A stretch of DNA of 64,000 nucleotides from positions 558,001 to 622,000 of the forward strand of contig NC_011297.1 of assembly GCF_000020965.1 (NCBI RefSeq), given 5' to 3'. Both the position numbers and the translations under genes were made by a program. The notes beneath the pieces were generated by a model. It had not been told where the DNA came from. It did not search any database and saw nothing but the letters and a program-made list of their open reading frames with translations. The stretch is from Dictyoglomus thermophilum H-6-12 (GTDB lineage: Bacteria; Dictyoglomota; Dictyoglomia; Dictyoglomales; Dictyoglomaceae). Of this stretch, positions 1 to 64,000 are shown piece after piece (position 1 is the stretch's first letter; each line of letters opens with the position of its first letter).

Positions 1-504
1 AATATGGGGGGTCATGTGAAAGGGTACAACAATAGAGATATCAGCATATTTAATCATCTCTCCTCCGTTTTTTCCAGAGAGAGCTATGGTTGTTCCTTTA
101 AGTTCTTTTGCTTTTTTTAAGGCTTTTACTACATTAGGAGAATTTCCTGATGTGCTTATCCCAATGACCACATCTTCTTCTTCTAAAAGAGCTTCAACCT
201 GTCTTTCAAATACCTCATCGAATCCGTAATCATTAGATATAGAGGTAAGATTTGAAGAGTTTGTGGTAAGGGCGATGGCAGGAATGCCTTTTCTCTCTTT
301 TAGAAATCTTCCTACAAGTTCTGCAACTATGTGCTGAGCATCTGCAGCGCTTCCCCCGTTTCCAAAAATAAGTACTTTTTTACCTTTTTTGTACTTTTCC
401 ACAATCATCTTTGCAGCCTTTTTGATATCGGGTAGTAGATATTCTTCTACAAGTTTTAAGGTAAAGTTATGTTTCTTGAGTCTAACTTTTATTCTTTCTT
501 CCAT
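1..504 (-). CDS. gmhA: Sedoheptulose-7-phosphate isomerase (partial, 3' end outside window)
   Basis: This is a SIS-domain sugar isomerase that converts sedoheptulose 7-phosphate to D-glycero-heptose 7-phosphate, the first step of heptose synthesis for lipopolysaccharide or S-layer glycans. My translation from the ATG at 504 reads 168 codons without a stop and runs off the window. It shows the phosphosugar-binding motifs GNGGSAADAQH and STSGNSPN and the segment HMTPH near the edge. GmhA proteins are usually about 190 residues, so roughly 20 are missing. Its ATG shares one base with the stop codon of the UDP-glucose dehydrogenase gene, so the two are likely co-translated as part of an envelope-sugar operon. 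Confidence 0.88.
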   Translation of the reverse strand, partial: MEERIKVRLKKHNFTLKLVEEYLLPDIKKAAKMIVEKYKKGKKVLIFGNGGSAADAQHIVAELVGRFLKERKGIPAIALTTNSSNLTSISNDYGFDEVFERQVEALLEEEDVVIGISTSGNSPNVVKALKKAKELKGTTIALSGKNGGEMIKYADISIVVPFHMTPHI

Positions 505-1805
505 TATTGCCTTCCTACTCCTTTATAAATAAATCCCATCTCTTTTATGGTTTTAGGATCGAGTAGGTTTACTCCATCAATTATTATAGGGGTTTTCATT
601 ACATCTTTTATTTTTCTAAAATCTAATTCTTTAAACTCTTTCCATCCTGTGAGGATAACAAGACAATTGGAGTCTTTAGCTACATCGTAGGGATTATCAT
701 AATACTCAATATCTTGAATTTCTTTTTTTGCCTCATCTATTCCTAATGGATCATAAGCTTTAATTTTCGCTCCATCATTCTTAAGCATTTTTATTATTCT
801 TAGAGCCAATGAATTCCTTACATCATTTGTATCAGGTTTGAAGGTGAGTCCTAATATACCTATGGTTTGATTATCTAAAAATTCCCCTAAGAAGAATTTG
901 ATTTTATAGATGATTTGTCTTATTTGATGCTCATTTTTTTCAAAAATACTTATAAGTAGACTTGGGTGATATCCCTCTTTTTCTGCCATTTTAATAAGGC
1001 CCATAAGATCTTTTCCTAAGCATGGTCCTCCAAATCCAATACCAGGCTGTAGATAATCTTTTCCTATTCTTTTGTCATATTTCATTCCTTCGATAACTTC
1101 TTTTATGTCAATTCCAAATTTTTCTGCAATATTTGCAATCTCATTTATGAAAGATATCCTCATGGCAAGAAAAGCGTTAGATGCGTATTTTATTAATATA
1201 GCAGCATTGGGGGATGTTACCACAATGGGAGCGTTTAATGGAAGGAAAACTTCTTTTAACTTTTCAATGGTTTCAGGGTTTTCTGCTCCTATAACTATAC
1301 GAGATGGGTTGAAAAAGTCGTAAACTGCATTTCCTTCTCTTAAAAACTCTGGAACAACAGCCAGTTCGAAATCTTGATCCTTACGTTTACCATATTTTTC
1401 AAATATTAGAGTTATCTTTTCTAAAGTTCCTATTGGAACAGTGCTTTTTATTGCTATTATTTTTTTATCCTTTATATTCTGAGCAAGATTCTCAGAGACT
1501 GATATTATTTGGGAAAGATCTACATTTCCATCTTCTTTAGGAGGAGTATTTACACATACAAAAATAATTTCTGAGTTTTCTAAAAGTTCTTGAATATTTG
1601 TGGTAAATGTTATTCTCTTATTTTCTATATTTCTCTTTAATAGTTCATCTATATTCTTCTCTTTAATTGGAGAGATGCCGTTTTTTAGTTTTTCGATTTT
1701 TTCATAGTCTACATCGAAGCAGGTTACTTTATTACCAAAATCAGCAAGACCAAGACCTGTTACAAGTCCTATATATCCTGTTCCTACAATACCTATCTTT
1801 CTCAA
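504..1805 (-). CDS. ugd: UDP-glucose 6-dehydrogenase
   Basis: This NAD-dependent enzyme oxidises UDP-glucose to UDP-glucuronate in the cytoplasm, supplying uronic acid for surface polysaccharide. The N-terminal Rossmann motif is GTGYIGLVTG. Further family motifs are KSTVPIGT, the substrate loop with the catalytic cysteine in GFGGPCLGKD, and the C-terminal GLTFKPDTNDVR region. The open frame reaches an ATG at 1847, but a TTG at 1805 has a perfect AAGGAGG five bases upstream and begins directly at the Rossmann strand, so I take 1805 (433 residues). The gene lies between the cysteine desulfurase and gmhA on the same strand. Confidence 0.9.
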   Translation of the reverse strand: MRKIGIVGTGYIGLVTGLGLADFGNKVTCFDVDYEKIEKLKNGISPIKEKNIDELLKRNIENKRITFTTNIQELLENSEIIFVCVNTPPKEDGNVDLSQIISVSENLAQNIKDKKIIAIKSTVPIGTLEKITLIFEKYGKRKDQDFELAVVPEFLREGNAVYDFFNPSRIVIGAENPETIEKLKEVFLPLNAPIVVTSPNAAILIKYASNAFLAMRISFINEIANIAEKFGIDIKEVIEGMKYDKRIGKDYLQPGIGFGGPCLGKDLMGLIKMAEKEGYHPSLLISIFEKNEHQIRQIIYKIKFFLGEFLDNQTIGILGLTFKPDTNDVRNSLALRIIKMLKNDGAKIKAYDPLGIDEAKKEIQDIEYYDNPYDVAKDSNCLVILTGWKEFKELDFRKIKDVMKTPIIIDGVNLLDPKTIKEMGFIYKGVGRQ

Positions 1806-1854
1806 TGTTTCCTCCTTCAATGGTTTTTTCCTTAAAGATTTTATCACAAAATTT

Positions 1855-3039
1855 TTACTCTGTTCTACTCATCCTCCACTCTTGTCTATCTGGTGAGATG
1901 GATCTTAATTTCTCTATTGTGTTCTCCAAAACTTTTATGGTATAATCCAAGTCTTCCTTCTGGGTATATAAACCTATAGTAAATCTTATAGATCCTTGGG
2001 CGAGTTTGGCTGGTAATTTAATGGCGGAGAGAACGTGGGATGGTTCTAAAGATTTGGAACTGCAAGCAGATCCTGTGGATACTGCAATTCCTTCTAAATC
2101 TAAGTGGAGAAGAAGAGTTTCTCCTTCTATTTGGGCAAAGCTAAAATTTATATTATTAGGAAGTCGGTTTACTCTAGGGCCGTTTAGATAAACCTCTGGA
2201 ATTCTTTTCTCTACTTGATTTATAAAGTAGTCTCTAAGCTCTGTTAAGCGTTTTTGTTCTCTCTCCATTTCAGAAATAGCTAATTCCAAAGCTTTTCCCA
2301 TCCCTATTATTCCTGCTACATTTTCTGTTCCAGCTCTTTTATTGTTTTCTTGAGATCCTCCATGAATTATAGGTTCAATTCTGGTTCCTTTTCTTATATA
2401 TAGGGCTCCAATTCCTTTAGGACCATAGAATTTGTGGGCAGATAGAGAAAGAAGATCTACTCCAAGATCATTCACGTTTACTGGTATATGGCCTACTGTT
2501 TGTACAGCATCAGTATGAAAATAGATATCATGTTCCTTTGCAATATTAGAGATCTCCCTGATAGGTTCAATGGTTCCGATCTCATTATTAGCATGCATTA
2601 TAGATATTAATATAGTGTCTTTTCTTATAGCTTTTTTAAGATCGTCTGGGTCTACGTATCCTTCTTTATCTACAGGGAGGTAGGTTATTTCAAATCCTAT
2701 TTTTTCAAGAAAATGACAGGGCTCCAATACAGCGTGATGCTCAATTTGACTTGTGATTATATGTCTTCCTTTATGAGATAAAGCAAAAGCAACACCTTTA
2801 ATAGCCATATTGTTTGACTCTGTTCCACCACTGGTAAAGATTATCTCGTCGGATTCTGCTCCGATTGCTTTTGCTATTTTTTCTCTTGCTTCTTCTATAG
2901 CCTTTTTTACCTCTCTTCCAAAGTTATGAATACTGGATGGGTTTCCAAATTTTTCCTTTAGAAAGAGTTTCATTTCCTCGTAAACTTCTTTTCTTATAGG
3001 AGTTGTGGCTGCGTAATCTAAATATACTTTTCTTTTCAT
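1855..3039 (-). CDS. Cysteine desulfurase, IscS/NifS type
   Basis: This PLP-dependent enzyme removes sulfur from cysteine as a persulfide for Fe-S clusters and other thiocofactors. The protein has 394 residues, normal for the family. PLP lysine K203 follows His202 in SLSAHKFYG. The catalytic cysteine is C326 in STGSACSSKSLEPSHVL, the long-loop group I pattern. An AGGAGG site precedes the ATG. No scaffold gene (iscU or sufU) lies beside it here; the downstream genes are envelope-sugar genes, so the grouping does not indicate a dedicated partner. Confidence 0.9.
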   Translation of the reverse strand: MKRKVYLDYAATTPIRKEVYEEMKLFLKEKFGNPSSIHNFGREVKKAIEEAREKIAKAIGAESDEIIFTSGGTESNNMAIKGVAFALSHKGRHIITSQIEHHAVLEPCHFLEKIGFEITYLPVDKEGYVDPDDLKKAIRKDTILISIMHANNEIGTIEPIREISNIAKEHDIYFHTDAVQTVGHIPVNVNDLGVDLLSLSAHKFYGPKGIGALYIRKGTRIEPIIHGGSQENNKRAGTENVAGIIGMGKALELAISEMEREQKRLTELRDYFINQVEKRIPEVYLNGPRVNRLPNNINFSFAQIEGETLLLHLDLEGIAVSTGSACSSKSLEPSHVLSAIKLPAKLAQGSIRFTIGLYTQKEDLDYTIKVLENTIEKLRSISPDRQEWRMSRTE

Positions 3040-3094
3040 TTAATTAGCCTCCTTTTAAAGGCAAGATAATTTAGTGTAAATTCTATTTCAAGTT

Positions 3095-3950
3095 TTAGTC
3101 AAATAAAAGTGAAAGGCACGTGGTCAGGACATAGGTACCACTTTTAAGGAATAAAGATAAATTCTTTGTAAATAGACCATATTGAGAAAGAAGATCTTCC
3201 ATAAGAATAACAGGGAAAGAAAATATATGAGGATGAACAAGAAAATTAGAAGAGATTAACTTCTCATAAGGAGTTTTACCATCCATACCAATTCCAAAAC
3301 TTGGTCTTGCTATGTTCCATGTATCCTGCCATCTCTGAGCTTTAACAAGAAACTCTTTTACATTTTTACATCTTTCTGCATGAATACCAAGGAAATACTC
3401 ATCATCCTGCCTATGAGAATTCTCAACTATACCCATAAGATATTTAGCTCCTTTCGGTATTGGTTTTAGCTCTACAATCTTTCACTTCCTAAACAGAACT
3501 CCTCACCATTATCTACTCTTATACTTATTTTATGCCTCACATTATGAGCTCTCCACCACAAAACCACAAAGATAATAAAAGAGTAAGCAGTGAATCTTGT
3601 TCTTGTTTTAACATCAATAATATTCCATTCATACTGAGGTAGATTAAACTTAACCAAATGATTATACACATCAGTAGGAAGAGAATTTTTATCAAGGAGC
3701 TTTTTTTGATAGTATTTTCAGAGATAGATAGGGAATATTTTCTTAGGATAAGAGCTTTAAGTCTTCTATAGGAGAAGCCAGTTCTTTTAGCCTTGAGAGT
3801 TATCAAGTTTTCGAGGGAAGGAGGAGTTTTATTAGGAGAGGAATGAGGTTTTTTAGGTAGGTCATGAAGAGGGCCATTTATAGCTCTTATTACAATTTCT
3901 CTTGTCTTTTCAGGAGACAAATTTCTAATTTCGTGATAAGATAAGATCAT
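3095..3950 (-). pseudogene. Transposase pseudogene (DDE/rve integrase core, at least two frameshifts)
   Basis: Three consecutive minus-strand segments in three different frames read as one integrase-core transposase. The first, from the ATG at 3950, has an N-terminal helix-turn-helix-like region (FSYRRLKALILRKY). The second, around 3669-3472, contains the first acidic residue in WNIIDVKTRTRF and the second in IRVDNGEEF. The third, 3436-3095, supplies the glutamate in IVENSHRQDDEYF. The DDE triad is therefore still recognisable, but two frame changes and probably a small internal deletion after TAYS make it non-functional. The start has a strong AAGGAGGAGG site nine bases upstream. Confidence 0.8.
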
Positions 3951-4041
3951 AGGCTGTATCCTCCTCCTTGGAAAGGATTAAGAGATCTAAAGAAAGTGAG
4001 ATTTAATTTCTTAATTATACCAAGGAGAAGGGATACAGCCT
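3951..4041 (-). promoter_or_regulatory. Transposase promoter and RBS-masking inverted repeat
   Basis: Arms of 21-22 bases at 3951-3971 and 4020-4041 are inverted repeats with a one-base offset. The arm next to the transposase carries its Shine-Dalgarno sequence. A minus-strand extended -10 (TGG TATAAT, 4022-4014) sits at the loop edge, so its own transcript would start near 4007 and lack the distal arm, whereas read-through RNA would contain both arms and hide the ribosome site. This arrangement is known from IS10, IS50 and IS200; applying it here is inference. Confidence 0.6.
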
Positions 4042-4173
4042 CAATTCTTTTTATCTTCTTATCTTCATTATTATTCCTATATTCCTCATACTGGTACCTA
4101 TTTCCATACCTATGTGGTCTATGTGGTGTGAAATATGTTGACCATATTCTTTATTTTTGATAAAAAAATTATT

Positions 4174-5118
4174 ATGGAGAATGTAAATGTTTCGCTTGTA
4201 ATACCAGTTAAAGATGAGGAGGGCACTTTAGAAACTCTATATGAGAAAATCTTAGAAGTCCTTGAATCTTTGAACCTTTCCTTTGAAATCCTTTTTATTG
4301 ATGATGGTAGTACTGATAGATCCTTTGATATTATGAAGCAATTGTCTCAAAGAGATTCTAGGGTTAAGGTAGTTAGATTTAGAAGAAATTTTGGAAAAGC
4401 TGCAGCACTCTCTTGTGGTTTTGAAAAAGCAAAAGGAGAGATTATTATAACTATGGATGCAGATTTGCAAGATGATCCGAAGGAAATTCCAAAGTTTATT
4501 GATTTGATCAATAATGGATATGATGTAGTTTCTGGATGGAAGAAGGATCGAAAAGATCCTTGGAGTAAAAAGATTCCTTCTAAAATATTTAATAAGATTA
4601 CTGCTTGGCTTACAGGAGTTAATATTCATGATTTTAATTGTGGATTTAAGGCTTATAGAAATGAGGTTGTGAAGAATCTTGATATATATGGAGAACTCTA
4701 CAGATATATTCCTGCCTTAGCCTACAGTAAGGGGTTTAGGATTGGGGAGGTAGTAGTAGAACATCATCCTAGGATTTATGGAAGATCAAAGTATGGATGG
4801 GAAAGATTAATAAAAGGTTTCTTGGATTTATTTACCGTAGTTTTCCTCACAAGATTTTTAAAGCGTCCTATGCATTTTTTTGGAGGATTAGGGCTTCTGT
4901 TCTTTATAGTTGGGTTCCTTATAAATTTAGGTTTAACCATATATAAATATACCACTGGAGCTCTAATAGGAAGTAGACCTTTACTTCTTTTTGGAGTACT
5001 TTTAATGATCTTAGGAGTTCAATTTTTATCCATAGGTCTTCTTGGAGAGATGATAAATAATGTTACTCATGGAAGAAAAAAGGAATATTTGATCTCAGAG
5101 GAGATTGGTTTTGAGTAA
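4174..5118 (+). CDS. Polyprenyl-phosphate glycosyltransferase, GT2 (DPM1/GtrB-like)
   Basis: A GT-A fold family 2 enzyme that moves a sugar from a nucleotide donor to polyprenyl phosphate on the inner face of the membrane. The catalytic domain starts at SLVIPVKDEE and shows DDGSTD and the metal-binding DADLQDDP. Two membrane helices at the C-terminus (about the last 90 residues) match the GtrB/ArnC type. The frame is open to an ATG at 4135, but the second ATG at 4174 begins right at the conserved core and I prefer it. No Shine-Dalgarno is visible. A TTGACC (4138-4143) and an AT-rich TAAAAA (4161-4166) suggest a leaderless transcript. The gene overlaps the next. Confidence 0.85.
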   Translation: MENVNVSLVIPVKDEEGTLETLYEKILEVLESLNLSFEILFIDDGSTDRSFDIMKQLSQRDSRVKVVRFRRNFGKAAALSCGFEKAKGEIIITMDADLQDDPKEIPKFIDLINNGYDVVSGWKKDRKDPWSKKIPSKIFNKITAWLTGVNIHDFNCGFKAYRNEVVKNLDIYGELYRYIPALAYSKGFRIGEVVVEHHPRIYGRSKYGWERLIKGFLDLFTVVFLTRFLKRPMHFFGGLGLLFFIVGFLINLGLTIYKYTTGALIGSRPLLLFGVLLMILGVQFLSIGLLGEMINNVTHGRKKEYLISEEIGFE

Positions 5119-6727
5119 TGTATACTTTAAAGTTATTATTGAGGAGATTCCAAGGCTTCTTGGACTTCTGGATAAAAATCCTGTAAGTCCTACCTTTGGT
5201 TCCTTTGATAGAAATTATTGGCATTATAATATATCTGATTTTCCTTGTGCAAGATATCAAGAGGCAACTCTTACGTTAGCCCTTCTTTATGTTTTAAATT
5301 ACGAGAAAAATCCTTATTATAATTCAGAGGGCATTTTAGGTTTTATAAATGGAGGGGTTAATTTTTGGCGTAAAATTCAGAGGGGGAATGGATCTTTTGA
5401 TGAGTGGTATCCCTATGAGGGTAGTTTTGTGGCTACTGCTTTTTCTACCTATGCTATCTCGGAGGTTTTACTTCTTCTAAAAGATAAGATAGAAAACTTT
5501 GAAGAAGCTTTGAGATCTGTTAAGAAAGCTGTAGATTTTCTCTCTGCTAATGTGGATTATACTGCCTGTAATCAGGAGGCTGGGGCTATTCTCACAATAT
5601 ATAATTATTATCTGCTCTCTAATGAAGATAGATATAAAGAGCTGGCCTATAAAAGGTTAGTCAGCTTTTATAAGCTACAGAAGGAAGAAGGATGGTTTCC
5701 TGAGTATGGAGGACCAGATGTAGGGTATTTATCTCTTACCATAGATTATCTTGCTAAATTATATGAAAAGTCTAATTGGGATATTATTAGGGAGATGATG
5801 GATAAAGCTATAGGTTTTTTGTATTATTTTTCTCATCCTGATGGAAGTTTTGGGGGTGAATATGGATCGAGAAATACTAAGTACATAATTCCTTCTGGAA
5901 TAGAATTTGCTACTTCATGGAATAAGAAGGCTGGTTATATAGCATTTAATTTAAGAAAGGCTCTCTCGGAAAAGAGCACTATAGGTCCTTATAATTTGGA
6001 TGATAGATATCTTGCTTATATTGGTTATACTTATCTTCAGGCATCTTTATATTACAAGGAAGATTTGGAGATTGAGGGGAGAGAAAGATACATAGATAAG
6101 TATTTTAATCAAAGTGGGATATGGGTTTTTTCTAATGATAATTTTTATCTTGTTTCTAATTTTAAAAAGGGTGGGGTGTTAAAGGCTAATTTTAAAAATG
6201 GTTATCTTTTGAAAGATAGTGGAGTCGTGGTGAAGATAAGAAACAAAGTTTATGCCTCTTCTTGGCTTAATCCTGAGGAAGAAGTAATTAGCGAAGATAG
6301 AGGTTATAAGGTGTTTAGAGAGTTGAAATTATTAACTTTTCCTAAGATGAGTATAATTAAAAACATATTTTTGAGGATTTTTCAGTCTTTATTTGGAAGA
6401 TTTAACTTTGTGAATAAAATAACAAAGAAGTTATTGAGAGATATCCTAATCTCAAAACAAAAATCCTCTGGGGTAAAATTCTTCAGGGTTATTAGAGTGT
6501 TTGATGATAAGCTTGAAATAGAAGATGTAATAATCTCGTCAGAGAAAATTAGTAAGGTGTTTTGTGGTATGGAAAATCCTTATATTTTTATTCCTTCTTC
6601 AAGATATTTTGAAATTGGAGACTTAAATAGATATTATCACCAGTTTGAAGTAGGTTCAAAAAGGGTAACAATTAGGAGGGTTTTTAATGAGAAAGGAAAA
6701 GAAGAATTTAGTTATAAACTTGATTAA
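5111..6727 (+). CDS. Conserved protein, probable alpha/alpha-toroid plus beta domain, function unknown
   Basis: I do not recognise a named family. The first 300 or so residues are helix-rich with repeated aromatic-glycine turns (such as WFPEYGGPDVGYLSL and FSHPDGSFGGEYGSRNT), as in six-hairpin toroid glycosidases and lyases. The last 200 residues look beta-rich, which resembles heparinase/alginate-lyase-like layouts. No signal peptide is visible. The TTG at 5111 has AGAGGAG seven bases upstream and is preferred over the TTG at 5105. It overlaps the glycosyltransferase by 8 bases and the flippase-GT39 gene by 41, so translation is coupled. By context it acts on, or helps make, the same surface glycan. 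Confidence 0.6.
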   Translation: MSNVYFKVIIEEIPRLLGLLDKNPVSPTFGSFDRNYWHYNISDFPCARYQEATLTLALLYVLNYEKNPYYNSEGILGFINGGVNFWRKIQRGNGSFDEWYPYEGSFVATAFSTYAISEVLLLLKDKIENFEEALRSVKKAVDFLSANVDYTACNQEAGAILTIYNYYLLSNEDRYKELAYKRLVSFYKLQKEEGWFPEYGGPDVGYLSLTIDYLAKLYEKSNWDIIREMMDKAIGFLYYFSHPDGSFGGEYGSRNTKYIIPSGIEFATSWNKKAGYIAFNLRKALSEKSTIGPYNLDDRYLAYIGYTYLQASLYYKEDLEIEGRERYIDKYFNQSGIWVFSNDNFYLVSNFKKGGVLKANFKNGYLLKDSGVVVKIRNKVYASSWLNPEEEVISEDRGYKVFRELKLLTFPKMSIIKNIFLRIFQSLFGRFNFVNKITKKLLRDILISKQKSSGVKFFRVIRVFDDKLEIEDVIISSEKISKVFCGMENPYIFIPSSRYFEIGDLNRYYHQFEVGSKRVTIRRVFNEKGKEEFSYKLD

Positions 6728-8963
6728 GCTAATATTAACTTTTTTAATATTTTGGGTTATTTTTAAAAGAGTTCCTTTTAATTCCTTATTTGAAGTTATA
6801 AAAGGGACAAGGTTTTTTTATTTTATTCCTGTCTTTTTGTTGGGTGTAGGTTTTACAATTTTTAAGATCTATAAATGGCATCTTTTGTTGTCATCGGTAG
6901 AAGATGTTAATTTTTCAAGGTCTGTGGATAGTTATTTTATTGGAATGTCTCTTGGAATTGTTACTCCTGGTAGAATTGGGGAAGTTGGAAGGATAAGTAA
7001 TATAAATAAAAAATTAGAAGGTTTAGGTATTGCTCTTTGGGATAAAATTTTCGATCTTTATATAGTACTGCTTCTTGCTCTACCTGGAGTTTATTACTTC
7101 AGAGGATTTTTAGTTGGTATTTTATATACTTTCTTTTTAATAGCAATTTTCTTTATTTTAATAAGACCTCAATACCTCGATTTTTTAAAGAAAATTCCTA
7201 TCCTCAAAAATTATCCTCAAATTATTGATGGTTTAAAGGTTATTAAGCTAAAAACTCTGATAATCAATCTTATTATTACTTTCATGGCTTATTTTCTTGT
7301 TATTATAGAGGGATATTTTTTGGGTATGGCGTTCAATATGGAAAACTTCTTTGCCTTTTTATATGGATATCCTCTTGTGATGTTAGTAAATTTAATCCCT
7401 ATAACTATAGCAGGGCTTGGTATAAGGGAGGGTACTGCTATTTTAATTTTGGATAAGTTTTCTGTACCTTCAAATATTGCATTTAATGTCTCTTTTTTGA
7501 TATTCCTTATAAATACTGCATTGCCTGCTATTTTAGGTATTTTTGCTATGTATTTATGGGAGATAAAAAAGAGTATCTATAAAACTGATTTATGGGCTTA
7601 TCTTATTACTTTTATAGGTGGATTTTTAAGATTCTATAAGATTGGAGTAAGAAGTATATGGATAGATGAGGCTATAACTGCTCAGGTATCGGGGATGGGT
7701 GTGAAGGATATTATTTTAAACAGAGCTTCTACTGGTATCCATCCACCTCTTTATTTTATTCTTATGCACTTTTGGATAAAGATTTTTGGAGACTCAGAAA
7801 TTGCTATTAGGTCTTTATCAGCTATTTTTGGTATTTTGTGTATTTTTATGATATATAAGCTTGCCTCAAAAATTTTTGATAAGTTAACAGGACTTATCTC
7901 TGCTTTTATTTTTGCTTTTTCGCCTTTTTATGTGTATTTTGGACAAGAGGCAAGGATGTATCCCATGGTAACTTTTCTTATACTTCTTTCTCTGTATTAT
8001 CTTCTCAAAGGGATAGATAAGGGTAAAAATATTATTCTTATTACAATTTCCAATATTCTTATGCTGTATACTCATATTTTTTCAGCCTTTGTAGTCCTTT
8101 CTGAAAATCTCTTTGTCTTTATTACTAATTTTAAAAACAAAAAGGTTCTAAAAAAGTGGATTATTGCTCAGTTTATAATTTTGCTCTTTATTTTACCTTG
8201 GTTATATGTAATCATTCAAAATAGAACTCCAGAAGTTTATCAAGGAGCCCAGAAGGTTTCTTTGACTAATCTTGGTTATACATTTTTAGAGATAAATCTT
8301 GGGGCTGGAAGGGCAGTCTTTAGAAACAAAATCCTTATTGCATCCCTCTTCTTGCTTATTTTTATTATTGGATTTTTGCCTCCTTGGGAAAAGAAAAGAG
8401 AAATTCTTCTTTTATTTTTGTACCTTTTTGTGCCTATATTGCTTTTGTTGCTTCTCTCATTGAGGAAGAGTTTCTTTAGTGCTCGATACATTTCTATGTT
8501 TATCCCTGGATATGTAATATTTCTTGGAAGAGGTATTAGGAGGTTTAAGCACTATTCTTTAATATTTTTAATTGTTATGGGATTACTTTCAATATACGCT
8601 TTAGGGTTAAATTACTATTATAGCAATCTTGCTAACCTGAACCGTCCATGGAGAGATGCGGTAAGATATATACATGAAAATGTGGGAGGGGAAAAAGTCT
8701 TTATTTTTGCTCCTTACATGTGGAGACCCTTTGAATACTATAATAGAGGAAAGATAAGCTATGAAACTTTGCATATCTCTCAATTAGAGAATAAATTAAA
8801 AGGCTTATCTTCTGGCGAAAGATTTTGGATGATCATTGCAAATCATGAAATAGAGGATCCTGAAGGAAAAGTTATAAGCCTTTTGGAAAATAAATTTATT
8901 CCTCTAAAAGAGGTTAGATATTATAGGATTATTATTAAGCAGTATAAAGTGCCAGAAGGCTAA
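6687..8963 (+). CDS. Fusion: AglD/UPF0104-type membrane domain plus GT39 glycosyltransferase
   Basis: Residues 1 to about 295 form a lysylphosphatidylglycerol-synthase-type membrane domain (UPF0104/AglD family) with the motif TPGRIGEVGR and GIREGTAILIL. From about residue 300 a second polytopic domain begins with IWIDEAI, an acidic pair in the first lumenal loop, followed by GIHPPLYFILMHFW and FGQEARMYP, typical of GT39/ArnT enzymes that use polyprenyl-phosphate sugars outside the membrane. The total is 758 residues. AGGAGGG precedes the ATG at 6687. The fusion follows a GT2 enzyme that could make its lipid-linked donor. The 3' end overlaps the convergent TPR gene by 4 bases. Confidence 0.82.
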   Translation: MRKEKKNLVINLIKLILTFLIFWVIFKRVPFNSLFEVIKGTRFFYFIPVFLLGVGFTIFKIYKWHLLLSSVEDVNFSRSVDSYFIGMSLGIVTPGRIGEVGRISNINKKLEGLGIALWDKIFDLYIVLLLALPGVYYFRGFLVGILYTFFLIAIFFILIRPQYLDFLKKIPILKNYPQIIDGLKVIKLKTLIINLIITFMAYFLVIIEGYFLGMAFNMENFFAFLYGYPLVMLVNLIPITIAGLGIREGTAILILDKFSVPSNIAFNVSFLIFLINTALPAILGIFAMYLWEIKKSIYKTDLWAYLITFIGGFLRFYKIGVRSIWIDEAITAQVSGMGVKDIILNRASTGIHPPLYFILMHFWIKIFGDSEIAIRSLSAIFGILCIFMIYKLASKIFDKLTGLISAFIFAFSPFYVYFGQEARMYPMVTFLILLSLYYLLKGIDKGKNIILITISNILMLYTHIFSAFVVLSENLFVFITNFKNKKVLKKWIIAQFIILLFILPWLYVIIQNRTPEVYQGAQKVSLTNLGYTFLEINLGAGRAVFRNKILIASLFLLIFIIGFLPPWEKKREILLLFLYLFVPILLLLLLSLRKSFFSARYISMFIPGYVIFLGRGIRRFKHYSLIFLIVMGLLSIYALGLNYYYSNLANLNRPWRDAVRYIHENVGGEKVFIFAPYMWRPFEYYNRGKISYETLHISQLENKLKGLSSGERFWMIIANHEIEDPEGKVISLLENKFIPLKEVRYYRIIIKQYKVPEG
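8798..8884 (-). terminator. Possible minus-strand terminator inside the GT39 coding region
   Basis: Perfect 11-base arms (8798-8808 and 8874-8884) flank a 65-base loop. On the minus strand the hairpin ends in CCTTTTAATTT, 76 bases beyond the stop of the TPR-transglutaminase gene. The large loop makes it a weak candidate. Confidence 0.35.
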
Positions 8964-11900
8964 TCTGTTTTGATTAGAAGCATGCCTCTATCATAGTTCA
9001 TTATCTCTTCAAGATCTTTTTTGTATTCTTTGAAATTTTGAACAGGTATTAGTATTTCTTTCTGAACAAACACTCTTTTTAGGTGTAATATATTTTCTTT
9101 TCTTTCCACTTGTACAAGATAGCTTATCCAATCATTTTCTTTTATTATCTCTGTGATGGTTGTAGTTATGTTTACTCCTTTGGGAATTTTTATGGTGATA
9201 TCTTCTACCTCTTTATAAGGTAAGTAGTATTCTATGTCATAAACTCTTTCTTCTTTTGATATCTCCTCTGCAGAATTTATGCTGGTAAATGGGAACATTT
9301 TAATTAGGTTTATATCTTTTTTATTAGATATTAGATATGGATTTTCAAATCTTAGTTTGATTAATAAAGGCTCCTCTAGGTTAGATAGGTTTTGTATATC
9401 CCAATCTGTTAATTTGGAATTGGGGATGTAATAATTCAAAAGCCTGGATAAGAAGTTTTCCTTTTGAAGAGTAGTCATAGTCTTTAAATAGTAGCGGTAA
9501 TAGTTTGCAAAATAACCTGTAAGATTTATTAGTACTTCTGCTAATAATTTTCCATCTTCTATGTTAATTTCTATATCATATCTTCTCAAGTTATCTTCGG
9601 GCTTGCTCATAGGGATTTTGGTAAATAGTGGTTTACCATCTATAATTATCATTGCGTCTGCCCCTTGATCCATCATAGGAACTTCTCCAAAGGGAACATC
9701 TTCTGCGGTTCCATCTAAGAAAAGATATGAGTTTTTATAAGGAAGGGCTACTATAGCGTGGTCAAACTGAAAACCTGGTAATTCTTTTTTAAGAGGTAAA
9801 GAGTATCTGGTAGAGACTAGAGTATAATAGGCTTTTATCCCTGCTTCTTTTAGCATGGTGAGAAGTAGAATTGCTTTGTCTTTGCAATCTCCATATTTAG
9901 CTTTAAAAATTTCTGGTGCACTGTGAGGCATTATTCCTCTTATCCCATATTCTAATCCCACATATCTTACTTGATTGGTTACAAAGTAATAAATACTTTT
10001 TATTTTCTCTTCCTCGGTTTTTGCACCTGAAGTTAGCTCTTTCACTTTTTCTTTTATGTTTTTGTCACTTCTGATCTGAGGGTAAGCAAGAGAATAATAC
10101 CAATCTGCAAGGGATTCCCAGCTTTCAAAGGTGGTTATCCATAGTTGAGGTACTAATTTAGATGGATCTGGCATATAAGGTTCTTCTATGATTCCTGGTA
10201 CATTTTCCATTTCCCATGTAAGTATCTTATACTCTTTATCTTCTTTTATTTGGGGTTCTATTTTACCATTGTATACTTTATATTTAAGGTCTATCTGGGA
10301 AGGAATTTTCAAAGTATATATACTTCTTAAAATAGGTATTTCATTTTGGAAGAAGAATATATCTTGGAAGTTTTTTCCAAATATACTTCTTGTGTACTCA
10401 TCAATTACATAGAAACATTCAAGGATAGAACCTTTTTCTACTGATGGCATAGAGATTACAATTTGTCTTTGATCGGTGTAAAGAGGATAGTCACTTGCTA
10501 TTGCAAAATCTTGTATGGAAGTTGCTTCTATTTCTTTACCATCAGGTTTTATGGTTCTTGCCCTTAATATTCTCACGTCTTCAAAGCTTGAATCGTAATT
10601 TATAAGTATTTCACCGTATTTTTCTTTTGCTTCATCTTTTAGAATTTTGATTATTTTATGGAATACTACTGTAAAGGAGCCATCTTTTTGCATTATCCTT
10701 TCTTGCCGATCTAATAAATATATGGCAGGAAAGTCTAAGAATTCTTCAGGAACCTTTTGGGTTATGTATTCTGATATGTCAGGTATTCTAATCTGCTCGC
10801 TTCTTAGGTAATTTAAATATTCTCTTATTCCTTTATAGGATGGGTCAATGGATATGGCTTTTTGATAAGATTCCATAGCAAGCTCTTTTTCGTCTTTTAA
10901 GTTATAGATTTCTGCCTCATAGATGAACGTTTCAGGATACAGATAAGTTATGTTTTTTGCTTTTTCTATTAATTTTTGAGCCTCATCTATTCTTTCTTGA
11001 GAAAGATATATACTTATAAGTTGACTATATGCCCATACATCGGTAGGATCCTTATCTATTAAATTTTTAGCTAAGGTTTCTACTATATCGTATTTATGTA
11101 GGTCCCTTGCGAGATAAAAGAGATTATAGAAAACTTCCCAGTTTTCCCAATTCATAGATAAAGCCTTCAAATAGTTTTCTATTGCTTTAAATGGCATGTT
11201 TCTTTTTTCATACATCTTACCCTTTAAAAAGTAGGTTTCTTGACTTTCTTTGTATTTTTTCTCTAAAGTACTTATTTGATCTTCTGATTCTTTGGTCCAA
11301 GAAAGAGCATTAAAGAGTCTTATAAGGAGGCTTCTTAAAAGAAATGAGTTTTCAGGTATATCTTCCTTTTCTAAGTATTTTAAGGCCTCTTCATATCTTC
11401 CATGCTCTAACTCATAAAGAGAGAGGTAGTAGAGATTTATTTTTAAATTTTTTGAGATAGAATAAGAATCAAGAAGATAGCTTTTTCCTAATTCTTCTTG
11501 GGAGTCTAAATAAATTTTTCCTAATATGAATTTTATAATACTGGAATTTTGCTTTATCTTTTCTGCTCTTTTAAGGTATTCTTCAGCTTCGTCTGTTAAA
11601 CCCTTCTCGAATAGTAAAAATCCATAAAAAGTGTAAAAAATTTCAGAGGAATCACTTTCCTTTATGAGTTCTTTTTCTGGAGTTATTCTTTCAAAATATA
11701 CTTGAGCTCTTTTGTAATTCTGTGGTACTAAGGAAATTTTAAGCCCTGGTATTTTGTTCCCTCTCGAATCAGTTACTCTTAAGAAGAAGCCAAAATCTCC
11801 TTCTTGATTACAGAGTTTTAGTAAAAGTTTGTGCCAGCCTGAAGAAAGCTTAGTCTTGTATATTTCTTGATTCCAAATTGCTCTTCTTTGAGTTTCTATC

Positions 11901-12649
11901 TGAGGGAAAGAAAAATCATCTAAAAAGAGTTTATAAGAGCTTGTAGTTCCTATTCTTATGTATATATCTTGATTTTGAGGTACATAAAAGTAGCACAGAG
12001 CATAAGAAACAGCCCACTGATTGGGGTAGATTAAGTTGTAAATACTTGTATAGGCATTTTTACCTCTCTCTTCAGGAGTAAACCATTTTATATCAATTCC
12101 ATTCTTGCCTTGATATGTTTTTTCAAGATTTATTTCTTTTTCTGGAGGATACTCTTTATAAATGCCTGAATTTCCAATATTCTCAAAGGGACCTAAAAAG
12201 AGAAAGTCTTTTATAAATCCTTTTTCTTCAGAATACTTTTCTGCTTCTTGAACAAGATTTTGAGAAAGTAAGGCTTTCCAATACAAATATTCTAAATAAG
12301 AATTATTAAAATCTTTCTCTCTTAATAAAGTGATTAGTTCTTTGTATATGGGTAGGCTATCCCATAGGTCATATCCTAAAAGTCCTATCACCTGATGCCA
12401 TGGAGAATTTGGTTTAATCTCTATAGACTTTTTCCAGTGTCTCCAAGCTTGAGATACGTTGTCTTCAAGAAGGTAAGTTATACTAAATAATACATTAGAA
12501 TAGAAATCTTCATTAGAGGAATTTTTCAATAGTTCAAATTTATTCTCTAAAAGTAGATCTCCTAGTTTAGTAGTTTTAGCAAAGGGGGAAGTGAGTAAAA
12601 TTAAAAGGAGAATTATTAAGCTAATGCTTATGTATGTCCTTTTTCTCAT
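8960..12649 (-). CDS. Large exported TPR-DUF3857-transglutaminase protein
   Basis: A 1229-residue protein with an N-terminal signal peptide (hydrophobic core LIILLLILLTSPFA). After about residue 150 comes a beta-rich region (YIRIGTTSSYKLFLDD) resembling PA14/carbohydrate-binding folds. TPR-type helical repeats follow at about 330-610, then a DUF3857 domain (about 625-830). The transglutaminase-like core has its triad in GDCKDKA (Cys about 919), FDHAIV (His about 963) and LDGTAED (Asp about 980). The architecture is known in bacterial envelope proteins without a firm biochemical role. The gene has its own divergent promoter region shared with the LacI gene and converges with the glycosylation cassette. 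Confidence 0.82.
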   Translation of the reverse strand: MRKRTYISISLIILLLILLTSPFAKTTKLGDLLLENKFELLKNSSNEDFYSNVLFSITYLLEDNVSQAWRHWKKSIEIKPNSPWHQVIGLLGYDLWDSLPIYKELITLLREKDFNNSYLEYLYWKALLSQNLVQEAEKYSEEKGFIKDFLFLGPFENIGNSGIYKEYPPEKEINLEKTYQGKNGIDIKWFTPEERGKNAYTSIYNLIYPNQWAVSYALCYFYVPQNQDIYIRIGTTSSYKLFLDDFSFPQIETQRRAIWNQEIYKTKLSSGWHKLLLKLCNQEGDFGFFLRVTDSRGNKIPGLKISLVPQNYKRAQVYFERITPEKELIKESDSSEIFYTFYGFLLFEKGLTDEAEEYLKRAEKIKQNSSIIKFILGKIYLDSQEELGKSYLLDSYSISKNLKINLYYLSLYELEHGRYEEALKYLEKEDIPENSFLLRSLLIRLFNALSWTKESEDQISTLEKKYKESQETYFLKGKMYEKRNMPFKAIENYLKALSMNWENWEVFYNLFYLARDLHKYDIVETLAKNLIDKDPTDVWAYSQLISIYLSQERIDEAQKLIEKAKNITYLYPETFIYEAEIYNLKDEKELAMESYQKAISIDPSYKGIREYLNYLRSEQIRIPDISEYITQKVPEEFLDFPAIYLLDRQERIMQKDGSFTVVFHKIIKILKDEAKEKYGEILINYDSSFEDVRILRARTIKPDGKEIEATSIQDFAIASDYPLYTDQRQIVISMPSVEKGSILECFYVIDEYTRSIFGKNFQDIFFFQNEIPILRSIYTLKIPSQIDLKYKVYNGKIEPQIKEDKEYKILTWEMENVPGIIEEPYMPDPSKLVPQLWITTFESWESLADWYYSLAYPQIRSDKNIKEKVKELTSGAKTEEEKIKSIYYFVTNQVRYVGLEYGIRGIMPHSAPEIFKAKYGDCKDKAILLLTMLKEAGIKAYYTLVSTRYSLPLKKELPGFQFDHAIVALPYKNSYLFLDGTAEDVPFGEVPMMDQGADAMIIIDGKPLFTKIPMSKPEDNLRRYDIEINIEDGKLLAEVLINLTGYFANYYRYYLKTMTTLQKENFLSRLLNYYIPNSKLTDWDIQNLSNLEEPLLIKLRFENPYLISNKKDINLIKMFPFTSINSAEEISKEERVYDIEYYLPYKEVEDITIKIPKGVNITTTITEIIKENDWISYLVQVERKENILHLKRVFVQKEILIPVQNFKEYKKDLEEIMNYDRGMLLIKTD

Positions 12650-12701
12650 GACCGTCTCCTTAAATTTTAATCTGATAATTAATTATACAACGTAGATTAG
12701 C

Positions 12702-12731
12702 TTGAAAATATTATCAAATAGAGTGTAAAAT
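12702..12731 (+). promoter_or_regulatory. Promoter of the LacI-type regulator
   Basis: TTGAAA (12702-12707) and TAAAAT (12726-12731) are separated by 18 bases, upstream of the LacI gene in the divergent intergenic region. The opposite strand carries TATAAT at 12687-12682 for the TPR gene. No obvious operator palindrome with a central CG is visible in this gap. Confidence 0.5.
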
Positions 12732-12792
12732 TTTTAAAAATAACTTGTGTTAGTTCAAAATATTTTGCATTTAAATAATTTGGAGGAATAAA

Positions 12793-13806
12793 ATGACAAA
12801 AAAGAAAAAAGCTCCTACTAGTTGGGACGTGGCTAGACTTGCAGGGGTTTCTAGATCTACCGTATCTTTTGTGCTTAATAATACCCCTGGAATAAAAATA
12901 AGTGAAGAGACAAGGAAAAGAGTGCTAGAGGCTGTAAAGGCTCTTGATTATAAGCCAAATGCTATAGCTAGGAGTCTTGCAAAGCAGAAAACAGAGGCTA
13001 TTGCATTTTTTGTTTTGGATATTGCAAACCCAGTTTTTCCTAATATGGCAAGGGGTATAGAGGATGTTGCGAGACAGAATGGATATATTTTACTTCTTTG
13101 CAATACCGATGGTAAGAGTTTAAGAGAACTGAGATATATGAATATAATGTTGGAGAGGAGAGTAGATGGAATAATTGCTGGAGCATTATCTAATGAAGAG
13201 GTAAGCAAAATAGCCCAAAAGAAAAATATGCCTCTTGTAATTCTTGAACATCCAAGATTACAGGAACACGATGTAGTTTATGCTGATAATGTTAAAGGAA
13301 GTTATGAGGCAGTGATGCATCTTATTGAGTTAGGACACAATAGGATTGCTCATATAACCATAAACCCTGAAAGCATAATTGTTCAAGAGAGAATTGAGGG
13401 ATACAAGAAAGCCCTTGAAGATGCTGGTATTCCTTTCGATGCTGATCTTTTGAAAATATTTTATGGGAAAGTTGATGAAGAAAGTGCAATAAACGAGCTG
13501 TTTTCACTTCCTGATCCTCCTACAGCCATTTTTACTTTTAGTGATTTTATGGCAATTCAAGTTATGAAGATATTAATTAGAAGGGGATATAGGATTCCAG
13601 ATGATATTTCAGTAGTTGGTTTTGATGACACTCTTGCTAACTTAACAATACCTGCTTTAACTACTGTTTCTCAACCTTTTTATGAAATGGGTGCAAAGGC
13701 TGCTGAAATATTAATTGAAAGATTGAAAAATCCTAATATGCCTATACAGCATGTAAAATTGCCAACAAAATTAGTAATAAGAGAGAGTACTGCAAAAAGA
13801 AAATAA
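12793..13806 (+). CDS. LacI/GalR-family transcriptional regulator
   Basis: A 337-residue DNA-binding repressor with an N-terminal helix-turn-helix (SWDVARLAGVSRSTVSFVLNN) and hinge (PNAIARSLA), followed by a periplasmic-binding-protein-like effector domain. The family usually binds sugars or nucleobases and recognises palindromes with a central CG. GGAGG precedes the ATG. It lies just upstream of the corrinoid operon, whose leader contains the palindrome AAAAACGTTTTT, so local control of that operon is plausible. No sugar genes adjoin it, which makes the effector uncertain. Confidence 0.9.
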   Translation: MTKKKKAPTSWDVARLAGVSRSTVSFVLNNTPGIKISEETRKRVLEAVKALDYKPNAIARSLAKQKTEAIAFFVLDIANPVFPNMARGIEDVARQNGYILLLCNTDGKSLRELRYMNIMLERRVDGIIAGALSNEEVSKIAQKKNMPLVILEHPRLQEHDVVYADNVKGSYEAVMHLIELGHNRIAHITINPESIIVQERIEGYKKALEDAGIPFDADLLKIFYGKVDEESAINELFSLPDPPTAIFTFSDFMAIQVMKILIRRGYRIPDDISVVGFDDTLANLTIPALTTVSQPFYEMGAKAAEILIERLKNPNMPIQHVKLPTKLVIRESTAKRK

Positions 13807-13847
13807 AAATCAAGTTTAAATTTAAATAATTTAAATTTTAACGATTA

Positions 13848-13881
13848 TGGTATAATTTTACCAAATTATAAAAACGTTTTT
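13848..13881 (+). promoter_or_regulatory. Extended -10 promoter with LacI-type operator palindrome
   Basis: TGG TATAAT (13848-13856) forms an extended -10 element. About 14 bases downstream lies a perfect 12-base palindrome, AAAAACGTTTTT (13870-13881), with the central CG typical of LacI-family operators. It would overlap the start of the transcript, a good place for repression of the corrinoid operon by the regulator encoded just upstream. The regulator-operator link is inference. Confidence 0.55.
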
Positions 13882-13901
13882 TTGGGAGGTGTAAAAATTA
13901 A

Positions 13902-14540
13902 ATGGTAGATTTGAAAGAAATTGCAGAGGCTGTGATAAAAGGAAATAGAAAAAAAGTCCAGGAACTTGTTAGCAAAGCTTTAGAGGATGGTTTGAGCCCT
14001 GAAGAAATTATAAACAACGGTCTTCTTGCAGGTATGAGTGTAGTTGGGGAGAGATTTAAAAACAATGAAATCTTTGTGCCAGAAGTATTGGTTTCTGCTA
14101 GGGCAATGCAGGCTGGAATGGATATACTAAAACCCTTGATTGCTAAGAACCCTGGTATTATTAAAGGGAAAGTAGTTATAGGAACGGTTAAGGGAGATTT
14201 GCATGATATAGGTAAAAATTTAGTAGCTATGATGTTAGAAGGAGCTGGATATCAAGTGTTTGATTTAGGAATTGACGTTCCACCAGAGAAATTTGTGGAA
14301 GCTATAAAGGAGTATAATCCAGATATAGTAGGTATGTCTGCTTTATTGACTACCACAATGCCTCAAATGGGAGTAACTATAGAAGTTCTTAAGAAAGAGG
14401 GGGTAAGAGATAAAGTTAAGGTAATTGTGGGAGGAGCTCCTGTTACAGAGACTTTTGCTAAAGAGATAGGTGCTGATGGTTATGCTCCTGATGCTCCTTC
14501 TGCAGTAGAGCTTGTGAATCAACTCTTAGGTTTAAAGTAA
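13902..14540 (+). CDS. Corrinoid (B12-binding) methyltransferase protein, MtaC/MtbC-like
   Basis: A 212-residue corrinoid carrier that shuttles methyl groups between partner methyltransferases. The N-terminal helical cap spans about residues 1-85. The cobalamin domain has the base-off motif GDLHDIGKN with axial ligand His101, and the SAL/GGA-type segments GMSALLTTTMP and VGGAPVT. A GGGAGGT site lies 11 bases before the ATG. The next gene begins immediately after its stop and encodes a corrinoid activator, so this is a methyltransfer operon. The substrate-specific methyltransferase usually paired with it (MtaB/MtbB/MtvB type) is absent from the window. Confidence 0.92.
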   Translation: MVDLKEIAEAVIKGNRKKVQELVSKALEDGLSPEEIINNGLLAGMSVVGERFKNNEIFVPEVLVSARAMQAGMDILKPLIAKNPGIIKGKVVIGTVKGDLHDIGKNLVAMMLEGAGYQVFDLGIDVPPEKFVEAIKEYNPDIVGMSALLTTTMPQMGVTIEVLKKEGVRDKVKVIVGGAPVTETFAKEIGADGYAPDAPSAVELVNQLLGLK

Positions 14541-16271
14541 ATGCATGAGATCAAGGTATTAAACGAGAATAAAATTATATATGCAAATGAGGGAGAAAAT
14601 CTCCTTGATATATTGAGGGATAACAATATAAATATTGTCTCTCTATGTAATGGCGTGGGATGGTGTGGAAAGTGTAAAGTAAAGATTTGGAGTGGAAAAG
14701 TTTCAGCCTTAACGGGAGAGGAGAAAAAACTTCTTTCTGATGAAGAGATTAAAAATAATATTAGACTTGCTTGTCAATTGTGTATTAAGGATGACTTAGA
14801 AATAGAAATTTTAGAGAAACATGATTTTTTTAACTTTTCTAAAGGATTGGAATATAAGTTTGTTTTAAACCCTCCTATAAGGATAAGTAAAATTTTCCAT
14901 AAAATAGATGAAAGAGATATAGTTAAGTCTTATTTAGAATGTATAGAAAAATATGGTGTTTTTGTAAAAGATTTGAATCTGGTTAAGAAATTGACAAATT
15001 TTGTCAAAGATAATTATTTTGATGCGTCCATAATAATCTTTGATGAAGAAATTATAGATATAAGAGAAAAAGATTTGGAAAAAATTTATGGGGTTGCGGT
15101 AGACTTGGGAACTACAACTCTTGTAGCTACTCTTTTTGATATCACTAATGGTGGAAATTTAGGGGCTAAGATGGAGGTTAATCCTCAGGTATCTTATGGG
15201 GCTGATGTCCTTTCTAGGATTAATTACATAATGACTCATAGGAATGGGCTCCCTGTCTTACAGGATTTAATAGATTCTAAAGTAGAAAATATGATTTTAA
15301 GTCTTTGTGAAGAAAATAAAATAAATCCTGAGGACATATATCTAATTTCTGTAGCTGGTAACTCGATAATGACTCATATTTTTTTAGGGGTAAATCCCTT
15401 AAGTATTGGTGTTTTTCCTTTTACACCAGTGTTTAGAAGGGGTTTAATAGTGTCATCTCGGAATCTTTTTAAGGGTATCAGAAATGCAAAAGTTTATACT
15501 TTTCCTCTTATTTCTGGATATGTAGGGGGAGATATTGTCTCTGGAATACTTGCTGTGGGTATGGATTATGAAGATAAAAATATCCTTCTTATAGACATAG
15601 GAACTAATGGAGAGATAGTACTAAAGTACAAAGATGAATTTTATGCCTGTGCTACTGCAGCAGGCCCTGCTTTTGAGGGAGGAAATATATCTCAAGGGAT
15701 GATAGCAGTAAATGGTGCTATAGATCATGTATGGCTTGAGGATGAAAATATAAGGTATAGCGTAATTGGAGATGAGCAGGAAAAAGGTATAACTGGTTCT
15801 GGATTAATAGATGCGGTAGCTTTAATGCTTGATCTAAAAATAGTCGATGAGACAGGTAGAATGAAAAAGGAGTACTTTAATATAGGAAAGGTAAAGATAA
15901 CTCAAAAGGATATAAGAGAGTTCCAATTAGCAAAATCTGCAATAAGGGCTGGAATAGAAATGGTTCTTATTAAGGCTGGTATTTCTTATAAGGATTTGGA
16001 TAAGGTATATATATCAGGTAATTTTGGAAACTATATTAATTTAGAAAATGCCATCAAAGTGGGACTTTTACCTCCTCTTGAAATGGGAAAATTTGTAATA
16101 TCGGGAAACACCTCTTTAATTGGAGCAGAGCTACTACTTCTTGATAAAAATTTTATTAAAAAAAGTGAATCTATTATTAGCAAGATTAAATATATAGAAT
16201 TATCCTCATCTTCCGAGTTTCAAGATTTATTCATTAAGTTTATGAGATTGGGGGCGGGATATTATGAATAA
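14541..16271 (+). CDS. Corrinoid reductive activator, RACo/RamA-like (2Fe-2S plus ASKHA domain)
   Basis: This protein re-reduces inactive Co(II) corrinoid with ATP-dependent electron transfer. The N-terminal plant-type 2Fe-2S domain uses Cys36, Cys42, Cys45 and Cys78 (CNGVGWCGKC...ACQLC). The large C-terminal DUF4445/ASKHA domain begins near AVDLGTTTLVATLFD and includes LIDIGTNGEIV and the C-terminal ISGNFGNYINLENA. The 576-residue length is in the family range. Its ATG follows the corrinoid gene's stop with no gap and no clear Shine-Dalgarno, implying translational coupling. Its end overlaps the methyltransferase by 8 bases. Confidence 0.9.
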   Translation: MHEIKVLNENKIIYANEGENLLDILRDNNINIVSLCNGVGWCGKCKVKIWSGKVSALTGEEKKLLSDEEIKNNIRLACQLCIKDDLEIEILEKHDFFNFSKGLEYKFVLNPPIRISKIFHKIDERDIVKSYLECIEKYGVFVKDLNLVKKLTNFVKDNYFDASIIIFDEEIIDIREKDLEKIYGVAVDLGTTTLVATLFDITNGGNLGAKMEVNPQVSYGADVLSRINYIMTHRNGLPVLQDLIDSKVENMILSLCEENKINPEDIYLISVAGNSIMTHIFLGVNPLSIGVFPFTPVFRRGLIVSSRNLFKGIRNAKVYTFPLISGYVGGDIVSGILAVGMDYEDKNILLIDIGTNGEIVLKYKDEFYACATAAGPAFEGGNISQGMIAVNGAIDHVWLEDENIRYSVIGDEQEKGITGSGLIDAVALMLDLKIVDETGRMKKEYFNIGKVKITQKDIREFQLAKSAIRAGIEMVLIKAGISYKDLDKVYISGNFGNYINLENAIKVGLLPPLEMGKFVISGNTSLIGAELLLLDKNFIKKSESIISKIKYIELSSSSEFQDLFIKFMRLGAGYYE

Positions 16272-17223
16272 CAAAAATAAAAGGCTTGTTATTCCACTTT
16301 TAGGAGCCCCTGGGGTCAAACTCACGGATACTACTCTTAAAGAAAACTTGAGCGATCCCTTTGTTCAATTTAAGACTCTTTATAAGATTGTGGAGAGATT
16401 TAATCCTGATGGAATTTTTCCTTTTATGGATCTCACAGTAGAGGCAGAGGCTTTGGGTTTAAAGATTGAGTTTCCTGAGAATGATAACCCATCGGTTAGG
16501 GAGCATCCTGTTAAAAATAGAGATGCTTTAAACGAGATAAAGAGAAAATGGAAGGGTGTCTCTGAAAGAATGATTACTTTTATAAAAGTTTGTGAGATGA
16601 TGGCAAAAGAGTTTAATATTTTAAAGGGAGGATATGTGATAGGACCTTTTACCCTTGCAGGAGAGCTTGTGGGAGTTAATGATTTAGGAATTAATGTTAT
16701 AGAAGATCCAGATTTTGTTGAAGAGGTCGTAGATTTTACAACAAGTGTAATTTTCGAGTATGCTAAGGCTCTTTTGGAAACGGGTATAGATATGATTGCA
16801 GTTTTAGAGCCTACAGCGGTAATTCTTTCTCCCCAGCAATTTAGGGAATTTTCAATGAAACATTTTAAACATCTTTCATCAGAATTAAAAAAACCAGTTA
16901 TTTATCATATATGTGGGAATACCAAGCATTTAATTGAGGATATGGGAAAAAGTGGTGCATGGGGTTTGAGCCTTGATAGTGCTGTTGATCTGAAATGGGC
17001 TTCTGAAATAGTTCCTTCGGATGTTAGACTCATAGGTAATTTAGATCCTGTAAAAGTATTCTTACAGGGTAATCCTGAGATGATATATGAAAAGACTAAG
17101 GAACTTTTGGAAAAAATGAGAGATGTAGATAATTTCATACTAAGTTCGGGCTGTGATATTCCTTTGGGAACACCTTTAGAAAATATTGATGCGTTTATGC
17201 AGGCTGCTAAAAGTTTTAAATAG
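16264..17223 (+). CDS. UroD-family corrinoid methyltransferase (MtaA/CmuA-like)
   Basis: A 319-residue TIM-barrel protein of the uroporphyrinogen decarboxylase superfamily. It carries the zinc motif His215-x-Cys217 (YHICGN) with Cys297 (SSGCDIP). That H-x-C...C set marks thiol-activating methyltransferases such as MtaA rather than true heme-pathway UroD. In methanogens the acceptor is coenzyme M. Here the next operon makes homocysteine, so homocysteine is an attractive acceptor, but that is inference. The gene overlaps the activator gene upstream. The three genes 13902-17223 form one operon. Confidence 0.85.
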   Translation: MNNKNKRLVIPLLGAPGVKLTDTTLKENLSDPFVQFKTLYKIVERFNPDGIFPFMDLTVEAEALGLKIEFPENDNPSVREHPVKNRDALNEIKRKWKGVSERMITFIKVCEMMAKEFNILKGGYVIGPFTLAGELVGVNDLGINVIEDPDFVEEVVDFTTSVIFEYAKALLETGIDMIAVLEPTAVILSPQQFREFSMKHFKHLSSELKKPVIYHICGNTKHLIEDMGKSGAWGLSLDSAVDLKWASEIVPSDVRLIGNLDPVKVFLQGNPEMIYEKTKELLEKMRDVDNFILSSGCDIPLGTPLENIDAFMQAAKSFK

Positions 17224-17226
17224 TTA

Positions 17227-17255
17227 TTGAAAAACTCCGACGATTTTGGTATTAT
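17227..17255 (+). promoter_or_regulatory. Strong promoter of the homocysteine operon
   Basis: TTGAAA (17227-17232) and TATTAT (17250-17255) are separated by 17 bases, with TGG forming an extended -10. It starts just after the methyltransferase stop codon, so the homocysteine genes have their own promoter in addition to any read-through from the corrinoid operon. Confidence 0.65.
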
Positions 17256-17287
17256 ATCTGATAAACTTTATAAAATTTTAGGAGGTG

Positions 17288-17392
17288 ATGAAGTTGGTAT
17301 GGATCATGCCTTGCCCGAAAAGGGCGGTTCACATAGAAGCAAATATACTGAAACTTTATAAAAGGAGGTATGAGGATGTTAAGGACAATTGA
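17288..17392 (+). CDS. Possible small leader ORF (34 codons)
   Basis: A short frame begins with ATG at 17288 (or TTG at 17294, which is seven bases after AGGAGGT) and ends with TGA at 17392, overlapping the start of the DUF39 gene. It contains three Met codons, one Trp and one Cys. The block AAACTTTATAAAA followed by AGGAGGT occurs before both this frame and the DUF39 gene, as if the translation-start region were duplicated. It could be a regulatory leader peptide or chance; no homology is recognised. Confidence 0.35.
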   Translation: MKLVWIMPCPKRAVHIEANILKLYKRRYEDVKDN

Positions 17393-18599
17393 AGAAATAA
17401 ATGAGAAAATCCGCCAGGGTAAGGCAGTGGTGGTTACTGCTGAAGAGATGATTGATATTGTAAAAGAAAAGGGTGTGGAGAAGGCAGCAAAGGAGGTTGA
17501 TGTGGTAACCACAGGAACATTTGGCATTATGTGTTCGTCAGGAATATATTTTAATATAGGACATACAAAGCCAAGGATAAAGTTAGGTGGAGGAAAGGTT
17601 TATTTAAATGGGGTTCCAGCTTATGCTGCTTATGCTGCAGTAGATCTTTTCCTTGGAGCAAATGCACTTCCTGATGATGATCCGAGAAACAGATATTATC
17701 CTGGTGATTTTGAATATGGTGGAGGACATGTGATAGAGGATCTTGTTTCTGGAAAAGAGATTAGAATTACAGCACAAGCTTATGGTACAGATTGTTATCC
17801 CAGGAAGTTTTTAGACGCATACATAACTATACACGATTTAAATGAGGCTGTACTTTTTAATGTGAGAAATGCTTATCAAAATTATAATGTGGCTGTAAAT
17901 TCTTCAGATAAAACCATATATACATATATGGGTATGTTAAAACCTCGTTTTGGAAATGCAAATTATAGTAGTGCAGGACAACTCTCTCCTCTTTTAAATG
18001 ATCCTTATTATAAGACTATTGGAATAGGAACTAGAATATTTCTTGGTGGAGGAATAGGATATGTGGCCTGGCATGGTACACAGCATAACCCTAATGTAGA
18101 AAGAACAGAAAGAGGAATACCTAAGGGAGGAGCAGGTACCCTTGCAGTTATAGGAGATCTCAAGCAGATGAGCAGTGAGTGGCTCCGAGGGGTAAGTATG
18201 AAGGGTTATGGGGTATCTCTTGCTGTTGGAATAGGAGTTCCGATTCCTGTTTTAGATGAGGAGATCGCTTTTTATACATCGGTAAGTGATGAAGATATAT
18301 TAGCACCTGTAGTGGATTATGCTACTACTTATCCTAATAGAGGCTCTGAGGTAATAACTTATGTGAGTTACAAAGAACTGAGAAGTGGAGAAATAGAACT
18401 TTTTGGGAAAAAGGTTCCTACAAGTCCTCTCTCTAGCTATCCTAAGGCAAGGAGAATTGCAGAAATTCTCAAGGAATGGATTAAAGAAGGTAAATTTTTA
18501 CTTACTTCTCCATCTGCTCCAATTCCTGGGGTAGAATCGGGGATTAAATTTAAGCCCTTTAGTGGGAGAGAGATATTGGAGGAGGTGGAGAAGAGATGA
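17376..18599 (+). CDS. Homocysteine biosynthesis protein, DUF39/COG1900 (aspartate semialdehyde sulfurtransferase)
   Basis: This is the MA1821-type enzyme of anaerobes that, with its ferredoxin partner, inserts sulfide-derived sulfur into aspartate semialdehyde to give homocysteine without O-acylhomoserine. I choose the ATG at 17376, seven bases after AAAGGAGG, over the ATG at 17370 that almost touches that site. From 17376 the protein has 407 residues. Two cysteines stand out as candidate catalytic residues: Cys53 in GTFGIMCSSG and Cys140 in AYGTDCYPRK. Its stop overlaps the NIL-ferredoxin ATG. The gene pair plus UPF0280 is the known three-part set for this pathway. Confidence 0.9.
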   Translation: MLRTIEEINEKIRQGKAVVVTAEEMIDIVKEKGVEKAAKEVDVVTTGTFGIMCSSGIYFNIGHTKPRIKLGGGKVYLNGVPAYAAYAAVDLFLGANALPDDDPRNRYYPGDFEYGGGHVIEDLVSGKEIRITAQAYGTDCYPRKFLDAYITIHDLNEAVLFNVRNAYQNYNVAVNSSDKTIYTYMGMLKPRFGNANYSSAGQLSPLLNDPYYKTIGIGTRIFLGGGIGYVAWHGTQHNPNVERTERGIPKGGAGTLAVIGDLKQMSSEWLRGVSMKGYGVSLAVGIGVPIPVLDEEIAFYTSVSDEDILAPVVDYATTYPNRGSEVITYVSYKELRSGEIELFGKKVPTSPLSSYPKARRIAEILKEWIKEGKFLLTSPSAPIPGVESGIKFKPFSGREILEEVEKR

Positions 18600-19009
18600 G
18601 AACGGAAAGAATAGTTTTGCATTTTCCTAAAGAGCTTGCAGATAAACCAGTGATTGTGAACTTGGTAAAGAAGTTTAATTTAGATTTTAATATATTAAAG
18701 GCAACTATCACCCCTGATGCGGAAGGGGTTATGGTGTTGGAAATAACAGGGGAAGATAATAAGTTTTCAGAAGGTATCGAATATTTAAAAGAGCTTGGTG
18801 TTTCTATACAGCCTTTATCAAAGGATGTAATATGGCTTGAAGATAAATGCGTCCACTGTGGATATTGTGTGAGTTATTGTCCTACAAAAGCGCTCAATAG
18901 AGATGAAAAAACTCTAACTGTTAGTTTTGATTCTCAGAAATGTACTGCATGTGGAATATGTGTTGAGATTTGTCCATATAGTGCTATGGAGATGAAAATT
19001 TTTGTATAG
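18596..19009 (+). CDS. NIL domain-ferredoxin fusion, partner of the homocysteine enzyme
   Basis: A 137-residue protein of the MA1822 type. Residues 1-75 form a NIL-like ligand-binding domain (RIVLHFPKELADKPVIVNLVKKF). Residues 80-137 hold two 4Fe-4S motifs, CVHCGYCVSYCP and CTACGICVEICP, which supply electrons for the sulfurtransferase. The ATG overlaps the last four bases of the DUF39 gene, so the products are made together. An intrinsic terminator follows about 15 bases after the stop. Confidence 0.9.
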   Translation: MRTERIVLHFPKELADKPVIVNLVKKFNLDFNILKATITPDAEGVMVLEITGEDNKFSEGIEYLKELGVSIQPLSKDVIWLEDKCVHCGYCVSYCPTKALNRDEKTLTVSFDSQKCTACGICVEICPYSAMEMKIFV

Positions 19010-19023
19010 GCTAACTCAGATTT

Positions 19024-19063
19024 AAAGGGGGAGAGATTTTTTCATTTTCTCCCCCTTATTTTA
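19024..19063 (+). terminator. Intrinsic terminator after the NIL-ferredoxin gene
   Basis: A 10-base perfect stem (AAGGGGGAGA with TCTCCCCCTT, 19025-19034 and 19048-19057), extendable by two weaker pairs, is followed by ATTTTAT. The UPF0280 gene starts only a few bases later, so its expression would depend on read-through or a start within this sequence. Confidence 0.8.
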
Positions 19064-19067
19064 TGAG

Positions 19068-19799
19068 ATGTCTTCAGATAAGTATGTAGAGAGAACTTAT
19101 AGAAAGTATATGAAAGCTCTTGATCTTGTATCTTTTCAGGTAAAGATACAAGAAAGTGATCTTTATATTTTGGCAAAAAAAGATTTAAAAAAAGAAGCTG
19201 AAAAGTTTTTACTTTTCTATAGAAAGCAAATTGAGGATTATATTTTAGAAGATCCAGTATTTAAATTAACTCTAAGTCCACATAGACCAAAGGATAATGC
19301 TCCTGAAATAGTGCAAGATATGTGCTTTTGGTCAGGGAAAGCAGGAGTTGGACCTATGGCATCGGTTGCTGGAGCTATAGCAGAATATGTAGGAAAGGAA
19401 CTTCTAAATTACTCCGATGAAGTAATTGTTGAAAATGGGGGTGATATATTTATTTCAACAAAAAAAGAGAGGAAAGTAGCAATATTTGCAGGAGAATCGC
19501 CTTGGAGTAATAAAATAGGAGTTTTAATTCCCCCTAACTCAACCTTAGGAGTATGTACATCTTCAGGTAAAGTAGGTCCTTCATTAAGTTTTGGAGTGAC
19601 AGATGCGGTTATGATTGTTTCTAATTCTGCGGTATTTTCTGATGCTTTGGCGACAGCTGTTGGGAATATGATTAAAAATGAAAAGGATGTAGAATTGGGA
19701 ATTGAATTTGCACGAAAATTCCCTGAAGTAATACAGGTTGTGATAGTTTTTGATAAACATCTTGGAGTTTGGGGGAATCTTGAGCTTATAAAGTTATAA
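19068..19799 (+). CDS. UPF0280/COG2122 ApbE-like protein (homocysteine pathway)
   Basis: A 243-residue protein of the UPF0280 family, distantly related to ApbE flavin transferases. Its core includes WSGKAGVGPMASVAGAIAEYVG, VENGGDIFI and a C-terminal SDALATAVGNMI segment. In methanogens the homologue (MA1715) is needed with MA1821/MA1822 for homocysteine synthesis from sulfide, which fits its position here. No Shine-Dalgarno precedes the ATG, and a terminator hairpin ends just upstream, so the start or its expression is odd. Its stop is adjacent to the convergent minus-strand gene. Confidence 0.85.
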   Translation: MSSDKYVERTYRKYMKALDLVSFQVKIQESDLYILAKKDLKKEAEKFLLFYRKQIEDYILEDPVFKLTLSPHRPKDNAPEIVQDMCFWSGKAGVGPMASVAGAIAEYVGKELLNYSDEVIVENGGDIFISTKKERKVAIFAGESPWSNKIGVLIPPNSTLGVCTSSGKVGPSLSFGVTDAVMIVSNSAVFSDALATAVGNMIKNEKDVELGIEFARKFPEVIQVVIVFDKHLGVWGNLELIKL

Positions 19800-20318
19800 T
19801 CATATAATTTCAATTACTACCTGAACATTATCATCGACATCATTTATATCAACAATTCTTCCTTTAAAATCGGGATCATTAATTAGATTTTTTATTTCTT
19901 CAGGTGATATCTCTATCTTTTCTCCATATTTTCCAGCATAGGTACTGGCAAATTTTAAGCCCCAGCTTAAAAATGATAGAGGAACCGTTATATTTACAAT
20001 ATTTCTTTCTTTTTCAACGACATTTACTCTTAAATATCTTTTCTCTTTTTTACTTACTTCTTCAAGCTTTTTTATAAGTTCTTCTGCCTCATCGGCCCTT
20101 ATTCTTCCTTCTTCTACAAGTTTTAGAATTTTATACCTCTCTTCCCTCATCTTTATATTCCTCCTGTATTTAGGGAATATTAGTTTTATGCCAGTATAAA
20201 TGAAAACTAAAGGCCATAGTTTCCAAAGGTCTTTTAATACAGGGACATCAAAATTATTAGCTAAAAGTGACAAGCCAATGATTATTAGAAAAATACTCCA
20301 AAAGACTTTATTAAACAT
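19800..20318 (-). CDS. Membrane protein with LiaF-type transmembrane region and SHOCT-like segment
   Basis: A 172-residue protein. The N-terminal 50 residues contain two membrane helices (FWSIFLIIIGLSLLANNF and LWPLVFIYTGIKLIF), the LiaI/LiaF-type pattern. An amphipathic SHOCT-like helix pair follows (ILKLVEEGRIRADEAEELIKKLEE). The remainder resembles the charged region of YvlB-type proteins. It overlaps the DUF2089 gene by 8 bases and shares the same kind of short helix motif, so the two probably act together in an envelope or stress-sensing regulator. No precise function is known. Confidence 0.65.
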   Translation of the reverse strand: MFNKVFWSIFLIIIGLSLLANNFDVPVLKDLWKLWPLVFIYTGIKLIFPKYRRNIKMREERYKILKLVEEGRIRADEAEELIKKLEEVSKKEKRYLRVNVVEKERNIVNITVPLSFLSWGLKFASTYAGKYGEKIEISPEEIKNLINDPDFKGRIVDINDVDDNVQVVIEII

Positions 20319-20685
20319 TTTCTCCCTCCTCTAAAATCTTAAGGGCATCTTGTACAGTTATCTCTCCTTTTTCCAACTTATTTATGATCCATTTAACTTT
20401 ATCTTTAGGTTCTTCCTCTTCCTCGAGGAGTCCTAACTTTTTAAGAATATTATCTAACTTACTCCTTACCGTAGGATAAGAAAGTTTTAGAATTCTTTCC
20501 ATTTCCTTAACGTTTCCTCGAGTTTTTAAAAATAGCTCTAAGAATTCAAGTTCTTCTTGAGGAAGGCTTGCTAAACGGTTTACCCAAAACTCTCCTTCTA
20601 TAGTAATTTTGCAATTAGGGCATTCTAATTTTTTTATTATCATTTCGTTGCCACATATAGGGCATCTCGGTAAAGGATGAGACAT
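20311..20685 (-). CDS. DUF2089-family zinc-ribbon HTH regulator
   Basis: A 124-residue protein. A zinc ribbon (CPICGN...CPNC) occupies the first 25 residues. A helix-turn-helix (GNVKEMERILKLSYPTVRSKLDNILKKLG) follows, and the C-terminus has the short motif WIINKLEKGEITVQDALKILEEG shared with SHOCT-like proteins. This matches the DUF2089 family of presumed transcriptional regulators. A good AAAGGAGG lies upstream. It is co-transcribed with the membrane protein downstream. Confidence 0.8.
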   Translation of the reverse strand: MSHPLPRCPICGNEMIIKKLECPNCKITIEGEFWVNRLASLPQEELEFLELFLKTRGNVKEMERILKLSYPTVRSKLDNILKKLGLLEEEEEPKDKVKWIINKLEKGEITVQDALKILEEGENV

Positions 20686-20777
20686 TTTTATTCCTCCTTT
20701 AAATTTTCATGGATAATTTTATAAAGTTTAAAATAAAAAATCAATATTTTAAAAATTGATTTTAAAAATAGAAAAAT

Positions 20778-22004
20778 TTACTCGGATCTTAAGGCTTGAA
20801 TGGGATCTAAATTGGCAGCTCGCATAGCTGGTAAGACTCCAAATATGAGTCCAATAAAGAGTGAGAAAGAGAATCCAAGAATTAAAGTTGAGTAAGAAAG
20901 GCTATAAGGTACCTCAAATTTAGAGAGGATCTCTCCTGCAATAATAGAAAGAGCTATGCCAAGGGTTCCCCCAATCATTCCTAAAAAAGCAGATTCGGTT
21001 AGGAATTGTATGAGAATGTCTCTTTTCTTAGCTCCAATTGCTTTTCTAATTCCAATCTCTTTATATCTTTCCGTTACAGAAACAAGCATTATGTTCATAA
21101 TTCCAATGCCACCAACAATAAGAGAAATTGCAGCTATACCAGCAAGGGTTAGTGTTAATATGTTTAATATATCATTCATGGCAGAGAGAAGATCTTCCTG
21201 TTTTGCAATGACGAAATTTAATTTTCCTCTTCTTTGTTTTAAGACAAAGATTAATTTTTGTCTGTAGGTTTCTATGCTTTTATTTTCTTTAACCTGTGCA
21301 ATGATGAAATTTAGAGTTTGGTCGCCCTTTAGCATTAATGCAGTGGTCAGCGGAATTATTATTCTTGAATCTAAATCTCCTAAGTTCTGACTATAGCCTC
21401 TTTCTTTTAGAATACCTATTATTCTGAAATTATGATCTCCGATCTTTATAATCTTGTTTGTTGCCTCTTTATAACTAATAGCTATACTTTTGGCTATTTT
21501 AGGTCCTACTATGCATACTTTTTCTTTGGCATCTTGCTCGTAGGATGTAAAAAACCTACCCTCAATTATTGAGTCTTTACTTATTAAGATTCCATCATTA
21601 TCAGTGCCTTGTACATTGGCCTCTATGGGAAAAATCTGGTAATAGACATTATAGGGTGAGGATACTAAGGAAGAAACTAATAGTTCGTTCCTAAAGATGT
21701 TTCTAAGATATAATAGGTCATTGTAACTAAAAAGTTGAGGCATTCCTCTTCTTGGTCTTTGACCTTGTATGGATCTAAAAGTGCCTCCAGTCTCTGTGGA
21801 GGATGGAAATATTATTAGAGTATTACTGCCAAGGTTTTCTATTATCTGAAGGGTTTGGTTTTTAGCTCCTTCTCCAATAGAAATAAGCAATACAACAGAG
21901 AATACCCCTATAATTATTCCCAATATAGTCAAAAAAGATCTTAATTTATTAGATATTAGAGAATAAACAGCCAGTCTCAGATTCTCTTTAATTTGGGTTT
22001 TCAT
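20778..22004 (-). CDS. MacB-type ABC exporter permease
   Basis: A 408-residue permease with an N-terminal MacB periplasmic core: the first helix is SFLTILGIIIGVFSVVLLISIG and a large extracytoplasmic domain spans about 45-280. A C-terminal FtsX domain has three helices (GIAAISLIVGGIGIMNIMLVSVTERYKEIGIRKAIGAKKRDIL). It is the stand-alone permease form that needs a separate LolD/MacB-type ATPase. Its ATG overlaps the stop of the membrane fusion protein gene. No matching ATPase gene lies nearby; the only ATPase in the group, at 24067-25140, is of the sugar-importer type. Confidence 0.88.
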   Translation of the reverse strand: MKTQIKENLRLAVYSLISNKLRSFLTILGIIIGVFSVVLLISIGEGAKNQTLQIIENLGSNTLIIFPSSTETGGTFRSIQGQRPRRGMPQLFSYNDLLYLRNIFRNELLVSSLVSSPYNVYYQIFPIEANVQGTDNDGILISKDSIIEGRFFTSYEQDAKEKVCIVGPKIAKSIAISYKEATNKIIKIGDHNFRIIGILKERGYSQNLGDLDSRIIIPLTTALMLKGDQTLNFIIAQVKENKSIETYRQKLIFVLKQRRGKLNFVIAKQEDLLSAMNDILNILTLTLAGIAAISLIVGGIGIMNIMLVSVTERYKEIGIRKAIGAKKRDILIQFLTESAFLGMIGGTLGIALSIIAGEILSKFEVPYSLSYSTLILGFSFSLFIGLIFGVLPAMRAANLDPIQALRSE

Positions 22005-23092
22005 CTTTTTATCTCATTATCTATTTTTACTTTCTTATTATTGGCGATTTTGTCAATAGGGGATGTTATTATAAGATCTCCCTCTTTCAATCCTTCTTTT
22101 ATTTCAATTTCGTCAAGAGTCATGTCTCCAATAATTACTTCTCTCTCTTGAGCCTTTCCATTTTCATAAACATACACATAGGTTTTTCCTTCTTTAAAAG
22201 TTATGGCGCTCAAGGGAATTGTAATAACATCTTTCTTTACTCCAATATTTATTATGGCTGAGATGGTCATTCCTTCTACTACTTTTTCTCCCAGTTGGGG
22301 AATAGGAATATATACTTCGTATGCGTAGGTTCCATCTTTATTTAAGGATGGAATTTTGCTTACATAAGTTACTTTCCCTTCCCATGGATTTTGATCAAGA
22401 GCATCTACAGTAATTATTGCTTTTTGGCCTTCTCTTATCTTTAGGACATTGTTTTCATCTACTTTCAAGATGGCATTTAGCGAGGTAGGATCAATTATGA
22501 TAAAGGCAGGGTTATTTTGGGGTAAAGCTAAATTGAACATATTAAGTAAGCTTGAGAAGTTTCCCAATAAGTTGTTTAAGTTTAAGTTATTTTGTGAAAT
22601 TTGTACTGTCTCATTGGGAGAGAGATTTACTTTAGCGATGAATCCATTTATGGGAGACTTAATTATTCTTTCTTCATATAATTTCTTCAAGGATTCATAA
22701 TATGACTCTAAAGTTTTTATTTGATCTGATGTTATTTTAAACTCTGATTGAGAATTAAGAGTACCAAAGGCAATACTGATTTTAGCAAGATCAATTATAT
22801 TTTTTATTTGCTCTATTTGCTTTTTTAAGTCTTCGGCATCTATTATTGCTAATATATCTCCTTTTTTAACTTTATCTCCTGGTTTTACCCTTACCTCTTT
22901 AACAACTCCTGAGATTTTTGGATAAATCTCTATTTTTCTTAAGAAAGAGAGGTTACCGCTTAGGTTAATTGTTAGATTTAGATCTTTCTTACTTATCTTT
23001 TCTACTTTTACAAGAATGGCGTTATTACTTTGATAGAAAACAGTTATTCCAATTGCTGTAAGGATTAGAACTATGATTAATAATCTTTTCAT
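22001..23092 (-). CDS. HlyD/MacA-type membrane fusion protein
   Basis: An efflux periplasmic adaptor. The signal anchor is LLIIVLILTAIGITVFY, followed by a lipoyl-like half (GVVKEVRVKPGDKVKKGDILAII), a short helical hairpin, the second lipoyl half (RIIKSPINGFIAKVNL) and beta-barrel/MP domains. I prefer the ATG at 23092, which begins at the membrane anchor, over 23116, which lies inside the upstream phospholipase-like gene. It is translationally coupled to the MacB permease (ATGA overlap). Substrate unknown. Confidence 0.87.
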   Translation of the reverse strand: MKRLLIIVLILTAIGITVFYQSNNAILVKVEKISKKDLNLTINLSGNLSFLRKIEIYPKISGVVKEVRVKPGDKVKKGDILAIIDAEDLKKQIEQIKNIIDLAKISIAFGTLNSQSEFKITSDQIKTLESYYESLKKLYEERIIKSPINGFIAKVNLSPNETVQISQNNLNLNNLLGNFSSLLNMFNLALPQNNPAFIIIDPTSLNAILKVDENNVLKIREGQKAIITVDALDQNPWEGKVTYVSKIPSLNKDGTYAYEVYIPIPQLGEKVVEGMTISAIINIGVKKDVITIPLSAITFKEGKTYVYVYENGKAQEREVIIGDMTLDEIEIKEGLKEGDLIITSPIDKIANNKKVKIDNEIKR

Positions 23093-23096
23093 CTTT

Positions 23097-24050
23097 TCAC
23101 TTCTCCTGTCCTTCAAGTTTTTCTAAGAATTCCTTTAAAAATTCAATATATCCTTTGGAATATCCTGCAAAGTTTTCTAAATTACGAAGAATAATTTTAT
23201 CATATTCTTCTTTAAGAGTAGAATTATTTCCCATAAATAAATCTTTTGGAGCCTTGTAATTTTTAGTCTCGTTTATTTCTTTGAAGTATTTTGATTGTAT
23301 TTCAAACAATTTACCTGCATCCTTTCTTGATGTCCATGCAGCTTTGATTCCTGCTTCTTCAGGGTTTTCTATTTTATATGGTTTTGCCTTTTTTAACGTT
23401 TCAATATATGCAGGATTTTTATTTAAAATTTGATACTCTTGATAATCTTCAAGGGTATAATGGTGGTTTTCTCCTTGAGCAATTACTTTTTCAAGATTAA
23501 AAATATTTTTTATAACATTTCCAAGAGGCATAGGATAAGCATGAAAAGGTTGGGTTAGATCTTGTAGATAGTGAAGGCTATAGGCAAAGAATCTAAATCC
23601 CCAGTAATAATCCCTTTTTTGGAAAGCTTCCCTTGCTAAATTCCAGAAGTGTATTATTCTCTTTGGGGCTTCACCTAATTTTAAAACTCCTCCAAGGGCA
23701 ATGTAATACTGATGTCTCCAGCCTGAGCTTCCCCCTGTAAGCTTCTGCATGGAGTTTAAGTTGAGGTTTTCATCCATGCCATTGTCTGGTTCAGTAACAT
23801 ACCTTGTTATAATAGTAATGGCATCTATTGTGTCTCCTATTTTTTCTCCTCTATAAGGTATGGCATAAGCTGGGTTATAAGGAGAGGGATCATTGTAGGT
23901 ATAAGGAGTTACCTTTATCTTGTTGTAGTTTTTCAACCACACATAGTCTTTTAATATTATTTCGGTCATTTCTCTGTGGGCTGACCAAGAGAAAATAGGA
24001 GATATGAGGATAAGAAATAAAATTCCTAAAAAGATAATTCTCTTTTTCAT
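23097..24050 (-). CDS. Exported zinc-dependent phospholipase C/S1-P1 nuclease-like protein
   Basis: A 317-residue exported protein. The signal peptide ends around Ser21, leaving Trp22 as the likely first mature residue, as in bacterial phospholipase C where the N-terminal Trp helps bind zinc. Candidate zinc ligands occur in WSAHREMTE, LHYLQDLTQPFHAY and the HH pair of GENHHYTLEDYQEY. This HxxxD-rich pattern is characteristic of the superfamily. Substrate cannot be told from sequence: phospholipid or nucleic acid are both possible. It sits between an ABC ATPase and the MacA-like gene on one strand. Confidence 0.8.
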   Translation of the reverse strand: MKKRIIFLGILFLILISPIFSWSAHREMTEIILKDYVWLKNYNKIKVTPYTYNDPSPYNPAYAIPYRGEKIGDTIDAITIITRYVTEPDNGMDENLNLNSMQKLTGGSSGWRHQYYIALGGVLKLGEAPKRIIHFWNLAREAFQKRDYYWGFRFFAYSLHYLQDLTQPFHAYPMPLGNVIKNIFNLEKVIAQGENHHYTLEDYQEYQILNKNPAYIETLKKAKPYKIENPEEAGIKAAWTSRKDAGKLFEIQSKYFKEINETKNYKAPKDLFMGNNSTLKEEYDKIILRNLENFAGYSKGYIEFLKEFLEKLEGQEK

Positions 24051-24066
24051 ACTTTTGCCTCCCCAA

Positions 24067-25140
24067 TCATAATATTCTTTCCCCTGAGTTCTTTTTAAAA
24101 AGGTAAATTTTTTTAGGCAATGAAAAGGCTATTTTTTCACCACAACGATATATTTCTCCTGATTTAATTTCTATTTTGATAGAGCTATTATCTTCTAACT
24201 GTACATGGAGAACCTTCGAAATGTCGGCTGGAGTTCCATCTATGAAATATATTTCACCTTTTATTTCACCATTAGGATTTATCTCTACGTCCTTTCCATG
24301 GAATCCTAAAAGATACTCTCCATCTTCTATTTTTTTATCTAAAGGAATAGTCTTATCTCTCCACATAATCTGAGAATTAATTACTTTTACTTCTAGCAGG
24401 TTCATAGAAGGTTTTCCAAAGAAGGAAGCCACAAAAGAGTTTTTAGGATTGTTTACTATTTCCTCATAAGTTCCCACTTGTATTATCTCTCCGTTATTCA
24501 TAATCCCTATTAGATCTCCTATGCTTATTGCTTCAGTTTGATCATGGGTTACATATACGGAGGTTACGTTAAAGGTTACAAGTAGCTTTTTTAATTGAGC
24601 TCTTGTAATAACTCTGAGTTTTGCATCAAGATTAGATAAGGGTTCATCAAAAAGCATGACCGATGGATTTCTTATTATACATCTTCCTATGGCTACTCTT
24701 TGTTGTTCGCCTCCAGAAAGCTCTTTAGGTTTCTTATCTAATAAGTATTCAAAACCTACTCCAAGAATTTTTGCTGTCTCTCTTATTTTTTCATCAATTT
24801 CCTTTTCAGGGACCTTTTTAATCCAGAATGGAAAGGCCAAGTTTCCTCTCGCTTTATAGTGAGGATATAGAGCATAGTTTTGAAAAACCATGCCAATTCT
24901 TCTTTCGTAGGGAGACAATTCACTCACATCTTCGCTGTTAAAAAATATTTTTCCTTCGTCAGGCTTTTCTAAGCCCGCAATTACTTTTAGAAGAGTTGTT
25001 TTGCCACAACCAGAAGGGCCTAATATGGAGATAGTTTTTCCTGCTGGTATATTTAAGTTGATATTTTTAAGAGCATATATGGTTTCATTTTTTGCTTTAA
25101 AGGTTTTTGTAATATTTTCTAATCTAATCTCTATACTCAT
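24067..25140 (-). CDS. MalK/UgpC-type ABC transporter ATPase
   Basis: A 357-residue ATPase of the carbohydrate uptake CUT1 family. Walker A is GPSGCGKTT (41-49), the signature is LSGGEQQRV and Walker B is SVMLFDEPLSNLD with the switch VTHDQTEA. A C-terminal TOBE-type domain (about 245-357) is present. No permease or solute-binding gene adjoins it. In many bacteria one such ATPase energises several sugar importers encoded elsewhere, which is the simplest explanation. The gene ends 4 bases before the start of the next upstream gene's stop. Confidence 0.88.
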   Translation of the reverse strand: MSIEIRLENITKTFKAKNETIYALKNINLNIPAGKTISILGPSGCGKTTLLKVIAGLEKPDEGKIFFNSEDVSELSPYERRIGMVFQNYALYPHYKARGNLAFPFWIKKVPEKEIDEKIRETAKILGVGFEYLLDKKPKELSGGEQQRVAIGRCIIRNPSVMLFDEPLSNLDAKLRVITRAQLKKLLVTFNVTSVYVTHDQTEAISIGDLIGIMNNGEIIQVGTYEEIVNNPKNSFVASFFGKPSMNLLEVKVINSQIMWRDKTIPLDKKIEDGEYLLGFHGKDVEINPNGEIKGEIYFIDGTPADISKVLHVQLEDNSSIKIEIKSGEIYRCGEKIAFSLPKKIYLFKKNSGERIL

Positions 25141-25143
25141 TGA

Positions 25144-25818
25144 TTAGATGTTAAAAATTTTTTCATCAATAGGAGGATTTATCTTGAAGTTTTTATACAC
25201 TCTTCTGTGAACTAATTCGTTTTGTCCATTTGTATTTTCATATTGTTCTAATTGAATTGGAATAAAATTATTCTTTTCAATATATATTCTTTGAAGCGAG
25301 TAATTATAAAGTCTGTCTCTACTATCTCCAATCTCAATTACATAACAGCTATATCCCAATATATTTACCTCTTTTATAGATTGAGGATTATACTTAGTTA
25401 GGATATCGACAATATACTCAAGACTCAGTTCGTTTACTCTTCCTCTTCTTATGGAAAGTACTATAGGATCATCTACGTTAAGAGATAAAGGTATAAAGCT
25501 TAGAACTCCTCCCTTTTTGTATCTTACTCTGCCATTCTGGTATACAATAATAGTGCCTTTATCTTTTCCCTCCATGATTTCTAATCTTATTTTGTCGGGT
25601 TTTTGAAAATAGTACTCATAGGTTATATTTTCCTCATTATTTCCAGCTTTGTTATATACTTCAAGAATGCAAGAAAAGGTTTTTAGATTTTTATAGGATG
25701 AAATTGTTTTTTGCAGAATTTCTTCGTAGGATATAGCAAAGGAGGGTTTGTTTGTCCCCAATAAGGTGAGAACGAATAATAATAAAATTATGTATTTTAT
25801 AAATCTTATTTTTCTCAT
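25144..25818 (-). CDS. Exported LolA-like lipoprotein-carrier-type protein
   Basis: A 224-residue protein with a signal peptide (YIILLLFVLTLLGTNKPSFA). The mature part shows the half-barrel pattern of LolA/LolB-like outer membrane lipoprotein-sorting proteins: SYKNLKTFSCILEVYNKAG, YYFQKPDKIRLEI, and GTIIVYQNGRVRYK. Related families bind lipid or act in the periplasm; the exact role is unknown. It overlaps the flavin reductase gene upstream by 4 bases. Confidence 0.65.
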   Translation of the reverse strand: MRKIRFIKYIILLLFVLTLLGTNKPSFAISYEEILQKTISSYKNLKTFSCILEVYNKAGNNEENITYEYYFQKPDKIRLEIMEGKDKGTIIVYQNGRVRYKKGGVLSFIPLSLNVDDPIVLSIRRGRVNELSLEYIVDILTKYNPQSIKEVNILGYSCYVIEIGDSRDRLYNYSLQRIYIEKNNFIPIQLEQYENTNGQNELVHRRVYKNFKINPPIDEKIFNI

Positions 25819-26372
25819 ATTTCCTCTATTTTGACCTGTTCAAAAGTCTCTATGGTTCCATAGATGTCTTTACCAAAATACAAAAGGGGTTTAAATTTTT
25901 CAGGAATGTATGTGTTTTTAAAAATTTCTTCATGGGCTTGGGCGTATTGTACTCTGCCAATTATAAGGTGGTGATCTGCAGGAAGTTCAATAATCTTTTC
26001 AAGAGTACATTCGATATGAGCTAAACATTCTTTTATTATAGGCGATTTTATTTTATTGGCTGGAATGGGAGTGAGATTTGCTTTTTTAAATTTATTCACT
26101 TTCCTTCCTGAGAATCTTCCGCAAATAAAAACAGCTTTTCTTAAAGAATAATCGGGTATGTTTATTGCAAAGTCTCCTGTTTCTTTTATAAGTTCGTAGG
26201 TATATCTTTCAGGTCTTAAGCTTATACTGATAAGAGGAGGATTTATACTTATAGGCGTAATCCAAGATGCAGACATTACATTTGGATTATTATTTTTTCC
26301 AATACTTGTTATTAAAATCCCTGGTAAAGGGTGTAAAAGATATACAAAATTTGTTTTTACTTCATGATACAT
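25815..26372 (-). CDS. Flavin reductase-like / flavoredoxin-type FMN protein
   Basis: A 185-residue FMN-binding split-barrel protein of the flavin reductase family. Typical segments are PLPGILITSIGKNNNPNVMSASWITPIS, ISLRPERYTYELIKETGDFAINIP and FCGRFSGRKVNKF-like (here FICGRFSGRKVNKF). Such proteins reduce or carry FMN electrons in anaerobes. The frame is open to TTG at 26381, but the ATG at 26372 lies nine bases after AGGAG and is preferred. The Shine-Dalgarno overlaps the stop codon of the gene upstream. Confidence 0.82.
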   Translation of the reverse strand: MYHEVKTNFVYLLHPLPGILITSIGKNNNPNVMSASWITPISINPPLISISLRPERYTYELIKETGDFAINIPDYSLRKAVFICGRFSGRKVNKFKKANLTPIPANKIKSPIIKECLAHIECTLEKIIELPADHHLIIGRVQYAQAHEEIFKNTYIPEKFKPLLYFGKDIYGTIETFEQVKIEEI

Positions 26373-26384
26373 GAGAATCAACTC

Positions 26385-26960
26385 CTATATTTTTAATATC
26401 CACTCGAAGTCATAATTTTTAGCTGTAAAGACCCCATTTTTATACTCTAATTTTTCTGTTTCTAAAAAGACTATAATTTGGGATCCAAATTTATTAAGGT
26501 CCTTTGTTTTATTATATTCTTTTATTGCAGAAAGAGGAAAGGTTAGGAATAGGGTTTTTCCATTATATAAGTCTTTATCATCTTCAGTGTAAAGTACTAT
26601 GTTGATGGTTGTTTTATCAGGGAGTTCTGAAGAGTTTAGTATGTTTACCAGATTTTTAAGAATTCTGTTTATCATAGAAGGATAAGGTAAACCTTTTTGT
26701 TGTAGTTTTGTATAAAAAGATAGATTTAGTCCAATAGCAGGGTGATATATGGGTATACTCATCTTAAAGGTATCATCCAGAGATTTGAGATCTTTTTCTA
26801 AATTTCCTTTAGATAGATTACTAAAAGTTAAAGCATGTAGAACAAAAATTGTAGCTGGTTTTTTAGGCGGTTGAGTCTTTGTGGTAGTTTGGGTCTGAGC
26901 AAAAATTATAGTTGATAAAAACAGTATCAGGGTAAATATGAAAATATAATTTTTTCTCAT
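26385..26960 (-). CDS. Exported protein of unknown function
   Basis: A 191-residue protein with a clear signal peptide (FIFTLILFLSTIIFAQ) followed by a Thr/Gln/Pro-rich linker. I do not recognise the mature domain. It contains a periodic alpha/beta pattern (KTTINIVLYTEDDKDLYNGKTLFLTFPLSAIKEY). It is the first gene of the minus-strand group running down to 20778 and is divergent from the helicase gene. Confidence 0.6.
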   Translation of the reverse strand: MRKNYIFIFTLILFLSTIIFAQTQTTTKTQPPKKPATIFVLHALTFSNLSKGNLEKDLKSLDDTFKMSIPIYHPAIGLNLSFYTKLQQKGLPYPSMINRILKNLVNILNSSELPDKTTINIVLYTEDDKDLYNGKTLFLTFPLSAIKEYNKTKDLNKFGSQIIVFLETEKLEYKNGVFTAKNYDFEWILKI

Positions 26961-27017
26961 TGGTCTTATGCCTCCTATAAATTAATTTAACTTTTAAGTA
27001 TTATATAATAGTTTATC

Positions 27018-28988
27018 ATGAATAACCAATTTGATAGCGAAAAGAAAATATTCATAATACCATCCAGAAAGAAAAAAGAATTTCTCGAAAGAATTGAGAA
27101 AGATCTCAACGAAGAACAAAGAAAAGTAGTTTTAGAGGCAGATGGTCCTTCTTTGGTTATTGCTGGACCAGGTTCCGGAAAAACAAGGACTATTGTTTAT
27201 AGAGTAGGCTATCTTGTAGCTCTTGGCTATTCTCCAAAAAACATTATGCTTTTAACCTTTACTAACCAGGCTGCAAGACATATGATTAACAGGACTCAGG
27301 CTCTTATAAGGGAGAGTATTGAAGAGATTTGGGGTGGTACTTTTCATCATGTGGGAAATAGAATATTGAGAGTTTATGGCAAGATAATAGGCATTAATGA
27401 GCAATATAACATTCTTGATAGAGAAGATTCATTGGATCTCATTGATGAATGTCTTGAGGAGTTATTTCCAGAAGAGAATCTTGGTAAAGGAATCTTGGGT
27501 GAGCTTTTTAGCTATAAGGTAAATACAGGAAAGAATTGGGATGAAGTTTTAAAGATAAAGGCACCTCAGATAATAGATAAAATTGAGATTGTGCAGAAGG
27601 TTTTTGAGAGATATGAGAAAAGGAAAAGAGAGCTTAATGTTCTTGATTATGATGATCTACTTTTCTTTTGGTATAGATTGCTTTTGGAGAGTGAAAAGAC
27701 GAGGAAGATTTTAAATGACAGATTTTTATATATTCTTGTGGATGAGTACCAAGATACTAATTGGCTTCAGGGAGAAATCATAAGGCTTACGCGAGAGGAA
27801 AATAAGAATATATTGGTAGTAGGAGACGATGCTCAAAGTATATACTCTTTTAGAGGAGCAACCATCGAAAACATCTTATCTTTTCCAGAAATTTTTCCAG
27901 GCACACGGATTTTTTATTTGGTTTTCAATTATAGGAGCACTCCTGAAATAATAAATCTTGCAAATGAGATAATTAAAAGGAATACAAGACAATATTTTAA
28001 AGAGATAAAACCTGTTTTGAAAAGTGGAAGTAAGCCAAAACTTGTATGGGTGAGGGATGATGAGGAGGAAGCACAATTTGTAGTAGAGGTTATAAAAGAG
28101 TTACATAAAGAGGGTGTAAAATATAAGGACATAGGTGTACTTTTTAGATCCAATTATCATTCTATGGCCGTTCAAATGGAACTTACTCTGCAAGGGATTC
28201 CCTATGAGGTTAGGGGAGGTTTAAGATTTTTTGAACAGGCTCACATTAAAGATATGATCTCTCTGCTGAAGATACTTTTTAATCCTCAAGATGAAATATC
28301 CGCTCAGAGATTTTTTAAATTATTTCCAGGTATTGGTAGAGCTTATGCAAAAAAACTTTCTCAAGTTTTGAAAGAGTCTAAGGATTTTGATAAGATTTTT
28401 CAGATGCAGTTTAGTGGAAGGACTCTTGAGGGTTTGAGGATATTAAAAAACATTTGGGATAAAATAAAGGTTATTCCTGTTCAAAACTTTTCGGAGATTT
28501 TAAGGGTATTTTTTAATGAATATTACAAAGATTACTTGGAAAGAAATTATCCTGATTTCAAAGATAGAGAAAAGGATGTTGATCAACTTATTCTTCTTTC
28601 TGAAAGGTATGATGATCTTGAGAAGTTCTTAAGTGAGCTTACTCTTTATACTTATGCAGGAGAAAAATTATTAGAAGAGGAAGAAGAAGAGAAAGATTTT
28701 GTAGTTTTGTCTACAATTCACCAGGCTAAGGGACTCGAGTGGCATGCTGTGTTTATTTTGAGGCTTGTTCAGGGAGATTTTCCATCCTATAAAAGTATGG
28801 ATAATATAGAAGAAGAAAGAAGGCTTTTTTATGTGGCTGTTACAAGAGCAAAAAGAGAACTCTATGTTATTACTTATCTTACGAGAAAAGTAAAAGATAT
28901 GAATGTTTTTACTAAGCCATCTATCTTCCTCGAAGAGCTCCCTTACAAAGAGCTCTTCGAGGAGTGGATAGTTCAAAGAGAGATTTAG
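27018..28988 (+). CDS. UvrD/PcrA/Rep-type ATP-dependent DNA helicase
   Basis: A superfamily 1A 3'-5' helicase for repair or replication restart. Motifs in order: motif I AGPGSGKTRT, Ia LLTFTNQAA, II VDEYQDTNW, III GDDAQSIYSFRGA, IV VFNYRSTPEI, V STIHQAKGLEW and VI FYVAVTRAKRELYV. The 656-residue length is slightly short for the family. There is no Shine-Dalgarno; TATAAT (27004-27009) ends nine bases before the ATG, which would make the mRNA leaderless. A perfect 13-base inverted repeat lies near the 3' end of the coding region (28928-28962). Confidence 0.9.
   Translation: MNNQFDSEKKIFIIPSRKKKEFLERIEKDLNEEQRKVVLEADGPSLVIAGPGSGKTRTIVYRVGYLVALGYSPKNIMLLTFTNQAARHMINRTQALIRESIEEIWGGTFHHVGNRILRVYGKIIGINEQYNILDREDSLDLIDECLEELFPEENLGKGILGELFSYKVNTGKNWDEVLKIKAPQIIDKIEIVQKVFERYEKRKRELNVLDYDDLLFFWYRLLLESEKTRKILNDRFLYILVDEYQDTNWLQGEIIRLTREENKNILVVGDDAQSIYSFRGATIENILSFPEIFPGTRIFYLVFNYRSTPEIINLANEIIKRNTRQYFKEIKPVLKSGSKPKLVWVRDDEEEAQFVVEVIKELHKEGVKYKDIGVLFRSNYHSMAVQMELTLQGIPYEVRGGLRFFEQAHIKDMISLLKILFNPQDEISAQRFFKLFPGIGRAYAKKLSQVLKESKDFDKIFQMQFSGRTLEGLRILKNIWDKIKVIPVQNFSEILRVFFNEYYKDYLERNYPDFKDREKDVDQLILLSERYDDLEKFLSELTLYTYAGEKLLEEEEEEKDFVVLSTIHQAKGLEWHAVFILRLVQGDFPSYKSMDNIEEERRLFYVAVTRAKRELYVITYLTRKVKDMNVFTKPSIFLEELPYKELFEEWIVQREI
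28927..28963. repeat. Long perfect hairpin in the helicase 3' end
   Basis: CCTCGAAGAGCTC (28928-28940) and GAGCTCTTCGAGG (28950-28962) are perfect inverted repeats, extendable by one pair, around a nine-base loop. The hairpin lies 25 bases before the helicase stop and 29 bases past the stop of the convergent SufT-like gene. Neither strand has a following T-run, so it is not a standard intrinsic terminator. Confidence 0.7.
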
Positions 28989-28991
28989 TAA

Positions 28992-29276
28992 TTATTGATT
29001 TTTTAATAGTTCGTTAGCTTGTTCTGCAAATATATAATCCACTACTTCCACATCTACATTTTTTACTCCATCTATTTCCTTGACTGCTTTTTTAATGGAT
29101 AAGGCTAATTGTATCCCTAAAGGGCAGAATGGAGTTGTAGGTCTAAAAACTATTTTTACATTTCCGTCATTGTCTATCTCTAATTTTTCTATGGTGTTTA
29201 GAGTGACTAAGTCTAATCCTACCTCAGGGTCTATAATTTCTTTTAATTTATTTTCTATTGTTTCCTTTAAATTCAT
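28992..29276 (-). CDS. MIP18/SufT-like metal-sulfur cluster assembly protein (DUF59)
   Basis: A small protein of the DUF59/MIP18 family that helps mature or deliver Fe-S clusters. Typical motifs are IIDPEVGLDLVTLNTIEKL and FRPTTPFCPLGIQLALSI with the conserved Cys. Two in-frame ATGs are available; the one at 29276 is six bases after GAGGTG, while that at 29285 is too close, so I take 29276 (94 residues). It is convergent with the helicase, with three bases between stops. Confidence 0.85.
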   Translation of the reverse strand: MNLKETIENKLKEIIDPEVGLDLVTLNTIEKLEIDNDGNVKIVFRPTTPFCPLGIQLALSIKKAVKEIDGVKNVDVEVVDYIFAEQANELLKNQ

Positions 29277-29369
29277 ACCATTCACCTCGTAATTTTTTGT
29301 TAGTATAATATAATAAAATGTCCTCTGATAAAATTAAAGAAATATTAAAATTTACTTGGGAGGTAAGTA

Positions 29370-29735
29370 ATGAAGAAAATACTAATCGTTGAAGATGAAC
29401 AAAATGTTAGGGGGCTTATTAAGGAGACCCTTGAATTCCTAAACAAATATGAAATCCACGAGGCAGGTACAGGTAAGGAGGCATTAGAGAAAATAAAGGA
29501 GTTAAATCCGGATCTTGTAATTTTGGACATAATGCTCCCTGATATTGATGGATATACAATATGTGAGCAGATTAAAGAGGATCCTTCATTAAATTCTCTT
29601 GTCCTAATACTAACAGCAAGGTCTAGTGATCTTGATAAAAGAGTTGGCTATAGTATGGGCGCAGATGATTATATGACTAAGCCTTTTGGACTTGCAGATT
29701 TAATTACTAGAGTAGAAAATCTTTTGGGAGAGTAA
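29370..29735 (+). CDS. Single-domain response regulator (CheY-like)
   Basis: A 121-residue receiver domain with no output domain. Phospho-acceptor Asp53 (LVILDIMLPDIDG), acidic pocket Asp9/Glu10, Thr82 and Lys104 are all present, so it should be phosphorylated normally. GGAGG precedes the ATG. The next gene encodes a histidine kinase, so the pair is likely cognate; the target must be another protein, because no DNA-binding domain is present. Confidence 0.92.
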   Translation: MKKILIVEDEQNVRGLIKETLEFLNKYEIHEAGTGKEALEKIKELNPDLVILDIMLPDIDGYTICEQIKEDPSLNSLVLILTARSSDLDKRVGYSMGADDYMTKPFGLADLITRVENLLGE

Positions 29736-29762
29736 GATTTTTAAGGTTAGGGCTCTTTTTTT

Positions 29763-33724
<3,962 letters not shown>

Positions 33725-33781
33725 TTATTTTATTTAAGAGAGCTTTAAAAGTCAAATTTATTTTTTGTAAAATTATTAGCA

Positions 33782-34999
33782 ATGAGCTATAAAATCTTGT
33801 TTTATGATAATAAACAGAACAAATATAGTGTAAATGCTCTTCTTGGGGCTTTGGAGGGCAGTTTCAAACCTCTTGAAGTAGAGGTTATATCTAGTGAAAA
33901 ACTTGGTTCATGGCTAGAAAATATAGAGAAAAATACCGTTTATATTTTTTGTGTATCTTTCTTTACTACTCAGTTTTTTGAAATAGAGGCTCTTTTAAGA
34001 AAAATAAAATCTAAGATTGAGAATATAAAGATAATTGTAGGGGGACCTCATGCATCAGGAGATCCTGAAAGTGCTATTAAAATTGGGGCAGATATTGTAG
34101 TAGTAGGAGAGGGGGAAAAGCTTTTTCTTGATATTATTGATAGAATCATTTCTGGCGAAGACGTTAAGGGAATCTTTAAAGCTAAAGGCTTTGTTAATCT
34201 TGATGAATTTTCTCCTTTTTCTCTTAAATTTAAAAGATTTGGTCCTATAGAGATAAGTAGGGGTTGCCCTTACGGTTGTTATTTCTGTCAAACTCCAAGA
34301 ATTTTTGGAGGAGTGATGAGACATAGAAGTGTGGAGAAAATTTTAGATTTAGTCAAGGTAATGAATAATCTAAACTTAAAAGATATAAGATTTGTAACTC
34401 CTAATGCCTTTGCATATGGTTCTAATACTGGAAAAGATGTTAATCTGGTTAAAATTGAAGAATTACTTTCTGGTATAAGAAAAGTAATTGGTAAAAAAGG
34501 CAGAATATTTTTTGGGTCTTTTCCCTCAGAGGTCAGGCCAGAACATGTTAAAGAGGAAACTTTAGAGCTTGTTAAAACTTACGCTAATAATGATAATCTA
34601 GTGATAGGAGCTCAGTCGGGAAGTCAAAGAATTCTTGATTTGTCTCATAGAGCACATACGGTTGAAGATGTATATAAGGCTGTTGAATTAACTCTAAAAT
34701 ACAACCTGAAGGCTAATGTGGATTTTATTTTTGGTCTTCCGTACGAAGAGGAAAAAGATATTGAAGAGACTGTAAGATTCATAGAAGAGTTGGTAAAAAT
34801 GGGAGCCAAAGTTCATGCTCATACTTTTATGCCTTTGCCTGGAACACCTTTTGCTAAGTTTCCCCCAGGAAAGATAGAGGGATTATATAAAAAGGTGATA
34901 AATAGATTACTCCCTAAAGGAGTAATCTTTGGAAACTTTAGAGAACAAGAAAAAATAGCTTGGGATCTTTATAAATATTTTTCTTCCAAAGAGGAGTAG
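33782..34999 (+). CDS. B12-binding-domain radical SAM protein (TIGR04013/MJ1487-like)
   Basis: A 405-residue radical SAM enzyme with an N-terminal cobalamin-binding-like domain (VGGPHASGDPESAIKIGADIVVVGEGEKLF) and a radical SAM core with the cluster motif CPYGCYFC (RGCPYGCYFCQTPRIFGG). The C-terminal half includes VIGAQSGSQRILDLSHRAHTVEDV, as in methylthiotransferase-like cores. The product is unknown. A TAAAAT at 33768-33773 with TTTAAA 18 bases upstream places the transcription start at or next to the ATG, and no Shine-Dalgarno is present, suggesting a leaderless message. The 3' end overlaps the convergent transporter by 31 bases. Confidence 0.82.
   Translation: MSYKILFYDNKQNKYSVNALLGALEGSFKPLEVEVISSEKLGSWLENIEKNTVYIFCVSFFTTQFFEIEALLRKIKSKIENIKIIVGGPHASGDPESAIKIGADIVVVGEGEKLFLDIIDRIISGEDVKGIFKAKGFVNLDEFSPFSLKFKRFGPIEISRGCPYGCYFCQTPRIFGGVMRHRSVEKILDLVKVMNNLNLKDIRFVTPNAFAYGSNTGKDVNLVKIEELLSGIRKVIGKKGRIFFGSFPSEVRPEHVKEETLELVKTYANNDNLVIGAQSGSQRILDLSHRAHTVEDVYKAVELTLKYNLKANVDFIFGLPYEEEKDIEETVRFIEELVKMGAKVHAHTFMPLPGTPFAKFPPGKIEGLYKKVINRLLPKGVIFGNFREQEKIAWDLYKYFSSKEE
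34904..34928 (-). terminator. Terminator-like hairpin for the DMT transporter, inside the radical SAM gene
   Basis: AGATTACTCC (34904-34913) and GGAGTAATCT (34919-34928) form a perfect 10-base stem with a five-base loop, 41 bases past the minus-strand transporter stop. The minus-strand downstream sequence, ATTTATC then CCTTTTT, is only partly T-rich. Confidence 0.5.
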
Positions 35000-35829
35000 A
35001 GAATTCCTATAATAATAAATATAATTCCTATGGTTTGGAATAGAGAAATTTTTTCTTTTAAGAAGATAAAGGCAAAAATTGTTGCAATGACTGTTTCACC
35101 TATTAATACAATAGAGGTCAAATTGGGAGATAGAATTCTTATAGCGTAATTGGCTGATGTATGTCCTATAAGTTGGGGAATTAGAGCAAGGAGTAGGAAA
35201 TTAACATATATATTAATAGGGTATCCTACGAGAGGTATTCTTAACAAGAGGGCAAAAACTAAGAGAGTGATTCCTCCTGTAAAGTATACCAGTGTGATGT
35301 ATGAGGATACGTTTAAATCAGAGGAAAGGTATCTTCCTATATAAAGGTAGAAGGCAAAAGTAACAGCACCCAGTATTGCGAGTAATTCTCCTTCTCCAAA
35401 TCTTAATGAAAGCTTATTATTGGTTATTAAGACTATACCTATAAGGATTAAAAAGAGAGAAAAGAAAAATTTTTTAGTTGGTTTTCTTTTTTCATATATG
35501 TAGGTAAGAAGAGAAATAAATATTGGACTTGTGTTTACTAATACTACTGCATTGGCAACTGAGGTTAAGAACAATGCAGAAATCCATGTATAAAAATGTA
35601 TTCCTAAAGAAATTCCTGCAAGAAGCAGTATGGGAATGTTTTTGGGTATTCTTATGTGGTTTTTGTTTATTATAAATAATATGAGAGATGCTATGAGTAG
35701 TCTATAAGAAGCAATGATAAGAGGTGGAGCAGGAGTGAGCCTTATTATCAAAGAGGCAGAAGCCATAGCTGTTATTCCAATTAAGAGAAATATATATGCT
35801 TTTTCTTTTTCTGTTTTATTCTTTATCAT
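34969..35829 (-). CDS. EamA/DMT-superfamily transporter
   Basis: A 286-residue membrane protein with ten predicted helices in two EamA repeats. It starts LLIGITAMASASLIIRLTPAPPLIIASYRLLIASLILF; the second half has LLAILGAVTFAFYLYIGRYLS and ends in PNLTSIVLIGETVIATIFAFIFLKEKISLFQTIGIIFIIIGI. The family exports or imports small metabolites. It lies four bases after nadC in the nad operon, so a nicotinate- or NAD-related substrate is possible but unproven. Confidence 0.82.
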   Translation of the reverse strand: MIKNKTEKEKAYIFLLIGITAMASASLIIRLTPAPPLIIASYRLLIASLILFIINKNHIRIPKNIPILLLAGISLGIHFYTWISALFLTSVANAVVLVNTSPIFISLLTYIYEKRKPTKKFFFSLFLILIGIVLITNNKLSLRFGEGELLAILGAVTFAFYLYIGRYLSSDLNVSSYITLVYFTGGITLLVFALLLRIPLVGYPINIYVNFLLLALIPQLIGHTSANYAIRILSPNLTSIVLIGETVIATIFAFIFLKEKISLFQTIGIIFIIIGILYSSLEEKYL

Positions 35830-35833
35830 CTTG

Positions 35834-36673
35834 TTATAATATTTCTAAACTTAGATCTAAGCTTTTAAAAGAATGGGTAAGTTTTCCCATAGAGATAAAA
35901 TCTACTCCTAATTTGGCAATTTTTTCCAGATCTTCCATGGAAATTTTTCCTGATACTTCAATTAATACTTTCCCCTTTGCCATATTTATTGCTTCTTTTA
36001 GAGTTTCATAATCCATGTTATCAAGAAGTACTATGTCAACCTGAGTTTCGAGGGCCTCTTTTAACTCTTCCAAATTACTTACTTCAACTTCTATTTTGTA
36101 TACGTGAGAGACATTTTCTCTTACTCTTCTTATTGCTTCTTTTATACTTCCAGCTACTCTTATATGGTTGTCTTTTATCAGTACCATATCATATAAAGCA
36201 AATCTATGATTTTCTCCTCCTCCTATTTTTACAGCGTATTTTTCAAGAATCCGAAGCGTCGGAGTGGTTTTTCTTGTGTCTAAGATCTTTACTCCGTAAG
36301 GTCTTACCATATCTACACACTTTCTTGTATAGGTTGCTATTCCTGAGAGTCTTTGAATGAAATTTAAGGCAGTTCTTTCTCCCATAAGAATTGTTTTTGT
36401 TTTTCCAATAATTTCTAAAATTATGTCCCCCTCTTTAATCTTATCTCCATCTTTTTTAAGTTCTTTAAATTCTACACTACTTTCTAAAGTTTTAAATACT
36501 GCTTTTGCTACGGGTAATCCTGCAAGTATTCCTTCTTCTTTTGCAATGATCACTGCTTTTGAATTCATATCTTCTGGAACGATACTTTCAGTCGTTATAT
36601 CTCCAAAGCCTATATCTTCTTCTAGGGCTTCCTCAACGATTTTTTTTAAATGAAGGTAAGGAATTGACTTCAC
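35834..36673 (-). CDS. nadC: Nicotinate-nucleotide pyrophosphorylase (carboxylating)
   Basis: This enzyme converts quinolinate and PRPP to nicotinate mononucleotide, CO2 and pyrophosphate. Family motifs include EDIGFGDITTE, the active-site TRKTTPTLRILEKYAVKIGGGENHRFALYDMVLIKDNH and IEVEVSNLEE, then LLDNM and EVSGKISMEDLEKIAKLGVDFISMGKLTHS. The start is a GTG at 36673 with AGGTG upstream. The gene overlaps nadB by 41 bases and is followed by the DMT transporter. Length is 279 residues, normal. Confidence 0.95.
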   Translation of the reverse strand: MKSIPYLHLKKIVEEALEEDIGFGDITTESIVPEDMNSKAVIIAKEEGILAGLPVAKAVFKTLESSVEFKELKKDGDKIKEGDIILEIIGKTKTILMGERTALNFIQRLSGIATYTRKCVDMVRPYGVKILDTRKTTPTLRILEKYAVKIGGGENHRFALYDMVLIKDNHIRVAGSIKEAIRRVRENVSHVYKIEVEVSNLEELKEALETQVDIVLLDNMDYETLKEAINMAKGKVLIEVSGKISMEDLEKIAKLGVDFISMGKLTHSFKSLDLSLEIL

Positions 36674-38267
36674 AGAATATCACCTCTTTTTCTCTTTCCC
36701 AGATTATATGTTTTCTCCACTCTTCTTTAGATTTAGGATAGTCTAATCTAAAATGAGCTCCACGACTTTCTTTTCTTATCAAAGCTGAATTTATCATGAG
36801 TTTAGATATTAGGAGCATATTTTTAAGTTCAAAAAAGGATCTGTCTATAATAGTGCAACTACCTAATTTCTCATATAGATTCTCATGGATGATATTTTCT
36901 GCCTCTTTTAATTCCTTTTCTTCTCTTATAATTCCTACTTTTTCCCATAAGGTTTTTCGGAGAATTTTTATCATCTTTTCTACTTCTCCTAAGGAGAACG
37001 AATTTACATGTATACTCTTATTGTTGGGTATGGAACGAGGCTTAGCTGGGTCTTCATTTAATATGGTGTCAATGCATCTCTTACCAAATACAAGTCCTTC
37101 TAAAAGAGAATTGCTTGCTAATCTATTAGCTCCATGCAATCCAGTACATGCGACCTCTCCACATGCGTAGAGGTTTTTTAAGCTTGTTCTTCCGTTTTCA
37201 TCGGTTTCAATTCCTCCCATAAAATAATGGGCAGCTGGAGAGACTGGTACTAAGTCTTTTGTAATATCTATGCCGTATTCCATACATTTTTTATAGATAT
37301 TAGGAAATCTATCCTTTATTCTTTTTTCTCCAATAGGCCTAAGATCTAGATATATTTTGTCTTGAGTTTCCGTCATCTCAAAAAATATTGCTCTTGTTAC
37401 TACGTCCCTTGGAGCAAGCTCTGCAAGAGGGTGATAATTTAACATAAATCTTTCTCCAAAGGCATTTAGGAGATGAGCTCCTTCTCCTCTCACTGCTTCT
37501 GAGATGAGAAACCTTTGGGGAGAATCTATATCAAGGGCTGTAGGGTGAAATTGGAAAAATTCAAGATCCATTATTCTTGCACCGGCTCTAAAAGCAACTG
37601 CAAGACCATCTCCAGTAGCAGTAAGAGGATTTGTGGTATGCAGGTATAATTGGCCTGCGCCACCTGTGGCTAATATAGTATATCTTGAAGTAAATATTTT
37701 GATTTTCTTCTCCTTGGTATCAAAGAAAATTCCTCCGTATACCTCATCTTCATGGGTTAGTAAATCAACTAACATATGATGCTCATATATATCTATGTTA
37801 TTTTTATTCCTCACAAGGTTTATCATTACTCTTGCTATCTCATAACCGGTAGCGTCTCCTTGAGCATGAAGAATTCTTCTCTTACTGTGAGCAGCCTCTT
37901 TTGTAAAAGAGAGTCCGTTATGTTTATCAAAGTTCACTCCTAACTTGATAAGGTCTTTTACTCTTTCTATTCCTTCATGTACTACTATTCTTACGATTTT
38001 CTCTTCATTAAATTCTGCACCCGCGTTTAAAGTATCTTTGTAATGAAGTTCTGGAGAATCTTCTGGGTTTAAGGCTACAGCAATACCGCCTTGGGCGTAA
38101 TAGGTATTACTCTCTTCAAGTTTATCTTTAGAAAGTAAAGCTATTTTTAGGTTTTCTGGAGCATAATAGGCAGATATTAACCCTGCTATACCACTGCCAA
38201 TTATTATCAAATCATATTCTTTTTCAAAATCTTCACTAGAAAAAGGTGTTATAAATCTCTCGGTCAT
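36633..38267 (-). CDS. nadB: L-aspartate oxidase
   Basis: A flavoprotein that oxidises aspartate to iminoaspartate, the substrate of quinolinate synthase; anaerobes use fumarate or another acceptor. The FAD motif is IIIGSGIAGLISAYYA. Further segments are SNTYYAQGGIAVAL, ATGGAGQLYLHTTNPLTATGDGLA, FHPTAL and the covalent-free flavin end RLASNSLLEGLVFGKR. The 544-residue length is typical. The ATG overlaps nadA's stop (ATGA), so nadA, nadB and nadC are translated together. Confidence 0.95.
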   Translation of the reverse strand: MTERFITPFSSEDFEKEYDLIIIGSGIAGLISAYYAPENLKIALLSKDKLEESNTYYAQGGIAVALNPEDSPELHYKDTLNAGAEFNEEKIVRIVVHEGIERVKDLIKLGVNFDKHNGLSFTKEAAHSKRRILHAQGDATGYEIARVMINLVRNKNNIDIYEHHMLVDLLTHEDEVYGGIFFDTKEKKIKIFTSRYTILATGGAGQLYLHTTNPLTATGDGLAVAFRAGARIMDLEFFQFHPTALDIDSPQRFLISEAVRGEGAHLLNAFGERFMLNYHPLAELAPRDVVTRAIFFEMTETQDKIYLDLRPIGEKRIKDRFPNIYKKCMEYGIDITKDLVPVSPAAHYFMGGIETDENGRTSLKNLYACGEVACTGLHGANRLASNSLLEGLVFGKRCIDTILNEDPAKPRSIPNNKSIHVNSFSLGEVEKMIKILRKTLWEKVGIIREEKELKEAENIIHENLYEKLGSCTIIDRSFFELKNMLLISKLMINSALIRKESRGAHFRLDYPKSKEEWRKHIIWEREKEVIFCEVNSLPSFKKNR

Positions 38268-39160
38268 AGATTAAGCATTCTTTCTATAGGTTTTAATGCT
38301 TTTTCTCTAACAGATTCTTCAACTTTAACCTCTGGCTCTAAATTTTCTAGACTTGTTAGTATCTTATCGAGAGTAATCTTCTTCATATTGGGACAAACAG
38401 CAAGGGAAGAAGCGAGATAGAATTCTTTTTCAGGATTTTCTTTTCTCAGACGATGTAAAAGTCCTGCTTCTGTTCCTATAATATAACGTTTCCCATCATC
38501 CTCTTTTACAAATTTAATTATTCCACTAGTACTTGCAATTTTGTCTGCAAGATCTAAAACTTCTTTTCTACATTCAGGATGAACTACTACTTTTGCATCC
38601 TTGTATTTTTCTTTGAGATTGATTATATCTTGAGGTAATATTCTTTGATGAGTTGGGCAGAATCCATTCCATATTATCATTTCTTTCTTTGTATGTTTAC
38701 TTACATAGTATCCCAGGTTTCTATCGGGTATGAATATAATTTTTTCTTCTGGGATTTTTTCTACTACTGATATGGCATTAGCGGAGGTGCAGATATAATC
38801 ACTTTCTGCCTTTACTTTAGCTGATGTATTTACATAGGCTACTATTGCATAGTTTTTGTATTTTTCCTTTAAACTTTTTACATCTTCTGGTGTGATAGTA
38901 TTTGCAAGAGGACATCCTGCGAAAAGATCAGGGAGTATTACTTTTTTATTAGGAGCAAGAATGGAGGCTGTTTCAGCCATAAAATGTACTCCACAGAATA
39001 TAATGACTTCTTCTTTAACTTGTGCGGAGATTCTTGCAAGTTCTAAAGAATCTCCTACAAAGTCTGCTATATCTTGTACTTCTGGAAGTTGGTAATTATG
39101 AGCTAAAATTATAGCGTTCTTTTCTCTTTTTAGCTTTTGTATCTTCTCTTGTATTGTCAT
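38264..39160 (-). CDS. nadA: Quinolinate synthase (4Fe-4S)
   Basis: It condenses iminoaspartate with dihydroxyacetone phosphate to quinolinate on an oxygen-sensitive 4Fe-4S cluster. The three expected cysteine ligands occur in FCGVHFMAETASILAP, CTSANA and VCPNMKKITLDKIL-type positions, and the motifs AHNYQLPEVQDIADFVGDSLELA and FIPDRNLGYYV are clear. The 298-residue length is the short bacterial form. It is the first gene of nadA-nadB-nadC-transporter. I see no NiaR/NrtR-type operator that I can name in the 70 bases upstream. Confidence 0.95.
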   Translation of the reverse strand: MTIQEKIQKLKREKNAIILAHNYQLPEVQDIADFVGDSLELARISAQVKEEVIIFCGVHFMAETASILAPNKKVILPDLFAGCPLANTITPEDVKSLKEKYKNYAIVAYVNTSAKVKAESDYICTSANAISVVEKIPEEKIIFIPDRNLGYYVSKHTKKEMIIWNGFCPTHQRILPQDIINLKEKYKDAKVVVHPECRKEVLDLADKIASTSGIIKFVKEDDGKRYIIGTEAGLLHRLRKENPEKEFYLASSLAVCPNMKKITLDKILTSLENLEPEVKVEESVREKALKPIERMLNL

Positions 39161-39231
39161 TTAAAATCTCACCTCTGAAAGTATTATTTATGAATTATAA
39201 AGTTAAAGGAATATTAGGATCTTGTCAAATG

Positions 39232-39534
39232 TTATTTGTTATTTACTCTATTATCTTGTTCAGGTAAGGTTTCTTTGTTTAGGCTTATATTTTTTTCTAA
39301 CTCTTTTATCCTTTTATTTAACTTAGATATAGTTCTTTTGTCTTTGATAATGGTTGGTAAGGTACTTATGAAAGCAAGGATAACGCCAGCAGCAAAGGTT
39401 AAAAATAGCACTGTAGATATTTTCTCTTCAAAAGACCAGTTTAAGAAGTAAATGGTTACTAAGGATTGATTTTGAAAAGAGAATAAAAGAGCCAAAATGA
39501 TCCCTACAAGTAGTACTATTATTACAGTACTCAC
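39232..39534 (-). CDS. LapA-type membrane protein (DUF1049)
   Basis: A 100-residue protein with two membrane helices (VIIVLLVGIILALLFSF and TVLFLTFAAGVILAFISTL) separated by QNQSLVTIYFLNWSFE, the hallmark of the LapA/DUF1049 family linked to lipopolysaccharide assembly. A charged coiled-coil tail follows. It stands alone between nadA and the pduL terminator. Confidence 0.8.
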   Translation of the reverse strand: MSTVIIVLLVGIILALLFSFQNQSLVTIYFLNWSFEEKISTVLFLTFAAGVILAFISTLPTIIKDKRTISKLNKRIKELEKNISLNKETLPEQDNRVNNK

Positions 39535-39549
39535 TATTTCTCACCTCCT

Positions 39550-39585
39550 AAAAAAAGAGGGAGAAATTTATATTCTCCCTCTTTT
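39550..39585 (-). terminator. Intrinsic terminator of pduL
   Basis: AAAAGAGGGAGAA (39553-39565) and TTCTCCCTCTTTT (39573-39585) form a perfect 13-base stem with a seven-base loop. On the minus strand it ends in a run of seven Ts, 34 bases beyond the pduL stop. Confidence 0.88.
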
Positions 39586-39618
39586 GAGATTTTTTATATT
39601 TTACAACTTGAAATAATA

Positions 39619-40224
39619 TTAAATTTTTTGCATAATTTTAGCTGGTTCGAAAATCACTGTTGCAATATCACCTGTTTTTACCATTGCCGCATTTGCTTCA
39701 TCGGTATCGATATGGAATTCCCAAGCAAATTTGTTACTTACTCTTATTAAGACATTTTCAAAAGTAAGTGCTCTTGGTCCTTCTACTTTTACTTTTACTA
39801 ATTGTTTATCCACAAGTCCTAAATCTTTTGCTATATCTTCTGGTGTATGAATATGTCTCCATGCAATAATTACACCCTTAGGTATTTCAATTTCTCCCAA
39901 TGGTCCTTTTATTTTTATTCCTGGAGTTCCTTCTACATCTCCCGAGTCTCTTACTGGAGGTATAGATGGAAGACCTAAATAAATAACATCAGTTAAAGCC
40001 AATTCTACCTGAGTATTTTTTCTCACTGGGCCAAGGATTCTTACTTTTAGAGATCTCTTAGGTCCAATTAATTCTACTTCTTCCTCGGCTGCAAATTGTC
40101 CTGGTTGGGATAATGGCTTTAATGGATGTAATTCATAGCCTTTACCAAATAACCTCTCCAGATCATCCTGAGAGAGGTGTACATGGCGTGCAGACACGCC
40201 TATTGGTACTTTTACCTCTTTCAT
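39619..40224 (-). CDS. pduL: Phosphate acyltransferase (phosphotransacetylase), PduL family
   Basis: A zinc enzyme that interconverts acyl-CoA and acyl phosphate. The two PduL domains show VPIGVSARHVHLSQDDLERLFG with zinc-ligand histidines, RDSGDVEGTPGIKIKGPLG, and AWRHIHTPEDIAKDLGL. It has 201 residues and no encapsulation peptide, and no microcompartment genes adjoin it, so I expect a housekeeping role in acetate fermentation. The minus-strand leader contains an extended -10 (TGG TATAAC, 40281-40273), so it has its own promoter downstream of the DUF4914 gene. Confidence 0.92.
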   Translation of the reverse strand: MKEVKVPIGVSARHVHLSQDDLERLFGKGYELHPLKPLSQPGQFAAEEEVELIGPKRSLKVRILGPVRKNTQVELALTDVIYLGLPSIPPVRDSGDVEGTPGIKIKGPLGEIEIPKGVIIAWRHIHTPEDIAKDLGLVDKQLVKVKVEGPRALTFENVLIRVSNKFAWEFHIDTDEANAAMVKTGDIATVIFEPAKIMQKI

Positions 40225-40272
40225 TTTATATTCCTCCTCGAATATAATCGTTTTAATTTCTTTTACTATATT

Positions 40273-40281
40273 GTTATACCA
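40273..40281 (-). promoter_or_regulatory. Extended -10 element upstream of pduL
   Basis: On the minus strand TGG is followed by TATAAC, about 50 bases before the pduL ATG. A matching -35 at the usual spacing is not clear, as often with extended -10 promoters. Confidence 0.45.
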
Positions 40282-40321
40282 CTTTAGACATATTTTTTAA
40301 AGTAAAAAAATTAAAAGTTTC

Positions 40322-42202
40322 TTATCTTCGAGGAGGAATGAGTTTTATATAGTCTTCTAAGGTTCCATCTTCAAGGCAACACTCTATAATTCTCTTGCCT
40401 AAGGGGTCAAGATCTAAAGATATGAACTTTTGTAGTTCCTTTTTGAAAAATGCTTTAAGCATTTCTGCTCCTTTATCATAAGCTTCAGGGCCTACTTCTG
40501 GCTGTTGATCTACTTGAAGGAGAGCTTTAGGAATGTAATGACCTTCTACTTTTAGAGTTTCAAGAGCAAATCCAAGTAATGAACATCTTGCTGGTTTTAG
40601 ATTATCAGGTTTAATTCTGGCGCTACCTCTTTTTGCCAGATACTCTCTTACTATCCATTCTGGCATAAAACCAACTCTATAAGCACCAATATATTGGTTA
40701 GGAATAAGTATGTACTGAGTACGTGGATAATCTAGAATTTGTTGTAGTAAGAGATTAGCATGTTTTACCATCTTTCCTGTTGCAAAAGGCCAATATGAAC
40801 CTACACCCTCACTACTCATTAGATCGCCACTGGTTATGCTGGGATTATCGTATCCTCTTGGACTTACTAATCTCCATAGCCAGGCTAAGGCAGGTGGAAG
40901 TACATGGAACAGTCCAACAATTCCGTAAGTTGGTTTGTCTTTTGTACAAGGTGGAGTTCTAAAGCCAAAACTTCTAACGTCTACTTCTACGGGCTCATCT
41001 ATAATATTAGGTACAAATCTTCTCGGTAATATTACTCTTGGATTAGGACAAGGTTTTCCTGGTTCGTCCATAGTATGTTCCCATATTAGGGCTGTGGCTC
41101 CAGGATGCCCTTCAATATTTAGGAATATAAGAGGCTCTGGTGGATGAATTGTAATGGATTCAAGTTGGGGATCTACTCCATATCTTTTTATCTGGTCAAC
41201 TCTTACAAACCATCCCTGTTCTGCGTCTTTTATAACCATTTTACCACTTCCATTTTGAAGACGTGGGTGGCATAAAGCCATATCATCGGTTACAGGGAAT
41301 ATTTCACATGATTCTTTTATCTCAATGTAGTACTTTTCTCCCGTAACGATGTTTTCTCCTACTAGTATTCTATTATCCTTCTCCCTGTGCATTTGTTGAA
41401 TCATTTCACTTTTTCCACCGCCACTTGCTCCTTCGTGCAGTATTACTAACTCGTTATCGTAAGGAGTGACGATTTTGACTGTAGAGGCATGGGCAGTAAT
41501 CCAGCCTTCCATCTCGCCTATATTTAAAAGCACACCATAGACACCTTTTTTAGCACTTGGCCCTGGATACAGATTGTAAGAGAATACCTCGTGCCTTCCA
41601 TCAGATCTATAGTGTACTACTATCTGTTTACCTGAAAAATGAGTATGTCTGAAGGGAGGAGCTACATAAACAATAGCTATAGGTTCAAAGTTATCTCTCA
41701 ATTGACTTTTAGGTATAAATCCTTGAATATCTGCAAGAGCCCAAGCAAAAAATCCTGCGTTAGAAGGAGCAATTAACAGAGATGGATATCCTAATTCATA
41801 TCCTCCAGCCATAAAAGGCATTACAATTAGTTCTTGCTCTTTTAACCAGTTAAAGGTCTTTTCTCTTAAAGTATCAAAATCTTCGCCAAATCTTTCCTTA
41901 AAAGTGGGTTTATCAGTGTCTCCCTCGTCTCCTATTACCAAACTATCAGGGTCACGTCTTCTCATGTAAGGATCTGTATAGTTTACCACTATACCATTTT
42001 TTGCTCTTGTTATTATGGCTTCAACCACTTCTCCCTTTCCTGGGACCTCATATTTTACCTCAAATTCCATATTGTTTTTTCCACCTAAGGCAAGTTCTAA
42101 AAAATGTTCCCTACTTTCGGGGATTATAATTTTTTTACAAGAAAGAAGAATGTTTTCTACTTCTTTTGGTAGGACTAAGTATGAAATTTCTTCTCTTATC
42201 AT
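40322..42202 (-). CDS. DUF4914 protein, PEP carboxykinase-like
   Basis: A 626-residue protein of the DUF4914 family. It has a PEPCK-style nucleotide loop GASGGGKSEM (near residue 257) in the sentence VILHEGASGGGKSEMIQQMHREKDNRILVG, as in ATP-dependent PEP carboxykinase, and later FLNIEGHPGATALIWEHT and NPRVILPRRFVPNI. Membership of the PEPCK clan is known, but no reaction has been assigned as far as I know. It lies upstream of pduL, which may point to central carbon or energy metabolism. AGGAGAG precedes the ATG. No signal peptide. Confidence 0.8.
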   Translation of the reverse strand: MIREEISYLVLPKEVENILLSCKKIIIPESREHFLELALGGKNNMEFEVKYEVPGKGEVVEAIITRAKNGIVVNYTDPYMRRRDPDSLVIGDEGDTDKPTFKERFGEDFDTLREKTFNWLKEQELIVMPFMAGGYELGYPSLLIAPSNAGFFAWALADIQGFIPKSQLRDNFEPIAIVYVAPPFRHTHFSGKQIVVHYRSDGRHEVFSYNLYPGPSAKKGVYGVLLNIGEMEGWITAHASTVKIVTPYDNELVILHEGASGGGKSEMIQQMHREKDNRILVGENIVTGEKYYIEIKESCEIFPVTDDMALCHPRLQNGSGKMVIKDAEQGWFVRVDQIKRYGVDPQLESITIHPPEPLIFLNIEGHPGATALIWEHTMDEPGKPCPNPRVILPRRFVPNIIDEPVEVDVRSFGFRTPPCTKDKPTYGIVGLFHVLPPALAWLWRLVSPRGYDNPSITSGDLMSSEGVGSYWPFATGKMVKHANLLLQQILDYPRTQYILIPNQYIGAYRVGFMPEWIVREYLAKRGSARIKPDNLKPARCSLLGFALETLKVEGHYIPKALLQVDQQPEVGPEAYDKGAEMLKAFFKKELQKFISLDLDPLGKRIIECCLEDGTLEDYIKLIPPRR

Positions 42203-42315
42203 GTTGGAGTTCTCTCCTTTCTTAGAGAAATATTTCTAAAAAATATATAATAAGTAAAAATTAACTTCTTTGTTGGGAAATACTATCGCCGTTGATACAG
42301 ATTTTACGGAATAAA

Positions 42316-42337
42316 TTTAGCACAAAAAAATGCTAAA
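42316..42337. repeat. Short inverted repeat upstream of folC
   Basis: TTTAGCA and TGCTAAA (7-base arms, eight-base A-rich loop) lie in the 167-base gap between the divergent DUF4914 gene and folC. The right arm overlaps TGC TAAAAT, a possible extended -10 for folC, so it might be an operator. I see nothing else in the gap. Confidence 0.35.
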
Positions 42338-42369
42338 ATCAATAAAAAAAATATTAATAAAATGGAGGA

Positions 42370-43707
42370 ATGAGAAAATTGTATTGGGATAGTCTAAATT
42401 ATGTCAATAGTTTTATAAACTATGAAAAGCGACTTGATAATTTAACCTATGAAGAGAAAAAGTTTTACCTTGAGAGAATGAGATATTTGCTACAACTAAT
42501 GGGAAATCCTCAAGATAATCTTCAAGCTTTTCATATTGCTGGCACTAAAGGAAAAGGATCTACTTCTGCTATGATTTTTTCAATTTTGAAATCAGCAGGC
42601 TATAAAGTGGGACTTTATACGTCTCCTCATCTTCAGTCTATAAGAGAAAGAATAGCTACTCATGAGGGATTTATCTCTCAGGAGGAATTTGTTGATTTAA
42701 TCGACTATGCTAAGCCTTATATCGAAGAGGCTAAAAAGCATCCTATTTTTGGTTCTCCTACTTTTTTTGAGGTTTTAACAGCACTTGCTTTTTTGTATTT
42801 TTCTATGAAGAAACTTGATTATGTAGTTATAGAAGTGGGGCTTGGAGGAAGGTTAGATGCTACAAATGTTATTAATCCACTTATCTCAATTATTACTCCC
42901 ATTGGTTTTGATCACATGCATATACTGGGTGATACTTTAGAGAAGATTGCTTTTGAAAAGGCAGGAATTATTAAAGAGGGTAAAATTGTTATATCTTCTC
43001 CCCAAAAGAAAGAAGCAGAAGAAGTTATTGAAAGAGTTTCGAGAGAAAGAAATGCTGTTTATTATAAAGTAGACGATCTTTTTAGTTGGAGGAAAAAAGA
43101 GGCTAATCTTGATGGACAAAAATTCTTATTAGAGGGAAGGGATATAAAGGAAGAATTTTTTATACCTCTTTTGGGAGAGCATCAGATTGTGAATGCTGTT
43201 ACTGCTTACGGAGCTATATATGTACTGAAAAACAGGTTAAACATAGATAATGAGGTTGTAAAAAAAGGTTTTGAAAATGTGCAGTGGAGAGGAAGATTTC
43301 AAATCATTAATAAAAACCCTTTGATAGTAGTAGATGGTGCTCACAATGTAGATTCTGCTATGGCGTTAAAAAATACATTGGAAAGTTATGTTAATTTTGA
43401 TAGATTGTTTTTGATATGTGGAATTATGAAAGATAAGGATGCGGAGAAATTTCTAAAGATTCTAGATCCATTAGTTTATAGCTATAATTTTATACCTTTG
43501 CCTTCACATAGAACAAGGACTCCTGAAGAGCTTGCTAATATAGTCAAAGTTTTCAGGCCAAATGCTGAGATAAATATTTATGATAATTTTAGTAGTGCAA
43601 TAAGCTTTGTTAATAAAAAAGCCTCACCTGCAGATTTGATACTTATTACAGGCTCTTTGTACCTTGCAGGTGAGGCTTTAGATTATTTTTATGGAAGATT
43701 AGATTAG
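42370..43707 (+). CDS. folC: Folylpolyglutamate synthase/dihydrofolate synthase
   Basis: A Mur-ligase-fold enzyme that adds glutamate to folates (and usually to dihydropteroate). The ATP loop is IAGTKGKGSTSAMI, followed by the family motif YTSPHLQSIRERI, the metal-binding VIEVGLGGRLDATNVI, and the C-terminal VVDGAHNVDSA. The ATG at 42370 is only one base from GGAGG; a TTG at 42379 would have a ten-base spacing, so the start could be three codons later. The last 90 bases contain a long inverted repeat that suits the convergent gene as a terminator. Length 445 residues is typical. Confidence 0.92.
   Translation: MRKLYWDSLNYVNSFINYEKRLDNLTYEEKKFYLERMRYLLQLMGNPQDNLQAFHIAGTKGKGSTSAMIFSILKSAGYKVGLYTSPHLQSIRERIATHEGFISQEEFVDLIDYAKPYIEEAKKHPIFGSPTFFEVLTALAFLYFSMKKLDYVVIEVGLGGRLDATNVINPLISIITPIGFDHMHILGDTLEKIAFEKAGIIKEGKIVISSPQKKEAEEVIERVSRERNAVYYKVDDLFSWRKKEANLDGQKFLLEGRDIKEEFFIPLLGEHQIVNAVTAYGAIYVLKNRLNIDNEVVKKGFENVQWRGRFQIINKNPLIVVDGAHNVDSAMALKNTLESYVNFDRLFLICGIMKDKDAEKFLKILDPLVYSYNFIPLPSHRTRTPEELANIVKVFRPNAEINIYDNFSSAISFVNKKASPADLILITGSLYLAGEALDYFYGRLD
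43618..43679 (-). terminator. Minus-strand terminator inside folC
   Basis: AAAGCCTCACCTGCA (43618-43632) and TGCAGGTGAGGCTTT (43665-43679) are perfect 15-base arms around a 32-base loop. On the minus strand the stem ends in TTTTTT, 25 bases after the stop of the disulfide oxidoreductase gene. It is encoded within the 3' end of folC. Confidence 0.7.
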
Positions 43708-44387
43708 TCTTTTAAAGCAGATTTAAAGTATTCAAGGAATATGTTCTCGGGTACAGCTCCTTCAATTTCTACTTTCTCATTTATTATTGTTTTAGGAACT
43801 CCAGTTACATTGTACTTCTCAGCAAGATGTGGAAATTCTATAGCTTCTATCATGTCTGCAGTAATTAATGGGTTTTCCATGGCAAATTGGTGGGCGAGTC
43901 TCACTGCTCTTGGACAGTATGGACATGTAGGAGTAACGAATACTTGTATATGTACTGGTTTGTTTACAGTAGCAAGGAAAGCTTTTGTGGTTGGGGAAAG
44001 TTGAGTTTCTCCACGGGATATGTCCAAGATGTCTTCTATTAAACTTGAGAATTCATATCCAGAAGGGATACCAAAATACCTCACACCAAGGACGTTGTTA
44101 TTTTTTTCAAAAAGAATTGCAGGTATCTTATCCACATTATACTTTTTAGCAATTATCTCATCGGTTAGAAAATCGTGAATTTCAAGTTCTAGCTTGTCCG
44201 AAAGGGATACAAGTTCTTCTAAGATTTCCCTTGTTTGCTGGCAGTAAGGACATTCTACTCTCCCAGGAACAACCAGCTTACTTCCTGCTGCTTTGTCACT
44301 GAAGAGTATAATTTTTACTTTGTCTTTAAGGTTTTCTTTAAATAGATTTTCTAAATATTGACGATCCTCTTCTCTTAATAAAGCCAT
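43704..44387 (-). CDS. Protein disulfide oxidoreductase, double thioredoxin/glutaredoxin fold
   Basis: A thermophile-type PDO with two thioredoxin-fold units, each with a CPYC site: Cys46/Cys49 (RVECPYCQQTR) and Cys155/Cys158 (TPTCPYCPRAV). Cis-prolines occur in KIPAILF and GVPKTII. It catalyses disulfide exchange in the cytoplasm. The frame is open to TTG at 44393, but the ATG at 44387 has AAGGAGG seven bases upstream. It directly follows trxB, which is its likely reductant. The stop overlaps folC by 4 bases. Confidence 0.9.
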   Translation of the reverse strand: MALLREEDRQYLENLFKENLKDKVKIILFSDKAAGSKLVVPGRVECPYCQQTREILEELVSLSDKLELEIHDFLTDEIIAKKYNVDKIPAILFEKNNNVLGVRYFGIPSGYEFSSLIEDILDISRGETQLSPTTKAFLATVNKPVHIQVFVTPTCPYCPRAVRLAHQFAMENPLITADMIEAIEFPHLAEKYNVTGVPKTIINEKVEIEGAVPENIFLEYFKSALKD

Positions 44388-44389
44388 TG

Positions 44390-45361
44390 TCAAACCTCCT
44401 TGTAATTTAATTCTTCTAAAAACTTGCTTGCTTCCATACCAGCTATAGCTCCGTCAGAAACTGCAGTTACAACTTGTCTTAGAATTTTACCTCTTACATC
44501 TCCTGCTGCATATATTCCAGGTATAGAAGTATGCATTTTTTCATCTGTTATTATAAAACCATTGGAATCCAAATTCAAAATACCCTTAAAAAGTTCTGTA
44601 TTTGGAATTAAGCCTATATAAATGAAAACACCATCTACAGGAAAGATTTTGGTCTCTCCCGTCTTTAAATCTTCTAGTATTAATTTTTCAACTTTCTTCT
44701 CGCCTTCTATAGCTTTAACTATATGGCTCCATAGAAATTTTATTTTAGGATTAGAGAAAGCTCTTTGTTGATTTATTTTTTCGGCCCTAAGAGTATCTCT
44801 TCTATGAATAATTGTTACTTCTTCAGCAAACTTTGTTAGATATATTGCTTCTTCAACAGCAGAATCTCCTCCACCTATAACAGCAACTTTTTTTCCAGTA
44901 AAGAAGGCACCATCACATACTGCACAGTAGGAGACACCTTTCCCTATAAATTCTTTTTCTCCTGGAACTCCTAATTTCTTGGGTCTTGTGCCAGTAGCAA
45001 TAATAAGAGTAGGAGCCCTAAAAACTCCATTTGATGTTTCAACTATTTTCCAGTTTCCGTCTATTTTTAAGGATAAGACATCAGCTTCTAATATTTTAGA
45101 ACCAAATTTTTTTGCTTGAGCCTCCATTCTTTTTACCAATTCTTCTCCTGTTATTCCTTCTGGAAAACCAGGATAATTGTCTATTTTCTCTGTGAGAGCA
45201 GCATTGCCTCCTACTATTGCCTTTTCAATTATAAGAGTTCTCCACAGATTTCTTCCAGCATATATTCCTGCAGTAAGACCTGCTGGTCCTCCTCCTAAAA
45301 TAATTACATCTTGTTCTTCTTCAATCTTTTCTATAGGCTTTGTTAAAGATATAAAATCCAT
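44390..45361 (-). CDS. trxB: Thioredoxin reductase-like flavoprotein
   Basis: An FAD/NAD(P)H enzyme of 323 residues that passes electrons to the neighbouring disulfide oxidoreductase. FAD motif GGGPAGL begins at residue 23, the redox pair is Cys146/Cys149 in SYCAVCDGAFF, the NAD(P) motif is VIGGGDSAVEEA and the C-terminal FAD site is GIYAAGDV. AGGAGG lies 9-10 bases before the ATG. Trx reductase next to PDO is the arrangement reported in several hyperthermophiles. Confidence 0.93.
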   Translation of the reverse strand: MDFISLTKPIEKIEEEQDVIILGGGPAGLTAGIYAGRNLWRTLIIEKAIVGGNAALTEKIDNYPGFPEGITGEELVKRMEAQAKKFGSKILEADVLSLKIDGNWKIVETSNGVFRAPTLIIATGTRPKKLGVPGEKEFIGKGVSYCAVCDGAFFTGKKVAVIGGGDSAVEEAIYLTKFAEEVTIIHRRDTLRAEKINQQRAFSNPKIKFLWSHIVKAIEGEKKVEKLILEDLKTGETKIFPVDGVFIYIGLIPNTELFKGILNLDSNGFIITDEKMHTSIPGIYAAGDVRGKILRQVVTAVSDGAIAGMEASKFLEELNYKEV

Positions 45362-45435
45362 TTTTCTTTATCACCTCCTTTTAATATACCATATGGAGTA
45401 TATCAGATATTATTAATATTGCAATAGATTCTATG

Positions 45436-46287
45436 TTAAGAAACTTTAAAAATTGGCTCTAAATTTTTGGCTCTTTGTTTAAGGATCTCTAATTCTTCTA
45501 CAGTTATTGGTGTAAAGTTTTCTCCTACTTCAATTGCCCATTTAAAGAACTTATATTCCCCAGGGGGTATTGCTGCTGTTACTGGTTGAGATAGGGTAAA
45601 TCTTAGGGCAAGTTGAGCAAGATCTTTTTCGTCGATGGGGTCATACCAACACTTTGGATATTTTCTTTCTTGTCCTTCAGGAATAATAGTTTTTGCCATT
45701 GCTTTTAAAGCAAGTATAGTTACATTTTTTTCTTGCGCCTTCTGTACCACCTGAGGTCCAAAGTTCCCATTAAAGAAGTTTACCCAATTAATAGGAAAGA
45801 GTATAGAATCAAAATCAAAAACATCAAGGAGTTTTAGGGCTACATCTACAGAGTGGGCTGAAAACCCTATGTATCTTATTATTCCTTCCTTCTTAGCTTT
45901 AACAAAAGTTTCTAAGGCTCCATTGGGTCCTGTAGCCAATTGGAAGTCTTCCTCAGTAGTCATAGCATGGAGTTGATATAGATCAAAATAATCTGTTTCG
46001 AGCTTTTTTAGAGAATTTTGAAGCTCTTCCCAAGCCTTCTCTTTAGTTCTCTCCATAGTTTTACAGGCAAGAAAGATATTTTTTCTCTTTCTACGAAGGG
46101 CTGGTCCAAGTTTATCTTCAGCATCTCCATAGGATGGTGCTACGTCAAAATAATTAATTCCAAGATCTATAGCCTCAGCAACTCTTCTAGTAGCCTCCCT
46201 TTGTTCTTCATTCATTACTAGGATTCCCCCAAATCCAATAATAGAAAGTAATTCTCCCTTTTTTCCATAGGGCCTTTTCTGGACCAT
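45436..46287 (-). CDS. Aldo/keto reductase family oxidoreductase
   Basis: A TIM-barrel NADPH-dependent reductase, 283 residues from the chosen ATG. The catalytic Asp and Tyr are in INYFDVAPSYGDAEDKLG, the Lys in FLACKTMERT and the His in YFDLYQLHAM. The C-terminal cofactor region includes IPPGEYKFF. The substrate is not predictable. The GTG at 46296 overlaps the Shine-Dalgarno, so the ATG at 46287, seven bases after GGGAGGT, is preferred. It is divergent from the MATE gene. Confidence 0.88.
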   Translation of the reverse strand: MVQKRPYGKKGELLSIIGFGGILVMNEEQREATRRVAEAIDLGINYFDVAPSYGDAEDKLGPALRRKRKNIFLACKTMERTKEKAWEELQNSLKKLETDYFDLYQLHAMTTEEDFQLATGPNGALETFVKAKKEGIIRYIGFSAHSVDVALKLLDVFDFDSILFPINWVNFFNGNFGPQVVQKAQEKNVTILALKAMAKTIIPEGQERKYPKCWYDPIDEKDLAQLALRFTLSQPVTAAIPPGEYKFFKWAIEVGENFTPITVEELEILKQRAKNLEPIFKVS

Positions 46288-46335
46288 TAAAGACACCTCC
46301 CTTTTTGGAGTATCTTTATTTTAAATCATTTTTTC

Positions 46336-46365
46336 TTTACAAAAAAGTATTCAGTTTAATATAAT
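46336..46365 (+). promoter_or_regulatory. Promoter of a small RNA or MATE leader
   Basis: TTTACA (46336-46341) and a consensus TATAAT (46360-46365) are separated by 18 bases on the plus strand. The predicted transcript begins near 46372, just before a C-rich segment and an intrinsic terminator. Confidence 0.65.
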
Positions 46366-46371
46366 AATATC

Positions 46372-46431
46372 TACACACCCCCCTCCTTACGAGAGGCTGG
46401 AGGAATAAACAAAACTCCAGCCTCTCTTTTT
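46372..46431 (+). ncRNA. Candidate small RNA (about 60 nt) with anti-Shine-Dalgarno motif, or transcription attenuator
   Basis: Between a consensus promoter and a perfect 12-base terminator stem (46391-46402 with 46415-46426, then five Ts) lies only about 19 bases, including CCCCCCTCCTTA, which contains CCTCCTT, the sequence of the 16S rRNA 3' end that pairs with AAGGAGG. No plus-strand gene lies upstream to use the terminator. It could be a free small RNA acting on ribosome sites, like C-rich small RNAs, or an attenuator for the MATE gene: CCTCC at 46382-46386 can pair with GGAGG at 46399-46403 and break the terminator stem. Confidence 0.55.
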
Positions 46432-46472
46432 GATGTAGTTAAAATATTTATTTGTTGGAGGAAAAAGCAAAG

Positions 46473-47850
46473 ATGCTTGAGGATGAACGGAGCAAAATTG
46501 GAAGAAGGGTTCTTTTTCTTGCTATTCCAGTTTTGCTGGAGAATTTATTTCAACTTGTATTTAGCTTTGTAGATATGATCTTTGTAGGTTTTTTAGGGGC
46601 TACAGCTCTTGCTGCAGTGGGTTTGGGAATGCAGATTATCAATGTGGTTCTTGCTGTGGTTTCAGCTCTTACTGTTGGTACGATGGTTACGATAGCCTAT
46701 AGTATTGGGGCAGGAAACTATGAGGATGCTGTAAAATATCTTGAAAATTCAATGATTTTAGGTTTTTACCTTTCAATTTTGATCCTACTATTTGGGTTAT
46801 TTGGAAGTGATAGGCTCTTGCAAATCTTAGGTGCAAAAGAAGATCTTTTTATTAATGCCTCTCTATATTTAAAATATATTCTTATTCCTGGCTTTCTAAT
46901 TGTGTATATGTCCATAATCTCTTCTGCTTTAAGAGGAGCAGGAGATACTAAAACTCCTTTGTATGCGAGTATAATTTCTAATACTTCGAACATCTTTTTG
47001 GATTATATTTTGGTTTTTGGAAAGTTTGGTTTTCCTAAGATGGGGGTTGCTGGTGCTGCTTTGGCTACAAGTTTATCTCGACTATTAGGTACAATTTTTC
47101 TTTTATATATCATTATATAAAAGAAGTAATCTCTTAAAATATAAATTCTTTTATAACTTTATTCTTGAAAGGAGTTATAGTTTACAAATATTAAGAATAG
47201 GAGTACCAACATCTTTTGAGCAGCTTTTCTTTAACATAGGAGCTCTTGTTTATGCTACGGTTGTTTTAAGCTTGGGTACTAAGGTGTATGCAGCTCATAG
47301 AATAGCTTTAAATGTTGAATCTTTGTCTTTTCAACCTGGGTTTGCTTTTGGGGTTGCAGCAACAACTCTTGTTGGACAATATAAGGGAGCGAAAGAAGAC
47401 AATTTGGCAAGATTGGCTTCAGTTGAGGCTTGGAAAAGGGCTATTATATTCATGGGTAGTGTAGGAGTTTTTCTTTTTTTATTTCCAGAATATTTAGTTC
47501 AGATATTTACTAGAGATGTGGAAGTGGTTAAATATGCTTCCTCGGTGTTGAGAATTATTGCTGTAATTCAACCCCTTCTTGCGACAGCAAATGTTATGTC
47601 TGGATCTTTGAGAGGGGCTGGTTTCTCTAAAATTCCTATGGTGATAAGTGGTGTAGGTATGTGGTTTGTTAGAATACCTTTGGCATATTTTTTGGCTATA
47701 AAGATGAATTTAGGGCTTGTGGGTGCATGGATTGCTATGTCTACAGATATTTCATTGAAGGCTATTGCTAATTACTATATGTTTATAGTTAAAGGCTATT
47801 ATAAAAAGGAAAGTTTTAAGGTTAAGTATGAAGAAGTTATTAGTAATTGA
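46473..47850 (+). pseudogene. MATE-family efflux protein, frameshifted
   Basis: A MATE multidrug/cation efflux protein split by one frame change. The first part, from the ATG at 46473, carries about six helices (ILAIPVLLENLFQLVFSFVDMIFVG-like start, RGAGDTKTPLYASIISN) and stops at 47120. The second frame continues at once with KRSNLLKYKFFYNFILERSYSLQILRIGVPTSFEQLFFN and runs to 47850. The switch lies in ATATAAAAG near 47112-47122. A single-base indel, a sequencing error or programmed frameshifting would all explain it. A TTG start at 46452 overlaps the GGAGGA site and is less likely. Its end overlaps lipB by 23 bases. Confidence 0.8.
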
Positions 47851-48526
47851 CTTTAGAGAAAAAATAAAATATGAAGACGCATGGGATCTTCAAAAAAAGC
47901 TCCACGATTTAAGAGTAAAAGATACTATTTATGATACTTTGATACTTTTAGAGCACTTTCCAGTAATAACTTTAGGAAAGTTTGGGGATGAGAAAAATTT
48001 GCTTAAGACAAAAGAGGAACTAAAAAGTATGGGAATAGATTTTATAAGAGTTGATAGAGGAGGAGATATTACTTATCATGGACCTTCACAGCTTGTGGGG
48101 TATTTTATTTTTAAAGTTGATGGGGTTAAGAATTTTGTCTTAAAAGTTGAGAAGTCTATTATAAATGTACTTCATGAGTATGGTATAGAAGCCAAAGAAA
48201 GTATAGAGTATCCAGGAGTATGGGTAGAAGATAGAAAAATAACTGCTATAGGTATTGCTATAAAGAAAAGAGTTTCATATCATGGATTTGCCCTAAATGT
48301 AAATAATGATTTGGCTCCATTCTCTTATATAATTCCCTGTGGTTTAAAGGATAAAAAAGTTACTTCAATTTTAAAAGAGGCAAACTTTTCTCCTCCCATG
48401 GAAGATGTTAAGAGAAAAGTTTGCCTCTCGGTAGTTAAAGAATTTGGCTTTGATTCTTTTATGGTATTTAATTTTTCTTCTTGTAAGGAGCTGTCCAATT
48501 TTGGTATGCTTTTGGAGGACCTATAA
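47828..48526 (+). CDS. lipB: Octanoyltransferase
   Basis: It transfers octanoyl groups from acyl carrier protein to lipoyl domains. The family motif RGGDITYHGPSQLVGY, the catalytic lysine in RKITAIGIAI and the catalytic cysteine in IIPCGL are all present. The 232-residue length is normal. The start overlaps the end of the MATE gene, with a weak AAGG upstream, so the two are likely co-transcribed. A perfect 17-base inverted repeat near the 3' end probably serves the convergent gene. Confidence 0.92.
   Translation: MKKLLVIDFREKIKYEDAWDLQKKLHDLRVKDTIYDTLILLEHFPVITLGKFGDEKNLLKTKEELKSMGIDFIRVDRGGDITYHGPSQLVGYFIFKVDGVKNFVLKVEKSIINVLHEYGIEAKESIEYPGVWVEDRKITAIGIAIKKRVSYHGFALNVNNDLAPFSYIIPCGLKDKKVTSILKEANFSPPMEDVKRKVCLSVVKEFGFDSFMVFNFSSCKELSNFGMLLEDL
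48376..48428 (-). terminator. Minus-strand terminator inside lipB
   Basis: AGAGGCAAACTTTTCTC (48376-48392) and its exact complement (48412-48428) form a 17-base stem with a 19-base loop. On the minus strand the stem ends in CTCTTTTAAAATT, 40 bases beyond the stop of the floA-cluster hypothetical gene. It is wholly inside the lipB coding sequence. Confidence 0.65.
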
Positions 48527-48824
48527 TCTCTATAAGTGCTATTATCTCAGGTAGGTTATTTTTTATACTTTTTTCAATATAAGTTTCTTCATGAGTTTCT
48601 TTGATTTTTTCCTCTTTCTTGACTTCTTCTATTTTCTTCTTTTGTTCAATTGTTTTTTGTGGAATGACCATTTCTTTAGGTAATTCTTGAGGTGTAGTCT
48701 TTTCTTTTGTTCTTTCTATCTTTTTAATTATTATTTCTTTTTGATCCTTTGCCTTTTTTGTAGCATCTAATATAGCAGAGATAAATATAAAAAGTATGTA
48801 TAAAATTACCAGCCATTCAAACAT
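48468..48824 (-). CDS. Small single-pass membrane protein with charged tail, unknown function
   Basis: A 118-residue protein. One N-terminal helix (WLVILYILFIFISAILDA) is followed by a Lys/Glu-rich, probably coiled or disordered region. The C-terminal 30 residues (IIALIEIIGPPKAYQNWTAPYKK) are the only compact part. It directly follows floA on the minus strand (one-base spacing), so it may be an accessory of the flotillin system. It overlaps lipB by 59 bases in convergent orientation; the overlap is unusually long and both frames look real. Confidence 0.6.
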   Translation of the reverse strand: MFEWLVILYILFIFISAILDATKKAKDQKEIIIKKIERTKEKTTPQELPKEMVIPQKTIEQKKKIEEVKKEEKIKETHEETYIEKSIKNNLPEIIALIEIIGPPKAYQNWTAPYKKKN

Positions 48825-49814
48825 TTAGTCTTTCCTTCCCTCTTCTTCTTTTTGTCCAAGCTTAGAAATAGCCTCTCTCATGGCTGTATCTGCCATTATG
48901 TTTTTCAAAGTATAATAATCTAGTACTCCTATTTTCCCGCTTCTTAGAGCTTCTGCTACAGCAAGAGGAACTTCTTTTTCTGCCTCTATTAGTCTTGCTC
49001 TCATTTCTTGGGTTAGAGCTTTCATTTCTTGTTCTCTTGCTATGGCAAGGGCTCTTCTACTTTCTGCTTGGGCTTGTGCAATTCTCATGTCGGCTTCTGC
49101 TTGGTCCATTTTTAATCTTGCACCTACGTTATTTCCTACATCTACATCTGCTATATCAATGGATACGATTTCGAAAGCTGTTCCTGCATCAAGTCCCTTT
49201 GCAAGTACTGTTTTTGATATACTATCTGGGTTTTCTAAAACTTCTTTATAACTTTCTGCAGATCCAATAGTAGTTACTATTCCTTCTCCTACTCTCGCTA
49301 TAATTGTTGCTTCTCCTGCTCCTCCTACTAATCTTTCAATATTGGCTCTTACAGTTACTCTTGCCTTGGCTTTTAATTCAATGCCATCCTTTGCTACAGC
49401 GGCTACCACTGGAGTTTCAATAACCTTTGGATTAACACTCATTTGTACTGCTTCTAATACATCTCTTCCAGCAAGGTCTATGGCTGCTGCCTTTTCGAAG
49501 GTTAAGGGGATACCTGCTCTTTGGGCTGCAATTAAAGCATTAACAACTTTATCTACATTTCCTCCAGCCAAGTAATGGGCTTCTAATTTGTCAAGAGTTA
49601 CTTCTGAAAGTCCAGCTTTATGGGCTTTAATTAAGGAGTTTATTATTACTCCAGGGGGGACTCTTCTAAGTCTCATTCCGATCAAATCGGTAATTTTGAT
49701 GGAAACTCCTGCAGCAAGAGCTGAAATCCATAATCCTAATGGCACAAAACTAAAGAATATTCCAAGGAATATTAATACTAAGATTAAAATTAAAAAGCCC
49801 CACAATAAACTCAT
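48825..49814 (-). CDS. floA: Flotillin-like protein FloA (UPF0365)
   Basis: A bacterial flotillin that organises membrane microdomains. The N-terminal membrane segment ([31 protein letters not shown]) inserts without crossing. The SPFH-like domain follows ([60 protein letters not shown]), and an Ala/Glu-rich coiled coil ([29 protein letters not shown]) ends in a short C-terminal tail. The 329-residue length matches FloA. It overlaps the NfeD-type protease gene by 4 bases, the usual pairing. Confidence 0.93.
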
Positions 49815-51082
49815 TTTTCACTCCTCCTTACAAAGATTTTATTTCCCTCAACTTTGAAGACTATAACTTCTTCGCTAGGTTCAATAAATTCTGATTCCGA
49901 ATAAGCCTCGAATTTTTCTCCTTCAATTTCTATAATTCCTGTAGGACGTAGCATAGTAATAGTTTTGCCTTTTTTTCCAATTAAATCTTTTCTCTCTTGG
50001 AAAGCAGTATAGCCTAAATCTTTCTTTTGACTCTCAGGAAGTCCAAACTTTATCCATACACGACTTTTTGGTAGATAAATTGCTAGGAATATTATAAGTG
50101 AAAGGACTACTAATATTCCAGTGAGTAATGCTTGAAGGGTACCTCCTTTTTGTACTATTGTCCAGTATATACTGAGAAATACCGAGATACTTCCTGCTAT
50201 TCCAGGAATTCCAAATCCTGGCGTATGCATTTCTATAAAAATTAAGATAAGCCCAAGAAGGAATAAAATTACTGGTTCTAAGCCTGCAAGTCCGGCAAGA
50301 TAATGTCCTCCAAAAAATAAACCTAAACACACTAAAGCTAAGAGTTCAGGGACACCAAGACCAGGAGTAAATATGGCTACATATAAGGAAAGCATTCCTA
50401 CTGTTAGTATAATGCTTGATACAGTAGGGTCAGTTATAAATCTTACGAAGTTTTCAGCCCAATTAGGTTGTAATTCTATGATTTTTCCCTTTTCTAAGTT
50501 AAAGAATTTTATTACTGAGTCTGTGTTTTCTAATATTTCATCAGCAATTTTCCATTTTTTAGCCTCTTCTGCGTATAGAGTTAAAATCTTTCCTTTTTGT
50601 TTTAAACCTGGAATTACCTCATCAGCATCTACCATTGCAGCTGCAATTTTGGGGTTTCTATTTCTCTTTTTTGCTGTACTTTCAAATTCAGCTTTTAAAG
50701 CTGAGATAGTTTTTTCATCGGCTGGACGAGGTTCTGCAGCTCCAATACTACCTGAAGGAGAAATAACTATCTTTTCGCAAGATAATGCTATTAAGGCCCC
50801 TGCAGACCAGGCTCTATCTTTTATAAAAGCGATAGTTAAAGTGGGGGTAGCCAATATAGTATCTCTTATTTTGATAGCTGCGTCTACTCTGCCTCCAAAA
50901 GTGTCTATTTCAAAAATAAAGGCTTTTGCATTAGGGTGTTCTCTTATACTTCTTTCAACAAAAGAGGCAAGACCGAGTTCGATAGTTCCCTTTATTGGTA
51001 TTATGTAAACATTTTGATTTTGAGCATATATGGAGGATAGTATTAAAAACAAAAGAAAAATAGTTATAAAGATTTTTTTCAA
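49811..51082 (-). CDS. NfeD-type membrane serine protease, ClpP-like
   Basis: A 423-residue long-form NfeD protein (1b type). After a signal peptide ([14 protein letters not shown]) comes a ClpP-like serine protease domain; [26 protein letters not shown] carries the Ser-containing active-site segment and the Lys is expected in [18 protein letters not shown]. Four or five membrane helices (about 220-345) and a C-terminal OB-fold NfeD domain ([28 protein letters not shown]) follow. In other bacteria the archaeal homologue cleaves stomatin tails; pairing with floA supports a similar link. Confidence 0.9.
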
Positions 51083-51083
51083 A

Positions 51084-51548
51084 TTAAGATCCCTCCATTT
51101 CTTTTATATAAGAGGAAGAAAAATAGGGAATGAGAAAGGAGATAGGAATTAGTGAAAGGGAAATTTCTAAGGGTAAGTTCTCTTTAAGAATAAAGGATAA
51201 AACTATTACTCCTAGATTTCCCATAAAACTTATTATGTAGGCATTTTTAATTCTTCTATAAAGGATTTCTTTTATGGCAGGAAGATAGATGAGAAATACA
51301 AATTTTGTTGCCATTTGATTTATGAGAAATAAATAAAAGAAAACAATAAGCAAATCAATAATGGATAATGTTAAATTTTCCTGTAGTTTTTCTCTAGCCA
51401 CAAAATAATATACTATTGAACTATAAAGAAGCGCAAAAAGTATTAAAAGCCAAATTCTAAGGTCATCAAAGAAGCTGTTTGGTAATAAATAAACTGCTAT
51501 AAATAAGAAAGTTAAAATTCTTAGTCTACTTATTACTAGGTTTTCCAA
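51084..51548 (-). CDS. Small integral membrane protein, unknown function
   Basis: A 154-residue protein with about five membrane helices (ILTFLFIAVYLLPNSFF, LLILFALLYSSIVYYFVA, LSIIDLLIVFFYLFLINQM, AYIISFMGNLGVIVLSFIL, ISLSLIPISFLIPYF). It resembles the sensory membrane regions of some kinases but has no output domain. It ends one base before the NfeD start, so it is probably part of that operon. Confidence 0.55.
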   Translation of the reverse strand: MENLVISRLRILTFLFIAVYLLPNSFFDDLRIWLLILFALLYSSIVYYFVAREKLQENLTLSIIDLLIVFFYLFLINQMATKFVFLIYLPAIKEILYRRIKNAYIISFMGNLGVIVLSFILKENLPLEISLSLIPISFLIPYFSSSYIKEMEGS

Positions 51549-51587
51549 TTTAGCCTTTTCCTCCCTTTTTGATTTTAAATTATAACA

Positions 51588-52886
51588 TTATTCTTCTTGT
51601 TTTTGAACGTTAACTAAAAGTTCTGAGGTTTCAGGCAAGTAAAGTTCATCTCTATCATCGTCATATTCAAATAGTTCTGCATATCTTCCCCAATCTATCA
51701 ATATATCAAGTTCTTTTTCAGCTTCCTGAGGTGAAAGATGTTGTTTTAGCAAGTCTAAGAAGAAGGATCTTGGCATCTTATGATTAGATTTTGACTGTAG
51801 TAATTTTACAATTTGTTTTAAGAATGGAACTTTCTCTATGGCAAGTTTTTTAAAAATTTCTTTTCTTTCCAAAACATCTGCTTCTGCAAACTCTCTACCT
51901 GCTTCTGTAAGAATTATGTCTCCTTCTCTTATTTCAGCGAAACCTAATATTTCACAAGCTTCAATGATGGGTAGTAGGTCCTCTACGTCCATAAGTAGTT
52001 CTTCTCCCAATTTATATATGTCAGCTTTGCCTTCAAGATCGTTTACTAATTCGACGAGTCCGGTTATAGATCCTACACTTGCTTGAGGTATATGGAGAGG
52101 TTTCTTTTCTTTTGCAGAGATTCTCTCTACGGGCTTTCCTGTCAATACACCATAAATCTCATCTACTATATCTAAAAATTCTTGAGATTTTTTGTCTCTC
52201 CAATGAGGAAGAGTTATCTTGACTTCTTTTATTATTCTTCCTGGATCCTTACTTAGAAGTAATACTCTGTCTGCCATATATACTGCTTCTTCAATACTAT
52301 GGGTTACTAAGATAATGGCTTTTGTAGGTATTCTCTTCTCTATCCAAAGTTCTATAAGGTCATTTCTTAGGTTTTCAGCGGTTAAGACATCAAGAGCAGA
52401 GAAAGGTTCATCTAACAAAAGGATATCAGGATCCATTACTAAAGCCCTTGCAAAACCAACCCTTTGTTTCATTCCTCCTGAAAGTTCTTTAGGATATGCA
52501 TTTTCAAATCCATCAAGACCTATAAGGTCTATAGCTTTAATTGCTCTTTCTCTTCTTTCTTCTGGTGGTACTCCTTTTGCTTTAAGTCCTAACTCTACAT
52601 TCTCAAGTACTGTTAGCCATGGAAATAGAGCAAAATTTTGAAATACCATTGCAACTCCTGGATTTACTCCTTTGATCTCTTTGCCTTTGTAATAAACTTT
52701 ACCTTTGTTAGGTTTCAGAAGACCAGCAATTATTCTTAGAATAGTAGATTTTCCAGATCCTGATGGGCCAAGTAATGCAATAAAATCTCCCTCATTTACT
52801 GTGAAATTTATATTATCAAGTACAGTTATTTCTCCCTCTGGAAACTTAAAGCTAACTGTTATATTTTCAAGTCTTAAAAGTTCCAT
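51588..52886 (-). CDS. NitT/TauT-type ABC transporter ATPase with AAA-associated C-terminal domain
   Basis: A 432-residue ATPase. Residues 1-260 form a nitrate/sulfonate-type ATPase: Walker A GPSGSGKST, signature LSGGMKQRV, Walker B ILLLDEPFSALD, switch VTHSIEEA. The C-terminal 150 residues (from about VGSITGLVELVNDLEGKADIYKLGEELLMDVEDLLPIIEAC) are an AAA-associated winged-helix-like domain found with anion-type transporters. It is paired with the duplicated permease upstream. No solute-binding gene is in the cluster, so substrate is unknown. Confidence 0.9.
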   Translation of the reverse strand: MELLRLENITVSFKFPEGEITVLDNINFTVNEGDFIALLGPSGSGKSTILRIIAGLLKPNKGKVYYKGKEIKGVNPGVAMVFQNFALFPWLTVLENVELGLKAKGVPPEERRERAIKAIDLIGLDGFENAYPKELSGGMKQRVGFARALVMDPDILLLDEPFSALDVLTAENLRNDLIELWIEKRIPTKAIILVTHSIEEAVYMADRVLLLSKDPGRIIKEVKITLPHWRDKKSQEFLDIVDEIYGVLTGKPVERISAKEKKPLHIPQASVGSITGLVELVNDLEGKADIYKLGEELLMDVEDLLPIIEACEILGFAEIREGDIILTEAGREFAEADVLERKEIFKKLAIEKVPFLKQIVKLLQSKSNHKMPRSFFLDLLKQHLSPQEAEKELDILIDWGRYAELFEYDDDRDELYLPETSELLVNVQKQEE

Positions 52887-52907
52887 TACAATCCCTCCTT
52901 AACATAC

Positions 52908-54620
52908 TTAGGATAACAGCTCTTCGGACTTTTTGAATAGTCTTTTCCAGAATAACCTATTTATAGTAACCACTATTAAAGCCATAACTAGGGTACTTGC
53001 TGCAAGAAGTGAATTATTCCCCTTGCTTGATGCTTCAGTAATAAGAGCTCCAAGTCCTTTTATTTTATAGATTTGGTTATGAAATTCTATATATTCAGAA
53101 ACTATACTTGCGTTAAATGCTCCTCCCATAGCAGTAATACCGCCTGTCACAAGAAATGGTAGAATAGAGGGAATAATAAGTATTTTCCACTTGTCAATTT
53201 TACTTAATTTTAATAGTTCACTTACTTCAATAAGATCATTAGGAATAGACATTCCTCCTGCGATGATGTTAAATAGTAAATACCATTGAGTACCCAAAAG
53301 CATTAGTACAATACTTGCTATATTTAATCCTCCAGGAAGATTTATCAGATACATGACTATTACTGGAAAGATAGCGGTTGCAGGTACCGAGGCCACTATT
53401 TGTACAATTGGTTGTATTACCTTTGAGAGTTTAGGATTCATACCTATTCTTACTCCCAATGGGAGAGTCCAGGATAGTGCAATTAGCACTGCAGTTGTAA
53501 CTCTAAGTAGAGTAAGGAATGCTGAGTAGATTATATCCTTCCACATGTTTAATGGTAAGTTTATAATTAATTTTAGAAGTCCAATAAATCCTCTTAATAC
53601 AAGAAAGATTAAGATGGTGGACACAATGAGGTTTAATAGTTTTGAAATTTTAGATGTTTTTATTTCTTGTTTTTCTTTCTTATCGTAATAAGAGATAAAT
53701 AAAATTTCTAACCTTTCTCTTAAAGGTAAGATAATCTTTTTATAGAGGAGGTCAAAAATACGTGATCTTCTATACCATAAAAGTACTTTTGATTCATAGT
53801 ATTCTTCTGCCTGAACATATTCTACCTTAAATTTTTGACTCCAAGAAAGGAGAGGTCTCCAAACTAATTGATCAAGAAGAATTATCACAGTAATCAAAGC
53901 AAAAAGGCCATAAAATATTTTCAAAAGATCACCCTTTAAAGCGGCAAAGGACAGGTAAGAACCAAGTCCTGGTAGGACGAAATTTTGATTTGTCAGGGTA
54001 AACATCTCACATGCCATAAGGAAGAACCAACCTCCAGCCCAAGACATCATACTATTCCAAATTAATCCGATAGCAGAGTAGGGAAGTTCTAGATACCAAA
54101 ATCTTTGCCATGGGTTTAATTTGAATAATTGGGCTGCTTCTTTTAAATCTCTTGGGATAGAGATTAAAGATTGGTAAAAACTAAATACCATGTTCCATAC
54201 CTGTCCTGTGAAAATAAGAATTATGGAGGTAATTTCAAGGCCTAATTTTGATCCTGGAAACATAGAAATAACTGCCATGAATACTGGGGGAAGGAAGGAA
54301 AGTACAGGAATTGATTGAAGTATGTCTAGTAGTGGTATAAGAATTTTTTCAAGACTTTTTTTGTAAGCAGCAGTATAGGCATAAACGATGGTAAATATTA
54401 ATGAAATAAAATATGCAAGAATCATTCTTAAAAGAGAGAAAAGAGAATAAAGAGGAAGCTTTTGAGGGGATAAATCTAAACTAATTACCTCGGTGGGCTT
54501 TGAATATATGGTATTGAGGGAAGATATAGCGTAAATAATACTCCCTATAAATAGGAGTATTATTATATCTCCTAAAGAAAATCGTCTGTATCTTGTTGGA
54601 GACCAGATTACCCTGGACAT
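52908..54620 (-). CDS. Anion-type ABC permease with internal duplication (COG4986)
   Basis: A 570-residue permease made of two BPD_transp_1 units in one chain. Each half has an EAA-type loop: DLKEAAQLFKLNPWQRFWYLELPYS in the first and DLIEVSELLKLSKIDKWKILIIPSI in the second. About twelve helices are visible. The duplicated form replaces the usual homodimer and is found as COG4986 with the matching ATPase. AAGGAGG sits nine bases before the ATG, and that site can be hidden in a leader hairpin. Confidence 0.88.
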   Translation of the reverse strand: MSRVIWSPTRYRRFSLGDIIILLFIGSIIYAISSLNTIYSKPTEVISLDLSPQKLPLYSLFSLLRMILAYFISLIFTIVYAYTAAYKKSLEKILIPLLDILQSIPVLSFLPPVFMAVISMFPGSKLGLEITSIILIFTGQVWNMVFSFYQSLISIPRDLKEAAQLFKLNPWQRFWYLELPYSAIGLIWNSMMSWAGGWFFLMACEMFTLTNQNFVLPGLGSYLSFAALKGDLLKIFYGLFALITVIILLDQLVWRPLLSWSQKFKVEYVQAEEYYESKVLLWYRRSRIFDLLYKKIILPLRERLEILFISYYDKKEKQEIKTSKISKLLNLIVSTILIFLVLRGFIGLLKLIINLPLNMWKDIIYSAFLTLLRVTTAVLIALSWTLPLGVRIGMNPKLSKVIQPIVQIVASVPATAIFPVIVMYLINLPGGLNIASIVLMLLGTQWYLLFNIIAGGMSIPNDLIEVSELLKLSKIDKWKILIIPSILPFLVTGGITAMGGAFNASIVSEYIEFHNQIYKIKGLGALITEASSKGNNSLLAASTLVMALIVVTINRLFWKRLFKKSEELLS

Positions 54621-54786
54621 TTTCTCTGGCCTCCTTTATATAAGGGAGAGAGTTTTCTTTTCTCCATGATAACTTTTCTCCTTTCTTTTTGTTTTTGTAG
54701 AAAATTAATGGGCGTCTCGGGATGGTATCCTCACTGCTACTCATAAAGCTTTTATCTCTCCCTCCCTTCTTTTTTAAGATTCTTTG
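54621..54786 (-). promoter_or_regulatory. Structured 5' leader of the anion-type ABC operon, candidate riboswitch
   Basis: The minus-strand transcript should start near 54786 and has about 165 bases before the permease ATG. An 8-base pairing is possible between GGGAGAGA (54762-54755) and TCTCTCCC (54651-54644), closing a domain of about 100 bases. The second arm overlaps a segment that can instead pair with the Shine-Dalgarno AAGGAGG (54636-54630). These structures exclude each other. A 19-codon frame (54667-54608) also overlaps the permease start. I cannot match the domain to a known riboswitch. Confidence 0.45.
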
Positions 54787-54792
54787 TTTTTT

Positions 54793-54821
54793 GTTATAGC
54801 ACTGTAAGAGCTTAGCGTCAA
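54793..54821 (-). promoter_or_regulatory. Promoter of the anion-type ABC operon
   Basis: On the minus strand TTGACG (54821-54816) and TATAAC (54798-54793) are separated by 17 bases with an extended -10 TGC. It is among the best promoter matches in the window. Confidence 0.7.
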
Positions 54822-54827
54822 TTAGAA

Positions 54828-54857
54828 TTGAAAAAAATTAAATTAAAATGATATGAT
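54828..54857 (+). promoter_or_regulatory. Promoter of the GH57 gene
   Basis: TTGAAA (54828-54833) and TATGAT (54852-54857) with an 18-base spacer and TGA just before the -10 lie about 50 bases upstream of the GH57 start codon. The start has GGAGG at its expected distance. Confidence 0.5.
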
Positions 54858-54903
54858 AATCGTAAAAATTAACACCTTTTAGTAGGAGGATATTGGAGCA
54901 AAA

Positions 54904-57381
54904 ATGGGTAAGTTGTATGTAAGTTTTATATGGCATATGCATCAACCATATTATAAAGACACTTCTAAAAGTTTATCCATATTCCCTTGGGTTAGATTTC
55001 ACGGTATTAAGAACTATTACAATATGGTTTCCATACTGAAAGATTTTCCAAAGATAAAGCAGACGTTTAATTTTGTTCCATCCTTACTTTTACAAATACA
55101 AGAATACTTGGACAGAAGAACTACAGATTTGTGGTTAGAGAAATCTCTTAAAAAAGCCTCTGAGTTAAATATGGAGGATAAGAAATTTATTTTAGATAAC
55201 TTTTTCCTCCTTAATAAGGAGAAGATGGGGTTTATATTTCCAAGATTTAAAGAGTTATACTACAAAAAGTTGAATAACGAAGAATACACAGTTCAGGATT
55301 TTTTGGATTTACAAGTTTTATATAATCTTGCTTGGTTTGATCCTGATTTGAGAAAGAAAGATTCTTTCTTAATTTATTTGGTAGAAAAAGGCAAAAATTT
55401 TACTGAAGAGGAAAAATTAAAAGTTATAGAAAAGCAGTTTGAAATCCTAAGAGGACTTTTTTCTCTTTATAGATCGATGCAGGATTCTGGACAAATAGAA
55501 GTGATTTTTTCTCCCTTTTTTCATCCTATAATGCCTCTTTTGATAGACACAAAGAGTGCCAAAGTATCTACGCCTGAGCTTCCTCTTCCTTTTGACTATT
55601 TTTCTTTTAAGGAAGATGCAGAAAAGCAGCTTTTCCTTGGAAAAGAATATTATAGAAAGTTATTTGATAAAGATCCTTTAGGTATATGGCCTTCAGAGCA
55701 AGCTGTAAGTCCTGAATTTGTAGAAATGGTCTCAGAGTTTAATATTAAATGGTTTGTTTCAGACGAAAGGATTCTTTTTAAAAGTTTGGGAGAAGATTTC
55801 TTACGGGATAATGAGGAGTTCATAAATAAGCCAGAAATCCTTTATAAACCTTATAGAATAAATTTGAATGGAAAAGAAGTCTATGCAGTTTTTAGAGATC
55901 AGGTTCTGTCAGACAGAATTGGATTTGTCTATATGAATTATCCTCCTGAAGATGGGGCTAAGGATCTATATTATCGTCTTTTAAAAATAAAAAATAGTCT
56001 ACCTCAAAATTCAGATTTTCTTGTAACTATTGCTTTAGATGGTGAAAATTGTTGGGAGTATTACGATAATGATGGGCGAGATTTCTTAAGAAACCTATAT
56101 ACTTTACTTTCTGATTCTAAAGAGCTTGAGACAATAACGGTAAAAGATTTTATTGAGAAAACAAAAAATTTTGGAGAACTTAATAATATTTTTACTGGAT
56201 CCTGGATAAATGCTGATCTTACTACTTGGATTGGAGAGATAGAGGAGAATCTTGCATGGGAATATCTAACCATTACAAGGAAGTTTGTAGAGAAGAAGAA
56301 AGATCGGGTAGATTGGATAAGCCTTATGGCGGCAGAAGGAAGTGACTGGTTTTGGTGGTATGGAGATGATCAAGAATCAGGATATGACGAGATTTTCGAT
56401 GAAATTTTTAGGTCTCATCTTAAAAATGTTTATAGATCTATTAATAAAGCTTATCCTTCTTTCCTTGACTTCCCTATTGTTTTTAGAAATCCGTTATGGA
56501 GAAGTAGGAGATCTTTAATTTTTACTCCTAAGATCGATGGGATAATTACCTCTAAAGATGAGTGGGTTTTGTCGTCCTTAAATTTGTTAGAAGAGAAGAA
56601 AAGTGAATTTATAACAGGAATTTATTATGGTTATGACTTAAGCAACTTATATATGAGAATTGACTTAATGGATAAGGCAGAAAAATATTTTAATGATGAT
56701 TATTTTATAGTTATCAACTTTTACTCAAGAAACAAAGGTAGCTGTAAATATAGATTAGATTTAAGAAATGAGCTTTGTGGGGATAATATTTCATTGAAGA
56801 TAAAAGATATAGTTGAGGTTAGTATTCCTTGGGATAAATTCACAGGGTTTGATAGGAATTCAACGATCCATTTTAAGGTTGATTTGTGTAAAAATACAGA
56901 GATGGTAGAAAGTCTTGAGGATACAGAGAATTTTTGGTTTGAGATTCCTAATTTAATGGATGAAATTATTACAAAACTATTTCTTTTTGGGGATCCTTCT
57001 CGAAAGGTCGAACTTTCGACGATGCTTATTTCTAGGAAAAAAGTTTATAATCTTTATTCTAAAGTAAGTATATTGCAAGATTCTCTTAAAAAAGATTTTG
57101 TAAAAATAGAAAATAAGGGTGAAATCATAGAAGTTACCAAACATATTTCTCTAAGAGAGCTTTTATTCTTAATCCAGTGTGTCAGAGATTTGAAGGTTTT
57201 TGGAATTTTAGACAAATATGTATGTGCTCCTGTGGGTAGAGTCAGCAAGACAGAAGGAATATATGTGATAGAACCAAAAGTTTTTGTACATGATTTTCTT
57301 AAAAAGTATATTGAGAAGGAAAAATTGGAAGTTCCTATTGAGATGGATAAACTGGGAAGGATAGAGATATATGGATTATGA
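54904..57381 (+). CDS. Glycoside hydrolase family 57 (amylopullulanase/alpha-glucanase type)
   Basis: A GH57 retaining enzyme acting on alpha-glucans. The first conserved region is IWHMHQPYY. The nucleophile is Glu265 in GIWPSEQAVSP, and the acid/base is Asp481 in EGSDWFWWYGDD. The C-terminal 250 residues are beta-rich and DOMON-like, with KIDGIITSKDEWVLSS and later ATPase-unrelated strands. There is no signal peptide, so the 825-residue enzyme is probably cytoplasmic and may work on glycogen or imported dextrins. It differs from the well-known 686-residue Dictyoglomus amylase A. The 3' end overlaps nfi by 11 bases. Confidence 0.88.
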   Translation: MGKLYVSFIWHMHQPYYKDTSKSLSIFPWVRFHGIKNYYNMVSILKDFPKIKQTFNFVPSLLLQIQEYLDRRTTDLWLEKSLKKASELNMEDKKFILDNFFLLNKEKMGFIFPRFKELYYKKLNNEEYTVQDFLDLQVLYNLAWFDPDLRKKDSFLIYLVEKGKNFTEEEKLKVIEKQFEILRGLFSLYRSMQDSGQIEVIFSPFFHPIMPLLIDTKSAKVSTPELPLPFDYFSFKEDAEKQLFLGKEYYRKLFDKDPLGIWPSEQAVSPEFVEMVSEFNIKWFVSDERILFKSLGEDFLRDNEEFINKPEILYKPYRINLNGKEVYAVFRDQVLSDRIGFVYMNYPPEDGAKDLYYRLLKIKNSLPQNSDFLVTIALDGENCWEYYDNDGRDFLRNLYTLLSDSKELETITVKDFIEKTKNFGELNNIFTGSWINADLTTWIGEIEENLAWEYLTITRKFVEKKKDRVDWISLMAAEGSDWFWWYGDDQESGYDEIFDEIFRSHLKNVYRSINKAYPSFLDFPIVFRNPLWRSRRSLIFTPKIDGIITSKDEWVLSSLNLLEEKKSEFITGIYYGYDLSNLYMRIDLMDKAEKYFNDDYFIVINFYSRNKGSCKYRLDLRNELCGDNISLKIKDIVEVSIPWDKFTGFDRNSTIHFKVDLCKNTEMVESLEDTENFWFEIPNLMDEIITKLFLFGDPSRKVELSTMLISRKKVYNLYSKVSILQDSLKKDFVKIENKGEIIEVTKHISLRELLFLIQCVRDLKVFGILDKYVCAPVGRVSKTEGIYVIEPKVFVHDFLKKYIEKEKLEVPIEMDKLGRIEIYGL

Positions 57382-58057
57382 ATCTAAATATTTTAAATGG
57401 TTAGGGTATGAGGAAACAGTAAGGCTTCAAAAAGAAATAAGTGAGAAAATAATTAAAGAAGATGCATTTAAGAACTTGAGATATGTAGGAGGAGTAGATA
57501 CTTCTTCTATTGAAGATAAAATAGCAGGAGTAATTGTTGTTTTAGAATTCAATACTTTGGAGGTTCTTGAGGTTTCTATAGAGATTTCTCAAGTTAATTT
57601 TCCTTATATTCCAGGTTTTTTAAGTTTTAGAGAGGGACCAATAATCTTAAAAGCATGGGAGAATTTAAAAATCAAACCTGATCTTCTCATCTTTGATGGA
57701 CAAGGAATTGCTCATCCAAGAAGATTAGGAATAGCTTCTCATGTAGGATATGTTCTTGATGTTCCATCTATCGGTTGTGCTAAGAAAATACTTGTAGGTG
57801 TTTATAAAGAACCAGATAAAAAAAGAGGTTCTTTTGAATATATCTATATTGACAATGAGATTGTTGGGGCTGTGGTGAGGACTAAAGATAATGTAAAGCC
57901 TGTTTTTGTATCTTTAGGGCATAAGATTTCTTTAAGTACCTCTATTGAGATTATACTAAAAACTTCTACTAAGTATCGACTACCAGAGCCGGTAAGGTTA
58001 GCTCATATCTATAGCAAAAAGGCATTAAACTTTGAAATAAAAGGAGAGCTTCTTTAA
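57371..58057 (+). CDS. nfi: Endonuclease V
   Basis: It nicks DNA one base 3' of deoxyinosine and other deaminated bases, important at high temperature. Catalytic residues are in YVGGVDTSSI (Asp43), PYIPGFLSFREGP (Glu), LLIFDGQGIAHPRRLGIASHVG (Asp) and a later Asp. The 228-residue length matches the family. It starts inside the end of the GH57 gene, so it is co-transcribed, although no functional link is evident. The 3' end overlaps the convergent DUF763 gene by 33 bases. Confidence 0.92.
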   Translation: MDYESKYFKWLGYEETVRLQKEISEKIIKEDAFKNLRYVGGVDTSSIEDKIAGVIVVLEFNTLEVLEVSIEISQVNFPYIPGFLSFREGPIILKAWENLKIKPDLLIFDGQGIAHPRRLGIASHVGYVLDVPSIGCAKKILVGVYKEPDKKRGSFEYIYIDNEIVGAVVRTKDNVKPVFVSLGHKISLSTSIEIILKTSTKYRLPEPVRLAHIYSKKALNFEIKGELL

Positions 58058-59101
58058 AGTTTCAATTTCTTCTCTTCTTCCTAATTTTGCATTTTTTATT
58101 GCTTTTTCTAAGAGCTCTATGGTTTTATCGTAATTTTCTCTATCTACTGGGTATGGGTGTCCATCCTTCCCTCCATGGGCAAAAGAAAATCTTGCAGGAT
58201 CCTTTATGCTGGCTGGGGTATTATAAACAAGTTCGCTTATAAGGGTTAAGGCTCTTAAGGTTTTAGATCCTACACCTTCTTTTAGTAGTACTTCTTGGAA
58301 ATCTTTGGGTGGAGCCTCATAGGTCTTTAACAAGATTGTTTTTAGGTTTTCGGGTCTTATCTCCTTAGGAGTTATAGGATGGTAAGATGGAAGTTTTAAT
58401 GAAACTTCATTCCATAGTTTTAGGACCTTATCGGGTTTTTCATTCATAAGTTGTGTAATCACTTCTTGCGCTGGTTTACTTTCTTTTGCTACCAAATTTA
58501 TGACATAGTTTTCGAACTTCTGAGTGATTATTCCTTTATGGGGTTCCTCAATAAAACTTTTTACCTCTTCTCCAAGCCAATGATATCTTCTTGCAAAATT
58601 GTTATTCTCATTCATACCTTGCTGTATAACACACCAATTTCCTTCTTTGGTGAAAATCAAAAGATGGTGATAAAGCTGGTATCCATCTTGTATGGCATTG
58701 TTATCAACTCTAGCCACCGTTCTGCTTACAAGAATCCATTTTTGAGGATCAAAACCCTCTTTTTCTGCTAATCTTTTTATTTCTTCTGGAGTATTCAGAC
58801 CAGCCTTACCTTTTCCGCCTACAATATATAGGCCTATTTCATGAGAAAGTTCTCCTAATCCTTCTTTTAAAGCAGCACCTGTAGTAGTGGTAAGGCCGCT
58901 TGAGTGCCAGTCAAAACCTAATACACAACCTAAGGCTTGAAACCAGAAAGGATCAGATAATTTTTTTAAAAGTTCATCTATTTTGTTTTCGACGGCAAAG
59001 AGAAGAATAATTTCTCTTGAAAGCTTTTTCATTCTTTGAAAAAGCCAAAATGGGGCTTTTCCTGAATGGAGAGGTAATTCTGCAATTTCTCTTTTAAGCA
59101 T
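58025..59101 (-). CDS. DUF763 protein
   Basis: A conserved thermophile/archaeal-type protein of unknown function. Family segments are IAELPLHSGKAPFWLFQRMKKL, LGCVLGFDWHSSGLTTTTGAALKEGL, LYIVGGKGKAGLNTPEEI and the C-terminal ARFSFAHGGKDGHPYPVDRENYDKTI. Its His and Asp residues suggest a nucleic-acid-related activity, but this is not established. The ATG at 59101 or the TTG at 59107 both lie 5-11 bases past two overlapping minus-strand TATAAT boxes (59118-59107), so the transcript is probably leaderless. It is convergent with nfi. Confidence 0.82.
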   Translation of the reverse strand: MLKREIAELPLHSGKAPFWLFQRMKKLSREIILLFAVENKIDELLKKLSDPFWFQALGCVLGFDWHSSGLTTTTGAALKEGLGELSHEIGLYIVGGKGKAGLNTPEEIKRLAEKEGFDPQKWILVSRTVARVDNNAIQDGYQLYHHLLIFTKEGNWCVIQQGMNENNNFARRYHWLGEEVKSFIEEPHKGIITQKFENYVINLVAKESKPAQEVITQLMNEKPDKVLKLWNEVSLKLPSYHPITPKEIRPENLKTILLKTYEAPPKDFQEVLLKEGVGSKTLRALTLISELVYNTPASIKDPARFSFAHGGKDGHPYPVDRENYDKTIELLEKAIKNAKLGRREEIETLKKLSFYFKV

Positions 59102-59157
59102 AATCAATTATAATTATACCTAAAGCCTTTGTTAAAAAGAAGGGAGAAATGTAAATT

Positions 59158-59640
59158 ATGAAAAAAAGAACAGTTTTCTTTACTACTATCTTCACTATTT
59201 TATTAATGATAGTTATGTTTTCTCTTCTTTCTCTTGGAAAGGAAAACTCACCTAAATTTCCCCGTGGAAGGCTTTTAATAACACAAGGGGATAAATCTCT
59301 TGAGATACCTATTGAGATAGCTGATCGAGATGAGTTATGGACTTTAGGACTTATGTATAGAAAAAGTATCCCTTGGGAGTATGGAATGCTTTTTGTATTC
59401 CCTTATGATACAAATGCTGGATTTTGGATGAAAAATACTTATGTTCCTCTTGATATAGCTTTTATTTTGGAGGATGGCACTATTATAAATATACAAAGAA
59501 TGGAGCCATGTAAGGATGAATTAAACTGTCCTATTTACTTTAGTCCTAAGCCTTATAGATATGCTTTAGAGGTTAGAGCTGGCTTTTTTGAGAGGTATGG
59601 TTTCTCGGTAGGAGCAAAGATCAAATATTGGAGAGAATAA
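59158..59640 (+). CDS. DUF192 exported protein
   Basis: A 160-residue protein with an N-terminal membrane anchor or signal (FTTIFTILLMIVMFSLLSLG). The DUF192 domain has the family motifs IADRDELWTLGLMYRKSIPWEYGMLFVFPYDTNAGFWMKNTYVPLDIAFILEDG-like segments, in pieces: RDELWTLGLMYRK, GMLFVFP and FWMKNTYVPLDIAFI. Function is unknown; the fold is a small beta barrel. GGAGAAATG precedes the ATG. It is upstream of a ferredoxin gene but separated by 70 bases with its own apparent start region. Confidence 0.85.
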   Translation: MKKRTVFFTTIFTILLMIVMFSLLSLGKENSPKFPRGRLLITQGDKSLEIPIEIADRDELWTLGLMYRKSIPWEYGMLFVFPYDTNAGFWMKNTYVPLDIAFILEDGTIINIQRMEPCKDELNCPIYFSPKPYRYALEVRAGFFERYGFSVGAKIKYWRE

Positions 59641-59710
59641 TTGACTTTTAGGGTAAAATTTTCTATGCTTTAAAAGATATTTTTAAATCTTCGGAAAGGA
59701 GGTCTTAAAA

Positions 59711-59896
59711 ATGAGCGCACCAAAAATTGATAGAGATCTTTGCATTGGATGTGGGGTTTGTGCTTCTTTATGTCCTGATGTATTTGAAATTGATGAAGAA
59801 GGAAAAGCTGTAGTAAGAGAAGGGGCAGATTGTGAATCCGCAGGATGCTGTCAAGATGCTGCCGATTCTTGTCCAGTAGGAGCTATAACTCTTTAA
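59711..59896 (+). CDS. Single-cluster 4Fe-4S ferredoxin
   Basis: A 61-residue electron carrier. Cluster ligands are Cys11, Cys14, Cys17 (CIGCGVC) and Cys54 (DSCPVG). Cys21 and Cys46 or Cys47 could form the extra disulfide seen in Thermotoga ferredoxin, which is closely similar. AAGGAGG precedes the ATG. It is followed by a terminator, so it is expressed as a single gene and probably serves pyruvate or hydrogen metabolism. Confidence 0.92.
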   Translation: MSAPKIDRDLCIGCGVCASLCPDVFEIDEEGKAVVREGADCESAGCCQDAADSCPVGAITL

Positions 59897-59921
59897 TTTT
59901 TATATTACTTAAAAATGGTTT

Positions 59922-59953
59922 TAAGAGGGGGGGGTTTTCCTCCCTCTTATTTA
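59922..59953 (+). terminator. Terminator of the ferredoxin gene
   Basis: TAAGAGGG (59922-59929) pairs with CCCTCTTA (59942-59949), extendable through the G-rich and C-rich inner segments, and is followed by TTTAATTT. It separates the ferredoxin from tldD. Confidence 0.75.
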
Positions 59954-59971
59954 ATTTAGGGGGTAGTAAAA

Positions 59972-61360
59972 GTGATATCTAAAAGCATAGCTGAAGAAAT
60001 TCTTGAAATTTCCTTAAGCAAAGGTGGAGATTTTTCGGAATTATTTTTTGAGGTTAGTAATTCTCTTTATTTTTATTTTGACGATAATAAGTTAGAGGAA
60101 GCAGTAGCGGGAGAAGATGTAGGAGTAGGTTTAAGGGTAATATTAGGAGACAGAACTTTTTATGGATATACTACTGATATTTCATTGATGGGATTGAGAA
60201 AACTTGCCAAGAATTTAGCGGAAGCTGTGTTTCAAGGAGATAAAGATATAAAAGTTGTCCTATCTGAGAAAGATGAGTATGGCATAAGGCCTTTAAAGGA
60301 TATAGGAAGTTTTGAGATAAAAGAAGGAAAAGATATTTTGAAGATTATGAATGAAAAGGCAAGGGGTTACGATTCAAGGATAGTTCAATTTACTTCTGTG
60401 ATAAGGACTGTAGATCAGAAGATTCTTATTGCAAACACAGAGGGGGATTTTATTGAAGATAGGAGAGTAAGAACTGCGGTTTATGGACTTTCCGTTGGGT
60501 CTTATAATGGAATTATTCAAACAGGATATGAGACGGTTGCAGGTACGGTAGGTTGGGAGCTGCTTACTGAAGAAGTTATTAATAAAATCCCATACGAGGC
60601 TTCAAGAAGGGCTATTCTACTCCTTGAAGCCAAAGAAGCTCCGGCTGGAGTTATGCCAGTGGTTATATCTTCAAAGGCTGGAGGTGTTCTAATACACGAA
60701 GCTGTTGGACATGGTCTTGAAGCTGATTTGGTTGATAAGGGAGTCTCAGTGTACAAAGGAAAGATTGGAGAAAAGGTAGCTTCAGAGCTGGTTACTATGG
60801 TAGATGCAGGTGTTCTTGAAGGAATGTACGGCTCTTCAGCAGTGGACGATGAAGGAGTAAAAACTAATTATAATGTTCTAATTGATAGGGGTATTTTGAA
60901 GGGATATATGCATTCAAGAATTACCGCAAAAAAGTTCAATGTTCGTCCTTCAGGAAATGGGAGAAGACAAAATTTTCGATATCCTCCTATTCCTCGAATG
61001 ACTAATACCTTCATTCTTCCAGGAGAAAGTAAAGTAGAAGATATGTTACAAAGATTAGAGAGAGGAATATATGTGGTAAAGATGGGAGGAGGTCAGGTAG
61101 ATACAACCTCTGGAGATTTTGTTTTTGGAATTGAAGAGGGTTATCTTGTAATAAATGGTGAAATTAAACATCCAATAAGAGGTGCAACATTAATAGGAAA
61201 TGGACCTAAGATTTTAGAAAAGATTGAAATGATTGGAAATGATATTGGTTTTGCTCCTGGTACTTGTGGAAAAGACGGGCAAGGAGTTCCTGTAACCGAT
61301 GGTATGCCTACTCTTTTTATATCTGAGATTACTATTGGGGGTACAGAGAAAGGAGAGTAA
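59972..61360 (+). CDS. tldD: TldD-type metalloprotease
   Basis: A zinc metalloprotease subunit of 462 residues that forms a heterodimer with TldE. The HExxxH site is HEAVGHGLEADL at about residue 243. Other conserved parts are VFGIEEGYLV and GTCGKDGQGVPV. The start is a GTG at 59972 with AGGGGG eight bases upstream. TldD/TldE process unfolded or modified peptides in other bacteria. No precursor peptide gene is visible nearby. Confidence 0.93.
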   Translation: MISKSIAEEILEISLSKGGDFSELFFEVSNSLYFYFDDNKLEEAVAGEDVGVGLRVILGDRTFYGYTTDISLMGLRKLAKNLAEAVFQGDKDIKVVLSEKDEYGIRPLKDIGSFEIKEGKDILKIMNEKARGYDSRIVQFTSVIRTVDQKILIANTEGDFIEDRRVRTAVYGLSVGSYNGIIQTGYETVAGTVGWELLTEEVINKIPYEASRRAILLLEAKEAPAGVMPVVISSKAGGVLIHEAVGHGLEADLVDKGVSVYKGKIGEKVASELVTMVDAGVLEGMYGSSAVDDEGVKTNYNVLIDRGILKGYMHSRITAKKFNVRPSGNGRRQNFRYPPIPRMTNTFILPGESKVEDMLQRLERGIYVVKMGGGQVDTTSGDFVFGIEEGYLVINGEIKHPIRGATLIGNGPKILEKIEMIGNDIGFAPGTCGKDGQGVPVTDGMPTLFISEITIGGTEKGE

Positions 61361-61365
61361 TTTTC

Positions 61366-62676
61366 ATGACCGTTGATTTATTTAAATTAATTGAGGATTT
61401 AAGAAAACAAAAAATAGAGTGTGAAATATTTTTTCAAGAAAGAGAAAAAAGTACTTTAGTAATCTCTAGGCAGGAGGTTGAAAATTATCAAATTTCTAGG
61501 GAGTATGGCATTGGGGTAAGGGTTATAAAAGATGGTAAACATGGATTTTCTTATACTACCAATTTAGATAAGATAGATGAAACAATACAGAGAGCAATTG
61601 AACTTTCTCAGGTAATGGAAGAAGATGAGAATTGGAAATTTTCTAAAGATTTAGATCTTAAAGATTTTAAGTACTATCCTGAAGAGCCATCCTTTCAAGA
61701 AAAAATAAAAAGATTGGTAGAGTTAGAAAAAGAAATCTATTCAAAAGATAAAAGAGTAAAAACTGTGAGAAATATTGTTTGGGAGAAAACAACGGACAAT
61801 AATAGAATAATAAGTACAACGGGTTTATCTTTGGAATATAATCAACAGTACCAGTATATATATACAGAGATTGGTGCTTCTGATGGGACTAATGAAAGAA
61901 GTGGATTTGAATTTGATGTGGCTAGGAGTTGGAATGAGCTTGAATTTGATAAATTAGTTGAAAAGGTGGTTTGGCAGGCCACAAGTTTATTGGGAGCATT
62001 GCCCAAGAAGACGCAAAGTGTAGACATAATTCTTCCTGCAGAAAGAGCCAGTGAATTTTTAGAGCTTATTTCTGAACTATTTTCTGCAGAGAATGTTCAA
62101 AAAGGAAAGTCTGTATTAAAGGGATTGTTAGGTGAGAGTGTGGCTTCTCCAATTTTGAGTATTGTAGAGGATCCTCTTTCTGAAAAAGCTTTGATTCCTA
62201 GACTTTTTGACGATGAAGGAATAAAGACTTATCAAAAATATTTCATAAGAAATGGTGTACTGGAGAATTTTGCTTATAATGTCTATAGCGCTAATAAGGA
62301 GGGTAAAAATTCTACTGGTAATGGGGTTAGGGGCTCTTTTAAGTCTTTGCCCCAGGTTGATTATTTTAATCTGTACATTGAGCCTAGAGATAAGAGTGAA
62401 GATGAGCTTATAAAATCAGTGAGAAATGGGGTTTATGTTATTTCTTTAATGGGGCTCCATCTTGCAGATACAATCTCTGGAGATTTTTCCTTAGGAATCG
62501 AGGGTTTATGGATAAAAGATGGAGAATTAGCAGAACCTGTTGCAGAGATGACTATTTCAGGTAATTTGAAGGATTTTTTAAAAAATATAACTGGCATTGG
62601 TAATAAATTAGACCTCAAAGGTAATATAAATTCACCTATGTTAAAGCTTGAAGATATCACATTAGCAGGAAAATAA
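61366..62676 (+). CDS. tldE: TldE/PmbA-like protease partner
   Basis: A 436-residue paralogue of TldD without the HExxxH motif, which is the usual non-metal subunit of the TldD/TldE dimer. Conserved segments include TTDNNRIISTTGLSLEY, DEGIKTYQKYFIRNGVL, STGNGVRGSFKSLPQV and SGDFSLGIEGLWIKDGELAEPVAEMTISGNL. Five bases separate it from tldD, so they form one operon. Confidence 0.92.
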   Translation: MTVDLFKLIEDLRKQKIECEIFFQEREKSTLVISRQEVENYQISREYGIGVRVIKDGKHGFSYTTNLDKIDETIQRAIELSQVMEEDENWKFSKDLDLKDFKYYPEEPSFQEKIKRLVELEKEIYSKDKRVKTVRNIVWEKTTDNNRIISTTGLSLEYNQQYQYIYTEIGASDGTNERSGFEFDVARSWNELEFDKLVEKVVWQATSLLGALPKKTQSVDIILPAERASEFLELISELFSAENVQKGKSVLKGLLGESVASPILSIVEDPLSEKALIPRLFDDEGIKTYQKYFIRNGVLENFAYNVYSANKEGKNSTGNGVRGSFKSLPQVDYFNLYIEPRDKSEDELIKSVRNGVYVISLMGLHLADTISGDFSLGIEGLWIKDGELAEPVAEMTISGNLKDFLKNITGIGNKLDLKGNINSPMLKLEDITLAGK

Positions 62677-62698
62677 TTTTTAAGGGGAGGATTTTCTT

Positions 62699-63178
62699 AT
62701 GGTAAAGATGTTTTCTTCTCAAGATTTAATTGAAATGGCTATACACATTGAAGAAGAAGGAGAAAAATTTTATGAATTAATGGGATCAAAGGTAGAAGAT
62801 GAAGAATTGAAAAAATTATTTAGCTATCTTGCTTTAGAAGAAAAAAGACATGCCTTAGCTTTTAAGGAAATTTACTCTCGTTTGGAGAATGAAGGCTTTG
62901 TTTCTGCTTATCCTGATCAGGAAGCTAATAAATATTTGCATGCTTTTGTAGATTCTCAAATTTTTATTGATTGGGATAAGCTTTCTACAAGAACAGTATG
63001 GAGTTTATCAGAAGTATTAGATCTTGCTATAAGTTTAGAAAAAGACTCTATTCTCTTTTATTATGAAATGGAAAAATATATTCCTGAAAAGGATAAAAAC
63101 ATCCTGTATGAAATAATAAAACAGGAGAAGATGCATCTTTCTCAGCTTACTGAATTTAAGAAAGGTATAAAGAATTAG
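62699..63178 (+). CDS. Ferritin-like/rubrerythrin-type diiron protein
   Basis: A 159-residue four-helix protein of the ferritin/rubrerythrin superfamily. Two metal motifs are seen: EEGEKFYELMG with LEEKRHALAFKE, and LEKDSILFYYEME with KQEKMHLSQL. There is no rubredoxin domain. Such proteins detoxify peroxide or oxygen in anaerobes. GGGGAGG lies before the ATG. It follows tldE by 22 bases. The stop overlaps the DapF-like gene by 4 bases. Confidence 0.82.
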   Translation: MVKMFSSQDLIEMAIHIEEEGEKFYELMGSKVEDEELKKLFSYLALEEKRHALAFKEIYSRLENEGFVSAYPDQEANKYLHAFVDSQIFIDWDKLSTRTVWSLSEVLDLAISLEKDSILFYYEMEKYIPEKDKNILYEIIKQEKMHLSQLTEFKKGIKN

Positions 63179-64000
63179 TCTTTCAATTTATATAACATTT
63201 CTTCAGAAAGTTCTCCTTTAAATACTTCTTCTACTGGTCCAATAAGATTTACGGACCAGTCAGGGTTTATTCTTATGTGTAATGTTCCTCCAGGCATGAT
63301 TACTTCGACTTGATTATTGACTAATCCCTTTCTATATGCTGCTGATGCTGCTGCACAAGAACTACTCCCTGATGCAAGAGTATATCCTGCTCCTCTTTCC
63401 CAAATTCTTATCTCTATTTTATTTGAATCTAAAACCTTAACCATTTGTACATTAATTCTATTGGGAAATATTGGATTATTTTCTATTTTAGGCCCTAAAG
63501 ATTTAATCTTTTCTTCATCAATTTCGTCTACAAAGAAGACACAATGAGGGTTTCCAATAGAAAGGCATGTAATTTTTAAAATTTCACCATTAATTTTTAA
63601 TTCCTCATCTATCACCTCTCTTTCTGGGCCAGCAACAGGAATCTCAGAACTTCTAAAGGTAACTTTCCCCATTTCTACTTCAATGGTTTTTGCTCTTCCA
63701 TTTTGTTCTTCTATTACGGAGGCTTTTACTTTTCCTCCTAAAGTGTATATGAAGAACTCTTTCTCAGTAGTATATTTATAATCGTAAATATACTTTGCAA
63801 GAATTCTTATACCATTTCCACTTTTTTCTGCTTCGCTTCCATCGGGATTGAATATTCTTACTTTAAATTCTTGATTGTTTATTTTTTCAAGAACAAGTAT
63901 ACCATCAGAGCCAACTCCACGATTTCTATCGCATATTAGACGTATGTTTTTCTCGGTTAAGGGGAAGTTTATTTGAGTTTTATCAAAGACAATATAATCA
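63175..64000 (-). CDS. DapF-superfamily epimerase/racemase homologue with both catalytic cysteines replaced (partial, 5' end outside window)
   Basis: The frame is open from the window edge to the stop at 63175; an ATG at 63672 is internal. The protein clearly resembles diaminopimelate epimerase: GVGSDGILV near the N-terminus, NPDGSEAEKSGNGIRI, GNPHCVFFVDEID, WERGAGYTLASGSSSCAAA. In true DapF the acid-base cysteines lie in CGNG and ACGSG. Here both are serine (SGNG, ASGS). My back-translation shows AGT and TCA, so this is not a misread. It may be a different racemase or an altered epimerase; the normal DapF assignment is doubtful. Confidence 0.8.
   Translation of the reverse strand, partial: DYIVFDKTQINFPLTEKNIRLICDRNRGVGSDGILVLEKINNQEFKVRIFNPDGSEAEKSGNGIRILAKYIYDYKYTTEKEFFIYTLGGKVKASVIEEQNGRAKTIEVEMGKVTFRSSEIPVAGPEREVIDEELKINGEILKITCLSIGNPHCVFFVDEIDEEKIKSLGPKIENNPIFPNRINVQMVKVLDSNKIEIRIWERGAGYTLASGSSSCAAASAAYRKGLVNNQVEVIMPGGTLHIRINPDWSVNLIGPVEEVFKGELSEEMLYKLKD

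Follow-up and report, generated by a model that had tools for sequence, protein, structure and literature searches.

A compact unit of promoter, C-rich segment and intrinsic terminator in Dictyoglomus thermophilum H-6-12 probably serves the MATE-lipB operon of the Dictyoglomota as its 5′ leader and as a transcription attenuator; from comparison of related sequences, we put the probability of this reading at about 0.72. The layout of an intrinsic attenuator can be read from the DNA itself: a promoter, then an intrinsic terminator, then the gene, with no second promoter. Within a thermophile phylum that branches deeply, the unit makes a clean candidate for a cis-regulatory RNA, matches no known family, and is unusually small, with about 18 nt ahead of the terminator, 14 of which are invariant. 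All positions given here are on the + strand of the window, the whole 64,000-nucleotide stretch of DNA that was analysed. The host genome is one contig of 1,959,987 bases; that of the sister species has 1,855,560 bases.

Architecture of the proposed leader

The unit opens with a sigma-70-type promoter (46336..46365) in which TTTACA (46336-46341) and TATAAT (46360-46365) are separated by an 18-nt spacer. It matches the consensus at 11 of 12 positions and was the top scorer among 18 promoter-like sites in 5 kb. Judged by the spacing from the -10 hexamer, transcription is predicted to start at the A at 46373, 8 nt past that hexamer. The C-rich 5′ end, ACACCCCCCTCCTT (46375..46388), follows almost at once and includes a C6 tract (46378-46383) and CCTCC (46382-46386). 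Its CCTCCTT had been described as an anti-Shine-Dalgarno (anti-SD) core, and it does match that of the organism's own 16S rRNA (GGCTGGATCACCTCCTTT).

The terminator hairpin (46391..46426) consists of two arms, 46391-46402 and 46415-46426, that form 12 perfect pairs around a 12-nt loop; GGCTGG (46395-46400) is part of the 5′ arm, and GGAGG lies at 46399-46403. The hairpin is followed by the T-run TTTTT (46427..46431), four of whose Ts are invariant across five genomes. Its folding energy was -24.9 kcal/mol (z = -5.96), which none of 200 shuffles equalled. Only four strong perfect-stem terminators were found in the whole 64 kb, and among these the leader terminator has the most G-C pairs and is joint longest in stem length. 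It was not listed by our terminator scan because that scan, with a loop limit of 8, leaves out a loop of this size. The RNA released on termination is predicted to be about 59 nt long. No + strand gene lies directly upstream. In all of these respects the first-pass annotation, which had proposed a consensus promoter, a C-rich CCTCCTT stretch and a perfect 12-base terminator with five Ts, and had seen no upstream plus-strand gene, was accurate to the base.

Conservation and genomic context

Relatives were located by DNA search, and the complete unit (promoter, C-rich end and terminator) was found in five genomes belonging to one family and two genera: the host, its sister species, and three genomes of the sister genus. 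Two other genomes lacked the unit; their MATE copies are partial and their assemblies fragmented. All five genomes have the promoter in the same place, and in the three from the sister genus it reads TTGACA/TATAAT, a 12/12 match to consensus. The distance from the -10 hexamer to the A of ACACCC ranges from 5 to 9 nt. Both the 14 nt of ACACCCCCCTCCTT and the GGCTGG of the terminator arm are unchanged in 5/5 genomes. As a yardstick, the longest invariant run in an alignment of lipB from the same genomes was 8 nt; fourfold sites in that gene were 28-63% identical, 49 of 229 third positions were invariant, and third codon positions compared between genera were 45-51% identical. The terminator stem showed a different kind of conservation, with compensatory double changes in 5 of the 12 pairs and 98% of cells paired, as against 38-62% in control versions slid out of register. 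Within this sample of five sequences from a single family, the alignments demonstrate that promoter, C-rich end and terminator have been kept together as one unit and that selection acts on the terminator helix. The first-pass annotation had expected conservation of the stem alone if its idea of a functional unit were wrong; because the C-rich segment and the promoter are conserved besides the stem, that idea survives.

Each of the five units lies directly 5′ of MATE, with lipB next in line. The host MATE efflux transporter gene (46473..47850), preceded by a Shine-Dalgarno (SD) GGAGG at 46457..46461 that is not conserved in the sister genus, is frameshifted, as had been reported, with the change of frame near 47,100; the four relatives that have the whole gene carry it unbroken. 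The second gene, lipB (octanoyltransferase, 47828..48526), is intact and overlaps the MATE stop, and the gene order is the same in the four relatives. Across the five genomes the MATE/lipB junction is either an overlap or a gap of a few bases. Genes upstream of the unit, on the other hand, vary between genera: an aldo/keto reductase, a T-box with a trpB-like gene, or an ABC binding protein. Gene order in these genomes establishes that the unit stays with MATE-lipB. Conserved partnership with MATE in all five genomes also places the pump and the octanoyltransferase under one leader.

The MATE start codon follows the T-run by 20, 28, 32, 41 and 50 nt in the five genomes, and promoter-like matches 3′ of the C-tract reached just 6-9 of 12 at best. 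In the two genomes with 20-28 nt there is no space for a second promoter, and expression of MATE-lipB should therefore need read-through of the terminator. It is this required read-through that leads us to read the unit as a cis-acting transcription attenuator. The broken MATE of the host counts against this reading; its frameshift may be a true mutation or an error in the sequence. Persistence of the leader ahead of a broken MATE is perhaps explained by the intact lipB downstream, for which the leader may still be needed in this genome.

The first-pass annotation had left the choice between a small RNA and an attenuator, and its alternative deserves to be weighed here. Small RNAs such as RsaE and RoxS carry an unpaired C-rich stretch complementary to SD sequences and a 3′ terminator, and a trans-acting RNA of about 59 nt that blocks SDs in their manner would have much the same anatomy as our leader: an unpaired 5′ seed where transcription starts, the seed invariant and the terminator covarying, with CCUCCUU complementary to strong SDs. 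The leader differs from them in having no sequence or structure family match, including any Rfam small RNA, in its fixed place before MATE-lipB, and in showing no signs of targets. Short SD matches of a C-rich motif are generic, and 14-mer matches (<=2 mismatches, both strands and hence complementary sites too) were fewer than for a reversed control, at 17 versus 29 in the host and 13 versus 33 in the sister species; the RsaE-like role suggested earlier gains no positive support. The constant location directly before MATE-lipB despite differing upstream genes, and the intervals in some genomes that are too short to hold another promoter, likewise favor the attenuator, and we regard a purely trans-acting role as unlikely. 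Once released, the attenuated RNA could possibly act in trans as well, giving the leader a dual role.

Proposed mechanism

The proposed sequence of events is as follows: RNA polymerase would start at, or just ahead of, ACACCCCCCUCCUU. By default the operon would be off, with the 12-bp hairpin forming, transcription ending at the U-run, and an RNA of about 59 nt being released. Under an inducing condition, something would bind the invariant C-rich 5′ end along with the invariant GGCUGG of the terminator 5′ arm; the terminator hairpin would then be blocked and transcription would run on into MATE and lipB. What we infer from the sequences is where transcription starts, that it terminates in vivo, that read-through is regulated, and that the C-rich strand has a part in antitermination. 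As the predicted RNA begins either with the invariant bases or some 2 nt ahead of them, there would be no separate aptamer domain upstream. Our first guess at the signal is a small molecule or ion that the nascent RNA binds; our second is an RNA-binding protein attached to the C-rich end. If found, the signal would reveal the substrate of the MATE pump and the reason for its sharing an operon with lipoate synthesis, and the leader illustrates a way in which so minimal an RNA might govern termination at about 75 °C.

The alternative hairpin between CCTCC and GGAGG proposed in the first-pass annotation has five pairs in the host, but shrinks to three or four pairs in the other genomes. A CC-U-CC/GG-CU-GG pairing, by comparison, is possible in 5/5 leaders; both of its strands are invariant, hence it leaves no covariation signal. 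As a hypothesis, antiterminator pairing of this form would explain both invariant blocks. Folding energies give it no support: the 5′ part alone was not clearly better folded than shuffles (z from -1.7 to +0.6), and at 73 °C alternative 5′ structures reached 0 to -3 kcal/mol, with the terminator at about -10 to -12. Such a pairing, if acting, would need help from a ligand or protein. We also considered, and rejected, a duplex between the C-rich segment and the MATE SD, since it amounts to 5 bp in two species and the sister genus has no GGAGG.

A partial, unregulated terminator would look much like the attenuator we propose. On that explanation the hairpin does no more than reduce expression of MATE-lipB, and the role of the C-rich end is in early transcription or RNA stability; the unremarkable folding of the 5′ part and the lack of a known partner or ligand would agree with it. 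Simple leakiness, however, leaves the 14 nt and GGCTGG, invariant over two genera, to be accounted for, and these call for sequence-specific recognition. We consider it decidedly improbable.

Antibiotic-induced attenuators such as that of vmlR also place a terminator between a promoter and a resistance-type gene (PMC9226507). They differ from the leader in having an upstream small ORF, and the lack of one here argues against a ribosome-stalling mechanism of the vmlR type. The host leader (46373-46431) contains no ATG, GTG or TTG start codon, making a leader peptide unlikely; an ATG in the leader of the sister species is not conserved.

In each of the five genomes the C6 tract falls inside the opening ~11 nt of the predicted RNA, a position that brings to mind a nucleotide sensor in which pausing or slippage near the start alters how the terminator acts. 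An attenuator that works by reiterative transcription is found in the Bacillus subtilis pyrG leader, where slippage occurs on the G run at +1. Like pyrG, the leader carries a homopolymer run close to +1 with the potential to pair with the terminator 5′ arm, in this case C-rich RNA with a G-rich arm; unlike it, the tract is C rather than G and lies off +1, and the operon genes are unrelated and include none for nucleotide metabolism. A pyrG-like sensor is scarcely credible on this evidence.

Both invariant blocks, CCUCCUU and (GC)GGCUGG(A), recur with their order swapped in the tail of 16S rRNA, GUGCGGCUGGAUCACCUCCUUU, where they fall within the last 22 bases, and CC-U-CC could pair with GG-CU-GG in the leader RNA and in the 16S tail alike. 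By shuffling, the chance of finding the second block was 0.5-3% per leader, for a resemblance that was noticed post hoc in leaders that are related. If the leader mimicked the 3′ end of 16S rRNA, a tail-binding factor (a ribosome-assembly protein, for example Era, or a drug that acts on the tail) could bind the nascent leader, and the pump operon would open whenever free 16S ends ran short or were blocked. Because the observation was post hoc and the leaders are related, we give this mimicry low weight and think it very improbable.

Searches for related elements

Scanning of the window and its relatives against Rfam returned no relevant family, and no known riboswitch aptamer matched the leader. 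The one T-box match (Rfam RF00230; L003:1654-1919, genome G004) belongs to a neighboring gene: it precedes a trpB-like gene that is divergent from the MATE leader. We found nothing relevant in the literature on Dictyoglomus regulatory RNAs.

A known system that works along much the same outline is the guanidine-IV (GGAM-1/mepA) riboswitch with its Gd4v variant, which likewise forms a short leader before MATE genes, with a 3′ hairpin that is an intrinsic terminator and a proposed role as an ON switch (PMC7736828, PMC9788692). These riboswitches have two hairpins linked by a pseudoknot, the terminator being the second, in constructs of 92-95 nt (PMC7736828, PMC9788692). The leader has one hairpin with about 18 nt ahead of it and no pseudoknot, is about two thirds of that length or less, conserves other bases, has lipB as its operon partner, and occurs in Dictyoglomota only; nor was there a relevant match at E up to 10 in the Rfam library as used. 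Membership was rejected on structure, leaving a variant of this class a next to negligible prospect.

A scan of 84,980 species for CACCCCCCTCCTTN{3,9}GGCNGG hit 69 places, of which the only real one (L082) is the same Dictyoglomota element as in genome G005. Matches in Limnohabitans and other Comamonadaceae came from another hairpin, the self-complementary CACCCCCC/GGGGGGTG; the remainder appear to be chance or Prevotellaceae repeats. In 386 genomes, full-strength matches to a covariance model were confined to the family, and the weaker ones inspected were plain terminators or chance. A strict pattern with both terminator arms, run on the 386 genomes, recovered the five family elements and 11 matches elsewhere; the 11 were judged to be chance from the matched sequence alone, and a further 10 matches were viral. 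The closest MATE homologues from outside the phylum carried no such element in their leaders. Taken together, these searches turned up no member beyond the family.

Two other arrangements came to light during these searches. In the unrelated genome G312 (L034:1480-1580), a terminator is preceded by ACATCCCCTCCTTA, which is complementary to TAAGGAGGATGT, the SD of the next gene, an independent arrangement of C-rich segment, terminator and SD. In Limnohabitans and other Comamonadaceae (L059, L064, L065, L067, L068, L070, L071, L074 and similar), a conserved CACCCCCCTCCTTnnnGGCGGGGGGTG hairpin with a T-run sits just before a likely gene start (MQLPSL...) and is possibly another leader terminator.
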